A DNA stretch of 55,344 nucleotides from an uncultured Spirochaetaceae bacterium (GTDB lineage: Bacteria > Spirochaetota > Spirochaetia > Sphaerochaetales > Sphaerochaetaceae): contig CALXKJ010000016.1 in NCBI GenBank assembly GCA_944388955.1, positions 1 to 55,344 on the forward strand, given 5' to 3'. Shown here in pieces: positions 1 through 55,344 of this stretch. The notes under the pieces were generated by a model. That model was not told where the DNA came from. It did not search any database and saw only the letters and a list, made by a program, of their open reading frames with translations. Numbering within the stretch: the stretch's first letter is position 1; each line of letters begins with the position of its first letter. The position numbers and the translations under genes are program-made.

Positions 1-78
1 CAGGACAAGTATGAGAAGGTAGAAAACCTCATAAAACGGATTCTTGAAAATCCAAATTCTCTGAAATACAGGGACTAA
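1..78 (+). CDS. C-terminal fragment of an upstream gene, function unknown
   Basis: An open frame runs from the first base of the window to a TAA at 76-78 and encodes 25 residues, rich in Lys, Glu and Asn, that look like the last helix of a soluble protein. The start and the rest of the gene lie outside the window, so no family can be assigned. No T-rich terminator hairpin follows it. Confidence 0.55.
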   Translation, partial: QDKYEKVENLIKRILENPNSLKYRD

Positions 79-715
79 ACTGCGATTGAACGCTTTAAAT
101 GAGGTTTTTCAGCAACGCTGTGCAGATAGGAGTTTAAATTCAATTATCCTTTAGGTTTTTGTAATTGCCATTCAGTTTATAAATCAATCAATTATATAAA
201 ATGTGCACATGGATAAGATTGGAGCTTATATAGTGCTGACCTTGATTTGATCTCAAAAGTTCCTGAATCTCTGAGACTCGTGAGACAAATTAGATATATG
301 TAGGCACTTAAGACTTAATAACGCTGATAGCGTATGAGGCAATGAAATAATTGAGATGGAGAGTATCAGGAATCTGAAATTGATTCTTCTTGATTGCTGG
401 TAAACTGCATCCATAATATATTTGAGTCGGGACTGAATTTCTGCTGAGGATTTTCTATGGTTTGCCAGTTGACTGGATGTTATGTCTTGGAAAGCGTAAA
501 TGTTCTTTTTTTGATGATGATATCCATGTTCCCTCGATTGATATCACTGGTATGTTTTTGGTACGTTTTTAGAAAAAAATAGCTTATTTCTGACATAATA
601 TGGAAAATATGTAGAAAATAAATGCTTACAGAATAATAGGATAAAAATGGGCTCAAAATGTCTTTTTTTTGTTGCAATCTGTTGCATATATGCTAATGTT
701 TAGGTGGAGGAATTT
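79..715. other. AT-rich intergenic region without a convincing gene
   Basis: About 640 bases separate the upstream gene fragment from carbamate kinase. All six frames are broken often, and the two short minus-strand frames (about 480-677 and 653-871) have no ribosome-binding site and no recognisable protein. The base composition is clearly more AT-rich than in neighbouring genes. Visible details are a tandem pair of 11-base GGTAYGTTTTT units (549-570), a small dyad CCAGTTGACTGG (465-476), and an extended -10-like TGACATAAT (591-599) that could drive carbamate kinase with a leader of about 110 bases. It may be a decayed gene or a long regulatory leader; neither can be shown by eye. Confidence 0.5.
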
Positions 716-1660
716 ATGGATTCCAAGCTTATAGTAATTGCAATAGGTGGAAATTCTCTGATTGAGGATCCGAAGAAAGTGACAGTTGACGCTCAGTATC
801 GCGCTGCCGAGAAGACTGCTCATCATATTGCTGATATAATCCAGGCGGGTCATCGTGTCGTTATCGTTCATGGCAATGGTCCTCAGGTTGGTTATATTCT
901 TCTGCGCTCAGAATACGCGAGGAAAATCCTTCATTCAGTTCCTCTTGATTCATGCGTCGCTGATACGCAGGGCGCTATAGGTTATCAGCTGCAGAAGGCT
1001 CTGGATAATGAATTCCTGATGCGTGGCATGTCAGATAAAGCAGTCACTGTCGTTACTCAGGTGGAGGTGTCACCAGAAGATCCGTCTTTCTCCAATCCGA
1101 CTAAGCCAATTGGCTCATTCATGAGCGAAGAAGACGCTAAAGAGCATAGTGAATCATTTGGCTGGACAGTCAAGGAGGATGCGGGAAGGGGCTGGAGAAG
1201 GGTTGTGCCGTCTCCTAAGCCTTTGTCAATCGTTGAGCTTGATACTATAAAATTCCTTGCCTCAAGCGGAGCGACCGTCATTGCCGCGGGAGGCGGAGGG
1301 ATACCTGTCGTAAGGGATTCTGAAGGCTCTTTATGGGGTAAGGAGGCTGTGATAGACAAGGATCTTGCCGCCGCAATACTTGCTAAATCGCTGAATGCGG
1401 ATGCCTTCATCATTTCAACAGCGGTTGAGAAAGTCTGTCTTGATTACAACAAGCCCACACAGCGTGCTATCGATGAGATGACTGTTGAAGAGGCGAGAAA
1501 ATACTCAGAAGAAGGCCAGTTCGCACCGGGCTCGATGCTTCCGAAAATCCAGGCGCTTGTAGATTATGTGGAGAGTACCGGAAAACTGGCGATGATAACT
1601 GATCCAGAGCATATCTCAGATGCGATGAAGGGGCTTAGCGGTACGAGGATTCTTCCTTAA
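716..1660 (+). CDS. arcC: Carbamate kinase
   Basis: Cytoplasmic enzyme of the amino-acid kinase family that transfers phosphate between carbamoyl phosphate and ADP, giving ATP, ammonia and CO2 in the catabolic direction. The 314 residues are the usual family length. Family motifs are present in order: AIGGNSL near the N-terminus, VIVHGNGPQVG (about 50-60), AAGGGGIPV (about 190) and VIDKDLAAAILA in the C-terminal half. ATG at 716 is chosen because GGAGG (706-710) lies 5 bases upstream; an in-frame GTG at 704 would overlap that site. No arginine deiminase or ornithine carbamoyltransferase gene is adjacent, so the source of carbamoyl phosphate (arginine, agmatine or purine breakdown) is open. 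Its 3' end overlaps the convergent DUF4105 gene by 45 bases. Confidence 0.95.
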   Translation: MDSKLIVIAIGGNSLIEDPKKVTVDAQYRAAEKTAHHIADIIQAGHRVVIVHGNGPQVGYILLRSEYARKILHSVPLDSCVADTQGAIGYQLQKALDNEFLMRGMSDKAVTVVTQVEVSPEDPSFSNPTKPIGSFMSEEDAKEHSESFGWTVKEDAGRGWRRVVPSPKPLSIVELDTIKFLASSGATVIAAGGGGIPVVRDSEGSLWGKEAVIDKDLAAAILAKSLNADAFIISTAVEKVCLDYNKPTQRAIDEMTVEEARKYSEEGQFAPGSMLPKIQALVDYVESTGKLAMITDPEHISDAMKGLSGTRILP

Positions 1661-2911
1661 CTGATATACGATTATCTCCGCGCTGTATATCGGGATCATG
1701 AAGAGTATGTATGCGATGTTATCCTGATAGAGATAATCCATGAAGCAACCTTTGATGACGAGGTAGAGCACGACGGCATAAAGCATTATTGATGATGTAT
1801 AGCCAAGTGCTCTTCTTTTTTCCTTCTTTCCGATGGACGAAAGGTGTAAGAACGCCTGTATCAGCACAAAAGGGGAGATGATGAGGATGTTCGCATTGCC
1901 GTATGTCACATCATGATTTGTCATTGTCATCATGAAAAGCAGGACAATAGAAAGAATGCCTAAGAATATATACATCAGAGCTGACAGGATATCCCCAGCT
2001 ATCCGTAAGCCTTTTATCTTGAGCGCAGTCAGCAATATTACCATTGAGAGCACAAGACCTGTTGCTGCCGACTTCAGATAGATTCCATATTCCTCCGGCG
2101 TTTCAGGCCTTGTTTCTGATTGGTAAATGACTTCCGCATCATGTCCTTCGAAAGCTTCAACGGCATCAAGAAGAACATCTGGAAGGAAGCATGCATCATA
2201 GAGATTTACAGGATAATCCACATTGGGACCCTGAAGGTAATTGAGGATAAAGGCGAAGAAGAATGACTTGTGCATATATGGAGTCGACCATGCCCTGAAG
2301 CTCTTTCCCGTATCGATATTTTCCGCCCAGTTTCTGAATCTGTCGTCAGTCGCTTTGTTGTAGATGTCGCGAGGCCGTGTGGCGCAGTTATCCTTGTAAT
2401 AATTGTAGAGGTATGTGTCGTTTTCAGGCAGGATATTATAGGAGAGGAATGCTATCATGGCTTTCTTTTCCTCAGGCGTGAGGTCAAGCTCGATTCGTTT
2501 TATGGTTCTGTCCTCATCGATGAACTGCCTGTAGCGATAAGATGTATAGCTTTCTATTACATTATAGTAAAGACGTCCGAGTGCGAAGTTGAAGTAGAAG
2601 GATTTATCGAAACGGAATGTCCCGTAATCGAACATCACACTCTCCCTTCCCGGCGTCTCCACCTCAATGCCTGCATGCCCAAAGTAGATATATACAGGAT
2701 CTGATGGTGCTATGGATGTGATATAGATATGCGTGTTTTCATAATATGCTCTTTCGCCTTCCGTTATCTTCTGGCTGAAATCAAAGGAATCAAGCTCCTC
2801 CTCACTGTAAAAAAGGCCTTCTCTGACGGGAATTCCGCCTGTCATGGATGCCGCGCTGAGTGATAGTGAGAAGATAAGCAGCATGAACAATACTGAAAGA
2901 CGCTTCTGCAT
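1616..2911 (-). CDS. DUF4105-family membrane protein
   Basis: A 431-residue protein with an N-terminal signal peptide or anchor (hydrophobic residues 5-22, ending near SLSAAS). The extracytoplasmic domain has the DUF4105 (Lnb N-terminal-like) pattern: YFGHAGIEVETPG around residues 75-90 and a KDNCATRPRDIY segment around 170-180, where the His and the Cys are the likely catalytic-type residues of this papain-like fold. About five hydrophobic segments occupy residues 285-420. The family is linked to envelope or peptidase-like functions but its substrate is unknown here. ATG at 2911 has no Shine-Dalgarno; a TTGTCT-17-GATAAT promoter would start transcription only about 8 bases upstream. It is transcribed away from recO. 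Confidence 0.8.
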   Translation of the reverse strand: MQKRLSVLFMLLIFSLSLSAASMTGGIPVREGLFYSEEELDSFDFSQKITEGERAYYENTHIYITSIAPSDPVYIYFGHAGIEVETPGRESVMFDYGTFRFDKSFYFNFALGRLYYNVIESYTSYRYRQFIDEDRTIKRIELDLTPEEKKAMIAFLSYNILPENDTYLYNYYKDNCATRPRDIYNKATDDRFRNWAENIDTGKSFRAWSTPYMHKSFFFAFILNYLQGPNVDYPVNLYDACFLPDVLLDAVEAFEGHDAEVIYQSETRPETPEEYGIYLKSAATGLVLSMVILLTALKIKGLRIAGDILSALMYIFLGILSIVLLFMMTMTNHDVTYGNANILIISPFVLIQAFLHLSSIGKKEKRRALGYTSSIMLYAVVLYLVIKGCFMDYLYQDNIAYILFMIPIYSAEIIVYQLRKNPRTAKPLHRI

Positions 2912-2925
2912 AGAGCGATGATAGC

Positions 2926-2954
2926 ATTATCGATGGCAATATTCCATCAGACAA
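2926..2954 (-). promoter_or_regulatory. Putative sigma-70-type promoter for the DUF4105 gene
   Basis: On the minus strand TTGTCT (2954-2949), a 17-base spacer and GATAAT (2931-2926) match the -35 and -10 consensus. The predicted start would be near 2919, giving a leader of about 8 bases before ATG at 2911. Its -35 box abuts the -35 box of the recO promoter. Confidence 0.5.
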
Positions 2955-2983
2955 TTGACGCCATGCCAAAGCCTATTTATCCT
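2955..2983 (+). promoter_or_regulatory. Putative sigma-70-type promoter for recO
   Basis: TTGACG (2955-2960), a 17-base spacer and TATCCT (2978-2983). The predicted start is near 2990, only about 2 bases before the recO ATG, which would make a nearly leaderless mRNA. It is back to back with the divergent DUF4105 promoter. Confidence 0.45.
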
Positions 2984-2991
2984 CGGAGAGG

Positions 2992-3720
2992 ATGGATAGG
3001 GATGCAAAAGGACTGGCTATAGTCATCAGAAGTTCTGATATCAGGGATTATGACAGGCTTCTGACGTTATTCTCTCCTTCCATGGGCCTGATTGATATTG
3101 TCTCATATGGTGCAAGGAAGAGTGTTAAAAGCGTGAAAGCGCCTCTTTATACGGAAGGCAATTTCTCTCTTGAGAAAGGTCGCAGGGGATGGACGCTTAA
3201 GGATATCGATGTGATATCAACGCACGAGAGGATACTTGAGGATCTTGATCTCAGACAGTCTGCGATGCTTTTCTCAGATCTCGTGCTTCTTGCAAGGACA
3301 GCAGAGCCCGAGCTTTACGCATTATACACATCATCCCTCGATGCACTTGAGTCTTATCCATTTGAGAAGGTTGTCAGTATTTTCATCATCCTGTTTTTAT
3401 CCCTTGAAGGCCTTTCCGGTGATTATCTCACTTGTCCTTCGTGTGGAAGAGAATTCGGGAATGATGAGGTTCTCGGTTTCCGTCCCGATATGTCTGTTGC
3501 TGTATGCCATGATTGTGATACTCTTTCTATGTCTTTGATTCTTCCGCCTAATGCGCGTCTGTATCTTAGGCGCGTCCAGGAGGCAGGGTTGGATAAAGCG
3601 TTGGATTTCGCTATATCACCAGAGCAGGAGCATCGTATTTTCCGGTATCTGCTGCGGTGCCTTCTCGTCTCATTCCCGCATAGGCTGAAAAGCCTTGAAT
3701 TCGGCATTTGGAGAATCTAG
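2992..3720 (+). CDS. recO: DNA repair protein RecO
   Basis: Recombination mediator of the RecF pathway that anneals single strands and helps load RecA with RecR. The 242 residues fit the family. The N-terminal OB-fold segment starts with GLAIVIRSSD and the RLLTLFSPSMG stretch typical of RecO. A four-Cys zinc site is present (CPSC around residue 150 and CHDC around 175), followed by the C-terminal helical domain. The purine-rich GGAGAG at 2985-2990 is only 1 base from ATG 2992, too close for normal spacing, and no earlier in-frame start exists; near-leaderless initiation is possible. recJ follows 13 bases downstream, so two DNA repair genes are probably co-transcribed. Confidence 0.9.
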   Translation: MDRDAKGLAIVIRSSDIRDYDRLLTLFSPSMGLIDIVSYGARKSVKSVKAPLYTEGNFSLEKGRRGWTLKDIDVISTHERILEDLDLRQSAMLFSDLVLLARTAEPELYALYTSSLDALESYPFEKVVSIFIILFLSLEGLSGDYLTCPSCGREFGNDEVLGFRPDMSVAVCHDCDTLSMSLILPPNARLYLRRVQEAGLDKALDFAISPEQEHRIFRYLLRCLLVSFPHRLKSLEFGIWRI

Positions 3721-3733
3721 ATGGGGTAAATTT

Positions 3734-5851
3734 ATGGAAATAAAGGTGAATGTCTCAGACCCTGCAAAGGTGAGAGCGCTCAAGGATATATTCTCGCTCG
3801 ATCTTCTCAGCGCTACAGTGCTTGAACGACGTGGTGTTGAGAATGCAAAGGATGCGCTCTTCTATCTTGAGTCCGATATGATCTATCAGCATTCGCCACT
3901 TGAATGCGATGATGTTTTCACAGCCATCGAAAGAATCAATGAGGCGATAGAGGAAAAAGAGAAGATCCTGATATTCGGAGACAGAGATGTTGATGGTATT
4001 ACAGGTACCGCCATTCTATACAGAGGGCTTAAAAAGCTTGGTGCGGAAAATCTCTCATACAGGCTTCCTGAGGGTGATGAGCCTTATGGCCTTACTGGTA
4101 ATCTCGTCGATGAAATCATATCGAATGAATATAGTCTGCTTATTACTGTCGACAATGGTATTTCCGCAGTTGATGAGATTCTAGCACTTGAGAGAAGCGG
4201 GGTGGACGTAATCGTTCTCGATCATCATATCCCTGGTGCTGTTCTTCCAAGCGCTGTTGCTCTCTTTGACCCTAAGATCCCTGGTTCTGGCTATCCATTC
4301 GATTCTTTATCAGGATGTGCTGTCGCTGCGAAGATGATATGGGCGCTCGCATTCTCGAGAACACCGCTTTTCGGAAGTGACTGCATTGTTCTTCATGCCG
4401 AGCCCCGCAATGGCTCCATAAGAATCAATGCTGTCAGGCTGGAGAATCTGATAGAGATTGACAGGATAACAGAAGAAGTTGCCGACGGCGGAGGATTCTC
4501 ACAGGCAAAAGATCGGCTTATGAGTTTTCTTGCCGTCAATCTTCCTATAATCGTCCTGGATGCGGATACTGAGAAGAAGATGCTCTACAGGGCATTCGGC
4601 AAAGGTGTCGATATCATGCTTGAGGATATGAGGCCGAAGCTCGAAAGCCTGATGCCTAAGGCAAAAGGGCATTCCATTTTTGATCTCGCCATGCTCTCCA
4701 AGGCAGCAAGGTATCATGATGGGGATAAGGAGATTGAGACGCTTGTCTCGCTTTTCCGCTCCATCTCCATCTATTCATATCCAGCTATATCCCGGGAATA
4801 TGACGAATTGATGGAATTCGCCGCAATCGGCACGATAGCAGACCTCATGCCAATGAAGGATGAGAACAGGCTAATAGTGAAAAGAGGGCTGAAGATGCTC
4901 TCCTCAAAGCCTCTGGATTGTTTCAAACCCCTTCTCGGACGTCAGAATCTTACGGGAAAGAAGCTTAACACGCGCGATATTTCCTTCTGTGTAGCGCCGG
5001 TTCTCAATGCGGCAGGCCGTCTGGGGCATCCTTCTGATGCGTTGGCTCTCCTTCTATCAGATGATCCTCTTGAGGCTGATGGGCTTACTGAGAATCTTCT
5101 GGAGATGAACAGGAAGCGGCAGATGAATGAGGAGGAGGCATTGCTTCTGGTGAAGGACAAAGCCGCAGAAAGCTATGAGAAACTATCAGGTAAAGCTGTG
5201 ATTATCTCTGATTCCGCTATACCCAGGGGACTCACGGGAGCTATCGCGTCAAAGCTCTCAAAGGAATACTCAGTGCTTGCCGTTGTCATAGCAGCGCTTG
5301 ATGATGGAAGGGCCTCAGCTTCAGTGCGATGCCCTGATTGCTATGACGCCAAGGCATTCCTGTCTGCGTTTGAATCGCTCTTCGATGATTATGGCGGTCA
5401 TCGATGCGCTGCTGGATTCTCCATGCAGAGCACTAAGCTTGATGTTCTGATACCGATGATGGAGAATTATGCTTCATCACTTGAATCCTCCTCGGACAGC
5501 ACGGATGCAATCGCTGTCGATGCGGATATCCCGCCTGAGTACATGACACAGAATCTATGGAAGCTTTCAGAGCTCCTTGAGCCATTTGGACAGGAGAATG
5601 AGATTCTCCGGATTTATATCAGGGATGCTGTTATCTCGGATATAGCTCCAATGAAATCGGATCAGAAGTTCCTCCGTTTCTCTCTGCGCTACGGTAAATA
5701 TGCCTGGCCTGCGGTGTGGTGGAATGCCGAGGATAAGGAGAAGTATAAGAAAGGCATGCACGTCAATGCTGTATTCTCTCCTGATGTGAACTACTGGAAA
5801 GGCATGGAGAAAGAGCAGCTTCTGATAAAGAATATGGAGGTGGCAGAATGA
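3734..5851 (+). CDS. recJ: Single-stranded-DNA-specific exonuclease RecJ, with large insert
   Basis: DHH-family 5'-3' exonuclease acting on single-stranded DNA in recombination and repair. Of 705 residues, the catalytic DHH domain shows GDRDVDG (82-88), VDNG (139-142) and LDHH (162-165); the DHHA1 domain carries GGHRCAAGF near 550, and a C-terminal OB-like domain follows. Between the GYPFDSLSGCAVAAK stretch (about 185-200) and the IGTIADLMP motif (about 365) there are roughly 150 residues that standard RecJ proteins of about 570 residues lack; this accounts for the greater length. ATG 3734 is preferred over an upstream in-frame start inside recO because a G-rich site (AGATGGGG) precedes it. 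Its stop overlaps the next gene by ATGA. Confidence 0.92.
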   Translation: MEIKVNVSDPAKVRALKDIFSLDLLSATVLERRGVENAKDALFYLESDMIYQHSPLECDDVFTAIERINEAIEEKEKILIFGDRDVDGITGTAILYRGLKKLGAENLSYRLPEGDEPYGLTGNLVDEIISNEYSLLITVDNGISAVDEILALERSGVDVIVLDHHIPGAVLPSAVALFDPKIPGSGYPFDSLSGCAVAAKMIWALAFSRTPLFGSDCIVLHAEPRNGSIRINAVRLENLIEIDRITEEVADGGGFSQAKDRLMSFLAVNLPIIVLDADTEKKMLYRAFGKGVDIMLEDMRPKLESLMPKAKGHSIFDLAMLSKAARYHDGDKEIETLVSLFRSISIYSYPAISREYDELMEFAAIGTIADLMPMKDENRLIVKRGLKMLSSKPLDCFKPLLGRQNLTGKKLNTRDISFCVAPVLNAAGRLGHPSDALALLLSDDPLEADGLTENLLEMNRKRQMNEEEALLLVKDKAAESYEKLSGKAVIISDSAIPRGLTGAIASKLSKEYSVLAVVIAALDDGRASASVRCPDCYDAKAFLSAFESLFDDYGGHRCAAGFSMQSTKLDVLIPMMENYASSLESSSDSTDAIAVDADIPPEYMTQNLWKLSELLEPFGQENEILRIYIRDAVISDIAPMKSDQKFLRFSLRYGKYAWPAVWWNAEDKEKYKKGMHVNAVFSPDVNYWKGMEKEQLLIKNMEVAE

Positions 5852-6720
5852 GGCAGGAAGCGAAGATACGGAATCTGAAGAACAGTGTGCGTCAGCTTTC
5901 AGGAGAAGCGCTGGAAAGGCAGAGACTGCCTATTGCATCTCTCTTTGTCTCATACGGTGGATTGGAAGAGGCGCGAGAGCTTCTGGAGGCTGTGACTGAA
6001 AACGAAAGGGATGGCATGTGGTGGTATGTCTATGGCTTGTCGTTTGTGAATATGGACGACCCTGTTGCTGAAGACGTGGAGAAGGCGGCATCAGCTTTTG
6101 GAAATGCAATCAGCATGGGGCTGAGAGACGCGTCACTCATGCCGAATCTTATCAATGCAAAGGCTGTTGCTGATGAACTTTATAGAGGGCTTGTTTCTGT
6201 CACTGACACAGAAAGGGATGATATGTCTTCTTTCATGTCGCTGGCATATAGCGGTGATTGGGACAGGAACAGAGAGAAGGCAATTGAGAAAGAGCGCAGT
6301 ATTTCAGACCTTGCCGCATCGTTTTATCAGCGTCAGTTCCTGATTGTTTTCTTCAATCATAATGAGAATGAAGAGGCTGAGTCACTTCTTGCTCGGGTCG
6401 AGAAATACTCATCTTCTGATTCCAGAGCAGTAATCTGGCATTTCTTCAGGGCTCTTTTCCATATGAAAGCCCTTGATGAACGCGTGACGATTGAAAACCT
6501 GGAAAGGAATCTCAAGCTCTCGCAGGAGATTAGAGATGAGGCTAGGAAATGCCATGAAGCGGTGGAGGGCGCGAATATTGATGATGAGACTATCGAGGCT
6601 GTACATAAACTTCTCGATATCTCCCGTAGACTCAGGATATCGATGCGTACCGCTGTCAGATCCGGAGATGATTACTTCATCGTAAAACCTTATATCCCCG
6701 AGCATTCTCCAATTTCCTGA
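5848..6720 (+). CDS. Helical-repeat (TPR-like) protein, function unknown
   Basis: A 290-residue soluble protein with no signal peptide or membrane segment. It is almost entirely helical, with repeated small-residue/aromatic spacing (for example the GGLEEARELLEAV and NENEEAESLLARVEKY segments) typical of tetratricopeptide-like repeats used for protein-protein contacts. I do not recognise a named family. The start is fixed by the 4-base ATGA overlap with recJ and by GGAGGTGG just upstream, so it is translationally coupled to recJ. rpsU follows after 75 bases. Confidence 0.75.
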   Translation: MRQEAKIRNLKNSVRQLSGEALERQRLPIASLFVSYGGLEEARELLEAVTENERDGMWWYVYGLSFVNMDDPVAEDVEKAASAFGNAISMGLRDASLMPNLINAKAVADELYRGLVSVTDTERDDMSSFMSLAYSGDWDRNREKAIEKERSISDLAASFYQRQFLIVFFNHNENEEAESLLARVEKYSSSDSRAVIWHFFRALFHMKALDERVTIENLERNLKLSQEIRDEARKCHEAVEGANIDDETIEAVHKLLDISRRLRISMRTAVRSGDDYFIVKPYIPEHSPIS

Positions 6721-6780
6721 TGCTTGACACGACATGATTAAAAATGGTAGTTTCCGAAAGGATTCTGACCCAGATGGGAG

Positions 6781-6790
6781 AGGAGGTGAT
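6781..6790 (+). promoter_or_regulatory. Full-length Shine-Dalgarno site of rpsU
   Basis: AGGAGGTGAT is a 10-base perfect complement of the usual 16S rRNA 3' end and lies 5 bases before the rpsU ATG. It is the strongest ribosome-binding site in the window, as expected for a ribosomal protein gene. Confidence 0.85.
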
Positions 6791-6795
6791 TAAGT

Positions 6796-7005
6796 ATGGC
6801 ATTTGTTAAAGTAGATGAGAACGAGCCACTCGAGAAATCGATCAAGCGTTTCAAGAGAATGGTCGAGAAGGAAGGTATCATCCGTGAGTGGAAGAAGCGT
6901 GAGTACTATGAGAAGCCCTCTACCATCCAGAACCGCAAGAATAAGGCTCTGCAGCGCAAGCAGATGAAGAAGGTTCGCAAGATGCACGCATCTAAGTCAT
7001 ACTGA
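6796..7005 (+). CDS. rpsU: 30S ribosomal protein S21
   Basis: Small-subunit ribosomal protein of 69 residues. It begins MAFVKV and contains the family's [14 protein letters not shown] segment, followed by a very basic C-terminus ([18 protein letters not shown]). Length and composition match bacterial S21. ATG at 6796 is fixed by the perfect Shine-Dalgarno at 6781-6790. A possible -35 TTGACA lies at 6724-6729 but has no good -10 partner, so it may be read from recJ. A strong intrinsic terminator follows 5 bases after the stop. Confidence 0.97.
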
Positions 7006-7010
7006 TCAGA

Positions 7011-7036
7011 AACGGGAAGGCAGCTTCCCGTTTTTT
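7011..7036 (+). terminator. Rho-independent terminator after rpsU
   Basis: Perfect 9-bp stem AACGGGAAG (7011-7019) and CTTCCCGTT (7024-7032), loop GCAG, with a run of six T at 7031-7036. It closes the recO-recJ-rpsU direction of transcription. Confidence 0.9.
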
Positions 7037-7050
7037 AATGGGTAAACCAC

Positions 7051-7785
7051 ATGGAGTTGCCGGTTTTTCTTAAAAGCAGATTCACAATAGATCCAGGAAT
7101 GGGAATGGGAAGCTTTTCCGTCGGTCACATGCTGTGGCTTGGCTTGCTTCTTGTTCTGATACTTGTACTTGGAAGGAGATATAAAGCCTCATCTGCAGAA
7201 ATAAGGAGAAGGATGCGGCTTATTATTGCGTCTCTTATTATCTTCGATGAAGCTGTGAAGGATGCTGCAATGTCTCTGACTGGGCAGTGGGACTGGAGCT
7301 TCTTGCCTTTGCATCTCTGCTCAGTATCAGTATTTGCAGTGTTTATCCACGCTCTTACCGGTAATAGATATCTGGAAGAATACATATATGCTGTTACTCT
7401 CCCGACGGCTTTGATGGCGATGGTTTTCCCTGACTGGGTTGGAAAGCTTCCATTTCTGAGCCTTATGTGTATCCATTCTTTCTCAATCCATATGCTTCTT
7501 GTCATATATCCTGTGCTTCTTTTATATGGAGGTTTCAGGCCATCCTGGTATAGGCTTTCACGCATAATCCCTTTTATAGTCTTATTCGGTTCTGTGATTT
7601 ATTTTGTAAATCTGCTGCTTGGTACCGATTTCTTCTTCCTCAATGGTGCGGGGACCGGCAACCCGTTATCGATTCTCGAGAAATACATCGGAGGGTGGTA
7701 TCGTCTCGCATTCCCATTGATAGCTTTCATATGCTGGCTTCCCATGTACCTCATACCATATAGACGCAACAAAGCTTCTTTTTAA
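7051..7785 (+). CDS. TIGR02206 / YwaF-TMEM164-like integral membrane protein
   Basis: A 244-residue protein with about seven hydrophobic segments, matching the TIGR02206 family first described from Treponema pallidum TP0381 and Bacillus YwaF. The conserved FLPLHLCSVSVF segment (about residues 85-97) and the His-containing LMCIHSFSIHMLL segment (about 130-145) are visible. In the related human TMEM164 a Cys and a His act in acyl transfer to lipids; whether the bacterial proteins do the same is only an analogy. No convincing Shine-Dalgarno precedes ATG 7051. It stands alone between the rpsU terminator and the serA promoter. Confidence 0.8.
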   Translation: MELPVFLKSRFTIDPGMGMGSFSVGHMLWLGLLLVLILVLGRRYKASSAEIRRRMRLIIASLIIFDEAVKDAAMSLTGQWDWSFLPLHLCSVSVFAVFIHALTGNRYLEEYIYAVTLPTALMAMVFPDWVGKLPFLSLMCIHSFSIHMLLVIYPVLLLYGGFRPSWYRLSRIIPFIVLFGSVIYFVNLLLGTDFFFLNGAGTGNPLSILEKYIGGWYRLAFPLIAFICWLPMYLIPYRRNKASF

Positions 7786-7811
7786 GATTACATCAGATTC
7801 TCCTATTTTCT

Positions 7812-7840
7812 TTGACAGTTACCGCAACGCGTGTGATACT
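7812..7840 (+). promoter_or_regulatory. Putative promoter of the serA-serC-lrp unit
   Basis: Perfect -35 TTGACA (7812-7817), 17-base spacer and GATACT (7835-7840) as -10. The predicted start near 7847 gives a leader of about 26 bases that carries AAAGGAG before the serA ATG. Confidence 0.6.
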
Positions 7841-7872
7841 GAATTTGCAGAAGACTAAAAAAAGGAGTTTCT

Positions 7873-8754
7873 ATGCTAATACTTATTTCAGATGCATTCG
7901 ACAAGAGCCTGCCGGAAAAGCTCAGTGTCTATGGTGAAGTCACTGAAGACAAATCACGCTTAAAGGATGCTGATGTCGTCCTGATACGCTCGAAAACAAA
8001 AGCCACAAAGGAGTATATAGACGAAGCCGCGAACCTGAAGCTTATCATCCGAGGTGGTGTCGGTATGGACAATATCGACCGGGAATACTGCAAAGAGAAA
8101 GGCATCATAGCAGTGAATACTCCTAAATCATCAGCAATAGCTGTCGCGGAGCTTGCATTTGCATTGATGATTTCCGTTCCATGCCATATTCCTTTCTACG
8201 ACAGCACAATGAAGAAAGGTGAGTGGCAGAAGAGCGTCAAGCGTACAGAGCTATATGGTAAGACGCTTTGTCTTCTGGGCATGGGCAATATAGCCAGAAA
8301 GGTGGCTGAGAGAGCTGCCGCATTCGGTATGAAGGTTGTCAGCTATGACAAATATGTAGAGAAGTCAGAACTTGCAGAGATGATGAGTCTGGAAGATGCC
8401 GTGAAGAATGCGGATTATATCTCAATGCATCTTCCTTTCACTCCGGAAACAGACAAGATGGTGAATAAGGAGCTCATCGGGAAAATGACACATCACCCAG
8501 TGATAATCAACACGGGACGCGGCAAATGCGTAAATGAGACTGATGTCGCAGAAGCGCTCAGATCCGGCGCGATAAGCTGGTATTGCACAGATGTCTATTC
8601 ATCAGAGCCCCCGGCTGAGGACAATCCGCTTCTTGGCTGTGAGAATGTTACTTTCACTCCTCATGTTGGCGCGAATACGAATGAGAATCTCCTTCGCATA
8701 GGAGAGGAAGTGCTTGAGACAATCGGGAGCCTTGTAAAGGAGGGAAGATTATGA
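7873..8754 (+). CDS. serA: D-3-phosphoglycerate dehydrogenase (short type)
   Basis: NAD-dependent D-2-hydroxyacid dehydrogenase that would oxidise 3-phosphoglycerate to 3-phosphohydroxypyruvate, first step of serine synthesis. The 293 residues include the catalytic domain with GGVGMDNIDR, the dinucleotide site GMGNIA (about 138-143), INTGRGK (about 215), and the C-terminal FTPHVGANT, where His is the acid-base residue. It has no ACT or ASB regulatory domain, so feedback by serine through such a domain is not expected. Strong AAAGGAG before ATG 7873. Its stop overlaps serC by ATGA, and this pairing with serC supports phosphoglycerate rather than another hydroxyacid as substrate. Confidence 0.88.
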   Translation: MLILISDAFDKSLPEKLSVYGEVTEDKSRLKDADVVLIRSKTKATKEYIDEAANLKLIIRGGVGMDNIDREYCKEKGIIAVNTPKSSAIAVAELAFALMISVPCHIPFYDSTMKKGEWQKSVKRTELYGKTLCLLGMGNIARKVAERAAAFGMKVVSYDKYVEKSELAEMMSLEDAVKNADYISMHLPFTPETDKMVNKELIGKMTHHPVIINTGRGKCVNETDVAEALRSGAISWYCTDVYSSEPPAEDNPLLGCENVTFTPHVGANTNENLLRIGEEVLETIGSLVKEGRL

Positions 8755-9830
8755 GAAAGATGAATTTCGCTGCTGGTCCATCGGTTATGCCGCTTGATGT
8801 TCTGGAGGAGCTTCAGAAAAATCTTGTGGATTATAAAGGGAAGGGCCTTTCGATGATTGAAGCATCGCATAGAGGCGGGATGTTCGAGGAGATGTATGAT
8901 GAATGCCTTGCCGACTTCCGTGAGCTTCTCTCCATTCCTGATGATTATGATGTATATTTCCTCGGTGGTGGAGCAACGCTGCAGTTCACGATGATTCCGA
9001 TGAACTTCCTGCTTAAAGGTACGCATGCCGATTATCTCAAGACTGGCTCATGGGCAAACAAGGCCGCAGATGATGCTGAGAAGCTTGGGGATGTGAATAC
9101 ACTGTTTGACGGTAAGGATAGTGGATATACGACACTGCCTGAACCTGAGAGCGTGAAGCCATCAGAAGGTGCGTCCTATCTATATCTATGCTCGAATGAG
9201 ACAATAGGAGGAATCGAGTGGCAGTCATTCCCTGATACCGGAGATGTGCCTCTTATCGCGGATATGTCCTCTGATTTCCTTTCCCGCCCTGTCGATGTGA
9301 AGAATTTCGCTATGATTTACGGCGGCGTGCAGAAGAATCTCGGGCCTGCGGGAGCTGTATTCATCATCATGCGTCATGATATGCTCGACAAGCGCAATTC
9401 AAATCTTACCGCATATATGGATTACGCTAAGCATGCGAAGAATAAGGGACTATATAATACTCCTCCTGTTTTCTCTATCTGGGCTGTTTCTCTTGTCCTG
9501 AAATGGATAAAGGCCAACGGTGGTGCTGAGGGAATGCTTAAGAATGCCATCGAGAAATCTGGATACATCTATGATGTCATTGACTCTTCTGATTTCTATC
9601 GCTCACCTGTTGACAAGCGGTATCGCTCACGGATGAATGTCGTTTTCCGCTGCCCTAGTGAGGAGCTTGAGGCTAAATTCGTGGATGAGGCGAAGAAAGA
9701 AGGCATGCTTGGTCTTAAGGGACATCGATCTGTGGGAGGTTTAAGGGCAAGCCTTTACAATGCGCTTCCTATGGAAGATGCAGCTTCTCTCGCCGCGTTT
9801 ATGAAAGAGTTTGAGAGGAGAAATGGCTAA
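8751..9830 (+). CDS. serC: Phosphoserine aminotransferase
   Basis: PLP enzyme of the class-V aminotransferase family that makes O-phosphoserine from phosphohydroxypyruvate and glutamate. The 359 residues start MRKMNFAAGPSVMP, with IEASHRGGMFEEM and GGGATLQF in the N-terminal half; the PLP lysine lies in YGGVQKNLGPAG around residue 195, and HRSVGGLRASLYNA is near the C-terminus. All are SerC hallmarks. Translationally coupled to serA (ATGA), with GGAGGGA upstream. The next pathway gene, serB, is not in the window. Confidence 0.95.
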   Translation: MRKMNFAAGPSVMPLDVLEELQKNLVDYKGKGLSMIEASHRGGMFEEMYDECLADFRELLSIPDDYDVYFLGGGATLQFTMIPMNFLLKGTHADYLKTGSWANKAADDAEKLGDVNTLFDGKDSGYTTLPEPESVKPSEGASYLYLCSNETIGGIEWQSFPDTGDVPLIADMSSDFLSRPVDVKNFAMIYGGVQKNLGPAGAVFIIMRHDMLDKRNSNLTAYMDYAKHAKNKGLYNTPPVFSIWAVSLVLKWIKANGGAEGMLKNAIEKSGYIYDVIDSSDFYRSPVDKRYRSRMNVVFRCPSEELEAKFVDEAKKEGMLGLKGHRSVGGLRASLYNALPMEDAASLAAFMKEFERRNG

Positions 9831-10278
9831 ACGGCTTGATGAAACAAATAAATCCATCATAAAGGCGCTCGGTGATGGGCGCCGTCCTTTCTCCGCAGTC
9901 GCGGATGAACTTGGGATAACTGAGAATACTGTGCGTTCACGTGTCAACAGAATGGTTGATGAAGGCATTCTGAATATATCGAGTCTAGTCAATCCGGAGA
10001 TGATTCCTGGACTTCAGGTCGTGATGATGGGCGTGAAGCTTAAAACGCTTGATCTGGAGAGAAAGGCCAAGGAGTTCTGCGCGCTCAAAGGAGTGTTTTC
10101 TGCTGCTGTTGTTACAGGACGTTATGATCTCATCGTTCAGCTTGTGATTTCAGAGAGTGATGGACTTTCGCTTCTGGACTTCTTCAAGCATGAGCTTGTA
10201 AAAGTCTCAGAGATTCTCGAGGTGGAGACATTCGTCGTTTATCAATCGCATGATCTATGGGTACCTTATTGTATCTGA
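9823..10278 (+). CDS. Lrp/AsnC-family transcriptional regulator
   Basis: A 151-residue protein with an N-terminal winged helix-turn-helix (residues about 5-50, including ELGITENTVRSRVNRMVDEG) and a C-terminal RAM/ACT-like effector domain (VFSAAVVTGRYDLIVQLV). Such proteins bind amino acids or related metabolites and act as octamers or dimers on promoters. ATG 9823 is chosen because GAGAGGAG lies just upstream. It overlaps serC by 8 bases, so it is the last gene of the serine unit and may regulate it in response to serine or another amino acid; this is inferred from position only. Confidence 0.88.
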   Translation: MAKRLDETNKSIIKALGDGRRPFSAVADELGITENTVRSRVNRMVDEGILNISSLVNPEMIPGLQVVMMGVKLKTLDLERKAKEFCALKGVFSAAVVTGRYDLIVQLVISESDGLSLLDFFKHELVKVSEILEVETFVVYQSHDLWVPYCI

Positions 10279-10301
10279 GTCCTCCTCTTGGAGGGCTTTT
10301 T
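10278..10301 (+). terminator. Rho-independent terminator of the serine unit
   Basis: Stem AGTCCTCC (10278-10285) and GGAGGGCT (10290-10297) with loop TCTT and a T run to 10301. The stem begins on the last base of the regulator stop codon. Confidence 0.8.
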
Positions 10302-10324
10302 ACTGAGAATATTCGCTTTGGATA

Positions 10325-10333
10325 TGATATAAT
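10325..10333 (+). promoter_or_regulatory. Extended -10 promoter element
   Basis: TGATATAAT is a perfect extended -10 (TGnTATAAT). Only a weak -35 match (CTGAGA, 10303-10308) is present, as is common with extended -10 promoters. It sits about 20 bases before the next gene. Confidence 0.55.
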
Positions 10334-10351
10334 CCTCACAAAGGAGGAATG

Positions 10352-11323
10352 ATGATAAAGACAGAATACATGGGACTTGAACTCAAGTCACCTGTGATTA
10401 TAGCGTCTAGCCCGCTTACACAGAATATTGTGTCACTGAAGAAATGCCAGGAAGCTGGCTGCGGAGCTGTTGTCCTCAAATCGATTTTCGAAGAGCAGAT
10501 TGAAGCTGATGTGCAGAAGGTGATGTCTGATAACGCGGAGTATCTGCAGCATTCATCAGCAGATGACTTTTACGCATCCACATCCCGTGATTATTATATC
10601 GACAGATATATGAAGCTTCTGACAGAGGCCAAGAAGGAGCTCGATATACCTATTATCGCGTCGGTATGCGCAAAGAGCTATGACAGCTGGATAGATTACG
10701 CAGAGCGATTCGCTAAATGCGGTGCGGATGCTATTGAGCTCGATTATTATCCTATCTCATCCAATGCCGCGGTGAAAGGCGAGGATGTCGATAAAACGCT
10801 TCTCAGATTTGCCGAAAAAGCCAGGAATGCGATTGACGTTCCTCTCTCTCTGAAAATCGGATACAAATACTCTTCTCTTGCGAATATCATCTCGTCTCTC
10901 GATAAAATCGGCATAAATGGTCTTGTTCTTTTCAACCGCTTCTTCCGTCCTGATATAGATATCGATAAAATCGAGATGTCTTCAGCCAATCCTGCATCCT
11001 CTTCTGATGAATATGGAGAAGCGCTTCGCTGGATAGGTCTCATGAGCGGGGAAGTGAAGATGGACCTTGTCGGCAATACAGGTATCCATGATGGAAGTAC
11101 AGTCGTGAAGATGATTCTTTCCGGAGCGCCGGCTGTTGAGATATGCACCGCTGTTATCAAGAAGGGATTCCCGGTGGTTGGCACAATCAACAGTTTTGTG
11201 GAAGATTGGATGAAGGCACATGGTTTCTCATCGATTTCCGATTTCAAGGGTATGCTTTCGCAGGAGCATATGAAAGATGGGTGGAAATGGGAGAGAACTC
11301 AGTTCCTGAAGACAATCAATTGA
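10352..11323 (+). CDS. Dihydroorotate dehydrogenase-like flavoprotein
   Basis: A 323-residue TIM-barrel flavoprotein of the PyrD superfamily. The start resembles the dihydroorotate-dehydrogenase-like branch: YMGLELKSPVIIASSPLT, then VVLKSIFEEQI, and near the end the FMN phosphate-binding NTGIHDG and GAPAVEICTAV segments. This branch often lacks firm biochemical evidence for orotate synthesis, and no pyr genes are nearby, so I leave the gene unnamed. ATG 10352 is preferred to ATG 10349 because AAGGAGG (10341-10347) would be 1 base from the latter and 4 from the former. An acyltransferase gene follows after 7 bases. Confidence 0.82.
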   Translation: MIKTEYMGLELKSPVIIASSPLTQNIVSLKKCQEAGCGAVVLKSIFEEQIEADVQKVMSDNAEYLQHSSADDFYASTSRDYYIDRYMKLLTEAKKELDIPIIASVCAKSYDSWIDYAERFAKCGADAIELDYYPISSNAAVKGEDVDKTLLRFAEKARNAIDVPLSLKIGYKYSSLANIISSLDKIGINGLVLFNRFFRPDIDIDKIEMSSANPASSSDEYGEALRWIGLMSGEVKMDLVGNTGIHDGSTVVKMILSGAPAVEICTAVIKKGFPVVGTINSFVEDWMKAHGFSSISDFKGMLSQEHMKDGWKWERTQFLKTIN

Positions 11324-11330
11324 GGGGAGT

Positions 11331-12458
11331 ATGGATTACAGCAAATACAGGGATATCGCACCTTATAGAGGCAGGGATTTCGATGCGGCCATCCGAAGGC
11401 TGATGGAGAAGAGGGAATACCTTGGGGCATTTGTATCTGTTCTTGTAGGTGGTAATGATTTTTCAACGATATATAACTATCTTGGCACCGTAGTCGAGAA
11501 TATAAGCAAAGTGCATGATTATCCTGAGTTTCAGAAGAGGATAACAGCAGGCCTTCTTGTGCCGACTGTTGTTGAAAGAACAATGGATTCATTCACGGAT
11601 TCTGGGGTTGATGGACTCGATCCGGAAAAAGGCTATCTCTTCATCTCCAATCATCGTGATATAATCCTTGATTGCGCTCTTCTTGACTATGCGCTTCTCA
11701 ATCATGACAAGCCGCTTGTGGAGATGGCTTTTGGAGATAATCTCATAAAAAGCCAGTTTATCGAGGATCTATTCCGTGTCAATGGTGGAATCATAGTAAA
11801 AAGAGAGCTTGGTATGAAGGAGAAATATCTTTCATCGATCAAGCTTTCTGAATACTTTGTCGAGAATATCACAGAGAACAATGCCTATATCTGGGTGGCG
11901 CAGAAGGCAGGAAGGTCTAAAGATGGTATTGATACGACACAGCCTTCGGTAATCAAGATGCTCTATCTTTCACAGAAATCAAAGGGAATCTCGTTCTCTG
12001 AGCTTATAGATAGCCTTAATATCGTTCCTGTTGCAATCAGCTATGAATATGATCCGAATGATATCAATAAGGGAAGGGAAGAAGTTCTTCGAGAGCAGCA
12101 TAATGGAGAGTATTCCAAGAAGAAGTACGAGGATCTCATTTCCATGGTGCGCGGCATGAAGGATAGGAAAGGCCGTGTGCATTTATCTATCGGTACGCCT
12201 CTGAAGGGTGATTTCAAATCAGCTGAGGATGTTGCTAGAGAGATTGACAGGCAGATTCACCTTGATTACAAGCTCTGGGATACAAATCTTTTCGCTTATG
12301 ATTATCTTGAGAAGACTGATAGATTCTCATCTGAGCTGAAGGATTTTGACAGCCAGTCATTCCTGCAGCGGTTTGCTCATCTTTCACCGGATGTCAGGGA
12401 TTTCGTGCTTAATAGCTATGCGAATCCTGTACGTTCCCATCTTAAGGAATCGGAATGA
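11331..12458 (+). CDS. Glycerophosphate-type acyltransferase (PlsC-like)
   Basis: A 375-residue protein of the lysophosphatidic/glycerol-phosphate acyltransferase superfamily, expected to add acyl chains to glycerolipids at the membrane. The catalytic block is SNHRDIILD (about residues 103-111), which fits a variant of the HX4D motif with one more residue between His and the last Asp; the substrate-binding block GGIIVKREL follows near 160. There is no strong transmembrane helix, so it is probably peripheral. GAGGGGAG precedes ATG 11331. It shares an ATGA overlap with the small lipoprotein gene. Confidence 0.8.
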   Translation: MDYSKYRDIAPYRGRDFDAAIRRLMEKREYLGAFVSVLVGGNDFSTIYNYLGTVVENISKVHDYPEFQKRITAGLLVPTVVERTMDSFTDSGVDGLDPEKGYLFISNHRDIILDCALLDYALLNHDKPLVEMAFGDNLIKSQFIEDLFRVNGGIIVKRELGMKEKYLSSIKLSEYFVENITENNAYIWVAQKAGRSKDGIDTTQPSVIKMLYLSQKSKGISFSELIDSLNIVPVAISYEYDPNDINKGREEVLREQHNGEYSKKKYEDLISMVRGMKDRKGRVHLSIGTPLKGDFKSAEDVAREIDRQIHLDYKLWDTNLFAYDYLEKTDRFSSELKDFDSQSFLQRFAHLSPDVRDFVLNSYANPVRSHLKESE

Positions 12459-12808
12459 GGTTTCTCCTTATTCTTGTTCTTGTTTTCTTTTCATCATGTC
12501 ATGCAGAGGAATTCTCAGTTTCCTCTGCTTCTTTGTCATATGATAGCGCTGCTGACGCCCTCACTCTTGAGACTGCAGTGTCACAGGAAGGGAATACTTA
12601 TACATATAGACTCACTTCGCCTGATGGAGACCTTAGATGGGAAGGCGCGATGACAGGGGCGGGAGACGTCAGGTTTTCTGATAGTATCCTTATTACTCCA
12701 GGAGCAGCTTTCCCAGAAGGCTCCTATCATCTGATTCTCTACTCTGACAGCGGGTCAGAAGTGAGTCTTGATATCCCGTTTACCGTGTCCGGCCAACCAT
12801 CTCCCTGA
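12455..12808 (+). CDS. Small lipoprotein, function unknown
   Basis: A 117-residue protein with a short lipoprotein signal (hydrophobic residues 3-12, lipobox FFSSC with Cys 15). The mature part is a single beta-rich domain with alternating polar and hydrophobic residues and no recognisable family. Start fixed by the ATGA overlap with the acyltransferase and AAGGA upstream. Its last 29 bases overlap the 3' end of mutL on the opposite strand. Confidence 0.65.
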   Translation: MRFLLILVLVFFSSCHAEEFSVSSASLSYDSAADALTLETAVSQEGNTYTYRLTSPDGDLRWEGAMTGAGDVRFSDSILITPGAAFPEGSYHLILYSDSGSEVSLDIPFTVSGQPSP

Positions 12809-14567
12809 GATTCTTCTCTGAAAGCTTTATAAGAAAAGTCCTTCCATGTGGACAGCTTGGCTCCGGAAGCTGGAATACTTTCCTTAGAAGCTCCTCCGCG
12901 CTCCACCTGTCTATCTTATCACCGCTCTTTATCGCAGCACGGCATGCGATGACAGCAAATAATCTTGCTTCAAGATCCTTGTCATCGAGTCTTTCCGATG
13001 TGATGAAATCCACAATCTCTGTTTCGATGCTGCGGCATGAAGCTGGAAGCGCGTTGATTTCCCATTTTCCATCTTCCGTTCTGGAAAGCATGATTCCAAG
13101 TTTCGTATATACTTCGGCGTGCTTTTCCAAAAATGCATCCAGATTGCTGTCAGCTTCGATGGTGATAGGCACAAGAAGATTCTGCACAGTCGTCTGAGAG
13201 AGAAGCTCATCGTAGAGAATGCGTTCATGAGCCGCATGCTGATCCACTATATACAGCTCATCGTTTTTCTGGCATATAAGGAAAAGATTGAAAGCCTGCC
13301 CGATATAGATGATTTCCTCGTCATTATTCTCAACTGGCTGAGCTGGCTTATTGTCGACCTTATAAACACTTTTCTCATGCTTTTCCTTCAGAGCCTTTGC
13401 CTTTTCAAGCCAGAGATTATCTTTCTTGGGAAAAATTGAAACCTGCTCTTTTATCTCCTGCTCTGCACGTGTTGCAGAGGTAGGGTAGGATGATACAGGA
13501 TGATACAGCGGTGTTTCTCCTTTTTCCCTTTCCCCGAGATAGAATTCTGGCTGGAATGGCATGATCTCGGGAATCTTTCTTTTTATTCCATTCTGGAGCA
13601 TCACTGTTATCGCGTGATGTATCTCACCCCGGTTCCGTAGCTTCACTTCGCGCTTTGCGGGATGAATATTGAAATCTGTCAGTTCAGGCGCATCCTCAAT
13701 GAATACAGATGCATATGGGAATGAGCCACCGGGGAGAAGCTCGCCATAACCATAGCTGACAGCCTGCTGAAGTGAGAATTCATCTACAGGACGCTTGTTT
13801 ACATATATCCGGATTTCCTTCCTGTCGGAGCGTTTTACTGATGAGTTGCCTGCAATGATATCTATGGAGAAATCTTCACCGTCAAAATGCAATGATTCCA
13901 CATCAGAATCTGCGATTCCTTCAGTCCTATACAAGAACATGACACGCTCTTTCAGAGATGAGCATCTGGGCCAATCAAGGCGTATCGCTCCATCTACTAT
14001 AAGAGTGAATCTCACAGCAGGGAAGGCTAGTGCTTTAGAAACCAGAAGTGATCTGCATGCCTGAGCTTCGGAAGAGGCCCTCTTAAGGAATGCTCTTCTT
14101 GCCGGTATATCATAGAAGAGCTGCTCTGATGTGATGATTGTTCCTTTATCAATCGAGGAGCTTTTTATTTCCTCGCGTCTTCCATTGTCGATGACAAGGA
14201 CAGAAGATTCTCCAGTCTCCTGAGACTTTGTGTTGACTGTAAGTTTTGAAACAGCACCGATTGAATAAAGGGCTTCTCCACGGAAGCCCAAGGTGCTTAT
14301 CGCATACAGATCATCGGGATTATGAATCTTTGATGTCGCATGTCTCGTGCCAAGGAGTTTCAGATCCTCTCTGGATATCCCTGAGCCGTTATCAGCGACG
14401 GATAGCTTATCGATACCTCCACCATCAATGGAGACTGTGATTTCATCTGCTCCAGCATCCAGCGCGTTATCAAGAAGCTCTCTTAGAACCGACTGCGGTC
14501 TCTCGATAACCTCTCCCGCAGCAATGCGCGAGGAGAGGAGAGGATCGAGAAGATTGATCTTTCCCAT
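12780..14567 (-). CDS. mutL: DNA mismatch repair protein MutL
   Basis: GHKL ATPase that links mismatch recognition by MutS to strand removal. The 595 residues carry the N-terminal ATPase motifs RELLDNALDAGA, DNGSGI, GTRHATSKI and TLGFRGEAL. The C-terminal half has DQHAAHERILYDE (about 440), AACRAAIKSG-like and CPHGRTFLIKL near the end, the signature of the endonuclease-type MutL used where MutH is absent. In the metal motif DQHAX2EX4E the last Glu is Asp here. Its ATG shares one base with the stop of the upstream outer-membrane protein gene (TGATG), so the two are coupled. The upstream AAGGA is about 10 bases from the ATG. Confidence 0.95.
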   Translation of the reverse strand: MGKINLLDPLLSSRIAAGEVIERPQSVLRELLDNALDAGADEITVSIDGGGIDKLSVADNGSGISREDLKLLGTRHATSKIHNPDDLYAISTLGFRGEALYSIGAVSKLTVNTKSQETGESSVLVIDNGRREEIKSSSIDKGTIITSEQLFYDIPARRAFLKRASSEAQACRSLLVSKALAFPAVRFTLIVDGAIRLDWPRCSSLKERVMFLYRTEGIADSDVESLHFDGEDFSIDIIAGNSSVKRSDRKEIRIYVNKRPVDEFSLQQAVSYGYGELLPGGSFPYASVFIEDAPELTDFNIHPAKREVKLRNRGEIHHAITVMLQNGIKRKIPEIMPFQPEFYLGEREKGETPLYHPVSSYPTSATRAEQEIKEQVSIFPKKDNLWLEKAKALKEKHEKSVYKVDNKPAQPVENNDEEIIYIGQAFNLFLICQKNDELYIVDQHAAHERILYDELLSQTTVQNLLVPITIEADSNLDAFLEKHAEVYTKLGIMLSRTEDGKWEINALPASCRSIETEIVDFITSERLDDKDLEARLFAVIACRAAIKSGDKIDRWSAEELLRKVFQLPEPSCPHGRTFLIKLSEKNLREMVGRTR

Positions 14568-17500
14568 CAGAAGGAAATCCTTGATTTGATAGTAAGCGCG
14601 ACTGTGCTATCAGCAGACATCTTCGTGATGTTGATATATTCATCAGGATCTGTTGCGTCAGGGACAAATCTTGTCGCAAGCTCAGCTGTAAAGCCAGCAT
14701 GGCCGAATGAGAAGTCCGCGCCGATTCTGAAGATCGTGTCGTTCTTCATATATCCAAGGAAGTCTGTCTTCTCGAAGAGTGATGGCACGAAGTTCTCCTT
14801 CGCAAAAGATGCGTAGAGCGTAGTCGTGTCTGAAATAGTGCCACTTACCGCAACTGAGAGAAAATCCTCCGGTGCTTTATCTGCAAAAGCCATGACATCA
14901 GCTGCCGTATAAGCGAAGCTGAAGGTGAAGTTATCAAGCAGAATGTCAAACGATGCTTTTCCATAACCCTTGAGAGCAAGATCTACTGACTGAGGATTAA
15001 CAAGTTCATTAAATGTTCCTGCTGTATCATGTCTCATGAGAGTGAACTCATTGAACATGTCCGGTGCAAGACGACCGCTTCTCACTCCACCTTCAAGATT
15101 CAGAGCGAAGACATCGAAATCCAGAGTAAACGCGGCTCCTGCCATCCAGTCTTCCATTCTATTGTTCTCGAAATCGTAGATGATATTAGCGCTATTCATC
15201 TCGCCGTCCTTATAAACAGTGGAGATCTTTCCAAGCGCGTAGATTGAGAACATTACGCTCTTATCTGCAAACGGGAAGTCCATTCTTATCTCAGGATAGA
15301 AGAGAAGCGCGTAATTCTTGAGATCCTTAATGAGCATTTCGCCTGGTACGTTGAAGCGGAGTGCGAAGCCATTGCTGTCTGATGGGTAGAACGCAAGTGA
15401 GCCTTCCACGATATGCGGAGCTTCAGCATTGTCTACATAGACTCCAAGCGAGAGGTTCGGGAAATTGAAGCCAGCACGGAGTGAGAGACTATTCTCTGAG
15501 CCGAAATCAGTGAAGAGCGTACCATTCTTTATGTAATCCCTATCGGCAAGGAGGTAGAGAAGGGTATCTTCTGCATCTCCGAGCTTGATTCTGTCAATCA
15601 GCGCAAATGTATCTGTAACGATTCTGTAGATCTTCTGGTTGTCATTAGCTGTTCCCGTAAGACCGAAATTCCAGATGCTATGACCATTGAAGCCGGCAAG
15701 TACGAATGTGCCATCCAAGTATTCCATCTCAAGAGGAGCACGCAGCGCGAGCATATAATCCTCATTGCCGAATACAACATGCGGTGTGATGAGCATAGTG
15801 GTCTTGTCGTTTCCAAAATCATATCTGAAACCGAGCTCAAGGCTTCCTCTTACAGGGAAGTCTGAGTCGTAATATGTCTTCTCCTTATCTCTTCCAAGGG
15901 CTGAAATTGAGCCTGTGAATGTGAGTGAGAATCTATCCTCACTGTTGTAGCCAAGAAGCATTCTCGATTCCATAGGTCCCAGATCAGCGCCAACGCCAGC
16001 ATAGTACTGATAAGCATTCTTGAAGTCACTGAATGTTGTCCTGAAACCGCCAAGTACCTTAAGACCATAAAGCTGAGCATATGCATTGACTTCAGCATAG
16101 CTGTTCTTGCCGCTTATCGCCTTCTTGTCGAGATCAATATCAAGCCATCCATGGCCTTCGATACCAAAGTAGCCGCAGCTATAACCGGCTTTGGCGATAA
16201 CAGAGATATAATCGCCTCTTTCAGGTGTGAACAGCGTGTTGCCGATCATTCCATAATGCATTCCATCTGTAGAGTATGCACTACCGATTTCTCCGTAGAA
16301 TCCACCCACGCTTACTGGGAGAAGCGCTGTGATGAGCATTCCATCCTGCGGGAATGGCTTAAACGTGAAATCAGCTGATTCAAATGATACAGCTGCTGTA
16401 GCCTTGAGACCGAAATCCACGCTTTCTGAATAGATGAAAGGCACATAAAGCCCGACAGCAGGGTAGAGCATAGTGTCTTTTATAGTGTCCGGTGTGATTT
16501 CAGTTGTGAGACCGATGGTCAGGGAGATTGGATAAGCATCTCCAACACTGAAGCTGATTTCCGCACCACCGGCACCTACTGGCTGTCCGTTTTTCTCTCT
16601 CGAGCTGAATGAAAGATCGTCGAACCAGACACGATGGCTGTAATACTCTGTATCGAGTGTGTGGTTGAATGAAAGCGCACTGTACATGCCATCCCATTCA
16701 TGTCTCTTGTCAGTCGTGAGGCCTGCCATGTCTCCGGCAAGAAGCGTGTATCTGTCAGCTCTTACAGACAGGATATCATTCTCGTAGGATATCTCACTGA
16801 TAAGCGATGCGCCGAAACCAATCCAGTCTGAGATGCTGTATGTGTCATAGTTCTTTACAGTTTCATAAATCTCATAAGGATCTATGTTCAGCCCAAGTGT
16901 GAATGCGCCGACATAGAAATATGGCTGGACAGAAGCCGTGATTGCTTTATTACCTTCTATATCCGCATAAGCTCTTCCATAAATCCTTAAATCAAATGGC
17001 ATTGCTTTTTCTGCTGTACCGGAAACTTCCTGAGAGGGTGATTCAGGAATTTCCTCGCTCGTGCTTTCAATGCCTGGTTCTGCTTCAGCTTCTGCAGCAG
17101 TAGTCTGGACTGGTTCCTCAATGGTAATCTTCCTTGACACAGTCGGCTTTGCCGGGACAGCTGGCTCTTCGATTTCAGCAGTTTCCTCGATTGCGATTAT
17201 AGGATCGAATACAACAGGAGCAGAAGGAGTTGATACCTCTTCCTCCTCACCGATAACTATAGAAGGCTCAAGAACTATAGGAGCATAAGGCGTTGTCTGT
17301 CTTTCAGGAATGACTTCCTCTTCAGCCTCAGGTTCAGCAATGACAACAGGCTCCTCGATTACAGGCTCTTCTGGAATCACTTCAACGACTGGTTCCTCAA
17401 AAACAGGTTCAGCAGGTTCATCAAAGATAACCTTGTCCCCTGTTGATGAATTTGCGTAATATTCAGCCGCACTGGCCTCGGAAACGATTCTCGGCCATGC

Positions 17501-18004
17501 GAGAAGATCGAGTGTCGACATTGATGGCACGTTTTCTCTGATATTTCTCAGTCCATCAAGGACGGTGACATCATTGTCAGAGAAGTTCATGAAAAGCTCT
17601 GCTGTATCGGTTGATGTGAATACGTACTCGCCTCTGCCTGGAAGCTCAGCGGCTATTGATGGCGTGTATACTGTAAGCGATATATCGCTTGTGAGCGTCA
17701 GGCTCATGTCACCATAGACAAGGTAAAGTGAAGGAGAAGCATCCTCATACCCCGTGATGGCGAGAAGGGAATCATCTTTTAGGTAGATATCCCCGAAAAG
17801 CGATGTGAAGCGTTTTCCGTCGCCATCCGTCTGGATAACCATTCCATTCTTTCCGACTGGCTCAAACGCATCGAGCGCGGAGCCGTCAGGGGCATAGAGC
17901 TTCACTCCATCGATATCGCCTTCGCTGATAGTAAGCATGTCAGATGAAGCTGAAATGGCCATTACTGAAAGCATGATCAAAATCACAGATAGGATCTTCT
18001 TCAT
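14567..18004 (-). CDS. Giant outer-membrane beta-barrel protein with acidic proline-rich linker
   Basis: A 1145-residue exported protein that I cannot assign to a named family. Visible parts: signal peptide (about 1-20, MKKILSVILIMLSV... ending ISASS); a beta-rich domain (about 20-170) with FecR-like spacing; an acidic linker (about 180-340) with many EEPV and PAEP-type repeats, long enough to cross the periplasm; and a C-terminal part (about 345-1145) of alternating amphipathic strands with many aromatic residues, ending in Phe (KSRISF) as BAM-inserted barrels do. It is therefore probably surface-located. ATG 18004 is chosen over an in-frame upstream ATG because GAGGGTGAT lies just before it. 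Coupled to mutL by TGATG. Confidence 0.72.
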   Translation of the reverse strand: MKKILSVILIMLSVMAISASSDMLTISEGDIDGVKLYAPDGSALDAFEPVGKNGMVIQTDGDGKRFTSLFGDIYLKDDSLLAITGYEDASPSLYLVYGDMSLTLTSDISLTVYTPSIAAELPGRGEYVFTSTDTAELFMNFSDNDVTVLDGLRNIRENVPSMSTLDLLAWPRIVSEASAAEYYANSSTGDKVIFDEPAEPVFEEPVVEVIPEEPVIEEPVVIAEPEAEEEVIPERQTTPYAPIVLEPSIVIGEEEEVSTPSAPVVFDPIIAIEETAEIEEPAVPAKPTVSRKITIEEPVQTTAAEAEAEPGIESTSEEIPESPSQEVSGTAEKAMPFDLRIYGRAYADIEGNKAITASVQPYFYVGAFTLGLNIDPYEIYETVKNYDTYSISDWIGFGASLISEISYENDILSVRADRYTLLAGDMAGLTTDKRHEWDGMYSALSFNHTLDTEYYSHRVWFDDLSFSSREKNGQPVGAGGAEISFSVGDAYPISLTIGLTTEITPDTIKDTMLYPAVGLYVPFIYSESVDFGLKATAAVSFESADFTFKPFPQDGMLITALLPVSVGGFYGEIGSAYSTDGMHYGMIGNTLFTPERGDYISVIAKAGYSCGYFGIEGHGWLDIDLDKKAISGKNSYAEVNAYAQLYGLKVLGGFRTTFSDFKNAYQYYAGVGADLGPMESRMLLGYNSEDRFSLTFTGSISALGRDKEKTYYDSDFPVRGSLELGFRYDFGNDKTTMLITPHVVFGNEDYMLALRAPLEMEYLDGTFVLAGFNGHSIWNFGLTGTANDNQKIYRIVTDTFALIDRIKLGDAEDTLLYLLADRDYIKNGTLFTDFGSENSLSLRAGFNFPNLSLGVYVDNAEAPHIVEGSLAFYPSDSNGFALRFNVPGEMLIKDLKNYALLFYPEIRMDFPFADKSVMFSIYALGKISTVYKDGEMNSANIIYDFENNRMEDWMAGAAFTLDFDVFALNLEGGVRSGRLAPDMFNEFTLMRHDTAGTFNELVNPQSVDLALKGYGKASFDILLDNFTFSFAYTAADVMAFADKAPEDFLSVAVSGTISDTTTLYASFAKENFVPSLFEKTDFLGYMKNDTIFRIGADFSFGHAGFTAELATRFVPDATDPDEYINITKMSADSTVALTIKSRISF

Positions 18005-18080
18005 AAATATCACCCTCTGAGGCATAATCTGCCTCTTAGGTGAAGTTTAACACAGGAGTGCTATTGAAAGCCACATATTT

Positions 18081-18219
18081 TGCGCCATAGCTTGAGAGTT
18101 ATCAAATGACAAAGTAAGTGCATCACCAAGAGGGTGTTACCTTCTATGGTTTCAGCTCTATTATGGTGTTACCCTGTATGGGCGCATATCACTTGTCATT
18201 TCACCTGGCTTGAGAGTTG
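18081..18219. repeat. Paired direct and inverted repeats upstream of the outer-membrane protein gene
   Basis: Within about 140 bases there are two GGTGTTACC dyads (18133-18141 and 18165-18173, 32 bases apart, each followed by a TATGG), two CTTGAGAGTT copies (18091-18100 and 18209-18218), and two inverted pairs: GCGCCATA (18082-18089) with TATGGGCGC (18177-18185), and AATGACAAAGT (18105-18115) with ACTTGTCATT (18191-18200). The inverted pairs interleave rather than nest. It looks like an operator cluster or a small repeat element in front of the 1145-residue protein. Confidence 0.5.
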
Positions 18220-18220
18220 C

Positions 18221-19009
18221 CTATATTCCTTCTTTTGTTTCTCCATTCCACCGTTCATCCATGACGGAATGAGAGAAATCATGGGCAGCATAAATGTGTT
18301 CTCTGGTAAGCTTGTCGATATGCGAAAGCTCCTGTATCACAGGTTTTAGTCTGGCTCTCACATTTGTCTGGTCATATGGACATACTGGTTTGACTACCGG
18401 CAGGTCATAGCACTCGGCAAGACGGCGTGTGATGTTTTCACGTGTCTCGATGAGTGGTCTTATGATATGCATTCTGCCATCAAAGAATTCCTGGACAGGC
18501 AGCATAGTTGCAAAGTCTGCCCTGAAGCAGAGATTCATAAGCGTCGTTTCCACTAAATCATCAAGGTGATGCCCCATCGCGATAAGCTTCGTACCTGTTT
18601 CCTCTGCCTTCTGAAAGAGTACACGTCTTCTGTTCCTCGCGCATAAGTAGCAATTGAAATCACCATTGAAGGAATCTGGGAATTGTTTTTCATCGATGAT
18701 TGTAAAGTCAATCTCAAGCGCGTCAAAATACTCTTTAAGCTTCTCCCTGTATCCTTCAGGGATTGGATGCTCAATCCAGTTTATCATCAACGCTCTCAGC
18801 GTATATGAGACTGGAAGCCACTTCCTTCTTATCGAGAGCGCCAAGGCAAGGGCGAGGGAATCCTTTCCTCCGGAAGCTGCGATAAGGATATCATCGCCGC
18901 CTTGTATCATCCTGTATCTGTTTATGGCCTTTCCAGTTCCCTTTATGAAGCGCATGACCCATGGTGGAATGTCGCCATTGATTAAATCGATATATGGAAG
19001 CTTATCCAC
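18221..19009 (-). CDS. TtcA-like tRNA 2-thiolation enzyme (PP-loop ATPase)
   Basis: A 262-residue PP-loop protein of the TtcA/TilS superfamily. The PP-loop SGGKDSLALA is near residue 45, and the CYLCARNRR segment near 120 is the CxxC plus Arg-rich motif of TtcA proteins, which bind an iron-sulfur cluster and thiolate cytidine 32 of tRNAs. GHHLDDLVETTLMN follows, then a further Cys in VKPVCPYDQTNVR. TilS lysidine synthases lack the CxxC. GTG 19009 is chosen as start because GGAGG lies 6 bases upstream and inside the preceding HD gene, which it overlaps by 8 bases. The 216-base spacer downstream carries the repeat cluster. Confidence 0.82.
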   Translation of the reverse strand: MDKLPYIDLINGDIPPWVMRFIKGTGKAINRYRMIQGGDDILIAASGGKDSLALALALSIRRKWLPVSYTLRALMINWIEHPIPEGYREKLKEYFDALEIDFTIIDEKQFPDSFNGDFNCYLCARNRRRVLFQKAEETGTKLIAMGHHLDDLVETTLMNLCFRADFATMLPVQEFFDGRMHIIRPLIETRENITRRLAECYDLPVVKPVCPYDQTNVRARLKPVIQELSHIDKLTREHIYAAHDFSHSVMDERWNGETKEGI

Positions 19010-20270
19010 GGTCGGCCTCCATGAATGCCATCCTGGCATCTTCTGTGTCAACATACTGAGGAAGGTAGAGCGCTGTTTTCCTGAGATTTCTGGAAAAGAG
19101 ATTGCTTGCCTGCGAGAAGATTATCTCATCCGGCTGTGTTTCACTTACTAAGCCATCTTCTGATTTTATGCGGATCTTCGTCTCGAAGCTTATCGGTTCA
19201 GGTATATCAATGATTACTTCAAATGGTCTAAGAGCTGTATACTTTCTTTTGAGCATGTCATATATCTCATTTTCCACAACAGCTCTCATCTTAATCGGAA
19301 GTGCTTTTCTCTCTATATTCCCATTCTCATCAAAATTCCTCATGGCTTTTCTTTCGAAGAGCCTTCCATGTTCAGCTTCATCGATGAGCGAGAAGGGCTT
19401 GAATGAGGGATAGCGCTCCGTTATCCGGCGGAATTCATCATCATCCTTCAGATAGAGAGCATCGAATGTGATTATATTCTCATCAATGGCTGAGATAATG
19501 GCTTTCTTGATCATGCATGTCGCGCTTCTCACGCCTTTATGCCAATAAAGAGAGCGGTACATCATGTACTTTGAGAAAAGAACCTGCTCCACCAGTGATA
19601 GCGCTTCCTCGTTAAGGACAAGTGAAGAATCCGCATAGGAAAGGGAAGAAATGATGAAATCCGTGTCCTGCTTTCCATAAGGTACTCCTGCGAAGAAAGC
19701 ATCGCGGGAAAGGTAATCAAGCTTGTCAGGGTCAAGTGTCCCAGATAGTACATGCCGATAGAATAGTATCTCAGCATCGCTGGAAGGTATTGATGTGTTG
19801 ATTATCGCGCCTGTTATCTGCGGATCTGCTCCAGTAGCTATCACAGCATCCCTTAGCTTTCTGTCATCCGCTATGAGCTCTGATGCTATTTCCTCATGTG
19901 TTTTCGGTGATAGCTCTTTCAGTGAGTGAGCATAAGGAAAATGCCCTATATCGTGCAGAAGACATGCTGCGAGAAAGCTTTTCATTCCGCATTCAGAGAA
20001 AGGAAGCTCGTGGCCTTTCATAGCCGCTTCCGCAAGCATGCGTCTCCCAATATGATAAACGCCGATTGAATGGCTGAGCCGAGTATGCACCGCCCCTGGG
20101 TAAATCCTGTAAGCCGGCCCATTCTGCTTGATTCTCGAAAGCTTTTCCACAGCTGGTATCGATAGAAGAGCTCGCATCCCGCTTTCGATTGGGATGTTTC
20201 CCCATAAGGGATCCTTTATAGTATGTACAAAACCTGATGTGAGAATATTCTCTGCGTCTTTTCCTGTCAC
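19002..20270 (-). CDS. HD-domain phosphohydrolase (dNTPase-like, COG1078 type)
   Basis: A 422-residue metal-dependent phosphohydrolase. The HD signature is complete: VHTRLSHSIGVYHIG (about 61-75), LLHDIGHFPYAHS (about 105-117) with the HD pair, then HEEIASELI and a downstream DKLDYLSRDA segment supplying the last Asp. Together these match the YdhJ/SAMHD1-like group that hydrolyses dNTPs or related nucleotides. The first possible start is GTG 20270, because a stop codon lies immediately before it; no clear Shine-Dalgarno is seen, so the N-terminus is uncertain. The TtcA-like gene begins within its last codons. Confidence 0.82.
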   Translation of the reverse strand: MTGKDAENILTSGFVHTIKDPLWGNIPIESGMRALLSIPAVEKLSRIKQNGPAYRIYPGAVHTRLSHSIGVYHIGRRMLAEAAMKGHELPFSECGMKSFLAACLLHDIGHFPYAHSLKELSPKTHEEIASELIADDRKLRDAVIATGADPQITGAIINTSIPSSDAEILFYRHVLSGTLDPDKLDYLSRDAFFAGVPYGKQDTDFIISSLSYADSSLVLNEEALSLVEQVLFSKYMMYRSLYWHKGVRSATCMIKKAIISAIDENIITFDALYLKDDDEFRRITERYPSFKPFSLIDEAEHGRLFERKAMRNFDENGNIERKALPIKMRAVVENEIYDMLKRKYTALRPFEVIIDIPEPISFETKIRIKSEDGLVSETQPDEIIFSQASNLFSRNLRKTALYLPQYVDTEDARMAFMEADRG

Positions 20271-20338
20271 TCAGATAGAGTAGCACGAGAAGCGTTTTCA
20301 GTCTTCCCATAATATTGCTTTTGATTGACAATGATTGT

Positions 20339-20707
20339 ATGGGAAAACACCTTTCGGTATTCATAGCTCTCTTGTTTCTTTCTCTTTCGCTCTTCTCATC
20401 TGTTCCTGTATCGGAAACGATAGGGCGTGTTGCCGTGGAGATAGATGATGGCTCAATCACAGCCATTGCTCTTGAGGCTGCCAGCAAGGAGTATACAGAG
20501 TCCTGGCTCGATGAATACGCCGCAGATAAGATATCCTTTGGGGAAGCTTATTCCCCGCTTCTTTCTTCTCTTCTCCCTCTTTCGGGGAATATCATTGCGG
20601 GCGAGGAGAAGAATAATGCCGTCACCATTATGGAAATGGAGGACGGCACCGTGCTTACTTTCATATTCAGGGGAGGGCGTATCGCCGCAATCAGCCAAGC
20701 CCCCTGA
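20339..20707 (+). CDS. Small exported protein, function unknown
   Basis: A 122-residue protein with a signal peptide (MGKHLSVFIALLFLSLSLFSS, cleavage probably near SSVP) and a short acidic mature domain with two beta-rich segments. No family is recognised. ATG 20339 is preferred because it starts the signal peptide, though no Shine-Dalgarno is seen. It diverges from the HD gene and its last 17 bases overlap the 3' end of pepF. Confidence 0.55.
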   Translation: MGKHLSVFIALLFLSLSLFSSVPVSETIGRVAVEIDDGSITAIALEAASKEYTESWLDEYAADKISFGEAYSPLLSSLLPLSGNIIAGEEKNNAVTIMEMEDGTVLTFIFRGGRIAAISQAP

Positions 20708-22469
20708 TTGACTTGAACTCGTTGAGCAGCTTCGCAAAGTATGCTGTTGCTTCTCTTACCGGCTCAGGTGATTTCATGTCGACTCCTGCTTTCTTCAGTG
20801 CTCTGATGGGGTATTCCGAGCCTCCTGATGAGAGGAATGAGATATAATCCTTCCTTTCTTTCTCACCTCCATTGAGGACTTTCTCGGAAAGAGCGATTGA
20901 TGCCGAGATTCCTGTAGCATATTTATAGCAATAGAATGCAGTATAGAAGTGAGGAATGCGTAGCCCTTCAAGGTCGCTTACATCCTCGAATATCATCATT
21001 GGACCGAAATAAGCCTCAAGAAGCCTGCGGTATTCACTTCTGAGCACGTCAAGTGTTACTGCCTCCCTCCTTTCAGCCTTCTCGTGGATGATGAGCTCAA
21101 ACTCGGCGAACATCGTCTGTCTGAAGAGTGTTGCCACGATATCATCAAGACGCTTTCCGATTATATAGGCTTTTTCGTCATTGCTTTCAGATTTCCTGAG
21201 AAGATAGTCAGCAAGAAGACATTCGTTGAATGTCGAGGCAGTTTCAGCCTCGAAGATCGAGTAATTATAGCACATGTATGGGTTATTCCGTACTGAATAC
21301 CATGTGTGCATGGAATGTCCGCCTTCGTGGATGAGCGTGAACACGGAGTCAAGGACATCCTCCTCGTAGTTCGTGAGAATATATGGATTTCCCGTGTATC
21401 CTCCGGCACTGAAGGCTCCGCTTCTCTTGCCTTTGTTCTCATATCTGTCAACCCATCTCTCGGAAGTAAGGCCACTGACAAGCGTGCTCCTGTATTCTTC
21501 TCCAAGCGGTTTGATGGCTTCACTGATTATATCCACGGCTTCTTCGTATGTGTGATGTGATGATAATCCTTCGACCATTGGCATATAACAATCCCAATGA
21601 TGCAGCTTCTCTTTCTTCAGTACTTCAGCCTTCACCTTGTAGTATTCATGGAGAACGGGGAAAGCCTCATGAACTGAGTTTATCAGCTGACGATAGACGG
21701 ATGTGGGGATGTTGTCTGGGAAGAGTGCAGCCTCCAATGATGATTTGAAGCCTCTTGCCTTTGCCTGGAATATATCCTCGTTTACACTTGAAGAGTATAA
21801 GTCAGCGATAGTGTGTTTGTGTTCATCGTAGGCTTTGTAATACTGGCGATAAGCTTTTTCCCTTATTCCTACATCGTTATTCCTGATGAATATAGGATAT
21901 GTTCCATGCGTGAGCTTCTCACCGTCAATCATGCCGAAATCGAGGTCTGAGTTGTTGAGATCCATGAATGCTTTCTGCATTGAGCCTGATACAGGCGAAT
22001 AGAGACTCAGTATCCTCTCTTCCTTCTCTGAAAGCACATGATCTTTTTCCCTCATTGTCTTTTTAAGCCAGATTCGGAATTCGGCGAATCTCTTTTCCTT
22101 CATCCATGTGGAAATCATGGCCTCGTCTATTGATAGCAGTTCAGGGGTGAAGTATGAGAATTCCTCAGTAAAAGCCGCAGCTTCTGCCTGATATATCCCC
22201 GCACGTTTCATGTTGCTGCTATCTGTGCCGTCTGTCTCATACATCAGGAACGCCCAGTTGCCAAGTCTCTCAGCTTCTAGTGAAACATCCCTGTAGTAGC
22301 ATAATGCCTGATAAAGGCTATCGGAGCTTTCTGCAAGCTTTCCCTTGAAATCTCCGGCTTTGGAGAAAGCCTTTGAAAGCTTCCTCATATCCTTGTCCCA
22401 CGCGTCTCCAGAAGGAGAGAGCGCTGACAGATCCCATGTATTCTCGGTTTTCTGCTCGTTTCTTTCCAT
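20691..22469 (-). CDS. pepF: M3-family oligoendopeptidase F
   Basis: Zinc metallopeptidase of family M3 that degrades short peptides in the cytoplasm. The 592 residues are the usual length. The active-site motif is TLIHEGGHSMHTW (about residue 380), the HExxH helix followed by a Ser-His pair; the third ligand Glu lies about 25 residues later in FEAETASTFNECLL. The C-terminal PYFYTAFYCYKYATG-like segment (here PHFYTAFYCYKYATG) is also typical. It starts 5 bases after the rdgB stop and is therefore probably co-transcribed with it. Confidence 0.95.
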   Translation of the reverse strand: MERNEQKTENTWDLSALSPSGDAWDKDMRKLSKAFSKAGDFKGKLAESSDSLYQALCYYRDVSLEAERLGNWAFLMYETDGTDSSNMKRAGIYQAEAAAFTEEFSYFTPELLSIDEAMISTWMKEKRFAEFRIWLKKTMREKDHVLSEKEERILSLYSPVSGSMQKAFMDLNNSDLDFGMIDGEKLTHGTYPIFIRNNDVGIREKAYRQYYKAYDEHKHTIADLYSSSVNEDIFQAKARGFKSSLEAALFPDNIPTSVYRQLINSVHEAFPVLHEYYKVKAEVLKKEKLHHWDCYMPMVEGLSSHHTYEEAVDIISEAIKPLGEEYRSTLVSGLTSERWVDRYENKGKRSGAFSAGGYTGNPYILTNYEEDVLDSVFTLIHEGGHSMHTWYSVRNNPYMCYNYSIFEAETASTFNECLLADYLLRKSESNDEKAYIIGKRLDDIVATLFRQTMFAEFELIIHEKAERREAVTLDVLRSEYRRLLEAYFGPMMIFEDVSDLEGLRIPHFYTAFYCYKYATGISASIALSEKVLNGGEKERKDYISFLSSGGSEYPIRALKKAGVDMKSPEPVREATAYFAKLLNEFKSIRGLG

Positions 22470-22474
22470 TGTTG

Positions 22475-23068
22475 CTATACCTCACTATCAATCAAAAGCC
22501 TTAGTCTTCGTGCGGCTTTTCCTCTATGCGAATAGAGATTCTTGCTGTCTCCATCGAGCTCTGCGGCGATGACACCACCAGCTTCCTTTACTTTGAAGAT
22601 CGGGTCGTATCCGAATCCATTCGTGCCTGAAGGCGTAAGTGCAATAGTGCCTTCACATGTTTCTTGTATCATATAGCGCCTGAAAGGGGAGAGTATGAGT
22701 GTAAGGGATGTGACAAAGCATGCTTCTCTGTCATCAATACCTTCTATGTTTTTCAGAAGAAGCATGTATTTTTCCCTGTCGGAAAGCTTTCTTCCTGCTT
22801 CTTCCTCGCCGTAGCGCGCAGTATGTACTCCGGGCTTCCATCCAAGTGCCTTCACGCATAGGCCTGAATCATCAGCAAGAACAGGCTCATGCACGATATT
22901 CCATAAAGCCTCTGCTTTTATAAGGGAATTCGAAGCGAAATCATCGCCATTCTCCTCGGGATTGAATTCTATGCCAGCCTCCTTGGGAAGTATCAGATCA
23001 TAACCTCCAAGGAGCTTCTCCATCTCTGCTTTCTTATGCTCATTACCTGATGCGAACCAGATTCTCAT
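22475..23068 (-). CDS. rdgB: XTP/dITP diphosphatase (RdgB/HAM1 family)
   Basis: House-cleaning enzyme that hydrolyses dITP, ITP and XTP to monophosphates so that deaminated purines are not put into nucleic acid. The 197 residues have the family order: ASGNEHKKAEM at the N-terminus, VLADDSGLCVKALGWKPGVHTARYG (about 63-87, the acidic catalytic site), GTNGFGYDPIF (about 148) and SHRGKAARRL at the end. It lies between the sigma-like regulator (52 bases upstream) and pepF (5 bases downstream). Confidence 0.95.
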   Translation of the reverse strand: MRIWFASGNEHKKAEMEKLLGGYDLILPKEAGIEFNPEENGDDFASNSLIKAEALWNIVHEPVLADDSGLCVKALGWKPGVHTARYGEEEAGRKLSDREKYMLLLKNIEGIDDREACFVTSLTLILSPFRRYMIQETCEGTIALTPSGTNGFGYDPIFKVKEAGGVIAAELDGDSKNLYSHRGKAARRLRLLIDSEV

Positions 23069-23120
23069 AGGATGAATATAATCTCATTCAGAGTGCAATC
23101 GCAATATACATAAAGAAAGA

Positions 23121-24125
23121 CTACTTCCCTTCATGCGTGTCCTCTTTGTTTTCCATTACATTCTTAAGCATTGTTTTCACCTTTTTTATATCTGCGGAGA
23201 CCATCGGTCGTGAGACACCGAGTATTTCCGATATCGTCGTGTGATGAAGGCCTGAGTGAGCATGCTGCAAGTCTGAGAGGCGTTTGTCGTAGATTTTCCG
23301 CATCCGTCTATATCGCGTATATAACGCTTCACGCTGTTCCGGGTCGCTTTCGTTTGATGTGGCTATGCCTAGTTTTGATAGGATTGTCCAATGCCTGCCT
23401 GAGAGTTCCTGAAGTGCTTTGATTTCATTCCCGTTCTCATTCATCATCGCTTCATGCCTGAGTGAATAGAAGCGAGAGGCAGTATGGTAGTCTATCCGGA
23501 GCAATCTTGATATCCCTGCAATGAATCCAGGTGTTTCTGTTTCAGGAAGGGCAAGAAGGAACTCGATGAACTGGCGTCGTCGCACTGGCCGTTCAAGGAG
23601 CATTGATAGTTTTCTTTCGCTTTCGGAAAGCGACACGATTTTCTTGCCTTTTCTTCTTATGATGAAATCAGAGATTGAGCCTAAATCCATCTTCTCTACA
23701 GCTTCAGTGCTTTCGGGCGATGAATATGGAATCAGATTCTCGCTGAGCTGTTTTTCATGAATTGTCATATCAGAGAAGATAAGAGCCCTTTCTGTTGCCT
23801 TTCTGCGGCTCTGATTCCTCATGTATCTCATGCAGCGATAGCGGCATGTCTGCTGCAGGTACCGGTTGAATGTCAGACTCGATATCCTGAATGACGCAAT
23901 TATTTCATCTGCATCCTTCTGTATTTCGAGAAAGAATCCGCCCGCATCTTCTTCGGAAATGTAAAGATAGCGCTGCGGTATCAGATAAAGAAGAATCATT
24001 GTCCTCTCTTTTATGCTGTTCTCCAATTTCAGCTTCTCATCTTCGTTTTCCAAGGTATTGTATTTTATTACAAGATTTGTGAACTTCCTGTCCTCTTCCT
24101 CAGAAAAATAACTTAGTGTTTTCAT
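23121..24125 (-). CDS. Divergent sigma-factor-like DNA-binding protein
   Basis: A 334-residue soluble, basic protein. Residues about 40-110 look like sigma-70 region 2: EEDAGGFFLEIQKDADEII, a spaced aromatic cluster, then FNRYLQQTCRYRCMRYMRNQSRR as in the FxxYLxxxxRxxxxxxxRR core helix. The C-terminus (about 290-325) has a helix-turn-helix, HHTTISEILGVSRPMVSADI, as in region 4 or phage-type regulators. About 170 residues between them match nothing I know. It is thus a probable alternative sigma factor or transcription regulator, not certain. A strong GAGGAGGT precedes ATG 24125, but that site can be masked by an upstream hairpin. rdgB and pepF follow. Confidence 0.6.
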   Translation of the reverse strand: MKTLSYFSEEEDRKFTNLVIKYNTLENEDEKLKLENSIKERTMILLYLIPQRYLYISEEDAGGFFLEIQKDADEIIASFRISSLTFNRYLQQTCRYRCMRYMRNQSRRKATERALIFSDMTIHEKQLSENLIPYSSPESTEAVEKMDLGSISDFIIRRKGKKIVSLSESERKLSMLLERPVRRRQFIEFLLALPETETPGFIAGISRLLRIDYHTASRFYSLRHEAMMNENGNEIKALQELSGRHWTILSKLGIATSNESDPEQREALYTRYRRMRKIYDKRLSDLQHAHSGLHHTTISEILGVSRPMVSADIKKVKTMLKNVMENKEDTHEGK

Positions 24126-24131
24126 ATATTT

Positions 24132-24182
24132 ACCTCCTCTTCACCTATAGCATTAATCATGCCAAGGCAGGTTAGAGGAGGT
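24132..24182 (-). promoter_or_regulatory. Hairpin masking the ribosome-binding site of the sigma-like gene
   Basis: On the minus strand ACCTCCTCT (24182-24174) is a perfect 9-bp complement of AGAGGAGGT (24140-24132), which contains the Shine-Dalgarno of the gene starting at 24125. Three more pairs (ACC with GGT, up to 24171 and 24145) extend the stem after a small internal loop; the terminal loop is about 25 bases. The structure would hide the ribosome-binding site. Confidence 0.65.
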
Positions 24183-24197
24183 TTGTTTATGTAATAT

Positions 24198-24203
24198 ATT
24201 ATA
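24198..24203 (-). promoter_or_regulatory. Putative -10 box for the sigma-like gene
   Basis: A perfect TATAAT on the minus strand in an AT-only stretch, with a poor -35. Transcription from near 24191 would produce a leader that contains the whole masking hairpin. Confidence 0.4.
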
Positions 24204-24223
24204 TAATAAGGAAATAAATTAAA

Positions 24224-25228
24224 TTAATTTTTAAACACCTGTCTCAAATCTGAGATTGCGGATTCAAGCTTTGTAAGAATCAGGTGTTTAGCTTCCGTAA
24301 TATTGATAGCTTTGACTGTCGCACCTGCGGCACATTTATGACCACCTCCACCTAGTGATGAAGCGATGGCTCCGACATCAAGTCCTGACCTGTTCTTCGC
24401 TCTGAATCCGATTTCAATCGCATCGCCTTTGTCTTTGAAGAAAACAACAGCTATGACATTTTCTGCTGTCAGCAGTGAAGCATACACGCCGTCGCTCAGC
24501 TTCTGATTCATCGCATCTGAGCTCTGGTAAGCGAAAAGTACAAGGCCATCAAGCATCTCTTCCGCATGCTCTATGATGGAAGCTATCATTTTCAGATCCT
24601 CAAGCTTCATTCCATCGTGCATCTCGTCATAGATGTCATATGGAGATATCCCAAGATCAGTGAATGAAGCAACGCGCCTGAGAGAATCAGGAGCCTGTTT
24701 CTCGGAAAGAAAATGATAGAATCCTGTATCGGTAGCGAATCCCCTGTAGAGATAATCAGCCATCTTCTTTGTCAGAGGAACACCAAGACTTTCTCTGACT
24801 TTATCAACAAGAAGGGTCGTGGAAGGGGAGTCTGGCACAATATAACTCATTCCTTCATCTGTGAAGGGAATACCTGAAGAGTGATGGTCAATGACTATTC
24901 TCTTTGCATTGATAAGTTTCTCAAAAGGTTTCCCAGGTCTGTCAGGGGTAGAGCAATCAAGGATTATCACCAATAGGGAATCATCGATGAATGACTCCTC
25001 GATTTCGTCATTGAAAAGACTTTCATATGCTTTGATGTCGCTTCTGTCGAATTTTCCTTCGTTTAAAAGTGCTGATTCAATACCAAAATACGAAAGCACC
25101 TCCCTCATGGCGAGGGAGGAATAAATTGCATCCCCATCGGGATTCCTGTGAGCTATAATCGCGGCTTTTCGTGCCCCTTTTATTGCATTCAGTAGTCTTT
25201 CGTCACACTGCGGAAATAAGTTTTCCAT
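24224..25228 (-). CDS. DHH/DHHA1 phosphoesterase, NrnA-like
   Basis: A 334-residue DHH-superfamily phosphoesterase. The N-terminal motifs are [16 protein letters not shown] (about 26-41), [11 protein letters not shown] (about 90), VIDHHSSG (about 111-118) and a TDTGFYHF segment (about 170); the C-terminal DHHA1 domain ends in [13 protein letters not shown]. This order is that of bifunctional oligoribonuclease/pAp phosphatases, which finish RNA turnover or recycle pAp and some cyclic dinucleotides; the exact substrate is not visible. Its start overlaps clpX by 26 bases, so it is the distal gene of the trigger factor-Clp unit. Confidence 0.85.
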
Positions 25229-26453
25229 CTGCTGAGATAATCCTTGGCTCTGTCTTGTTTATGACACAATCCTTATCGATAATGACTTCCTTTGCAGTAT
25301 GCATTGAAGGCAGTTCATAACTGATACCTAACATGAGATTCTCGACAATCGATCTTAATCCACGTGCTCCAGTCTTCTGCTCGAATGACTGTGTTGCAAT
25401 CGCGTCAATTGCGTCATCCGTAAATGTCAGCTTGATACCATCAAGCATGAATGATGTCTCATACTGTCTGAGTATAGAATTCTTAGGCTCCGTGATGATT
25501 CTCTTAAGATCATCTTTTGTGAGATTGTTCAGCGTCACGTGTACAGGAAGACGACCGATGAACTCCGGTATAAGACCGAATTTGATGAGATCATCGGGAT
25601 GAAGCTCTTTATACAGTGATTCCAGGTCTTTTTCCTCGCTGGATATGATGGTTGCGCCGAATCCCATTGATGAGACAGCGACACGTTTCTCGATGATTTT
25701 GTCGAGTCCTACGAATGCACCGCCGCATATGAAGAGGATGTTCGATGTGTCAATCTTGAGCATCTCCTGATTCGGATGCTTCCTTCCGCCCTGCGGTGGC
25801 ACGGACGCTACAGTTCCCTCGATAATCTTAAGAAGCGCCTGCTGAACACCTTCACCGGAAACGTCTCTTGTGATTGATACGTTCTCACCCTTCTTCGATA
25901 TCTTATCGATCTCATCGACGAATATGATACCATGTTCAGCCCTTGAGATATCATAGTCAGCAGCTTCAATCAGCTTGAGAAGAATATTCTCAACATCCTC
26001 ACCAACGTATCCAGCTTCAGTCAATGTTGTTGCGTCCGCGATTGCGAATGGTACATCAAGCTTCTTTGCAAGTGTTCTCGCAAGAAGTGTTTTACCAGTA
26101 CCTGTCGGTCCGATCATAAGGATGTTTGACTTGTCAATCTCAACTCCAGATTCCTCAATCTGAGCTCTGTATTTGATTCTCTTGTAATGGTTGTATACGG
26201 CAACGGAGAGCACGCGTTTTGCAGCGTCCTGTCCTATGACATACTCATCAAGATATGCCTTGAGCTCAGCTGGAGTAGGGATTTCCTTCAGCTCTTCAGA
26301 CGTGTGCGAGGCATCGGAATTTCCTTTTTTCAGGATATCGCCGCATGTGCGTACGCAATCCTCGCATATCGCGACTCCTGGACCTGATACGTATCGTACA
26401 GTGCCGTCAAAAGGACGGCCACAGAAAGAGCAGTATTTAGCGCTTCTCGCCAT
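25203..26453 (-). CDS. clpX: ATP-dependent Clp protease ATP-binding subunit ClpX
   Basis: AAA+ unfoldase that feeds substrates to ClpP. The 416 residues have the N-terminal zinc-binding domain (Cys 8, 11, 30 and 33), Walker [12 protein letters not shown], the GYVGEDVE pore region, Walker [11 protein letters not shown], the RKHPNQ and [11 protein letters not shown] segments, and sensor 2 KTGARGLRS. Complete and of normal length. It overlaps clpP by 17 bases and the DHH phosphoesterase by 26, so the block is tightly coupled. Confidence 0.97.
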
Positions 26454-27033
26454 TTCGTATCACCACCTTGTCAACGATGCCATACTCAAGAGCCGCAGAA
26501 GCATCCATGTAGCAATCACGGAGAATGTCATTCCTGACCTCATCTTCACTCTTTCCCGTATGGAAGGAGAGAAGCCTTGTCGTGACATCATAGATTCTCT
26601 GGAGCTCTCTGGAAGTTATGACGATATCTGAAGCCTGTCCTTCAGCGCCGCCTGAAGGCTGATGAATCATCACCCTTGCGTTTGGAAGGATCTGTCTCTT
26701 TCCTTTTTCACCAGCTGCAAGAAGGATAGCCGCCATAGAACATGCCTGTCCCATGCATATTGTCTGCACAGGACATTGCACATATTGCATTGTGTCATAG
26801 ATGGCGAGGCCTGCGGTAACGCTTCCGCCTGGGCTATTGATATACAGACTGATTTCCTTGTTAGGGTTCTCGCTTTCAAGGAAAATAAGCTGTGCCACTG
26901 CAAGGTCTGCAGCGGCATCCGTGATTTCACCGTCTATGAATATGATTCTATCCTTGAGCAGACGTGAAAAGATATCATACTGTCTTTCACCTGTTCCCGA
27001 CTGTTCTACGACATAGGGAACAAGTGTGTTCAT
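26437..27033 (-). CDS. clpP: ATP-dependent Clp protease proteolytic subunit ClpP
   Basis: Self-compartmentalised serine protease partner of ClpX. With ATG 27033 as start the protein has 198 residues and begins [11 protein letters not shown] like other ClpP proteins; a TTG at 27051 overlapping the trigger factor stop is possible but less typical. The catalytic triad is Ser 99 in GQACSMAA, His 124 in VMIHQPSGG and Asp 173 in [29 protein letters not shown] is fully conserved. It sits between tig and clpX, the common bacterial order. Confidence 0.96.
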
Positions 27034-27047
27034 TCTTTCGTTCAACT

Positions 27048-28397
27048 TCAATCCTTTTCCGGCTTTGGCTCGGTATACTCTTTGTAGCTTACCTTGCTTT
27101 CACTCTTGAAAGTATTATTCTCGAGAAGGAATGGAATCACTTTCTCGAACTGCATGTTGTCCTTGATGATTTCCTTATAGCTTTCTTTCTCGGACTCGGG
27201 AACATTCTTGAGCTGCTTCTCGCACTCAGCGTTGAGATCTTCCTCGCTGATCTCGAAGTTCTCCTTGTCTCTGATTGCATCAAGAACGAGCTGTGATCTC
27301 AGCATAGCAGTCACTTCATCCTTCCATCCATTCTGGAATGATTCCTTTGTCTCTCCCTGCATCTCAAGGAATTTCAGAAGCTGATCTTCTGAGATAGAGG
27401 ATGAGCGGATAAGGTTTCTCCAGCGGCTGTCGAGCTCAGCCTGGATCATCGACTGAGGAATCGTGAAAGATGTCTTCTCCGCAATTGCTTTGACGACAGC
27501 ATCTTCCTTCTCGGTCTTCATAGCGTCTTCCGCTTTCTTCTCGAGATCCTTTCTGATTCCATCCCTCATATCCTTGACAGTCTTATACTCGTCCTTGATA
27601 TCCTGCGCAAACTCATCGTCGACTTCAGGAAGCTCTCTCTCTTTGAGCTCTGTAAGCTTGATTGAAAGCTTGACTGTCTTTCCAGCGTATCCAGGAATGT
27701 TGTCTTCTTCTGTATAGCTCTTCTCTACAGTCTTCTCCTCATCCTTCTTCATGCCGATTACATCGTTATCGAGCTTATAGAAGTTGTAGCCAGTGCCGAT
27801 TGTGAATGTGAAATCATTGCGCTTCGTGCTTTCAATCTCGTTTCCATTCTCATCAATCTCGACATAGTTGATTGTAGCGATGTTGCCGTTCTCCGCTTTT
27901 CCGCTCTTGTTCTTGATGATAGCATTCTGGTTGCGGAGATTCTCGACATCGGAATCGATATCCTTTTCCGTGACTTCAATCTCAGGAACATTGATTTCAA
28001 GCCCTGTGTACTGAGGAAGCTCAAAAACAGGCTTTACGTCATAAACAACTGTGAATGTGATATCAGAATCCTTCTTGAATGGAAGGAGTTTATCTTCATC
28101 CTGAAGCACAGGTGTGGAGAAGGGGAGAGGCTTGTCTTTTACGTCAAGCTCCTTTATTGCATCCTGAAGAGCGCTCTCCATAGCATCGAATGTGCTTTCC
28201 TCTCTTATGGAGTCGCCGAATTTTCTCTCAATGACAGAAGCCGGTACATGTCCCTTTCTGAAACCTGGGAGAGCGAGATCCTTTGAATATTTCTGGATTC
28301 TCTTTGTGTATGCATCCTCGATAGAAGCTGCATCGATTGTCAGCGTAAGCGCTGCCTGTGAGTTCTCAAGCTCCTTAACGCTCTTCTCTGTAATCAT
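27048..28397 (-). CDS. tig: Trigger factor
   Basis: Ribosome-bound peptidyl-prolyl isomerase and chaperone. The 449 residues contain the ribosome-binding signature [18 protein letters not shown] (about 42-59), a central FKBP-type PPIase domain with [15 protein letters not shown] and [11 protein letters not shown], and the charged helical C-terminal domain. ATG 28397 is chosen over an in-frame ATG 45 bases upstream because it has AAGGA 8 bases before it and starts at the usual [14 protein letters not shown]. It heads the tig-clpP-clpX-DHH unit, with a promoter about 55 bases upstream. No CIRCE element is seen. Confidence 0.96.
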
Positions 28398-28449
28398 ATA
28401 ATCCGTCCTTATATAACGATAAATCTTATGCAATATCTGCAACTAGAGT

Positions 28450-28478
28450 AATATACACATTCCTACGCTGAAAGTCAC
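28450..28478 (-). promoter_or_regulatory. Putative promoter of the tig-clpP-clpX unit
   Basis: Minus strand GTGACT (28478-28473), 17-base spacer and TATATT (28455-28450), 4 of 6 and 5 of 6 matches to sigma-70 boxes. It lies between the terminator of the ABC operon and tig. Confidence 0.5.
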
Positions 28479-28510
28479 TACCCGTCAGAACGGCAGTAAT
28501 CAGTGAAGGA

Positions 28511-28531
28511 AAAGGGGGCCTCAAGCCCCCT
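28511..28531 (-). terminator. Terminator of the ABC importer operon
   Basis: Read on the minus strand, AGGGGGC (28531-28525) pairs with GCCCCCT (28519-28513) around a 5-base loop, followed by a short T run. It begins 4 bases after the last gene of the operon. Confidence 0.8.
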
Positions 28532-28535
28532 ATAA

Positions 28536-29051
28536 TCAGAAATCCATCGACATGTCACCGAACAAATCTTCTTCGGCTGCCGCTTCCTCTCCGCCGGATG
28601 TGTCCGTAGCTGATACGCCGGGAATCTCCACGACTTCAGGAATGAATTCCTTTATGCAGTCTTCGACAGGCAATCCCGCGATGAGACCTGGGAGAGATAT
28701 GATTGACTGGTCAGCCGGAAGCCTGAACTCAACTGGATCAAGCTCTATGAGGTTGAAGTTGTCATCTTCCGTAGTCACAGTAATCGTATGTGTCCTTCCT
28801 CTGAGCGGAATGCCACGACGCACGCGTGGGTTGTATTCAGAAGCCGCGAGATCATCAACCTGAGCTTCTGCCCAATCCGCATATCTATATGAGACACCAT
28901 TGATCTCTGTCGACCAGTTATCAACATAGAGCGTGCGCTGCTTTCCATAGAAATAGAGGAAGATGGCAAGCGCGATGATAATCAGGATGCACCCAAGCCT
29001 GACGAAAAATCTTATGTCGAAGATTTCCTTTGCTGATTTTCCTTTGATCAT
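28536..29051 (-). CDS. Membrane-anchored accessory protein of the ABC importer (DUF6672-like)
   Basis: A 171-residue protein with one N-terminal transmembrane helix (about 16-36), a beta-rich extracytoplasmic domain and an acidic C-terminal tail ending EEDLFGDMSMDF. It resembles the small DUF6672-type proteins that sit beside DUF3798 ABC systems in spirochetes; that name is from memory and should be treated as probable. Its ATG overlaps the stop of the upstream permease (ATGA), so it is translated with the transporter and is likely a fourth membrane component or stabiliser. The operon terminator follows directly. Confidence 0.6.
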   Translation of the reverse strand: MIKGKSAKEIFDIRFFVRLGCILIIIALAIFLYFYGKQRTLYVDNWSTEINGVSYRYADWAEAQVDDLAASEYNPRVRRGIPLRGRTHTITVTTEDDNFNLIELDPVEFRLPADQSIISLPGLIAGLPVEDCIKEFIPEVVEIPGVSATDTSGGEEAAAEEDLFGDMSMDF

Positions 29052-30163
29052 GCCTTTGCCTCCTGAGCATTTGCAAGTACTTTCGCGGATTCTGCTTTTT
29101 CTCTTCTTGTCCTGATTTCATAGAGAACAAGTGAGAGCGTGATGACTCCATAGGATACGAATACCCTGAAGAATTCTCCGATCTGAGCCTGCCCGATAAG
29201 ATTCTTTCCTGCCTGCGGCGTGAGGATGAACATCAGGTGGAAAAGCACGATTCCAAGGAATACGTTCTTGATTGAGGCTCTTGATACTGAAGCACCACCA
29301 ACGAGCAGGGCCGCGATACTGAACATTCCAATCTGCGAATGGGAATTATATGTATTGAGCGTTCCCATGTTCGAAAGATAGATGATCATACCGTAAGCTG
29401 CGAATACAGTTGATATCACGATGGATAGGATTCTTGTCCTCTCAACCTTGATGCCAGCTTCTCTCGCGACTTCCATATCCTGTCCTACAGCTCTCATATC
29501 CTGTCCGAGCTTTGTCTTTCTGAACCAGATGATGACAACACAAAGAAGAGCGATAAGGATTATCGTAAGAAGAGGTATTCTCACCGGTCCGATATTGAAC
29601 TGAAGGAAGTTATCGATGCTGCGTCTTACATTGATGAGGTCGATAGTATTCCTTACACCGTATCCACGCGGAAGTATTACCTGATCAGAGTGGAGTGGAA
29701 TCACGGGTCCCATACCGTAAAGGACTACCAGCTGATATACACCATTCATGAAGAATGAAATCATGTAGCTTGTAATCATTTCCCTTCCTTTTGCCATGTT
29801 GAGCATCTTGCCGCAGAACCATCCAAGGATGATGGCAATCGGGGTTGCGATGATGGCTGCAAGAAGGAGTCCCGGAATCCCTACGATATTCCACGCAGTG
29901 ATGAATACAATGCCGATCTGACCTGCCATCGCGCCAAGTGTCATACCGAAATTCAGTCCCATACCTGCCATGATAGGAATAAGCAGTGACAGAACAAGGA
30001 AGCTGTTCCTTACAAGACGCGTGATGATCTGATCGATGAGATACTCTGGAGAATATCCAGCAATCGGATAGCAAACGATGCAGAGCACTACGAAGATGAT
30101 AGGAACAATATTGTTTGCGATGAAGTCTTTTGTATCGAATTTCCTGTTCATTTTCTTGTTCAT
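29048..30163 (-). CDS. ABC importer permease subunit 2 (branched-chain/ribose permease family)
   Basis: A 371-residue integral membrane protein with about nine hydrophobic segments, of the BPD_transp_2 family used by ribose, nucleoside and BMP-type importers. The AAYGMIIYLSNMGTLNTY and ALLVGGASVSRASIKNVFLG stretches near residues 255-305 match the conserved loop and GGAS motif of this family. It begins within the stop of permease 1 (ATGA) and ends within the start of the small membrane protein, so all are coupled. The basic C-terminal tail is cytoplasmic. Confidence 0.85.
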   Translation of the reverse strand: MNKKMNRKFDTKDFIANNIVPIIFVVLCIVCYPIAGYSPEYLIDQIITRLVRNSFLVLSLLIPIMAGMGLNFGMTLGAMAGQIGIVFITAWNIVGIPGLLLAAIIATPIAIILGWFCGKMLNMAKGREMITSYMISFFMNGVYQLVVLYGMGPVIPLHSDQVILPRGYGVRNTIDLINVRRSIDNFLQFNIGPVRIPLLTIILIALLCVVIIWFRKTKLGQDMRAVGQDMEVAREAGIKVERTRILSIVISTVFAAYGMIIYLSNMGTLNTYNSHSQIGMFSIAALLVGGASVSRASIKNVFLGIVLFHLMFILTPQAGKNLIGQAQIGEFFRVFVSYGVITLSLVLYEIRTRREKAESAKVLANAQEAKA

Positions 30164-31248
30164 CTTGAAGCCCCCGACTTTCTTGTCAGAGCGTAGAGGA
30201 TCATACCGTTGGAGACGATGATTCTCAGAACCTCGGACATGTCAGTGTGAATCAGGGAGTTCATGACAGAAGGAGTCATGGATACGATTCCCTGATAGAG
30301 TATCGTTCCGATTACGACGTTTGTGATTGTTGCCTTGTTGACTGAAGCGCCACCGATAAGTATAGCGGATACAGCAGGCATAGCCATATACATCGGTCCC
30401 TGATACAGCTGGATAAAGCCATAACCCTGCTGATAGCAGAGAATTCCAAGTGCTCCAAGCCATGTTGACATGATTACAGAGAGTGTTCTCTGACGATCGA
30501 TGCTGATACCTGATGCCCTTGCGAATACCGGATTTGAGCCAACAGCTGTCATTGCCGTACCGGTTTTTGTGTGGAGGAATGCCCAGATGATGAATGCGAA
30601 GAGCGCGAAGAACAGGATTTCTCCAAACGAGATTGATAACGAGCCGATACGAAGCGAGAGCGTGTCTCTGAGTACATGGTAATAGAAGCCCTCTGTCGAG
30701 ATTGTCGTTCTCAGTCCTTCGCCTGTATAGCCCCAGACCATTGTCGGTGACTTGTAGGGGAGGATGAGCCACATTATCGACATGAATGCAACCGATGAGA
30801 ATCCGACATATGTCGCAATCATCATCTCGCTTCCCTTGACTTTATTGAGGAGCTTTCCATATCCCCAGCCGAACACAAGCGCAAATGGTGTGGAGTATAG
30901 AATCGCAAGAAGGAATGAAAGAGGTCCCTGGATTCCTGTCTCGATAGCCAGCGTTGCGCCAAGAAGGCCTGAGATGATTCCAAGAGGAAGCCCGAAGTTC
31001 AGGCCACAGCCTGAGTGGATCATCGGAACCATCGCAAGAACCATGATAGCATTCTGTCCAAAGCGCCCAAGGGTATCTGTCAGAGAGGCTCCGACACTTA
31101 TTCCTGCAAATGGCGCGATGATAAAGAGAAGAAGCAGGAAGCCCGTGATGATAAGCCTTGGAAGTCCGAATGCCTTAAGCGCCTCCTTGATGTCCCTAAG
31201 GACAGGAAGCACATATGCATTGAGAATATCTTTATTGTTTTCCATCAT
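30160..31248 (-). CDS. ABC importer permease subunit 1 (branched-chain/ribose permease family)
   Basis: A 362-residue permease paralogous to the downstream one: N-terminal cytoplasmic helix, about nine membrane segments, and the family stretch AVSAILIGGASVNKATITNVVIG near residue 295. The conserved GxxPxxARASGI-like loop (here NPVFARASGI, about 240) is the presumed contact with the ATPase. Two ATG codons (31248 and 31245) are possible starts behind AGGAGG; the first is listed. It overlaps the ATPase stop by 4 bases. The pair would form a heterodimeric channel. Confidence 0.86.
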   Translation of the reverse strand: MMENNKDILNAYVLPVLRDIKEALKAFGLPRLIITGFLLLLFIIAPFAGISVGASLTDTLGRFGQNAIMVLAMVPMIHSGCGLNFGLPLGIISGLLGATLAIETGIQGPLSFLLAILYSTPFALVFGWGYGKLLNKVKGSEMMIATYVGFSSVAFMSIMWLILPYKSPTMVWGYTGEGLRTTISTEGFYYHVLRDTLSLRIGSLSISFGEILFFALFAFIIWAFLHTKTGTAMTAVGSNPVFARASGISIDRQRTLSVIMSTWLGALGILCYQQGYGFIQLYQGPMYMAMPAVSAILIGGASVNKATITNVVIGTILYQGIVSMTPSVMNSLIHTDMSEVLRIIVSNGMILYALTRKSGASR

Positions 31249-32849
31249 TTAGCCTCCTTCTTGGTTTTCCCGACCATGAGGATACCGAAATCCTCGCTTG
31301 GGGTAGAGGCGGGAAGAATGCCTGATACAGCGCCATCTGTGATGATGGCAATCCTGTCACAGCACTGCCTTAATTCTTCAAGCTCGGAGGAAATCATGAC
31401 AATCGTCACTCCATACTTCCTGTTGTATTCGCGAAGCGCCTGAAGAACGAGTGCTTTTGCTCCGATATCGATGCCTCGCGTAGGCTCTGACACGAAAAGA
31501 AGCTTTGGCTCGAGAGCAAAAGACTTGGCAAGGCATATCTTCTGCTGATTGCCGCCAGAGAGCTCTTTTGCTTTCTGCTTCGATGATGTGCATTTGATCT
31601 GAAGCTGCTTGATGTATTTCTCAGTAACTTCCTTGATGGCTCCCTGATCACGCCAGTTTATAAGACCGCCAAGATACTTCTTGAGGAATTTGCCATGTAT
31701 CTGCATTGCAGGGAAGGCGATATTCCACTCGAGAGACTCATCGAGAAGGAGCCCGACACCTCTTCTGTCCTCTGATACGAATGCCAGATCAGAATCAAGA
31801 CATGCACGAGGATTGTTGAGAGGAATGCTGTTTCCTGAGAATGTTACAGTGCCTCCAGCAGGGTAGAGTCCCATGATTCCGTTAGGAATACCGAGCTTGC
31901 CCTGTCCCGCAAGGCCTCCGATACCAAGGAATTCTCCCTCATGGACTTCAAGATTGACATCCTTCACTGTCTCACCAGGCATATCGACCCAGAGATGCTT
32001 TACGGAAAGAACAACCTTGTCGGAAATCTTCCTGTCTTTCTCTACAGGATTGATGCTTGTCGCGACTTCACGTCCAACCATAAGTTTCGCCATTTCATTG
32101 ATAGACGTTGAAGCTGCTTCAAGCTCGTTGATAATACGTCCATCACGCATGACGATGACTTTGTCACACACATCAAGGATTTCCTGCAGGCGGTGCGTAA
32201 TGAAAATAACGGAGATTCCCTGCTTTGAGAGATTCTCTATTGCCTTCAGGAGCATTTCCGCTTCTTTCTCAGTGAGAACAGCAGTCGGCTCGTCGAGCAC
32301 GAGAAGCCTGATTGCGCTCTTTGAGATTTCCCTCGAAATCTCAGTGAACTGCTTGTGACCAACCGGCATTTCCGAAACAAGCATGTCCGGATCGAGGCTT
32401 ACACCAAGCTTCGTAATGGCCTCAATAGCTTCTTTCTGGAGTTTCTTTCTGTCTATCGTATTCGCTCTGTCACCGAAAACAAGTGACAGCACGCTCTTAT
32501 TCTCTGGTTCGCGATTCAGAAGAATATTCTCTGCTGCTGTGAATCCAGGAAGCAGTGAGAATTCCTGATGGACCATTCCAATCCCGGCCTTGAGGGCATC
32601 GAGGGGGGATGTGAATTTTACTTCCTTACCGTCAATGAGGACCTGGCCCCCATAACCGCCAGTCTGCTGTATGACTTCCATGCCGAAGAGAATATTCATA
32701 AGCGTGCTCTTTCCTGCACCATTCTCTCCTACAAGGCCAAGTACCTCGCCTTGTCCTAGCGTGAAGCTGACGTCTTTCAGAACTGGGTTTCCATTGTATT
32801 CCTTGCTGACACTTTTCATTTCAAGCAAGGGTTTTGTCATTTCACTCAT
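31245..32849 (-). CDS. ABC importer ATP-binding protein with two nucleotide-binding domains
   Basis: A 534-residue fused double ATPase of the RbsA/MglA/YufO type. Domain 1 has Walker A GENGAGKST (about 40), a degenerate signature (VGHKQFTEI in place of LSGGQ), and Walker B LLVLDEPTAVLT. Domain 2 has a divergent Walker A, GLAGQGKLGI (about 315), a canonical signature LSGGNQQKICLAKS and FVSEPTRGIDIGA. Such asymmetry is usual in this family, in which one ATP site is weak. It follows the binding-protein gene after 67 bases containing a hairpin. Confidence 0.92.
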   Translation of the reverse strand: MSEMTKPLLEMKSVSKEYNGNPVLKDVSFTLGQGEVLGLVGENGAGKSTLMNILFGMEVIQQTGGYGGQVLIDGKEVKFTSPLDALKAGIGMVHQEFSLLPGFTAAENILLNREPENKSVLSLVFGDRANTIDRKKLQKEAIEAITKLGVSLDPDMLVSEMPVGHKQFTEISREISKSAIRLLVLDEPTAVLTEKEAEMLLKAIENLSKQGISVIFITHRLQEILDVCDKVIVMRDGRIINELEAASTSINEMAKLMVGREVATSINPVEKDRKISDKVVLSVKHLWVDMPGETVKDVNLEVHEGEFLGIGGLAGQGKLGIPNGIMGLYPAGGTVTFSGNSIPLNNPRACLDSDLAFVSEDRRGVGLLLDESLEWNIAFPAMQIHGKFLKKYLGGLINWRDQGAIKEVTEKYIKQLQIKCTSSKQKAKELSGGNQQKICLAKSFALEPKLLFVSEPTRGIDIGAKALVLQALREYNRKYGVTIVMISSELEELRQCCDRIAIITDGAVSGILPASTPSEDFGILMVGKTKKEAK

Positions 32850-32867
32850 TCTATCCCTTTTACATGC

Positions 32868-32897
32868 AAAACAAAGGGGAGGTCAACCTCCCCCTTG
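32868..32897 (-). terminator. Intercistronic attenuator hairpin between binding protein and ATPase genes
   Basis: Minus strand CAAGGGGGAGG (32897-32887) pairs with CCTCCCCTTTG (32882-32872) as an 11-bp stem with one G-T wobble and a 4-base loop, followed by TTTTG. It would stop part of transcription or protect the upstream mRNA, giving more binding protein than transporter. Confidence 0.75.
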
Positions 32898-32916
32898 TTG
32901 AATCGGAGCAGGGAAA

Positions 32917-34134
32917 TCAGTTGAATTCCTTGCCTGTCATGCTGAAGCACCACTCTGGAACTTCGACATCTGTGTTGCCCATGTAGTATCCTGGGTTACC
33001 CATGATATAGGTATCCTGATATACGAGGACGAAGTTGTCATAAGTCTCTTTTGTGGAAGCTTCTACGTAGTTGGATCCATTCCAGTTTGCACCTGGTGTG
33101 TAATATGAGAATGCTCTTCTGATGTTCCTGATGGAGTGGATGTCATATTCCTCACCATTGAGAGCAGCTGTGCATGCCTCATATGCAAGACGTCCAAGAC
33201 CAGCTGTAGTTGTGTAACCATAGCTGTATGCCCATGTTCCGAAGCGTCCAGCGCCGCCCTGCTCGTTGATAGCTGCCTCAACCTTTGCAAGAATTGCAGG
33301 GAAGTCACCAGCCTCAGCTGAGAGGTCGATTCCAAGAGCTCCAGGATAGCCCATGAGCGGTGATGGGAGGTCTGCTTCTACAAAGTAGCCGCCATATGTA
33401 AGAAGCTGCTTGAGAAGTGGCTCTGTGTGTGCATCGTTTGTACAGAAGAATGCTGTGTTCTCTCCATACTGCTTGATCCACTCCGGTGTTCTCTCGAGGA
33501 TGTACTGCTGTGCACCTGCGATACCTACATCGGATGTCGGGTCTGGAGCTGATACATCAACAAACTCCATTCCGAGCTGCTCACATGTTGCAATCATGAT
33601 TGCTCTTCTGCGCTGCATCTTCTCCATAGCCAGGTGGCGTGGGAATGAGATGTGCACGAAAGCCTTGCAACCAAGCTTGTAAGCGCTCTGAATCATGAGA
33701 TATCCACGAGCTACGAAGTCGTTGGATGTCGCAAGGTCAGCGGAAGCTGCGATGAGATACGGCTCCTCGTGTGCCTCACCTGCGAAGCAGAGGATGTCAG
33801 GTCTCTTCTCCTTGATCTGGCGGAATGCTTCAGCTGTACCAGGAACAGCCTGGTTTACGATGACTGCCTTCATGAGAGGGTCATCAGCGAGGCCAGCGAT
33901 AACGGAAATCGTTGTCTCCTGCTCTTCCATGAAGTTGTCAGGGTATGTCATGTGCTGGATATAACCACCGTCTGCGACAGTACCATACTCAGCAATGAGT
34001 GCCTCAGCGCCGCGGAGATCGTCCTCGGACTGGGAAACTGTACCTGTAACTACACCGATATGGAATGGTGCATCAGCGAATGCTGCAGCTGAAAGAACTG
34101 CAAGTACCATAAGGGCTGTAAAGAGTTTTTTCAT
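32917..34134 (-). CDS. DUF3798 periplasmic substrate-binding protein
   Basis: A 405-residue secreted binding protein with a clean signal peptide (MKKLFTALMVLAVLSAAAFA, cleavage before DAPF) and no lipobox. The mature part, starting FHIGVVTGTVSQSEDD, matches the DUF3798 family, which resembles type-I periplasmic binding proteins of the BMP/sugar kind. Substrate unknown; the transporter type suggests a nucleoside, sugar or similar small polar compound. It is first in a five-gene operon, with AAAGGAG before ATG 34134. A 22-bp dyad lies about 70-90 bases upstream, a candidate operator. Confidence 0.88.
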   Translation of the reverse strand: MKKLFTALMVLAVLSAAAFADAPFHIGVVTGTVSQSEDDLRGAEALIAEYGTVADGGYIQHMTYPDNFMEEQETTISVIAGLADDPLMKAVIVNQAVPGTAEAFRQIKEKRPDILCFAGEAHEEPYLIAASADLATSNDFVARGYLMIQSAYKLGCKAFVHISFPRHLAMEKMQRRRAIMIATCEQLGMEFVDVSAPDPTSDVGIAGAQQYILERTPEWIKQYGENTAFFCTNDAHTEPLLKQLLTYGGYFVEADLPSPLMGYPGALGIDLSAEAGDFPAILAKVEAAINEQGGAGRFGTWAYSYGYTTTAGLGRLAYEACTAALNGEEYDIHSIRNIRRAFSYYTPGANWNGSNYVEASTKETYDNFVLVYQDTYIMGNPGYYMGNTDVEVPEWCFSMTGKEFN

Positions 34135-34202
34135 ATGTACTCCTTTATTTAGATAATCATGAGATTACTATCTATATCATTCTTTTGCAAGCTCATTGCA
34201 TG

Positions 34203-34224
34203 AATATGCACAAAAGTGCGTATT
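34203..34224. promoter_or_regulatory. Candidate operator dyad
   Basis: AATATGCAC, 4 bases, GTGCGTATT: a 9-bp inverted repeat with one mismatch. It lies between the divergent DUF3798 operon and the GNAT gene, a normal place for a repressor or activator site acting on either side. Confidence 0.5.
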
Positions 34225-34274
34225 TCTGATTGAAACCCGTTTTCATTGATGTGAAGTGAAGCTAGAATGGATTC

Positions 34275-34754
34275 ATGATCAGAAAAGCTGAGCTGGAAGA
34301 GATTGATGCTATTCTGGCTATATATGATAAAGCCCGCTCTTTCATGCGAGAGCATGGTAACATGACACAGTGGGTGAACGGCTATCCTTCAAGAGAGCTT
34401 CTGGAAAAGGATATCGCTGAAGGCAACCTTTATGTAATCGAAAAAGATGGCATACATGCTGTTTTCATGTTCCGCGTCGGACATGATGATACATATGATG
34501 TCATAAGAGGTGAGTGGATTGATGATTCACAATATGGAGTCATACACCGCATAGGCTCAGATGGCGTTCTCCATGGTGTTCTGCATGATGCGCTTAGCTT
34601 CGCCTCATCATCCATAAGCCATATCCGTATCGATACCCATAGTGACAATGCCGTCATGCGCAGCGCTCTGGAAAAAGAAGGGTTTTCTGAGCGTGGACTC
34701 ATCGTCTGCGATGATGGGACTGACAGAGTCGCTTATGAAAGAGTGCTCAGCTGA
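34275..34754 (+). CDS. GNAT-family N-acetyltransferase
   Basis: A 159-residue protein with the GNAT layout: N-terminal IRKAELEEIDAILAIYDKAR, a central GYPSRELLEKDIAEG segment, beta strands with YVIEKDGIHAVFMFR, the acetyl-CoA region VIHRIGSDGVLHGVLHDALSFA, and the C-terminal RIDTHSDNAVMRSALEKEGF that is typical of many small acyltransferases. The acceptor cannot be read from sequence. No clear Shine-Dalgarno precedes ATG 34275. It is divergent from the DUF3798 operon and followed by the sugar kinase after 19 bases. Confidence 0.8.
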   Translation: MIRKAELEEIDAILAIYDKARSFMREHGNMTQWVNGYPSRELLEKDIAEGNLYVIEKDGIHAVFMFRVGHDDTYDVIRGEWIDDSQYGVIHRIGSDGVLHGVLHDALSFASSSISHIRIDTHSDNAVMRSALEKEGFSERGLIVCDDGTDRVAYERVLS

Positions 34755-34773
34755 TTCTAAAGGAGGACTGATT

Positions 34774-35859
34774 ATGTCTGCTGTCGTAACATTTGGAGAG
34801 ATAATGGGGAGAGTCAGCACTGAAGGATATTACACGCTCCGTCAGTCTCTTCCGGGTGCTGTTACATTCTGTTTCGCTGGTGCCGAGGCGAATGTCGCAG
34901 CATCTATCGCGCTTCTGGGAGGAAATGCCAGATTCGTGACAGCTTTGCCCTGCAATGATCTTTCGGAAGCCTGCATAGGCAATCTAAGGAATGTCGGTGT
35001 CGATACATCGTTCATCCTCAAACGTGATTCTGGCCGCCTTGGTCTCTATTTTGTGCAGAATGGTGCGGATCAGAGGCCGGGAAAGGTAATATATGACAGG
35101 GAAGGCTCATCTTTCTCATCAACAGATGGCTCCGCTTATGACTGGGACAGGATATTTGAAGGAGCAACGACGCTTCATGTCTCCGGAATAACACCCGCCG
35201 TATCCAGAACAGCTGCAGAAGCCCAGCTTCTATGCATGAGAAAAGCGAAGGAGCATGGGCTTAAAGTCTCCTTCGATTGCAATTTCCGCTCGAAGCTCTG
35301 GAACTGGGAGCCGGGAACTAAGAAGGAAGAGCTTGCTGGCAGAGTCATAAGGGAAATGATGCCCTATGTTGATATCCTGTTCGCTGCAAGGATAGATGCG
35401 GAAACGCTGCTTGACGTTCATCCAGGATGCCCTGAATCGTATTCGAGGATTGATGAGCAGCCATATGTGGCTGAGGCGATAAACAGGCGCTATCCATCTG
35501 TGAAGATGCTTCTGACGACAATGAGGCAATCAATCAGCGCGACTTATAACAAATGGGGTGCCGCGCTCTATGATCTATCGAATGGGCTGCAATATGTCTC
35601 TCCATGTATCGATGGAAAATATGTGCCGTATGACATAACAGCTATTGTCGACAGAATTGGAGCGGGTGACAGCTTCGCGGCTGGTATCCTCTACGCGCTT
35701 GATGACAGCGAGCTTGGCCAGGATCTGCAGAGCGTTGTTGATTTCGCGACAGCTTCATCCTGTCTTTGCCATACGATAATGCAGGATATAAATTATGTAT
35801 CGAGAGAGGATGTGATTACCCTCATGAAAAGCGGTGGACACAGCACGGTCTTCCGCTGA
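34774..35859 (+). CDS. PfkB-family sugar kinase, 2-keto-3-deoxygluconate-kinase-like
   Basis: A 361-residue ribokinase-like enzyme. It starts with VVTFGEIMGRVS and has the sugar-binding GAEANVAASIALLGG (about 35-49); near the C-terminus is the DRIGAGDSFAAGILYAL motif, in which Asp is the catalytic base. Length and the SFDCNFRSKLW segment fit KDG kinases, enzymes of hexuronate breakdown, but other sugar acids are possible. ATG 34774 is fixed by AAAGGAGG 6 bases upstream; the open frame continues upstream into the GNAT gene but that part is not used. Superoxide reductase follows after 22 bases. Confidence 0.85.
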   Translation: MSAVVTFGEIMGRVSTEGYYTLRQSLPGAVTFCFAGAEANVAASIALLGGNARFVTALPCNDLSEACIGNLRNVGVDTSFILKRDSGRLGLYFVQNGADQRPGKVIYDREGSSFSSTDGSAYDWDRIFEGATTLHVSGITPAVSRTAAEAQLLCMRKAKEHGLKVSFDCNFRSKLWNWEPGTKKEELAGRVIREMMPYVDILFAARIDAETLLDVHPGCPESYSRIDEQPYVAEAINRRYPSVKMLLTTMRQSISATYNKWGAALYDLSNGLQYVSPCIDGKYVPYDITAIVDRIGAGDSFAAGILYALDDSELGQDLQSVVDFATASSCLCHTIMQDINYVSREDVITLMKSGGHSTVFR

Positions 35860-35881
35860 TAATCCTAAGTAGGAGGATAAT

Positions 35882-36256
35882 ATGGGACTTTCAATTTATA
35901 AATGCGATGTCTGCGGTGAAATCGTCATGATGCTCAAGAAGGGCGGCTGCACACCTTCATGCTGCGGTCGTGCCATGACGGAGCTTTCTGCCAACACATC
36001 TGATGGCGCAAAGGAGAAACATGTTCCGGATGTGTCTGTATCAGGAGATGTGCTTCGTGTGAAAGTAGGCTCTATCGAGCATCCAATGGCAGAGGCACAT
36101 TATATAGAGTGGATAGCCGCGGAAACAGAGAGCGGCATCTCTTTCAAGTATCTCAAGCCTGGTGATAAGCCGGAAGCGGAATTCCCAGGAGCTTCTGCTA
36201 TCGTTGCTGTCTACGATTATTGCAATCTGCACGGACTCTGGAAGAAGGAAATCTGA
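35882..36256 (+). CDS. dfx: Superoxide reductase (desulfoferrodoxin, two-iron class I)
   Basis: Reduces superoxide to hydrogen peroxide without making oxygen, a common defence of anaerobes. The 124 residues carry an N-terminal desulforedoxin site (CDVCG at 8-12 and CCG near 26-28) for iron centre I and the catalytic centre II ligands: KEKHVPDV (His), EHPMAEAHYIEW (two His) and CNLHG at the C-terminus (Cys and His). All centre ligands appear present, so this is the full two-iron form rather than a neelaredoxin. TAGGAGG precedes the ATG. It follows a sugar kinase, with no obvious functional link. Confidence 0.93.
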   Translation: MGLSIYKCDVCGEIVMMLKKGGCTPSCCGRAMTELSANTSDGAKEKHVPDVSVSGDVLRVKVGSIEHPMAEAHYIEWIAAETESGISFKYLKPGDKPEAEFPGASAIVAVYDYCNLHGLWKKEI

Positions 36257-36278
36257 AAACCAGCAACGAAGGTTGAAT

Positions 36279-36323
36279 GATGGCCGTCCGTAAGCTAAAC
36301 TCAAGTCATGCGGAAAGGCCATC
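36279..36323 (+). promoter_or_regulatory. Hairpin enclosing the start codon of the lipoprotein gene
   Basis: GATGGCC (36279-36285) pairs with GGCCATC (36317-36323) and TCCG (36287-36290) with CGGA (36311-36314); the loop of about 20 bases holds the ATG at 36308. An 11-bp stem around a start codon without a good Shine-Dalgarno suggests translational control. Confidence 0.5.
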
Positions 36324-37000
36324 TTCTTCTTGCTCTCATCTTGATTGTCCTGTCATCATGCGCGTCCACATCGTCAAGAATCTACAGCGATGCGGAGAAA
36401 AAGTCCGCGTTGCAGTATCTTGCTGATGACATGATAAAGATGGCTGGAGGCATGGGGGAAATCGGAAAGGATGCTTTCGTTCTGGAGCTTCCTGAAGAAT
36501 ATACTGTCTATAGCTCGTATTCACCCGAGTATGAGCAAGAGCGTGATGCATATCTTGATGATGTCTCTTCTATAATGTCGCCAGTTTTCGACGAGCTCTT
36601 CAGTCTGGTTGAGTCATCGCTTCCGCTGGTGCTTTCTTCTGAGCTTGATTCCCAGATTGCGGAAGCTGAAGGACTTACTGACAGAATCCAATCTGTTACA
36701 GCTATTGAAGCCTATGGAGTCATTCTTGACAGGACGAAAGCATATTCATCGGAGCTTGATAAGGCATTGAATGCCTCTGCTGTCTCTTTCCGCTCCCTGA
36801 AAGCGGCTTACGACAATCTTCTCCCGCTCGGTTCTCCTGAGGAGCTTCCAGAGCCTTCAGGTCTTTTACCTGAAGTGATAAGTTTCGTTACGATGAATGT
36901 GTTCTATACTCGTCTGGGGGAAGCTGAGCGCTATTTCAAGAGCCAGATTCCCGAGGATGCTGATTCGCCTTATGCGATTTTCTGGGAGGATACGATTTGA
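36308..37000 (+). CDS. Lipoprotein, function unknown
   Basis: A 230-residue protein with a lipoprotein signal (MRKGHLLLALILIVLSSC, lipid-attached Cys 18). The mature part is mostly helical and acidic, rich in Ser, Leu and Glu, with no family I recognise. The ATG lies in the loop of a hairpin. Its stop TGA overlaps the TTG start of the RarA fusion gene (TTGA), which ties the two genes together even though one is an envelope protein and the other a DNA-metabolism protein. Confidence 0.65.
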   Translation: MRKGHLLLALILIVLSSCASTSSRIYSDAEKKSALQYLADDMIKMAGGMGEIGKDAFVLELPEEYTVYSSYSPEYEQERDAYLDDVSSIMSPVFDELFSLVESSLPLVLSSELDSQIAEAEGLTDRIQSVTAIEAYGVILDRTKAYSSELDKALNASAVSFRSLKAAYDNLLPLGSPEELPEPSGLLPEVISFVTMNVFYTRLGEAERYFKSQIPEDADSPYAIFWEDTI

Positions 37001-39201
37001 ATCTCTTTGAGGATGCCGCAAGAGCTGATGACGAGCCTCTGGCAGCGCGGATGAGACCGCGTACGCTTGATGAGTATGTCGGTCAGGAGCATATACTCGG
37101 AAAGGGCCGTCTTCTGCGGCGCGCGATACAAGCTGATCAGCTTTCATCGGTTATTTTCTATGGCCCACCCGGAACGGGAAAGACGACGCTTGCCAGAGTG
37201 ATAGCGAATACGACAAAGAGCCATTTCTCCACTCTTAATGCGGTCCTTTCTGGCGTAAAGGAGCTCAGGACTGAAATCGATGAAGCCAAGAGAAGGAAAG
37301 AGATGTATGGCATACGCACAATCCTTTTCATAGATGAGGTGCATCGTTGGAATAAAAGCCAGCAGGACGCGCTTCTGCCGTGGGTCGAGAATGGCACATT
37401 CATACTTATAGGGGCCACTACAGAGAATCCATATTTTGAAGTCAACGCCGCTCTTGTCTCGCGCTCGAGGATATTCCAGCTTAAGAAGCTGACAGATGAT
37501 GACCTGAGGAAAGTCGCAGAGCAGGCCATTCATGACCCTGAGCGTGGCTATGGCAGATTCCACGTCACTTTCGAGGATGGCGCGCTCGAGCATCTGATTT
37601 CAGTCTCATCTGGAGATGCAAGGTCTCTGTTGAATGCGCTGGAGCTTGCTGTCGAGACCACCCCTGATTCTTATCCTCCGCCGCCAGGCAGTGAGATTTA
37701 TATTTCGAAGGAAACTGCAGAGGAATCCATACAGAAGAAAGCTGTTCTTTATGATAAGGAAGGTGATTATCATTTTGATGTCATATCGGCATTCATAAAG
37801 TCACTCCGTGGTTCAGATCCTGATGCCGCTCTTTACTGGCTGGCGAAAATGGTGCATGCGGGGGAGGATCCACGCTTTATTTTCCGCCGCATGGAAATCC
37901 TCGCCGCAGAGGATGTCGGCATGGCTGATCCATTTGCCGTTGCAGTTGTCGAAGCAGATGCCTCCGCTTTTGACAGGATAGGTCTTCCCGAAGGGCGCTT
38001 TCATTTAGCTCATAGCGCGATATATCTATCAACAGCGCCTAAGTCAAACAGCGCTCTTGGTTTTTTTGATGCACTGAGCGATGTCGAGAATGAAAAGGAC
38101 TCCGACGTTCCGAATCATCTCAAGGATCCTTCAAGAGACAGCAAGGGATTCGGGCATGGAGAAGGATATATGTATCCTCATTCCTACAGGGATCACTGGG
38201 TGGCGCAGCAGTATCTTCCTACCGGATTGCAGGGAAAAATATATTACAAACCTTCAGATATGGGCTATGAAAGCTCAATCAGAGAGAATGTCATGCTCAG
38301 AAGAGAGGCGCAGCTTGAAGCTGTGACGGAAGATCTGTACAAGGAGAATCTTACATTCTCTCCTGGGGACAAGGCCCGTTCAAGATGGGCTGAGCGCGCG
38401 CTTTCAGGCCGCTCTGAGAATCTTCTTGGTCTCATGCGTAAGCTATATAGCGGCCTTGAGATTCTCCGTAGCGATAACGTGCTTGTCCTTAACGCATCTC
38501 ATGGCCTTCTTCTCTGGCCACTGATGAAGATGAATCCTGAAGGGCTTTCTGTCGCTGTAGTCAGGAATAATGAGCAGAAAGAGATAATCGAGCATTTCTC
38601 ATCTGAGCTCGATAAACTCCTAAGACCGCTTGTCATCGTCTCCGGTGTATCAGATGCGTTCAACGCCCTTGAGGAAGGCCTTCTCTTCTCAGTCATTTCA
38701 GGACGGAATGTGCTATCAAGACTGAGCAGTGATAGCCAGATACTGGAAAAGATGAAATCACGTCTTGATAAAGACGGAAAAATAGCTCTTCTTGAGTCAA
38801 TCCCATCGCTCTCGTCGCGTCTCTCTGATTATGCTGAAGGGGAAGCGAAGGATAAGCTATCTCAGGCGGAAAAGATAATCTATTCTTGTGATAACCCTCT
38901 CACGGATTGGGGAAAGCTGGAATTGGAAGAGACTGTCAGTAAAGTCTTTCCCGATGCCACTTTTGAGTACATAAAGAATACGGAAAACCGTTATCTTTCT
39001 CCTGATGCGGTTTCCGGATTCTACAGGCAGAGCTATATGGAATCTGGACTGGACGAGGGTGAATTCCTGAAGATTTTCAGCAACAGAAGCGTAAAGTGGT
39101 CAAATACAGTTGCAATCATCAGATCCGGATACAGCGATAAGAAGAAGGATAAGCGGTCTTCTGCTGATTGGAAGAGCGTTCTCGATAAAACAGGGATGTG
39201 A
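36997..39201 (+). CDS. rarA: RarA/MgsA AAA+ ATPase fused to a methyltransferase-like domain
   Basis: A 734-residue protein. Residues 1 to about 420 are a full RarA (replication-associated recombination protein A): Walker A GPPGTGKT (56-63), Walker B ILFIDEVHR (109-117) followed by WNKSQQDALLP, sensor 1 GATTENP, and the MgsA tetramerisation region with EDVGMADP and the YMYPHSYRDHWVAQQYLP stretch. About 300 further residues form an alpha/beta domain with a VLVLNASHGLLLW strand-loop (about 495-507), a worn version of the SAM-binding glycine loop of methyltransferases. TTG 36997 is used as start, with GGGAGG 7 bases upstream and overlap with the lipoprotein stop. Confidence 0.88.
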   Translation: MNLFEDAARADDEPLAARMRPRTLDEYVGQEHILGKGRLLRRAIQADQLSSVIFYGPPGTGKTTLARVIANTTKSHFSTLNAVLSGVKELRTEIDEAKRRKEMYGIRTILFIDEVHRWNKSQQDALLPWVENGTFILIGATTENPYFEVNAALVSRSRIFQLKKLTDDDLRKVAEQAIHDPERGYGRFHVTFEDGALEHLISVSSGDARSLLNALELAVETTPDSYPPPPGSEIYISKETAEESIQKKAVLYDKEGDYHFDVISAFIKSLRGSDPDAALYWLAKMVHAGEDPRFIFRRMEILAAEDVGMADPFAVAVVEADASAFDRIGLPEGRFHLAHSAIYLSTAPKSNSALGFFDALSDVENEKDSDVPNHLKDPSRDSKGFGHGEGYMYPHSYRDHWVAQQYLPTGLQGKIYYKPSDMGYESSIRENVMLRREAQLEAVTEDLYKENLTFSPGDKARSRWAERALSGRSENLLGLMRKLYSGLEILRSDNVLVLNASHGLLLWPLMKMNPEGLSVAVVRNNEQKEIIEHFSSELDKLLRPLVIVSGVSDAFNALEEGLLFSVISGRNVLSRLSSDSQILEKMKSRLDKDGKIALLESIPSLSSRLSDYAEGEAKDKLSQAEKIIYSCDNPLTDWGKLELEETVSKVFPDATFEYIKNTENRYLSPDAVSGFYRQSYMESGLDEGEFLKIFSNRSVKWSNTVAIIRSGYSDKKKDKRSSADWKSVLDKTGM

Positions 39202-39744
39202 TTACTTTTCAGGCAATCCAACAGAGCGGAAAGCCATATCGACGATAAGCCTCGAGATGCGATCGACAGGATAGGAGAAATCTGTTCTTATCCATTCCCT
39301 CACGACACCGACAACGCCGTTTATGCAGAAAAGGAAGCTCATTGTCTTCTCTGTCTTGTCGCTGATGGCCATGAACTCGCCGTATTTATCCATGATGGTC
39401 TTCATCAGGGATTCTGCAAATGCTGCATCCACCGATGCTGACATAAGCACCTTGAATGTCGTTCCATTGTCCTTTATGTATTGCATGAAGGGGATGAATG
39501 AATCGATGAAAGGCTTTCCTTTTCCCATTTCATAAACAGGGAGCTTTGAGAGGATATCAGCTTCGATTTCATCTATGAGATCACGAGGACATGAATAATA
39601 AGCGTAGAAAGTGCTTCTGTTCACGGCAGCTTTCTCGCATATGGATTTGACAGTGACTTTATCGAAATCCTCACTGTCAAGAAGCTCTATCAGCGCTTCT
39701 TTCAGATATGTCTTTGTCCGCTTGACTCTAGGATTGGATGTCAT
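39202..39744 (-). CDS. TetR/AcrR-family transcriptional regulator
   Basis: A 180-residue regulator. The N-terminal helix-turn-helix (residues about 8-52) reads RTKTYLKEALIELLDSEDFDKVTVKSICEKAAVNRSTFYAYYS, typical of TetR. The C-terminal ligand domain is helical and fits the TetR_C_8-like group. The ATG at 39744 is preferred to a TTG just before it. Its last base abuts the RarA stop exactly. It is divergent from the guanine deaminase gene, with 160 bases between, so it could act on its own promoter or on that one. Confidence 0.88.
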   Translation of the reverse strand: MTSNPRVKRTKTYLKEALIELLDSEDFDKVTVKSICEKAAVNRSTFYAYYSCPRDLIDEIEADILSKLPVYEMGKGKPFIDSFIPFMQYIKDNGTTFKVLMSASVDAAFAESLMKTIMDKYGEFMAISDKTEKTMSFLFCINGVVGVVREWIRTDFSYPVDRISRLIVDMAFRSVGLPEK

Positions 39745-39830
39745 CAATGAAATCGTATTAAAAGTGATAGGAAGTAGTCAATGAAGATAGATAATGGCAA
39801 TGTGTTGTTTATGTGTTAATATGTAATTGA

Positions 39831-39891
39831 CCGTATATGCCTGCGATACGGGCAGGTGTCTCTACAGGAAGCCTTAAACTCCAAGCTACGG
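39831..39891 (+). promoter_or_regulatory. Purine riboswitch aptamer, guanine class
   Basis: The three-way junction can be read: P1 CCGTA (39831-39835) with TACGG (39887-39891); P2 CCTGC (39840-39844) with GCAGG (39852-39856) closed by L2 GATACGG; J2/3 TGTCTCTAC; P3 GGA (39867-39869) with TCC (39880-39882) closed by the family-standard L3 GCCTTAAAC; J3/1 ends in C (39886) before the P1 T. That C is the base that pairs with guanine, where adenine switches have U. The guanine deaminase Shine-Dalgarno lies 4 bases beyond P1, so control is probably translational. Confidence 0.85.
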
Positions 39892-39904
39892 CCTAGGAGG
39901 CTGT

Positions 39905-41176
39905 ATGGTGTTATATGCGATTAAAGGTGATTTCATCTGGACAGAGGATCCTTCTTCTTTCAAGTACAGTGCAGATAGTTACCTCATTGTTCAGGATGGG
40001 CGATTCTTGAAGTTTTCCTCATCATGTCCCGATTGTCCCATTCTTGATTACTCTGGTCATCTTATAATCCCCGGACTTTCGGATCTTCATCTGCATGCAC
40101 CTCAGTATGCCTTCATGGGACTGTATATGGATGATGAGCTGCTGAAGTGGCTTGATGAGCATACATTCCCGGAGGAGGCGAAGTACAGGGATCTTTCATA
40201 TGCAGAGAAGGCCTATTCAATATTTGTCTCTGATTTGCTGAAGACACCTACCTCAAGGCTGTCTGTCTTCGGTACAATACACACGGACGCAACGCTGATG
40301 CTGATTAATAAGCTTGAGAGCGCTGGATTCTCAGGATATTGCGGCAAAGTCAACATGGACAGGAATTCACCTCCATTCCTCACAGAGAGCACATCGGAAT
40401 CAATAGAAGAGACATATCGCTATCTTGAGAGCTGCCGCACTGTGAATATGAAGCCAATCGTAACGCCTCGGTTTATTCCATCATGCTCCGATGAGCTTCT
40501 TTCCGAACTCGGACGGATTGCTGTGAAATATGTTCTTCCTGTCCAGTCTCATCTCGACGAGAATCTTTCCGAGATAGAATGGGTTAAGTCACTTATGCCA
40601 GAAGCGGAAAGCTACACCGACGCTTATCTCAGGATGGGACTTATCGGTAAGACCCCTTCCATAATGGCTCATGCCGTGTGGGTTACTGATGATGAGATTC
40701 CAATTCTCAGAAATAGCGGCACCTTCATCGCGCATTCGCCGTCTTCCAACTACAATCTATCATCAGGTATCGCACCTGTGAGGAAACTGCTGTCAGAGGG
40801 AGTGAATACAGGACTCGGCACCGATGTCGCAGGCGGCTCATCGCTTTCCATTCTCTCCGTGGTAAGAGATGCGATAGCCGTGAGCAAGCTCCGCTGGCGT
40901 CTTGTTGATGACAGCTTTAAGCCGCTTACGCTTTCAGAGGCTTTCTATATGGCGTCAAAAGGCGGAGGCTCATTCTTTGGAAAGACAGGCTCATTTGAAG
41001 AAGGCTATGACGCGGATTTCTCTGTTCTCGATGAAAGTGATATAGCGACACCGCTCTCTGTCTCTCTCTCGCTTCCTGAGCGTCTTGAGATCTATATATC
41101 GAGATCCTCGGAGAAAGCCGTGAAAGCGAAAAGCATAAAAGGAAAGATAGTTCACTGCTCTCATCAAAAGGAGTAA
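39905..41176 (+). CDS. guaD: Guanine deaminase
   Basis: Zinc amidohydrolase converting guanine to xanthine and ammonia. The 423 residues have the metal motif GLSDLHLHAPQYAFMG (about 56-72), the central SHLDEN (His) near 218, AHAVWV (His) near 258, and GTDVAGGSSLS (Asp) near 306, in the order of family guanine deaminases. AGGAGG lies 4 bases before ATG 39905, directly after a guanine aptamer, which strongly supports the substrate. The hydrogenase regulator gene follows after only 20 bases with no terminator. Confidence 0.93.
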   Translation: MVLYAIKGDFIWTEDPSSFKYSADSYLIVQDGRFLKFSSSCPDCPILDYSGHLIIPGLSDLHLHAPQYAFMGLYMDDELLKWLDEHTFPEEAKYRDLSYAEKAYSIFVSDLLKTPTSRLSVFGTIHTDATLMLINKLESAGFSGYCGKVNMDRNSPPFLTESTSESIEETYRYLESCRTVNMKPIVTPRFIPSCSDELLSELGRIAVKYVLPVQSHLDENLSEIEWVKSLMPEAESYTDAYLRMGLIGKTPSIMAHAVWVTDDEIPILRNSGTFIAHSPSSNYNLSSGIAPVRKLLSEGVNTGLGTDVAGGSSLSILSVVRDAIAVSKLRWRLVDDSFKPLTLSEAFYMASKGGGSFFGKTGSFEEGYDADFSVLDESDIATPLSVSLSLPERLEIYISRSSEKAVKAKSIKGKIVHCSHQKE

Positions 41177-41196
41177 TATCTGAAAAGGAGATTTCA

Positions 41197-41451
41197 ATGG
41201 TTGAAGAAAATAGCCGCGTGGCAGTTATAGGAATCATTGTCGAGGACAAGAATCAGGCGGAGAGCGTCAACGCTCTTCTGCATCAATATGGGGAATACAT
41301 CATCGGCAGAATGGGATTGCCGTATAAAAAGCGCGAGATGAACATCATAAGCGTTATTGTCGATGCGCCTCAGGATATCATCTCAGCTCTCTCTGGAAAG
41401 CTTGGACGGCTCTCCGGTGTTTCCAGCCAGGCACTTTACACAAAAGCCTGA
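41197..41451 (+). CDS. TM1266-type iron-only hydrogenase system regulator
   Basis: An 84-residue ACT/NikR-C-like protein, starting RVAVIGIIVEDKNQAESVNALLHQYGEYIIGRMGLPYK-type sequence in several blocks, as in TIGR03959 proteins that sit beside hydE, hydF and hydG. It is thought to sense a ligand and influence the hydrogenase system; no DNA-binding domain is present. AAAAGGAG precedes ATG 41197 and its stop shares one base with the hydE start (TGATG). Confidence 0.88.
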   Translation: MVEENSRVAVIGIIVEDKNQAESVNALLHQYGEYIIGRMGLPYKKREMNIISVIVDAPQDIISALSGKLGRLSGVSSQALYTKA

Positions 41452-42476
41452 TGGAGGCGCTTCAAAAGCTTTTAACTGCCCAATCTCTTAATAAAGATGA
41501 ATGGATTTCTCTCATTGCTGATAGAAGCCATGAGAGTGAAATCAGGGAGATGGCATGCGAAAAGCGGGATGAGGTTTATGGCCGCGTTGTCTATGCGCGT
41601 GGCCTGATTGAATTCACTTCGATATGCCGCAATGATTGCTATTACTGCGGGCTTCGGAAATCCAACGCCGCAGCAGAGCGCTATAGGCTTTCTTCTGATG
41701 AGATACTGAGTACTGTCTCCTACGGACACTCCATCGGGTTCAGGACTTTTGTTCTCCAGGGCGGAGAGGATCCTTATTTCACAGCAGAGCGTCTTTCAGA
41801 AATCGTCAGGGAAATCAAATACTCATATCCCGATTCCGCAGTAACTCTTAGCGTGGGGGAGATGAGCGATGACGATTATGCTGTTCTGAGAGCGGCTGGT
41901 ACGGACCGTTATCTTCTCCGTCATGAGACTGCAGACAGGTATCATTACTCCATCCTCCATCCATCCTCAATGTCTTTTGATAACAGAATCAGGGCGCTGA
42001 AGACCCTGAAGCGCCTTGGATTCCAGACAGGGGCGGGAATGATGATAGGCACACCTGGCTCGTCGTATGAGACACTTGCTGAGGATATGCTTTTCATCTC
42101 ATCCCTCAAGCCTGCGATGGTCGGCGTGGGTCCATTCATACCGCATAAAGACACGCCATTCGGTGGAAAGACACAAGGCAGTACAGAGCTTACGCTTCAT
42201 ATGCTCTCTCTCCTGCGGCTTCTTGATCCGCATCTTCTTCTTCCTTCCACGACAGCATTGGGAACAGCTGAGGATAATGGGCATGTGAAAGGCTTCATGC
42301 ACGGTGCGAATGTCATCATGCCAAACCTTACTCCTATGGATGAGAGAAGAAAGTATCTTCTTTATGATGGCAAGAAGATAACTGGAGAGGAAGCGGGGGA
42401 GAATATCGAGGAACTCAGAAGAGAACTCAGGAAGTTCGGATATCATCTATCTCTTGAGAGAGGTGACTACAGATAG
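41451..42476 (+). CDS. hydE: FeFe-hydrogenase maturation radical SAM protein HydE
   Basis: Radical SAM enzyme that takes part in building the 2Fe subcluster (dithiomethylamine side) of FeFe-hydrogenase. The 341 residues have the 4Fe-4S motif CRNDCYYCG near residue 60, FVLQGGEDPYF (about 103), the GMMIGTPGSSYE and GPFIPHKDTPFGG segments, and ANVIMPNLTP near 288, all HydE landmarks. Coupled to the upstream regulator. hydG begins 92 bases downstream. Confidence 0.95.
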   Translation: MEALQKLLTAQSLNKDEWISLIADRSHESEIREMACEKRDEVYGRVVYARGLIEFTSICRNDCYYCGLRKSNAAAERYRLSSDEILSTVSYGHSIGFRTFVLQGGEDPYFTAERLSEIVREIKYSYPDSAVTLSVGEMSDDDYAVLRAAGTDRYLLRHETADRYHYSILHPSSMSFDNRIRALKTLKRLGFQTGAGMMIGTPGSSYETLAEDMLFISSLKPAMVGVGPFIPHKDTPFGGKTQGSTELTLHMLSLLRLLDPHLLLPSTTALGTAEDNGHVKGFMHGANVIMPNLTPMDERRKYLLYDGKKITGEEAGENIEELRRELRKFGYHLSLERGDYR

Positions 42477-42498
42477 CTCTCGCATAAAGACATCTGAA

Positions 42499-42529
42499 AT
42501 GCTATCATAGCATCGTTTCGTGATGAAAC
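42499..42529 (+). promoter_or_regulatory. Tandem small hairpins between hydE and hydG
   Basis: ATGCTA/TAGCAT (42499-42513, 3-base loop) followed by GTTTC/GAAAC (42515-42529, 5-base loop). There is no T run, so they are more likely mRNA processing or stability elements than a terminator. Confidence 0.4.
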
Positions 42530-42568
42530 AGCTGAAGGGAAAGATTCTCTGACCCTAAAGGAGATGAT

Positions 42569-43987
42569 ATGTACGACAAGTATTCCATGGTTGCCGATGA
42601 CTTCATCAACGATGAAGAGATAAAAGCAACGCTTAAGTATGCTGAAGAGAATAAGCATAACGAGAAACTCATCAGGGAAATCATCGAAGAAGCAAAGCTT
42701 CTCAAGGGCCTTGACCACAGAAAGGCATCTGTCCTTCTCCATTGCGATATCCCGGAGCTTAATGCTGAGATATTCGCGCTTGCGGGTAAGATAAAGAAGG
42801 ATTTCTATGGCGACAGGATTGTCATGTTCGCGCCGCTTTATCTATCGAATTACTGCGTGAACGGCTGTGTTTACTGTCCTTACCACGCGAAGAACAAGCA
42901 TATCGCGAGAAAGAAGCTCTCCCAGGAAGAGATTGTGAGGGAAGTCACGGCCCTTCAGGATATGGGGCATAAAAGGCTTGCTATCGAAACAGGTGAGGAT
43001 CCGCTGAACTGCCCGATTGAATATGTGCTTGAATCGATAAGGACCATCTATTCCATCAAGCATAAGAATGGCGCGATACGAAGAGTGAATGTGAATATAG
43101 CGGCAACGACAGTCGAGAATTACAGAAAGCTCAAGGAAGCCGGAATCGGTACATATATTCTTTTCCAGGAGACATATCATAAGGAAAGCTATCTCAAGCT
43201 GCATCCGACAGGGCCTAAGCATGATTACAACTATCATACTGAAGCTATGGACCGCGCTATGGAAGGCGGGATTGATGACGTAGGATGCGGCGTGCTTTTC
43301 GGTCTTGAGCTATATCGCTATGAATTCGCGGGACTTTTGATGCATGCGGAACACCTTGAAGCTGTTCATGGAGTCGGACCGCATACGATTTCGGTTCCAC
43401 GGGTGAAGCATGCCGATGATATCGATCCGGACTCATTTGACAATGGAATCGATGACGAGACGTTCCTTAAGATTATCGCGTGCATACGCGTCGCTGTGCC
43501 CTATACCGGTATGATCATCTCTACACGTGAGAACAAGAGCGTGAGAGAGAAAGCCCTCAGATATGGTATCTCTCAGATTTCAGGCGGCTCGAAGACCAGT
43601 GTAGGTGGATACGTGGAGCCGGAGGATGAGGATGAGAACTCTGCACAGTTCGATGTCAGTGATAATCGTCCGCTGGATGAAGTTGTGAAGTGGCTGATGG
43701 AGCTGGGATATGTGCCATCATTCTGCACAGCGTGCTATCGCGAAGGCCGTACCGGTGATAGATTCATGGCGCTGTGCAAATCAGGGCAGATTCAGAACTG
43801 CTGCCTGCCTAACGCGCTTATGACGCTCAAGGAATATCTTATGGATTATGCTTCACCAGAGACCAGAGAGATAGGAGATAAGCTTATTTCCCAGCAGCTG
43901 ATGGAGATACCGAATGAGAAGACGAGAAGCATTGCCGCGCGGCATCTTGCTGAGATAGAGGGAGGAGAGCGGGATTTCCGCTTCTGA
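42569..43987 (+). CDS. hydG: FeFe-hydrogenase maturation radical SAM protein HydG
   Basis: Tyrosine lyase that splits tyrosine to make the CO and CN ligands of the H cluster. The 472 residues hold the N-terminal radical SAM motif CVNGCVYC (about 97-104), IETGEDPLNCPIEY (about 140), and the C-terminal cluster motif with FCTACYREGRTGDRFM and the Cys in NCCLPNA near 410, the second cluster that binds the dangler iron. AAAGGAG precedes ATG 42569. hydF starts one base after its stop. Confidence 0.97.
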   Translation: MYDKYSMVADDFINDEEIKATLKYAEENKHNEKLIREIIEEAKLLKGLDHRKASVLLHCDIPELNAEIFALAGKIKKDFYGDRIVMFAPLYLSNYCVNGCVYCPYHAKNKHIARKKLSQEEIVREVTALQDMGHKRLAIETGEDPLNCPIEYVLESIRTIYSIKHKNGAIRRVNVNIAATTVENYRKLKEAGIGTYILFQETYHKESYLKLHPTGPKHDYNYHTEAMDRAMEGGIDDVGCGVLFGLELYRYEFAGLLMHAEHLEAVHGVGPHTISVPRVKHADDIDPDSFDNGIDDETFLKIIACIRVAVPYTGMIISTRENKSVREKALRYGISQISGGSKTSVGGYVEPEDEDENSAQFDVSDNRPLDEVVKWLMELGYVPSFCTACYREGRTGDRFMALCKSGQIQNCCLPNALMTLKEYLMDYASPETREIGDKLISQQLMEIPNEKTRSIAARHLAEIEGGERDFRF

Positions 43988-43988
43988 T

Positions 43989-45221
43989 ATGAGTCTTAAC
44001 GCAACACCTTCCGGAGAGAGAAAGAAGATAGTCTTCCTCGGCGCGCGGAACGCGGGGAAGTCGAGTCTCATGAACCGGATGATCAATCAGGATTTATCTG
44101 TTGTTTCACCTGTGAAGGGAACAACCACAGATCCTGTAAGAAAAGCCATGGAGCTTCTGCCGGCAGGACCTGTTGTCATGATTGATACTCCAGGTCTTGA
44201 TGATGAAGGAGATCTCGGTGAGCTTCGTGTCAGGAAAGCGCTCTCAGCTTCTGAGAACGCCGATGCCGCAGTATTTGTGCTCGATGGCTCGGGAGAGGAC
44301 ATCGGGCATCAGGCAGAGCTTGTTGCAGGACTCGGACAGAAAGGCATTCCATCCTTTTTTGCAGTCACGCATAGCGATGTTATACGTGACAAAGATTCTC
44401 TTCGGAGTTCATTGAAAGAGAGAGCAGGGGAATCATCTGTCTTCTTTGTCAGCTCCGTAACTGGGGAGGGCGTGGAAGAGCTGAAGAATGCAATCGGACG
44501 TGCTCTTTCCTCTTCGGATGATGAAAGCAGTCTTCTCTCTGGGCTTATCACACAAGGTGATATCGCTGTTCTTGTCATCCCTATTGATAAGGCGGCGCCT
44601 AAAGGCCGGCTGATATTGCCGCAGCAGCAGGCCATCAGAAGCATTCTCGATAATAAAGGCGTTTCTATCGCTGTCAAGGAAACGGAGCTGGAATCCGTGC
44701 TTGGGATTCTCGGCCGGCGTGTGAGAATGGTAATCACTGATAGCCAGATATTCAGATTTGTATCAGCTATAGTTCCTGACACTATTCCACTGACATCCTT
44801 CTCAATTCTCATGGCACGTTATAAAGGCAATCTCGAGGAGGCAGTCAGAGGAGTTGCTGCTCTCAAGTCCTTCGCGGGAGGAGAGAGAATCCTCATCTCA
44901 GAGGGATGCACTCATCATCGGCAGTGTGGTGATATAGGGACTGAGAAGCTTCCAGGATGGATTCGCGGATTCACAGGGAAGGATTTCATCTTTGAGCATA
45001 CAATGGGCACAGAATTTCCCTCTGATCTTTCCCCGTATTCGCTTATCATACACTGCGGTGGCTGCATGCTCACGGAGCATGAAATGAAGACGCGTTACAC
45101 AAAGGCCGGTGAATCTTCCGTACCTATAACGAATTATGGCATCGCTATTGCTTACCTTACAGGCATACTTGAGCGCTCTCTTGGGCTTTTTCCTGACGTT
45201 CAAGCTCTTCTTGACTGCTGA
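43989..45221 (+). CDS. hydF: FeFe-hydrogenase maturation GTPase HydF
   Basis: Scaffold GTPase on which the 2Fe subcluster is assembled and passed to the hydrogenase. The 410 residues contain the P-loop GARNAGKSS (about 18-26), the TTTDPV switch, DTPGL (about 62), and in the C-terminal third the cluster ligands: CTHHRQCGD near 307 and HCGGCM near 355. The dimerisation domain lies between. All three maturases are therefore present, but no catalytic hydrogenase subunit is in this window. Its stop codon touches the terminator of the opposing pfp gene. Confidence 0.96.
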   Translation: MSLNATPSGERKKIVFLGARNAGKSSLMNRMINQDLSVVSPVKGTTTDPVRKAMELLPAGPVVMIDTPGLDDEGDLGELRVRKALSASENADAAVFVLDGSGEDIGHQAELVAGLGQKGIPSFFAVTHSDVIRDKDSLRSSLKERAGESSVFFVSSVTGEGVEELKNAIGRALSSSDDESSLLSGLITQGDIAVLVIPIDKAAPKGRLILPQQQAIRSILDNKGVSIAVKETELESVLGILGRRVRMVITDSQIFRFVSAIVPDTIPLTSFSILMARYKGNLEEAVRGVAALKSFAGGERILISEGCTHHRQCGDIGTEKLPGWIRGFTGKDFIFEHTMGTEFPSDLSPYSLIIHCGGCMLTEHEMKTRYTKAGESSVPITNYGIAIAYLTGILERSLGLFPDVQALLDC

Positions 45222-45248
45222 AAAATGGCCGCCTATCAAGACGGCCAT
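45221..45248 (-). terminator. Terminator of pfp
   Basis: On the minus strand ATGGCCG (45248-45242) pairs with CGGCCAT (45231-45225) around a 10-base loop, followed by TTTTT (45225-45221). The T run lies over the hydF stop codon, so the site serves the pfp transcript; it lacks a T run for the plus direction. Confidence 0.75.
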
Positions 45249-45254
45249 ATAGTC

Positions 45255-46919
45255 TCATAAGAGCTCGTCGTGCTCCAGTCTGAGTATCATTGACGTATCA
45301 TCAGCGATCTCTGGTGGACCGAAGTACTGTATCGCACCAGGGTAAGTGAAGCACGATTCCTGCGCCCATTTGTCCCTGTGTTTCTCATAGTACTTGAATG
45401 GTTTTCCTTCAAGATCCACCAATGCTTTCTTTATAACAGGCTTGTCCTCTCCGCCTCTGCGCTCTATATCCATCATCTTCGTTATTGGCATGCCACCCGC
45501 TTTCCACTCGTCAACGCCTTTATGGAGATTGCGCACCAGTGATAGATATCCGGTATAGCCATAGCTGATAAGCAGGAAGGCTGTGTAGCCTAGAGAATAG
45601 CAGTAATCGGCATCAAAATTAGAGGGGAACGCCGCTCTTCCTTCATATCCGAAGAAATGGTGGAGCGGGGAGAATTTCCCGCTGTAATTGCCTTGCTGCT
45701 TTCTCTGCTGCAGTCTGTTGCGGACTATGTTCGACAGTAGTTTTTCCGTCTCTATGCGTGATACCTGTACGTTGCCATGCGGATCTCTGTCCATCAGGAG
45801 CTGTTCCTGTATGTCCATAGGCAGAAGATTGAAAACCTTCATCGATTCTACAGAAAGCGCTGCCGTGAGGAAGCCGAGCTTCTCGTCCCAGGTTGGAAGC
45901 TTCGTGAACCGCTCCCCGTGCTTAGCGAGCGTTTCATTGATTTCACCAATGAGCTTCTTGACCTCCGGTACGAATTCGATAAGTCCTTCAGGTACAATGA
46001 CAATTCCGTAATTGTATCCGAGGGATGCTCTTGAGCACACGCTGTCAGCGATATAATCAGCGATGGCGTTCAGTCCCATTGCCTTCTTCTCGACTTCCTC
46101 TGAAATAAGGCAGACATTCGGACGCGTGCGGAGCGCGCATTCAAGTGCGATATGAGATGCGGAGCGTCCCATCAGTTTGATGAAGTGCCAATACTTCTTC
46201 GCGCTGTTAGCATCCCTTTCGATGTTGCCTATAAGCTCTGAGTATGTCTTTGTCGCTGTGTCGAAACCGAATGAAATCTCGATGTCATCATTCTTCAGAT
46301 CGCCATCTATAGTCTTCGGGCAGCCTATTACCTGAACTCCGGTGTTATGCGCTTTGAAATACTCGGCGAGAACGGCGGCGTTTGTGTTCGAGTCATCACC
46401 TCCGATGATGACAAGGGCTGTCATTCCATGCTTCTTTGCGACCTCGCTCGCTATCTCAAACTGCTCCTCAGTCTCAAGCTTCGTTCTGCCGGAGCCAATC
46501 ATGTCGAATCCGCCTGTATTGCGGTATTTATCTATTGTTTCCTTTGTCAGTGTTATATAGTTGTCTTCAAGAATGCCGGAAGGACCGCCTTTGAAACCAA
46601 GGAGGATGTTTTCCTCATTGGCATTTTTCAGGGCATCAAACAGACCAGCTATGACATTATGCCCGCCAGGAGCCTGACCGCCTGATAGAATTACACCGAC
46701 AATGTGCTTCTTCTTCTCCGCTGTATTCTTTCCGTTGCCGAAATAGACTTCCTTCATCCCATAAGTATTGGGAAAAAGCTCCTGTATCTTCTCTTTGTCG
46801 AATGCTGCCTCCGTTGGAGCGCCTTCTTCAACTGAAATGCTATCGAAACCAGCTCTGAGCATGGCTGGAAGCTTTGGACGGTATTCATATCTCGCTTTCT
46901 GAAGCGGTGAGATGTTCAT
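45255..46919 (-). CDS. pfp: Diphosphate--fructose-6-phosphate 1-phosphotransferase (long form)
   Basis: Glycolytic enzyme that phosphorylates fructose 6-phosphate with pyrophosphate, reversibly. The 554-residue length and the starting segment match the long PPi-PFK group of spirochetes and plants. [17 protein letters not shown] (about 76-92) binds PPi; GGDDSNTNA (about 175) has the Asp that blocks ATP use; CPKTIDGDL (about 204) has the catalytic Asp and the Lys typical of PPi enzymes; [13 protein letters not shown] follows near 250. AAGGAGG lies before the ATG and a terminator after the stop. It is a single-gene unit. Confidence 0.96.
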
Positions 46920-46936
46920 TGATTCCTCCTTTATCC

Positions 46937-46965
46937 TTGCATTTTAAAACACTGGAGAAGATAAT
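46937..46965 (+). promoter_or_regulatory. Putative promoter for the DUF188 gene
   Basis: TTGCAT (46937-46942), 17-base spacer and GATAAT (46960-46965), in the 84-base gap between divergent pfp and the DUF188 gene. Confidence 0.45.
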
Positions 46966-47003
46966 TCCATATACTCATACCTTCTGATACACTCAAAAAC
47001 GAT

Positions 47004-47537
47004 ATGAAACTCTATATTGATGCAGATTCTCTTCCTCTCCGGCACCGCTCAATAATCCTTCGGCGGATTATCAGCAAAGGCCATCAGGCCTGGTTCGTGG
47101 CAGACAGATCCCTTTCTGATGTTCTTCTTGCAATCGATGAGGACAAGGCGAAGAGAAGGGGGCCTTTCCGTACAGCTCTTCCGAAAGAGGAATTGAGGAA
47201 AATAGGATCAGGCATCAATATGATTGTCGTTGAGTCAGGAGCGAATGCCGCTGACGATAAGCTGGCGGAGATCGCATCTGCCCCGGCGCTTGCTATCTCT
47301 CACGACATACCGTTGCTGTCGAGGCTTATCCAGAAAGGGCTTCTTGCGATGGATGACAGGGGCAATGAATATACAGCAGATAATATCGCGAAAAGACTGT
47401 CCGAGCGCGATGTGAATTCATATTTCAGGGAGATGGGACTTTTCCCGGATAAGCAGAATTCTTTTGATGAGAAGACAATAAGGCTGTTCACACAGACTTT
47501 TGACAGGCTATGTTCAAAACTTGAAACCATTGGTTGA
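47004..47537 (+). CDS. YaiI/YqxD (DUF188) family protein
   Basis: A 177-residue soluble protein of the PIN-like DUF188 family. Visible landmarks are the start KLYIDADSLPLRHR (DAD acidic pair), VVESGANAADDKLAEIA (about 75-91) and ALAISHDIPLLSRLIQKG followed by AMDDRGNEYTADNI. Family members are suspected nucleases, but no reaction is established. No Shine-Dalgarno is obvious before ATG 47004. It runs in the same direction as the LuxR-type regulator 66 bases downstream. Confidence 0.85.
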   Translation: MKLYIDADSLPLRHRSIILRRIISKGHQAWFVADRSLSDVLLAIDEDKAKRRGPFRTALPKEELRKIGSGINMIVVESGANAADDKLAEIASAPALAISHDIPLLSRLIQKGLLAMDDRGNEYTADNIAKRLSERDVNSYFREMGLFPDKQNSFDEKTIRLFTQTFDRLCSKLETIG

Positions 47538-47590
47538 TATACCGACTTCGGATTTGTAATCTCAAAACTGACATTTTCAGGTACTTATTG

Positions 47591-47602
47591 CCTATATATA
47601 GG
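47591..47602 (+). promoter_or_regulatory. 12-bp palindrome and possible -10 at the start of the regulator gene
   Basis: CCTATATATAGG is a perfect palindrome ending 1 base before ATG 47604. TATATA within it, with CTGACA at 47568-47573 upstream (19-base spacer), could be a promoter whose start falls on the ATG, giving a leaderless mRNA; the palindrome could also be an autoregulatory operator. Confidence 0.4.
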
Positions 47603-47603
47603 T

Positions 47604-48242
47604 ATGAGGAAAATTGCAGCAAGCGAGTATCATCCTATTCTGTCATTTCTTCCGAAAGGGTGGGAGTACTTAACACCGATTCCATCAGGGTTTCCTGATG
47701 GTCTTGATGCTCTTCTTCTCGTCAACCCGACTCTTAAGACTCTTATTGATGATGATATGAAACTGAAAGGACGGAAAATACTCAGAATCGCGATTGCTGA
47801 GCCATACAGAGAGCTTCTGTTCCAGGCAATCTTTCCATCACTTTATGTCATAAATCCACATTCATCGTCGGCTCACTCTGATTTATGCTCCGCTCTCAGC
47901 GGGGAAAGATGTGAAAGAAGAATCCGCTTCACCGATTCTGAGAAGCGGATTCTGGATGAAATCCAATTCGGTTTAACCGATAAAGAGCTATCGCTCAGGC
48001 TCTCTTATTCCCTGAGGAAAGTAAGAAGGCTGAAAAGCACGATTCTCTCGAAAACAGGGCTTGTCTCGTCCTCGCAGCTTTCCGTGTATGCCTTCATACT
48101 ATCTGAACTCAATACTCGCAGCTCTTCGAATACCTTGGATAAGGAATCACATCCCTTATATTCTGAACACCTGTCACGTACTGGACAGCGCGCTCGAATC
48201 CAAGACCGAATCCCGCGTGAGGAACTGTACCATACTTTCTGA
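47604..48242 (+). CDS. LuxR-type helix-turn-helix regulator with antisense-encoded tail
   Basis: A 212-residue protein. The N-terminal 105 residues are a small alpha/beta domain without a recognised phosphoacceptor. Residues about 110-170 form a LuxR/GerE-type helix-turn-helix: [44 protein letters not shown] in consecutive segments. The last 45 residues, after YAFILSELN, are low in structure and are encoded on the strand opposite the 3' end of asnS: the two genes overlap by 134 bases. The tail is therefore probably not conserved. No Shine-Dalgarno precedes the ATG. Confidence 0.68.
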
Positions 48243-49497
48243 GGTCCAGATACCACCAGTAATCATCGGGATTGAGTCCAAGCTCATTCATTCTCCTGAC
48301 AAGAACGTCGTAGCGGAATTCCCTTTCAGAGCCACCGATAATCTCTCCGAGTCTCGGCGCGAGAACATCCATCGCCCTTACTGTCTCTCCATCATCATTC
48401 ATTTTCATGTAGAATGCCTTGATGTCCTTAGGGTAGTCTGTGACGATGACTGGGCATTTTGCAACTTCCTCTGTGAGGAATCTCTCATGCTCACTCTGGA
48501 TTTCAACACCCCATTTCACAGGGAACTCGAATCTGTCATTCTCTGGCTCAAGCACTTTTATCGCATCGGTATATGTCATATGTGCGAAAGGCGATTCAAT
48601 AACATGCCTCAGCGTATCCTCGACACCTTTCAGCACGAATGACGAGAAGAACTCCATGTCCTCCGCATTCTTCTCAAGTACCGAAGAGAAGACATACTTG
48701 AGGAACTTCTCAGCCCATTCCATATCACCTTCGAGTGTACAGAATGCCATTTCTGGCTCAATCATCCAGAATTCAGCGAGATGACGCGCTGTGTTTGAGT
48801 TCTCCGCGCGGAATGTTGGGCCGAATGTATAGATATTCTTCAGAGCTGTGGCGTATGTCTCGCCCTCAAGCTGTCCAGAGACAGTGAGGTTCGCCATCTT
48901 TCCGAAGAAATCCTTGGAGTAATCGACTTTGCCCTCTTGTGTCTTCGGTACATTCTCCAGATCCAGTGTAGTCACCTGAAACTGTGCTCCGGCACCTTCG
49001 CAGTCCGATGCTGATATAAGCGGAGTGTTGACATACACAAATCCATTCTCCTGGAAGAAGGAATGTACTGCATATGCCATTGTGTTTCTGACTCTGGCAA
49101 CAGCACCGAAGAGATTCGTCCTTGGCCTGAGGTATGCTTTCTCCCTAAGGAATTCAACAGTATGTCTCTTCTTCTGGAGAGGGTAGTCAGAAGGGCAGTC
49201 GCCGATGACTTCGATTTTTTCAATCTGCATCTCTGTCTTCTGGGCTCCACCCTGGGACTCTGTTATCTTCCCCTCACATACAACGGATGCACCGGTTGTC
49301 AGCCTGTCTATTATGCTCTGCTCAATCTTTGATTTGTCGATGACACCCTGAAGTCCCTTCAGTGACGAGCCATCGTTGATTTCAATGAAGCAGACGTTCT
49401 TGCTTTCTCTCTTTGTTCTGACCCAGCCTTCAGCTTTGATAAGCGTGTCAGAAGGCTCCATCTGGAGTATTGCTTTGATTCTGTCCTGCATGGCCAT
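48109..49497 (-). CDS. asnS: Asparaginyl-tRNA synthetase
   Basis: Class-IIb synthetase that charges tRNA-Asn. The 462 residues include the OB-fold anticodon domain ([23 protein letters not shown]), motif 1 region, motif 2 with [24 protein letters not shown], and motif 3 [15 protein letters not shown] followed by [10 protein letters not shown] at the C-terminus. ATG 49497 is preferred because it gives the usual length; ATG 49491 is also possible, and a TTG at 49527 is less likely. No strong Shine-Dalgarno. With asnA nearby, free asparagine is made and charged directly. Confidence 0.94.
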
Positions 49498-49628
49498 GAT
49501 TATTGCAGAATACGTAGTCTCGAACAAGGTATTATCGCATAGTTAATCATAGCTATTGCGGAAAATGGTTAAAAATGCTGGCTGATGGGCTGTTGATGGA
49601 GAGACGAAGGACTTATAAAATCATCTTT

Positions 49629-49961
49629 ATGCTTCAGGTAATAGGTACAGCCAGGTCAAAAGACACCCAGAAAGCGATAAGATACCTCAAGGAGCGCTCG
49701 CTTCCCTTCCAGTTCGTGGATCTCGGGTCCAGGACTCTTTCCGAGAAGGAGTGGAAGAGCATCCTCGCTTCCGTCTCCGACGCCTCTCTCCTTGTTGATA
49801 CGGCAAGCGTGTATTACAGGAAAAACGGCTATGAGTGGAGAGAGTACAATCCTGTCGAGGAGCTTATCACGCATCCTGAGCTCTTGAAGCAGCCCGTACT
49901 GAGAAACGGCGGGAAAGTGGTTTGCGGCTGGGATAGCAAAGCACCGGAGGTTCCACTATGA
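49629..49961 (+). CDS. ArsC/Spx-fold protein lacking the N-terminal cysteine
   Basis: A 110-residue thioredoxin-like protein of the ArsC/Spx/YffB superfamily. The start LQVIGTARSKDTQKAIRYLKE aligns with the family's active-site loop, but the usual CysXXCys or single Cys is replaced (Ser-Lys-Asp-Thr), so classical arsenate reduction is unlikely. The later LKQPVLRNGGKVVCGW segment with the family Arg is kept. ATG 49629 is selected because it begins the conserved strand; upstream in-frame ATGs add a tail without similarity. Its stop overlaps the next gene (ATGA). Confidence 0.78.
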   Translation: MLQVIGTARSKDTQKAIRYLKERSLPFQFVDLGSRTLSEKEWKSILASVSDASLLVDTASVYYRKNGYEWREYNPVEELITHPELLKQPVLRNGGKVVCGWDSKAPEVPL

Positions 49962-50740
49962 TGCATTATGTTGTCCTGACGACGGGAAGCTGCGGTAATT
50001 GCTATGTATTCTACAATGGTCACGATACGCTCATAATCGATGCCGGCGTGACATTCACGAAGCTTTCCACATCGCTGGAGCAGCATGAGATACCGCTTGA
50101 GTCAATCAGGGCGCTTTTACTGACACATCTCCATCCTGATCATTCGAAGGGGGCAGGCGTGATTCAGCGTCGGCTTGGTGTTCCCGTTTACATTTCAGAT
50201 ATCTCCAGAGAATGCAATGAAAGCCTTCTTGTGAAGCAGAAGATTGAGAAGGAGCTTCTTCGCACATTCTCTTTTGGTGAGATGATAAGCATTCCGGGAT
50301 TTGAGATTATCCCATTCGCTACATCCCATGATTCGGATGGCTCTTCCGGCTATGCATTCACTTCCTGTGGCAAAGGATATTTTCTCATGACGGACACCGG
50401 TATCATACCAGATGAAGCATGGCCTCTTGCAAAGGAGGCTGATGTCAAGTTCATTGAGTCGAATTATGATGAGGATATGCTTATGAATGGAAGCTATCCC
50501 CAGTTTCTGAAAAAACGGATCTCAGGCAGATATGGTCATCTTGAGAATAAGATGGCTGTCGGTTTTGCAAGAGAAACTTCGAAAATAGGCGACAGTGTAT
50601 CATTCGTGCATCTCAGTGCTAACAACAACGCGCCTGAGATAGTCTCGGAGGCGGTAAGCCGGCTCATTCCTTCCGGCATATTCTGCAAAGTATGCTGCCG
50701 CGGCGAGCTCTTTGAGGGGTTTGTGGATGAAGAAAGATAA
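49958..50740 (+). CDS. Metallo-beta-lactamase-fold hydrolase, WalJ/YycJ-like
   Basis: A 260-residue MBL-fold protein. TTGSCGNCYVF and LIIDAGVTFTKL at the start, the metal motif LLTHLHPDHSKG (about 54-65), FATSHDSDGSSGY (about 125) and the ESNYDEDMLMNGSYPQFLKKRISGRYGHLEN signature in consecutive pieces (about 167-197) identify the YycJ/WalJ branch, linked elsewhere to DNA repair as an exonuclease. GGAGG lies 7 bases before ATG 49958. It is coupled to the ArsC-fold gene by ATGA and overlaps the acyl-CoA synthetase start by 14 bases. Confidence 0.9.
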   Translation: MMHYVVLTTGSCGNCYVFYNGHDTLIIDAGVTFTKLSTSLEQHEIPLESIRALLLTHLHPDHSKGAGVIQRRLGVPVYISDISRECNESLLVKQKIEKELLRTFSFGEMISIPGFEIIPFATSHDSDGSSGYAFTSCGKGYFLMTDTGIIPDEAWPLAKEADVKFIESNYDEDMLMNGSYPQFLKKRISGRYGHLENKMAVGFARETSKIGDSVSFVHLSANNNAPEIVSEAVSRLIPSGIFCKVCCRGELFEGFVDEER

Positions 50741-52526
50741 GAAAGAGAAGAAAACTATCACGAAAAAGATGATCAGGAAGAAGAAGCGTCCTGATGGGTT
50801 GAGAATGAAGACTGTCCTCGGATATACATTCACTGATTTCATGGATGCGATATCCACACGATACGGCAGCAGAACGTGCTACAGGGTATTCAGGGCCGGT
50901 GATGAGAATAACCTCACATATAGCCAGCTTGTGTGGAATGCCAAGGCTTCCGCTTCGTATCTCATTTCCATAGGCATAGGGAAGGGCGATAAGGTCGCGA
51001 TAATAGGAGAAAGCTGCCCGGAGTGGATGACCATGTATCTTGCGATAGTCTCCATCGGCGCGATTGCTGTTCCCGTTCTCCCTGATTTCCCTTCACGGGA
51101 TATGCTTTCGATACTTTCTGAAAGCGGCGCCAAGGCTGTATGCGTGAATATTAAGCAGCAGCCTAAAGTCGAGAGCATGAGCGGTGTTACATTCATCAGA
51201 ATGGATGACCTTATGCATATTCCTGAGATTCCGGAAGGCCATAGCTTCAAGGATGCTCCGGGATACCCCCTGAGAAACCATAAGATTGACGAGAGGGCCA
51301 TTGAGTCTCTCAAGCCTGAAGAGGATGATATCGCATCGATAATTTTCACTTCAGGAACGACAGGGGCTTCAAAAGGCGTGGTGCTAACGCATAAGAATAT
51401 CCTCAGGTGCGCAGATCTCGCTACTGATATCTATGTTCATCTCAAGCCCGGCTATAAAGCTCTCTCGATACTCCCGATGTCTCATGTCTATGAGTTCACG
51501 ATAGGACATGTCCTGACGCTGATGTGCGGACTTGATATAACATTCTTGGGAAAACCGCCAGCTGTCTCCATTCTTCTTCCAGCGCTCAGTGAGGTGAGGC
51601 CGCATGTAATGCTTTCTGTCCCTCTCCTTATCGAGAAAGTCTATAAAGCCGCAGTTGCCCCTGTTCTCAATGGGGATGGGAAGATTGCGAAGATGGCAAA
51701 GAACAGACTGCTTCGTCCTATTGTATACAGGACAATCGGAGCACGTCTCATGAAGACCTTCGGACATCGTCTGAAATTCTTCGGAATAGGAGGAGCCCCT
51801 CTGGATCCTGAGGTGGAGAAGTTCCTCTACGATGCCCATTTCCCTTATGCGATAGGCTATGGGCTTACAGAGACAGCGCCGCTTGTCGCGGCATGCGGAA
51901 GCTTCCGTAAGCAGCAGAAACCTGGTTTTATAGGAAAAATCGTTGAGGATGATGACGTGATTCTCCTCGATAAGAACAGCGAAGATGTTGGTGAGATTGC
52001 AGTCAAAGGTCCGAATGTGATGAATGGCTATTACAATCGTCCTGACCTCAATGACGAGGCGTTCACCGCTGATGGATATTTCCGCACCGGCGACCTTGGA
52101 TATATCGACAGGAAGAACAGGCTGGCTATAAGAGGAAGGGTGAAGACAATGATTCTCGGCCCAGGTGGGGAGAACATCTATCCTGAAACGATTGAAGGAC
52201 TTATAAATAACCAGGATTTCGTGGAGGAGTCCTTGGTCGTGCCTGAGAATGGAGGTCTTCTTGCCCTTATAAAAATCGATGTGAATCTGATGGCTGACAA
52301 GATGAAGATTTCCCTTCAGGAGGCGCAGAAGGAAGCCGAGAAGTATGTGGCGAGAATCAGAAAGGATGTGAATTCCCAGCTCTCCTCATTCTCGAAGATT
52401 TCGGAAGTCCAGCTTCAGGATAAGCCGTTTGAGAGAACGCCGACGCAGAAGATAAAACGATTCCTTTATCCAAAAAAGAAGGGAGATAAAGCCAGAGAAT
52501 CTGACACGGAAGAGAAAAAAGATTAA
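50727..52526 (+). CDS. Long-chain acyl-CoA synthetase (AMP-binding) with lysine-rich ends
   Basis: Activates fatty acids with ATP and CoA through an acyl-AMP step. In 599 residues, the core shows SIIFTSGTTGASKGVVLTHK (about 192-211), the GYGLTETAPL motif near 376, and GYFRTGDLGYIDRKNRLAIRGR near 450, followed by a C-terminal lid. The N-terminal 25 residues and the C-terminal 30 residues are extremely Lys-rich (KKDKKEKK... and KKKGDKARESDTEEKKD), which could aid membrane or nucleic-acid contact. ATG 50727 is chosen with GAGGGG 7 bases upstream, overlapping the MBL gene. DAHP synthase begins 9 bases later. Confidence 0.9.
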   Translation: MKKDKKEKKTITKKMIRKKKRPDGLRMKTVLGYTFTDFMDAISTRYGSRTCYRVFRAGDENNLTYSQLVWNAKASASYLISIGIGKGDKVAIIGESCPEWMTMYLAIVSIGAIAVPVLPDFPSRDMLSILSESGAKAVCVNIKQQPKVESMSGVTFIRMDDLMHIPEIPEGHSFKDAPGYPLRNHKIDERAIESLKPEEDDIASIIFTSGTTGASKGVVLTHKNILRCADLATDIYVHLKPGYKALSILPMSHVYEFTIGHVLTLMCGLDITFLGKPPAVSILLPALSEVRPHVMLSVPLLIEKVYKAAVAPVLNGDGKIAKMAKNRLLRPIVYRTIGARLMKTFGHRLKFFGIGGAPLDPEVEKFLYDAHFPYAIGYGLTETAPLVAACGSFRKQQKPGFIGKIVEDDDVILLDKNSEDVGEIAVKGPNVMNGYYNRPDLNDEAFTADGYFRTGDLGYIDRKNRLAIRGRVKTMILGPGGENIYPETIEGLINNQDFVEESLVVPENGGLLALIKIDVNLMADKMKISLQEAQKEAEKYVARIRKDVNSQLSSFSKISEVQLQDKPFERTPTQKIKRFLYPKKKGDKARESDTEEKKD

Positions 52527-52535
52527 TATTCCTCT

Positions 52536-53615
52536 ATGCTAAGTACACAGGATCTAAGAATAAGCAGCATAGAAATGCTGAAGACACCGTCTGAGATGGA
52601 GAAGGAGCTTCCCATCCCAGACGATATTCTTTTCCGTATTTCAGAATACAGGAAAACAGTCGCAGACATCATTCATGGAAAGGATAGCCGTCTGCTGGCG
52701 ATTATAGGGCCTTGCTCAATCCATGACCCTAAGGCTGCGCTGGAATATGCAGCGAAACTCAAGAAGCTGGCCGATGAGGTTTCAGATGTTTTCTTCATAG
52801 TGATGAGGACATATTTCGAAAAGCCACGCACTGCGCTTGGCTGGAAGGGCCTTATTGCGGATCCTGACATGGATGAGTCCTGCAATATAGAGAAAGGCCT
52901 TATGATAGCGCGAAGGCTTCTGCTTGATATAAGCGGTATAGGCCTTCCTGTTGGCTGTGAAGTCCTCGATCCTATTGTCCCGCAGTATACCGATGAGCTT
53001 ATGACATGGTCGAGTATCGGGGCGAGAACGACAGAGAGCCAGACTCATCGCTCGCTCGCTTCCGGTTTATCTGTGCCCGTTGGATTCAAGAACAGCACCT
53101 CAGGTGATTTCACTGCTGCTGTCAATGCCGCAAAGAGCGCGTCCCGCCCCGCATCGTTTATTGGTGTGCAGCGTGATGGAAAGCTGGGGGTTTTCAGATC
53201 CATGGGCAACATAGCGCCGCATCTTATACTCCGTGGTGGTGACCAGGGGCCTAATTATTACGAGGATGATGTTGAGTATGCGGCAAGCATGATGAAAGAC
53301 GCAGGCCTTGAGCCTGCCATCATCATCGACTGCTCACACCAGAACAGCAGAAAAGACTGGACACGGCAGAAGCGCGTGCTTCGTGGTGTTATCGATCAGG
53401 TGAGATGGGGTGAGACAGAAATCAGGGGATTCATGCTTGAATCGAATCTCTATGAGGGAAGCCAGAAGATACCATCAGATCTATCACTTCTTAAGTATGG
53501 TGTATCTGTTACAGATGGGTGTATCGGATGGGATGAAACTGATAGAATCGTGACAAATGCTGCCTCCTTGATAAGGGACGCGAAGAACAATGGCGGCAAG
53601 CTGGAGATTTTGTAA
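52536..53615 (+). CDS. 3-deoxy-7-phosphoheptulonate synthase, AroG/AroF type
   Basis: DAHP synthase, first enzyme of the shikimate pathway, joining phosphoenolpyruvate and erythrose 4-phosphate. The 359 residues match the type I-alpha length of E. coli enzymes. Landmarks: LLAIIGPCSIHDPKAALEYA (about 51-70), MRTYFEKPRTALGWKGLI (about 88-105), GARTTESQTHRSLASGLS (about 165), VGFKNSTSGD and IIDCSHQNSRKD near 265. Which isozyme (Phe, Tyr or Trp sensitive) cannot be said. No good Shine-Dalgarno is seen. Its TAA shares one base with the DJ-1 gene start (TAATG). Confidence 0.94.
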   Translation: MLSTQDLRISSIEMLKTPSEMEKELPIPDDILFRISEYRKTVADIIHGKDSRLLAIIGPCSIHDPKAALEYAAKLKKLADEVSDVFFIVMRTYFEKPRTALGWKGLIADPDMDESCNIEKGLMIARRLLLDISGIGLPVGCEVLDPIVPQYTDELMTWSSIGARTTESQTHRSLASGLSVPVGFKNSTSGDFTAAVNAAKSASRPASFIGVQRDGKLGVFRSMGNIAPHLILRGGDQGPNYYEDDVEYAASMMKDAGLEPAIIIDCSHQNSRKDWTRQKRVLRGVIDQVRWGETEIRGFMLESNLYEGSQKIPSDLSLLKYGVSVTDGCIGWDETDRIVTNAASLIRDAKNNGGKLEIL

Positions 53616-54160
53616 TGAAGGTTGTTGTATTTCTAGCCGATGGTTTTGAGGAAGCTGAGGCTATATGCCCGATAGATGTTATGAAGAGGGCTGGTATAGA
53701 TGTTATCCTTGCTGGTGTTTCAGGTAAGGAGATAAAGTCCTCTCATGGCGTGAATGTTGCAGCTGACACGTCTCTTGATGATCTTGAAAGCAAAGCGTAT
53801 GACGCTGTTTTCTGTCCTGGCGGAATGCCGGGAAGCGTCAATCTCTCCCAGTCCTGGAAAGTCAATGAGATAATCGTGAAGACAGCGCAGACAGGAATCG
53901 TTGCCGCGATATGCGCCGCTCCAGCTGTGGTGCTTGCTCCACTTGGACTGCTTGCCGGCAGGAGGGTGACCTGCTTCCCAGGTTGCGAGGCATATGCCCC
54001 TTCTATTGCCTTCACAGGCGATGGTGTTGACGTGGATGGGAATATAATCACTGCAAAAAGTGCCGGATGGGCTTTCGATCTTGGTCTTGCACTTGTTGAA
54101 AAGCTTATCTCGAAAGAGCAGGCTGAGAAGGTCAGAAGCTCTATCTACTACAAAGACTGA
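53615..54160 (+). CDS. DJ-1/PfpI family protein
   Basis: A 181-residue protein of the DJ-1 branch, related to glyoxalase III/deglycase and ThiJ proteins. MKVVVFLADGFEEAEAICPID holds the conserved Glu near residue 15; VAAICAAPAVVLAPLGLLAGRRVT has the nucleophile Cys around residue 100 at the sharp elbow; AGWAFDLGLALVEKL ends the fold. It may protect proteins against dicarbonyl damage; the exact activity is disputed even in studied members. Coupled to DAHP synthase. Confidence 0.88.
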   Translation: MKVVVFLADGFEEAEAICPIDVMKRAGIDVILAGVSGKEIKSSHGVNVAADTSLDDLESKAYDAVFCPGGMPGSVNLSQSWKVNEIIVKTAQTGIVAAICAAPAVVLAPLGLLAGRRVTCFPGCEAYAPSIAFTGDGVDVDGNIITAKSAGWAFDLGLALVEKLISKEQAEKVRSSIYYKD

Positions 54161-54174
54161 TTCAGGAGATGGAT

Positions 54175-55194
54175 ATGTATTTTCCGGAAAATTATAAACC
54201 TCTGCTTACTCAGCATGAGACTGAGAAGGCTATTAAGGATGCGAAGGACACATTTGAGAGATCTCTTTCAGGTGCTCTCCGGCTTTCACGTGTCACTTCC
54301 CCTCTTTTCGTTCCAGCGGGAAGCGGTATAAACGATGACCTCAATGGAGTTGAGAAACCTGTCTCATTCTCTGTTAAGAATCTCTGCGGTGAGAAGATGG
54401 AAATCATCCAGTCACTCGCAAAGTGGAAGAGAATGGCGCTTGCAGATTACAAGGTGAAACCAGGGCGTGGCATTTATACTGATATGAATGCGCTCAGGCC
54501 TGATGATGATATAGATGCAATCCATTCAATTTATGTGGACCAGTGGGACTGGGAGAAGGTGATAAAGCCCGAGGAGCGTAATCTTGATTATCTCAAGCAG
54601 ACAGTTAGGAGCATCTATCATGCGATAAAGAGAACAGCATTCCTCCTTGAGGAGGATTACCCTGTTCTGCATGATACTCTGCCAGAGGAAATCACATTCG
54701 TGCATACAGAGGAGGCGGCTTCTGAGTATCCTGATCTTACTCCGCAGGAACGTGAGAAAGCTCTTGCCAGGCGCTATGGTGCCGTTTTCCTTATCGGTAT
54801 AGGTTACGGTAACCCTCCACACTCAGGACGTGCACCTGATTATGATGACTGGTCGACAGAGACCGAGAACGGCTATCATGGTCTGAATGGGGATATCATA
54901 GTATGGGATACCGTGAGAAATGATTCACTTGAGCTTTCAAGCATGGGAATAAGAGTGAACAAGGAGGCCCTTGTCAGACAGCTTGAGATACGCGGAATGA
55001 TGGAAAGAAAGGAGCTTTACTGGCATAAGCGTCTTCTGAATGGCGAATACCCTGAGACAATCGGAGGCGGAATAGGGCAGTCCAGGCTATGTATGTTCCT
55101 TCTTCATAAGGCTCATGTGGGTGAGGTTCAGGCTTCTGTATGGCAGGATGAAGCGAGAAGCGAGGCGAAGAGCAAAGGCTTCACTCTGCTCTGA
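54175..55194 (+). CDS. asnA: Aspartate--ammonia ligase (AsnA)
   Basis: Makes asparagine from aspartate, ammonia and ATP; it is related to class-II aminoacyl-tRNA synthetases. The 339 residues carry LSRVTSPLFVPAGSGINDDLNG (about 37-58), SLAKWKRMAL, GRGIYTDMNALRPDDDID, the SIYVDQWDWEKVI segment (about 122) and GGGIGQSRLCMFLL at the C-terminus, as in E. coli AsnA. ATG 54175 is preferred to ATG 54169 because AGGAG ends immediately before the latter. It follows the DJ-1 gene by 14 bases. Ammonia-dependent synthesis fits an ammonia-rich gut habitat, an inference. Confidence 0.95.
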   Translation: MYFPENYKPLLTQHETEKAIKDAKDTFERSLSGALRLSRVTSPLFVPAGSGINDDLNGVEKPVSFSVKNLCGEKMEIIQSLAKWKRMALADYKVKPGRGIYTDMNALRPDDDIDAIHSIYVDQWDWEKVIKPEERNLDYLKQTVRSIYHAIKRTAFLLEEDYPVLHDTLPEEITFVHTEEAASEYPDLTPQEREKALARRYGAVFLIGIGYGNPPHSGRAPDYDDWSTETENGYHGLNGDIIVWDTVRNDSLELSSMGIRVNKEALVRQLEIRGMMERKELYWHKRLLNGEYPETIGGGIGQSRLCMFLLHKAHVGEVQASVWQDEARSEAKSKGFTLL

Positions 55195-55224
55195 TTTAGC
55201 TTGGAGAAATTTTCTGAAAGGGTA

Positions 55225-55253
55225 TTGCCATAGTTATCCAAATCTGGTAAATT
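55225..55253 (+). promoter_or_regulatory. Putative tRNA promoter
   Basis: TTGCCA (55225-55230), 17-base spacer and TAAATT (55248-55253); predicted start about 10 bases before the tRNA. Confidence 0.6.
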
Positions 55254-55270
55254 CTCGTTGTTGCATAAAT

Positions 55271-55343
55271 GGCGAGATAGCTCAGTTGGTAGAGCAAGCG
55301 GCTCATATCCGCTCGGTCAGGGGTCCGAGTCCCTTTCTCGCTA
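55271..55343 (+). tRNA. tRNA-Met (anticodon CAT), probably elongator
   Basis: A complete cloverleaf: acceptor GGCGAGA with TCTCGCT (first pair G-U), D arm with GCTC and GAGC, anticodon stem AGCGG/CCGCT around loop CTCATAT (anticodon CAT), T stem AGGGG/CCCTT with loop TCCGAGT, discriminator A. The next base is T, so CCA is not encoded. The anticodon stem lacks the three G-C pairs of initiator tRNA. A lysidine-modified tRNA-Ile2 has the same CAT anticodon and cannot be fully excluded by eye. Confidence 0.88.
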
Positions 55344-55344
55344 T

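Follow-up and report, generated by a model that had tools for sequence, protein, structure and literature searches.

Bacteriophage T4 offers a known case of a promoter that decides whether a message can be translated, since for gene e, and also for soc, 49 and I-TevI, early read-through transcripts hide the ribosome-binding site in a hairpin, and late promoters within the hairpin give rise to messages in which that site is free (PMC3014915). A second relevant case is the rpoS gene of Borrelia burgdorferi, which has a sigma-54 promoter and is also carried on a long sigma-70 transcript whose inhibitory 5' structure is relieved by DsrA (PMC11109971, PMC3966842).

Here we report the computational analysis of a locus in an uncultured Spirochaetaceae bacterium, within a stretch of 55,344 nucleotides (contig CALXKJ010000016.1, positions 1 to 55,344; hereafter the window). 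Our computations, together with a predicted transcription start, present this locus as a chromosomal, family-wide sigma-54 version of gene e-type control. As in gene e, the start region is sequestered in longer transcripts and an internal promoter is predicted to yield a transcript that lacks the 5' arm of the hairpin; unlike gene e, this is a bacterial chromosomal gene that uses sigma-54, is found family-wide and sits in a housekeeping operon. The likeness to Borrelia rpoS is that a spirochaete uses sigma-54 to drive a sigma-70-family regulator whose longer transcript has an inhibitory leader, whereas the locus differs in that no sigma-70 promoter is supported, the predicted sigma-54 start is at the Shine-Dalgarno sequence (SD), and the protein is divergent and ECF-like. 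There is also a resemblance to insulation by an intrinsic terminator, as the gene would be shielded from upstream transcription and some relatives have a terminator in the same gap, but the hairpin would stop translation rather than transcription, leaving the downstream rdgB gene transcribable. We know of no chromosomal sigma-54 example of promoter-in-hairpin control, within the bounds of a limited literature search.

Results

The gene in question (23121–24125, minus strand) encodes a 334-aa divergent protein of the sigma-70 family (ECF-like). The match of residues 42–322 to the NCBIfam model TIGR02937 (sigma70-ECF; E 1.9e-9, 37.3 bits) is below the curated cut-off of 42.9 bits, and 21 of 23 homologues match the same model at E ≤ 0.01, which is in keeping with the sigma-like identity that had been proposed from the sequence of the window. 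Structural approaches contributed little: the AlphaFold model was too uncertain (mean pLDDT 63), a fold search was uninformative, and a profile search of solved structures returned weak helix-turn-helix matches and nothing better. The gene lies in a co-directional series, tig-clpP-clpX-nrnA, the sigma-like gene and then rdgB-pepF. The gene for an nrnA-like DHH/DHHA1 phosphoesterase (24224–25228, minus strand), which is the presumed source of read-through, ends 98 nt upstream of the sigma-like start codon, and the rdgB/Ham1 gene (22475–23068, minus strand) starts 52 nt downstream of the sigma-like gene. Orthologues are nearly always preceded by nrnA and, where the downstream side is visible, followed by rdgB.

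On the minus strand of the leader, ACCTCCTCT (24182–24174) is perfectly complementary to AGAGGAGGT (24140–24132), which is the ribosome-binding site with its SD core AGGAGG at 24138–24133, and the hairpin has inner pairs CCT/AGG(T) and GGCAT/ATGCT. The nine-base pairing over the ribosome-binding site reported in the initial annotation is therefore confirmed, and with it the sequestration of that site; the leader RNA folds with −27.7 kcal/mol compared with −15.8 ± 3.0 for dinucleotide shuffles (z −4.0), none of 200 being as good. At 16.7 kcal/mol the cost of opening this SD is by far the highest among the 22 window genes with a clear SD, the runner-up costing 9.5. The exact 9-bp arm pair (spacing 5–30) has no second copy elsewhere in the genome and is not conserved in relatives; what is conserved instead is sequestration of the SD or the start codon.

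Within the loop of the hairpin is a canonical sigma-54 promoter, TTGGCATGATTAATGCT (24165–24149, minus strand), which fits both GG-N10-GC and the TTGGCAY / TGC consensus, with the −24 GG at 24163–24162, just downstream of the 5' arm, and the −12 GC at 24151–24150. A TTGGCAY-N6-TGC element occurs 21–39 nt before the start in most of the 47 genus orthologues in a leader alignment, and of 40 further family loci, in other genera, most likewise have a sigma-54 element ahead of the start. Matches to the strict motif YTGGCAYN6TGCW numbered 14 genome-wide versus one for the reversed control, rpoN is present in 47 of 48 genus genomes, and the window's own genome encodes RpoN and four to five AAA+ activators. 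A candidate enhancer (UAS) for such an activator is AGACAGGTGTTT (24244–24233, minus strand), which lies within the final codons of nrnA and forms an imperfect palindrome of type TGACANNTGTCA. An enhancer of a sigma-54-dependent promoter would be looked for 80–150 bp upstream; in many genus mates of the sigma-54 type, palindrome-like sites of this kind are centred about 100–118 nt ahead of the start, with the conserved site at about 113 nt.

Where would transcription from this promoter begin? Sigma-54-driven sRNAs from the same family calibrate the usual spacing between −12 and +1, as their conserved RNA sequence sets in at a median of 12 nt past the −12 C. On that basis we predict the start at 24138, 12 nt past the C of the −12 GC. 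This position falls on the SD itself, and because it is downstream of 24174 the anti-SD strand should be missing from a sigma-54-initiated mRNA; a start so placed is what the initial annotation had named as evidence against its own proposal of a translational switch. The predicted effect is large, as opening the translation start of the window gene costs 17.4 kcal/mol in read-through RNA versus 0.5 in RNA begun at the sigma-54 start. In nearly every member of the family the 5' arm is upstream of the predicted sigma-54 start, in differing registers: in the window's genus it is mostly immediately upstream of the −24 element, and in genus g16 its place is downstream of the −12 element and ahead of the start, with the start codon often its pairing partner.

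The hairpin is a genuine feature, and family-wide it is clearly selected. Seven genera contributed 56 leaders of the sigma-54 type; in read-through RNA their translation start takes 13.2 kcal/mol to open, compared with 7.9 when the upstream sequence is shuffled and 4.2 in RNA from the sigma-54 start, and 64% of the leaders are individually at p ≤ 0.05. With sequence ahead of the predicted start these start regions form 9.9 pairs, versus 0.9 with the UTR, and the excess in opening cost persists in a null in which the promoter is held fixed (13.2 versus 8.4 kcal/mol). When each start region was joined to its own or to relatives' upstream sequence, its own paired better (z 14.3 over the 56 leaders; 9.0 in genus g1, 4.1 in g16 and 5.8 in the other genera) with the arm sequences themselves differing. 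The same holds within the window's genus, where over 44 members shuffling the upstream sequence lowers the SD opening cost from 8.6 to 4.9 kcal/mol (59% individually at p ≤ 0.05) and the swap test gives 8.3 for own versus 6.1 for relatives' upstream sequence (z 7.1). The pairing is thus maintained by covariation, which answers the question of conservation in relatives that the initial annotation had raised.

This property is specific to the gene. Purine-rich control sites showed no preference for pairing with their own upstream sequence, sequestration is rare at the other SDs in these loci (9–14% at p ≤ 0.05), and a sigma-70-like gene that in 29 genus mates has a sigma-54 promoter just as clear gave 8.7 versus 7.9 kcal/mol shuffled, with a swap z of 2.2. 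An earlier swap test on SD pairing probability had reached only p 0.10. An initial reading, in which the hairpin merely accompanies the sigma-54 promoter, was reversed by the opening-cost, duplex and translation-start tests.

Sigma-54 appears to be used more widely in this genome. Other intergenic sigma-54 sites lie before an Hsp20 gene, a sigma-70 factor and two small RNAs; the promoters before the gene for the sigma-70 factor (291 aa) and the Hsp20 gene are at C17:20061, C4:30954 and C17:23552 (L074, L065 and L049, respectively). That of the 291-aa factor was found in 29 of 29 genus mates examined, and an NtrB/NtrC-like pair is encoded near that gene. Together these suggest that sigma-54 heads a stress cascade in this organism.

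Discussion

We propose that the locus filters messages by where they began, such that RNA read through from the operon goes untranslated and sigma-54-initiated mRNA is translatable, and we would give this reading a probability of roughly 0.7. RNA entering from the upstream operon would carry the 5' arm, which would fold onto the SD or start codon and block translation. When RpoN and an enhancer-binding protein fire the loop promoter, the transcript would begin at or just before the SD, without the 5' arm, and would be translated, so that probably only messages begun at the loop promoter are used to make the protein. The sigma-like gene would then answer sigma-54 activation alone while rdgB-pepF would still be supplied by read-through. 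The hairpin, the promoter motif and its conservation, the rpoN and activator genes, the covariation of upstream sequence with start region and its restriction to this gene are direct results of our computations. From these we infer where transcription starts, that read-through RNA exists and how each transcript fares in translation.

The principal rival is the one favored in the initial annotation, a conditional translational switch in which the normal mRNA contains the full hairpin and heat, an sRNA, a protein or a ligand opens it. Two of its elements, the sequestered ribosome-binding site and the covarying pairing, stand, but the need for such an opening is not supported, given the sigma-54 promoter inside the hairpin and its predicted start. 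In its favor, a covarying hairpin is also found in genus members that have no canonical sigma-54 element, a TATAAT hexamer at about 24202–24197 would place an RNA start directly ahead of the 5' arm, and Borrelia rpoS is a precedent for a long form relieved by an sRNA (PMC3966842, PMC11109971). Against it, the hexamer that the window offers for an rpoS-type dual promoter is not enriched across relatives, upstream −10 boxes do not exceed what base composition predicts (4.09 versus 4.23) and a simple scan found no upstream sigma-70 promoter; in addition, the sigma-54 start of nearly all members is predicted to fall downstream of the 5' arm, in differing registers. An RNA thermometer (ROSE, FourU and similar) is unlikely because the SD remains paired in long RNAs even at 70 °C (unpaired probability 0.00 at 30–60 °C and ≤ 0.01 at 70 °C). 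A metabolite riboswitch fares no better, the arm sequences being unconserved with no conserved aptamer and no Rfam family, and Rfam gives no known switch or thermometer at the window leader. Overall, we regard a conditional switch as unlikely, at about one chance in six.

Could the inverted repeat act as DNA, or serve another gene? In the window its two arms lie symmetrically about the promoter, as would suit an operator bound by a repressor or activator, but a protein-binding site would be expected to conserve its sequence, whereas here the arms vary by species, the register shifts and what is kept is complementarity to the SD or start codon, which leaves an operator very improbable. We hold it just as improbable that the hairpin marks an mRNA 3' end or an RNase III site for the clpX-nrnA RNA, with the SD pairing incidental: it does come directly after nrnA, in a gap that contains an intrinsic terminator in some relatives, but the pairing tracks the SD or start codon as position and flanks change, and no U-run was found 3' of the window stem. 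Least probable of all is coincidence between a purine-rich SD and a pyrimidine-rich tract upstream of the −24 element. The upstream region is indeed pyrimidine-rich and chance alone should yield a 9-bp match at some place in a genome; a single species could still be a chance case, but for the family coincidence is refuted statistically by the composition-preserving nulls, the comparisons of own with swapped sequence and the matched control gene.

A broader reading, which we hold with somewhat less confidence than selection by transcript origin itself but still consider the likelier case, is that a sigma-54 promoter inside a coevolving start hairpin constitutes a family-wide bacterial checkpoint by which a sigma-like regulator within a housekeeping operon obeys sigma-54 only, with evolution exchanging the hairpin for a terminator or dropping it once the gene moves. 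Among sigma-54-type members, by the full start-region measure, the hairpin z-score is 1.2 with an intrinsic terminator between nrnA and the gene (n = 13) and 3.1 without one (n = 43; p 0.0006), the terminator-bearing species being largely of one clade, a large one that contributes half of them; when all genus members were scored on the SD only, hairpin strength was unrelated to whether a terminator was present (p 0.35). The hairpin excess is gone (z 0.4 and −0.2) in two species in which the gene has been relocated and has no nrnA/rdgB neighbors (L023 and L026).

If translation is indeed selected by transcript origin, a tightly controlled regulator could be kept inside a constitutively transcribed operon with transcription downstream unblocked, the RNA itself telling where transcription started. 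The phage T4 mechanism would thereby be linked to the sigma-factor cascades of cells, and there would be an explanation for SD hairpins otherwise liable to be scored as thermometers or riboswitches in scans. Cultured relatives should permit direct testing.

Exceptions exist. Several sigma-54-type members (L004, L022–L026) show no hairpin excess, and L027–L030 have terminator and hairpin together. In L027–L031 and most of the distant part of the genus (L035–L046) the hairpin is kept and the sigma-54 element is degenerate or absent; selection by transcript origin, as it stands, does not explain these loci, and they leave room for a conditional switch. In six loci of the distant part (L039, L041–L044 and L046) the −24 GG is replaced (approximately TTTCCMC), with the TTGC and a spacing of about 11 nt to the SD retained, and those genomes have canonical sigma-54 promoters elsewhere.

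Other RNA elements

Two tandem sigma-54 promoters without an ORF occur in the window's own genome (G000:C5:62194-62430; L066 and L067) and in relatives (L075–L082 and L176–L205). Each leads to a conserved small RNA that carries an anti-SD stretch (..CAACAAACCUCCUUUU.. and ACAGAGCAACAGUUUUUCAUACCUCC.., respectively) and to a terminator-like hairpin; a search for the exact pattern of the first located it in 33 family genomes out of 139, spread over two genera. Neither has an Rfam family, and they look like an undescribed pair of sigma-54-driven sRNAs. In the window itself, another sigma-54-like site, TGGCACGAGACATGC (14352–14338, minus strand), is situated past the end of the 14567–18025 ORF, and a purine riboswitch aptamer (Rfam RF00167, 47.3 bits) is present at 39811–39908 on the plus strand.
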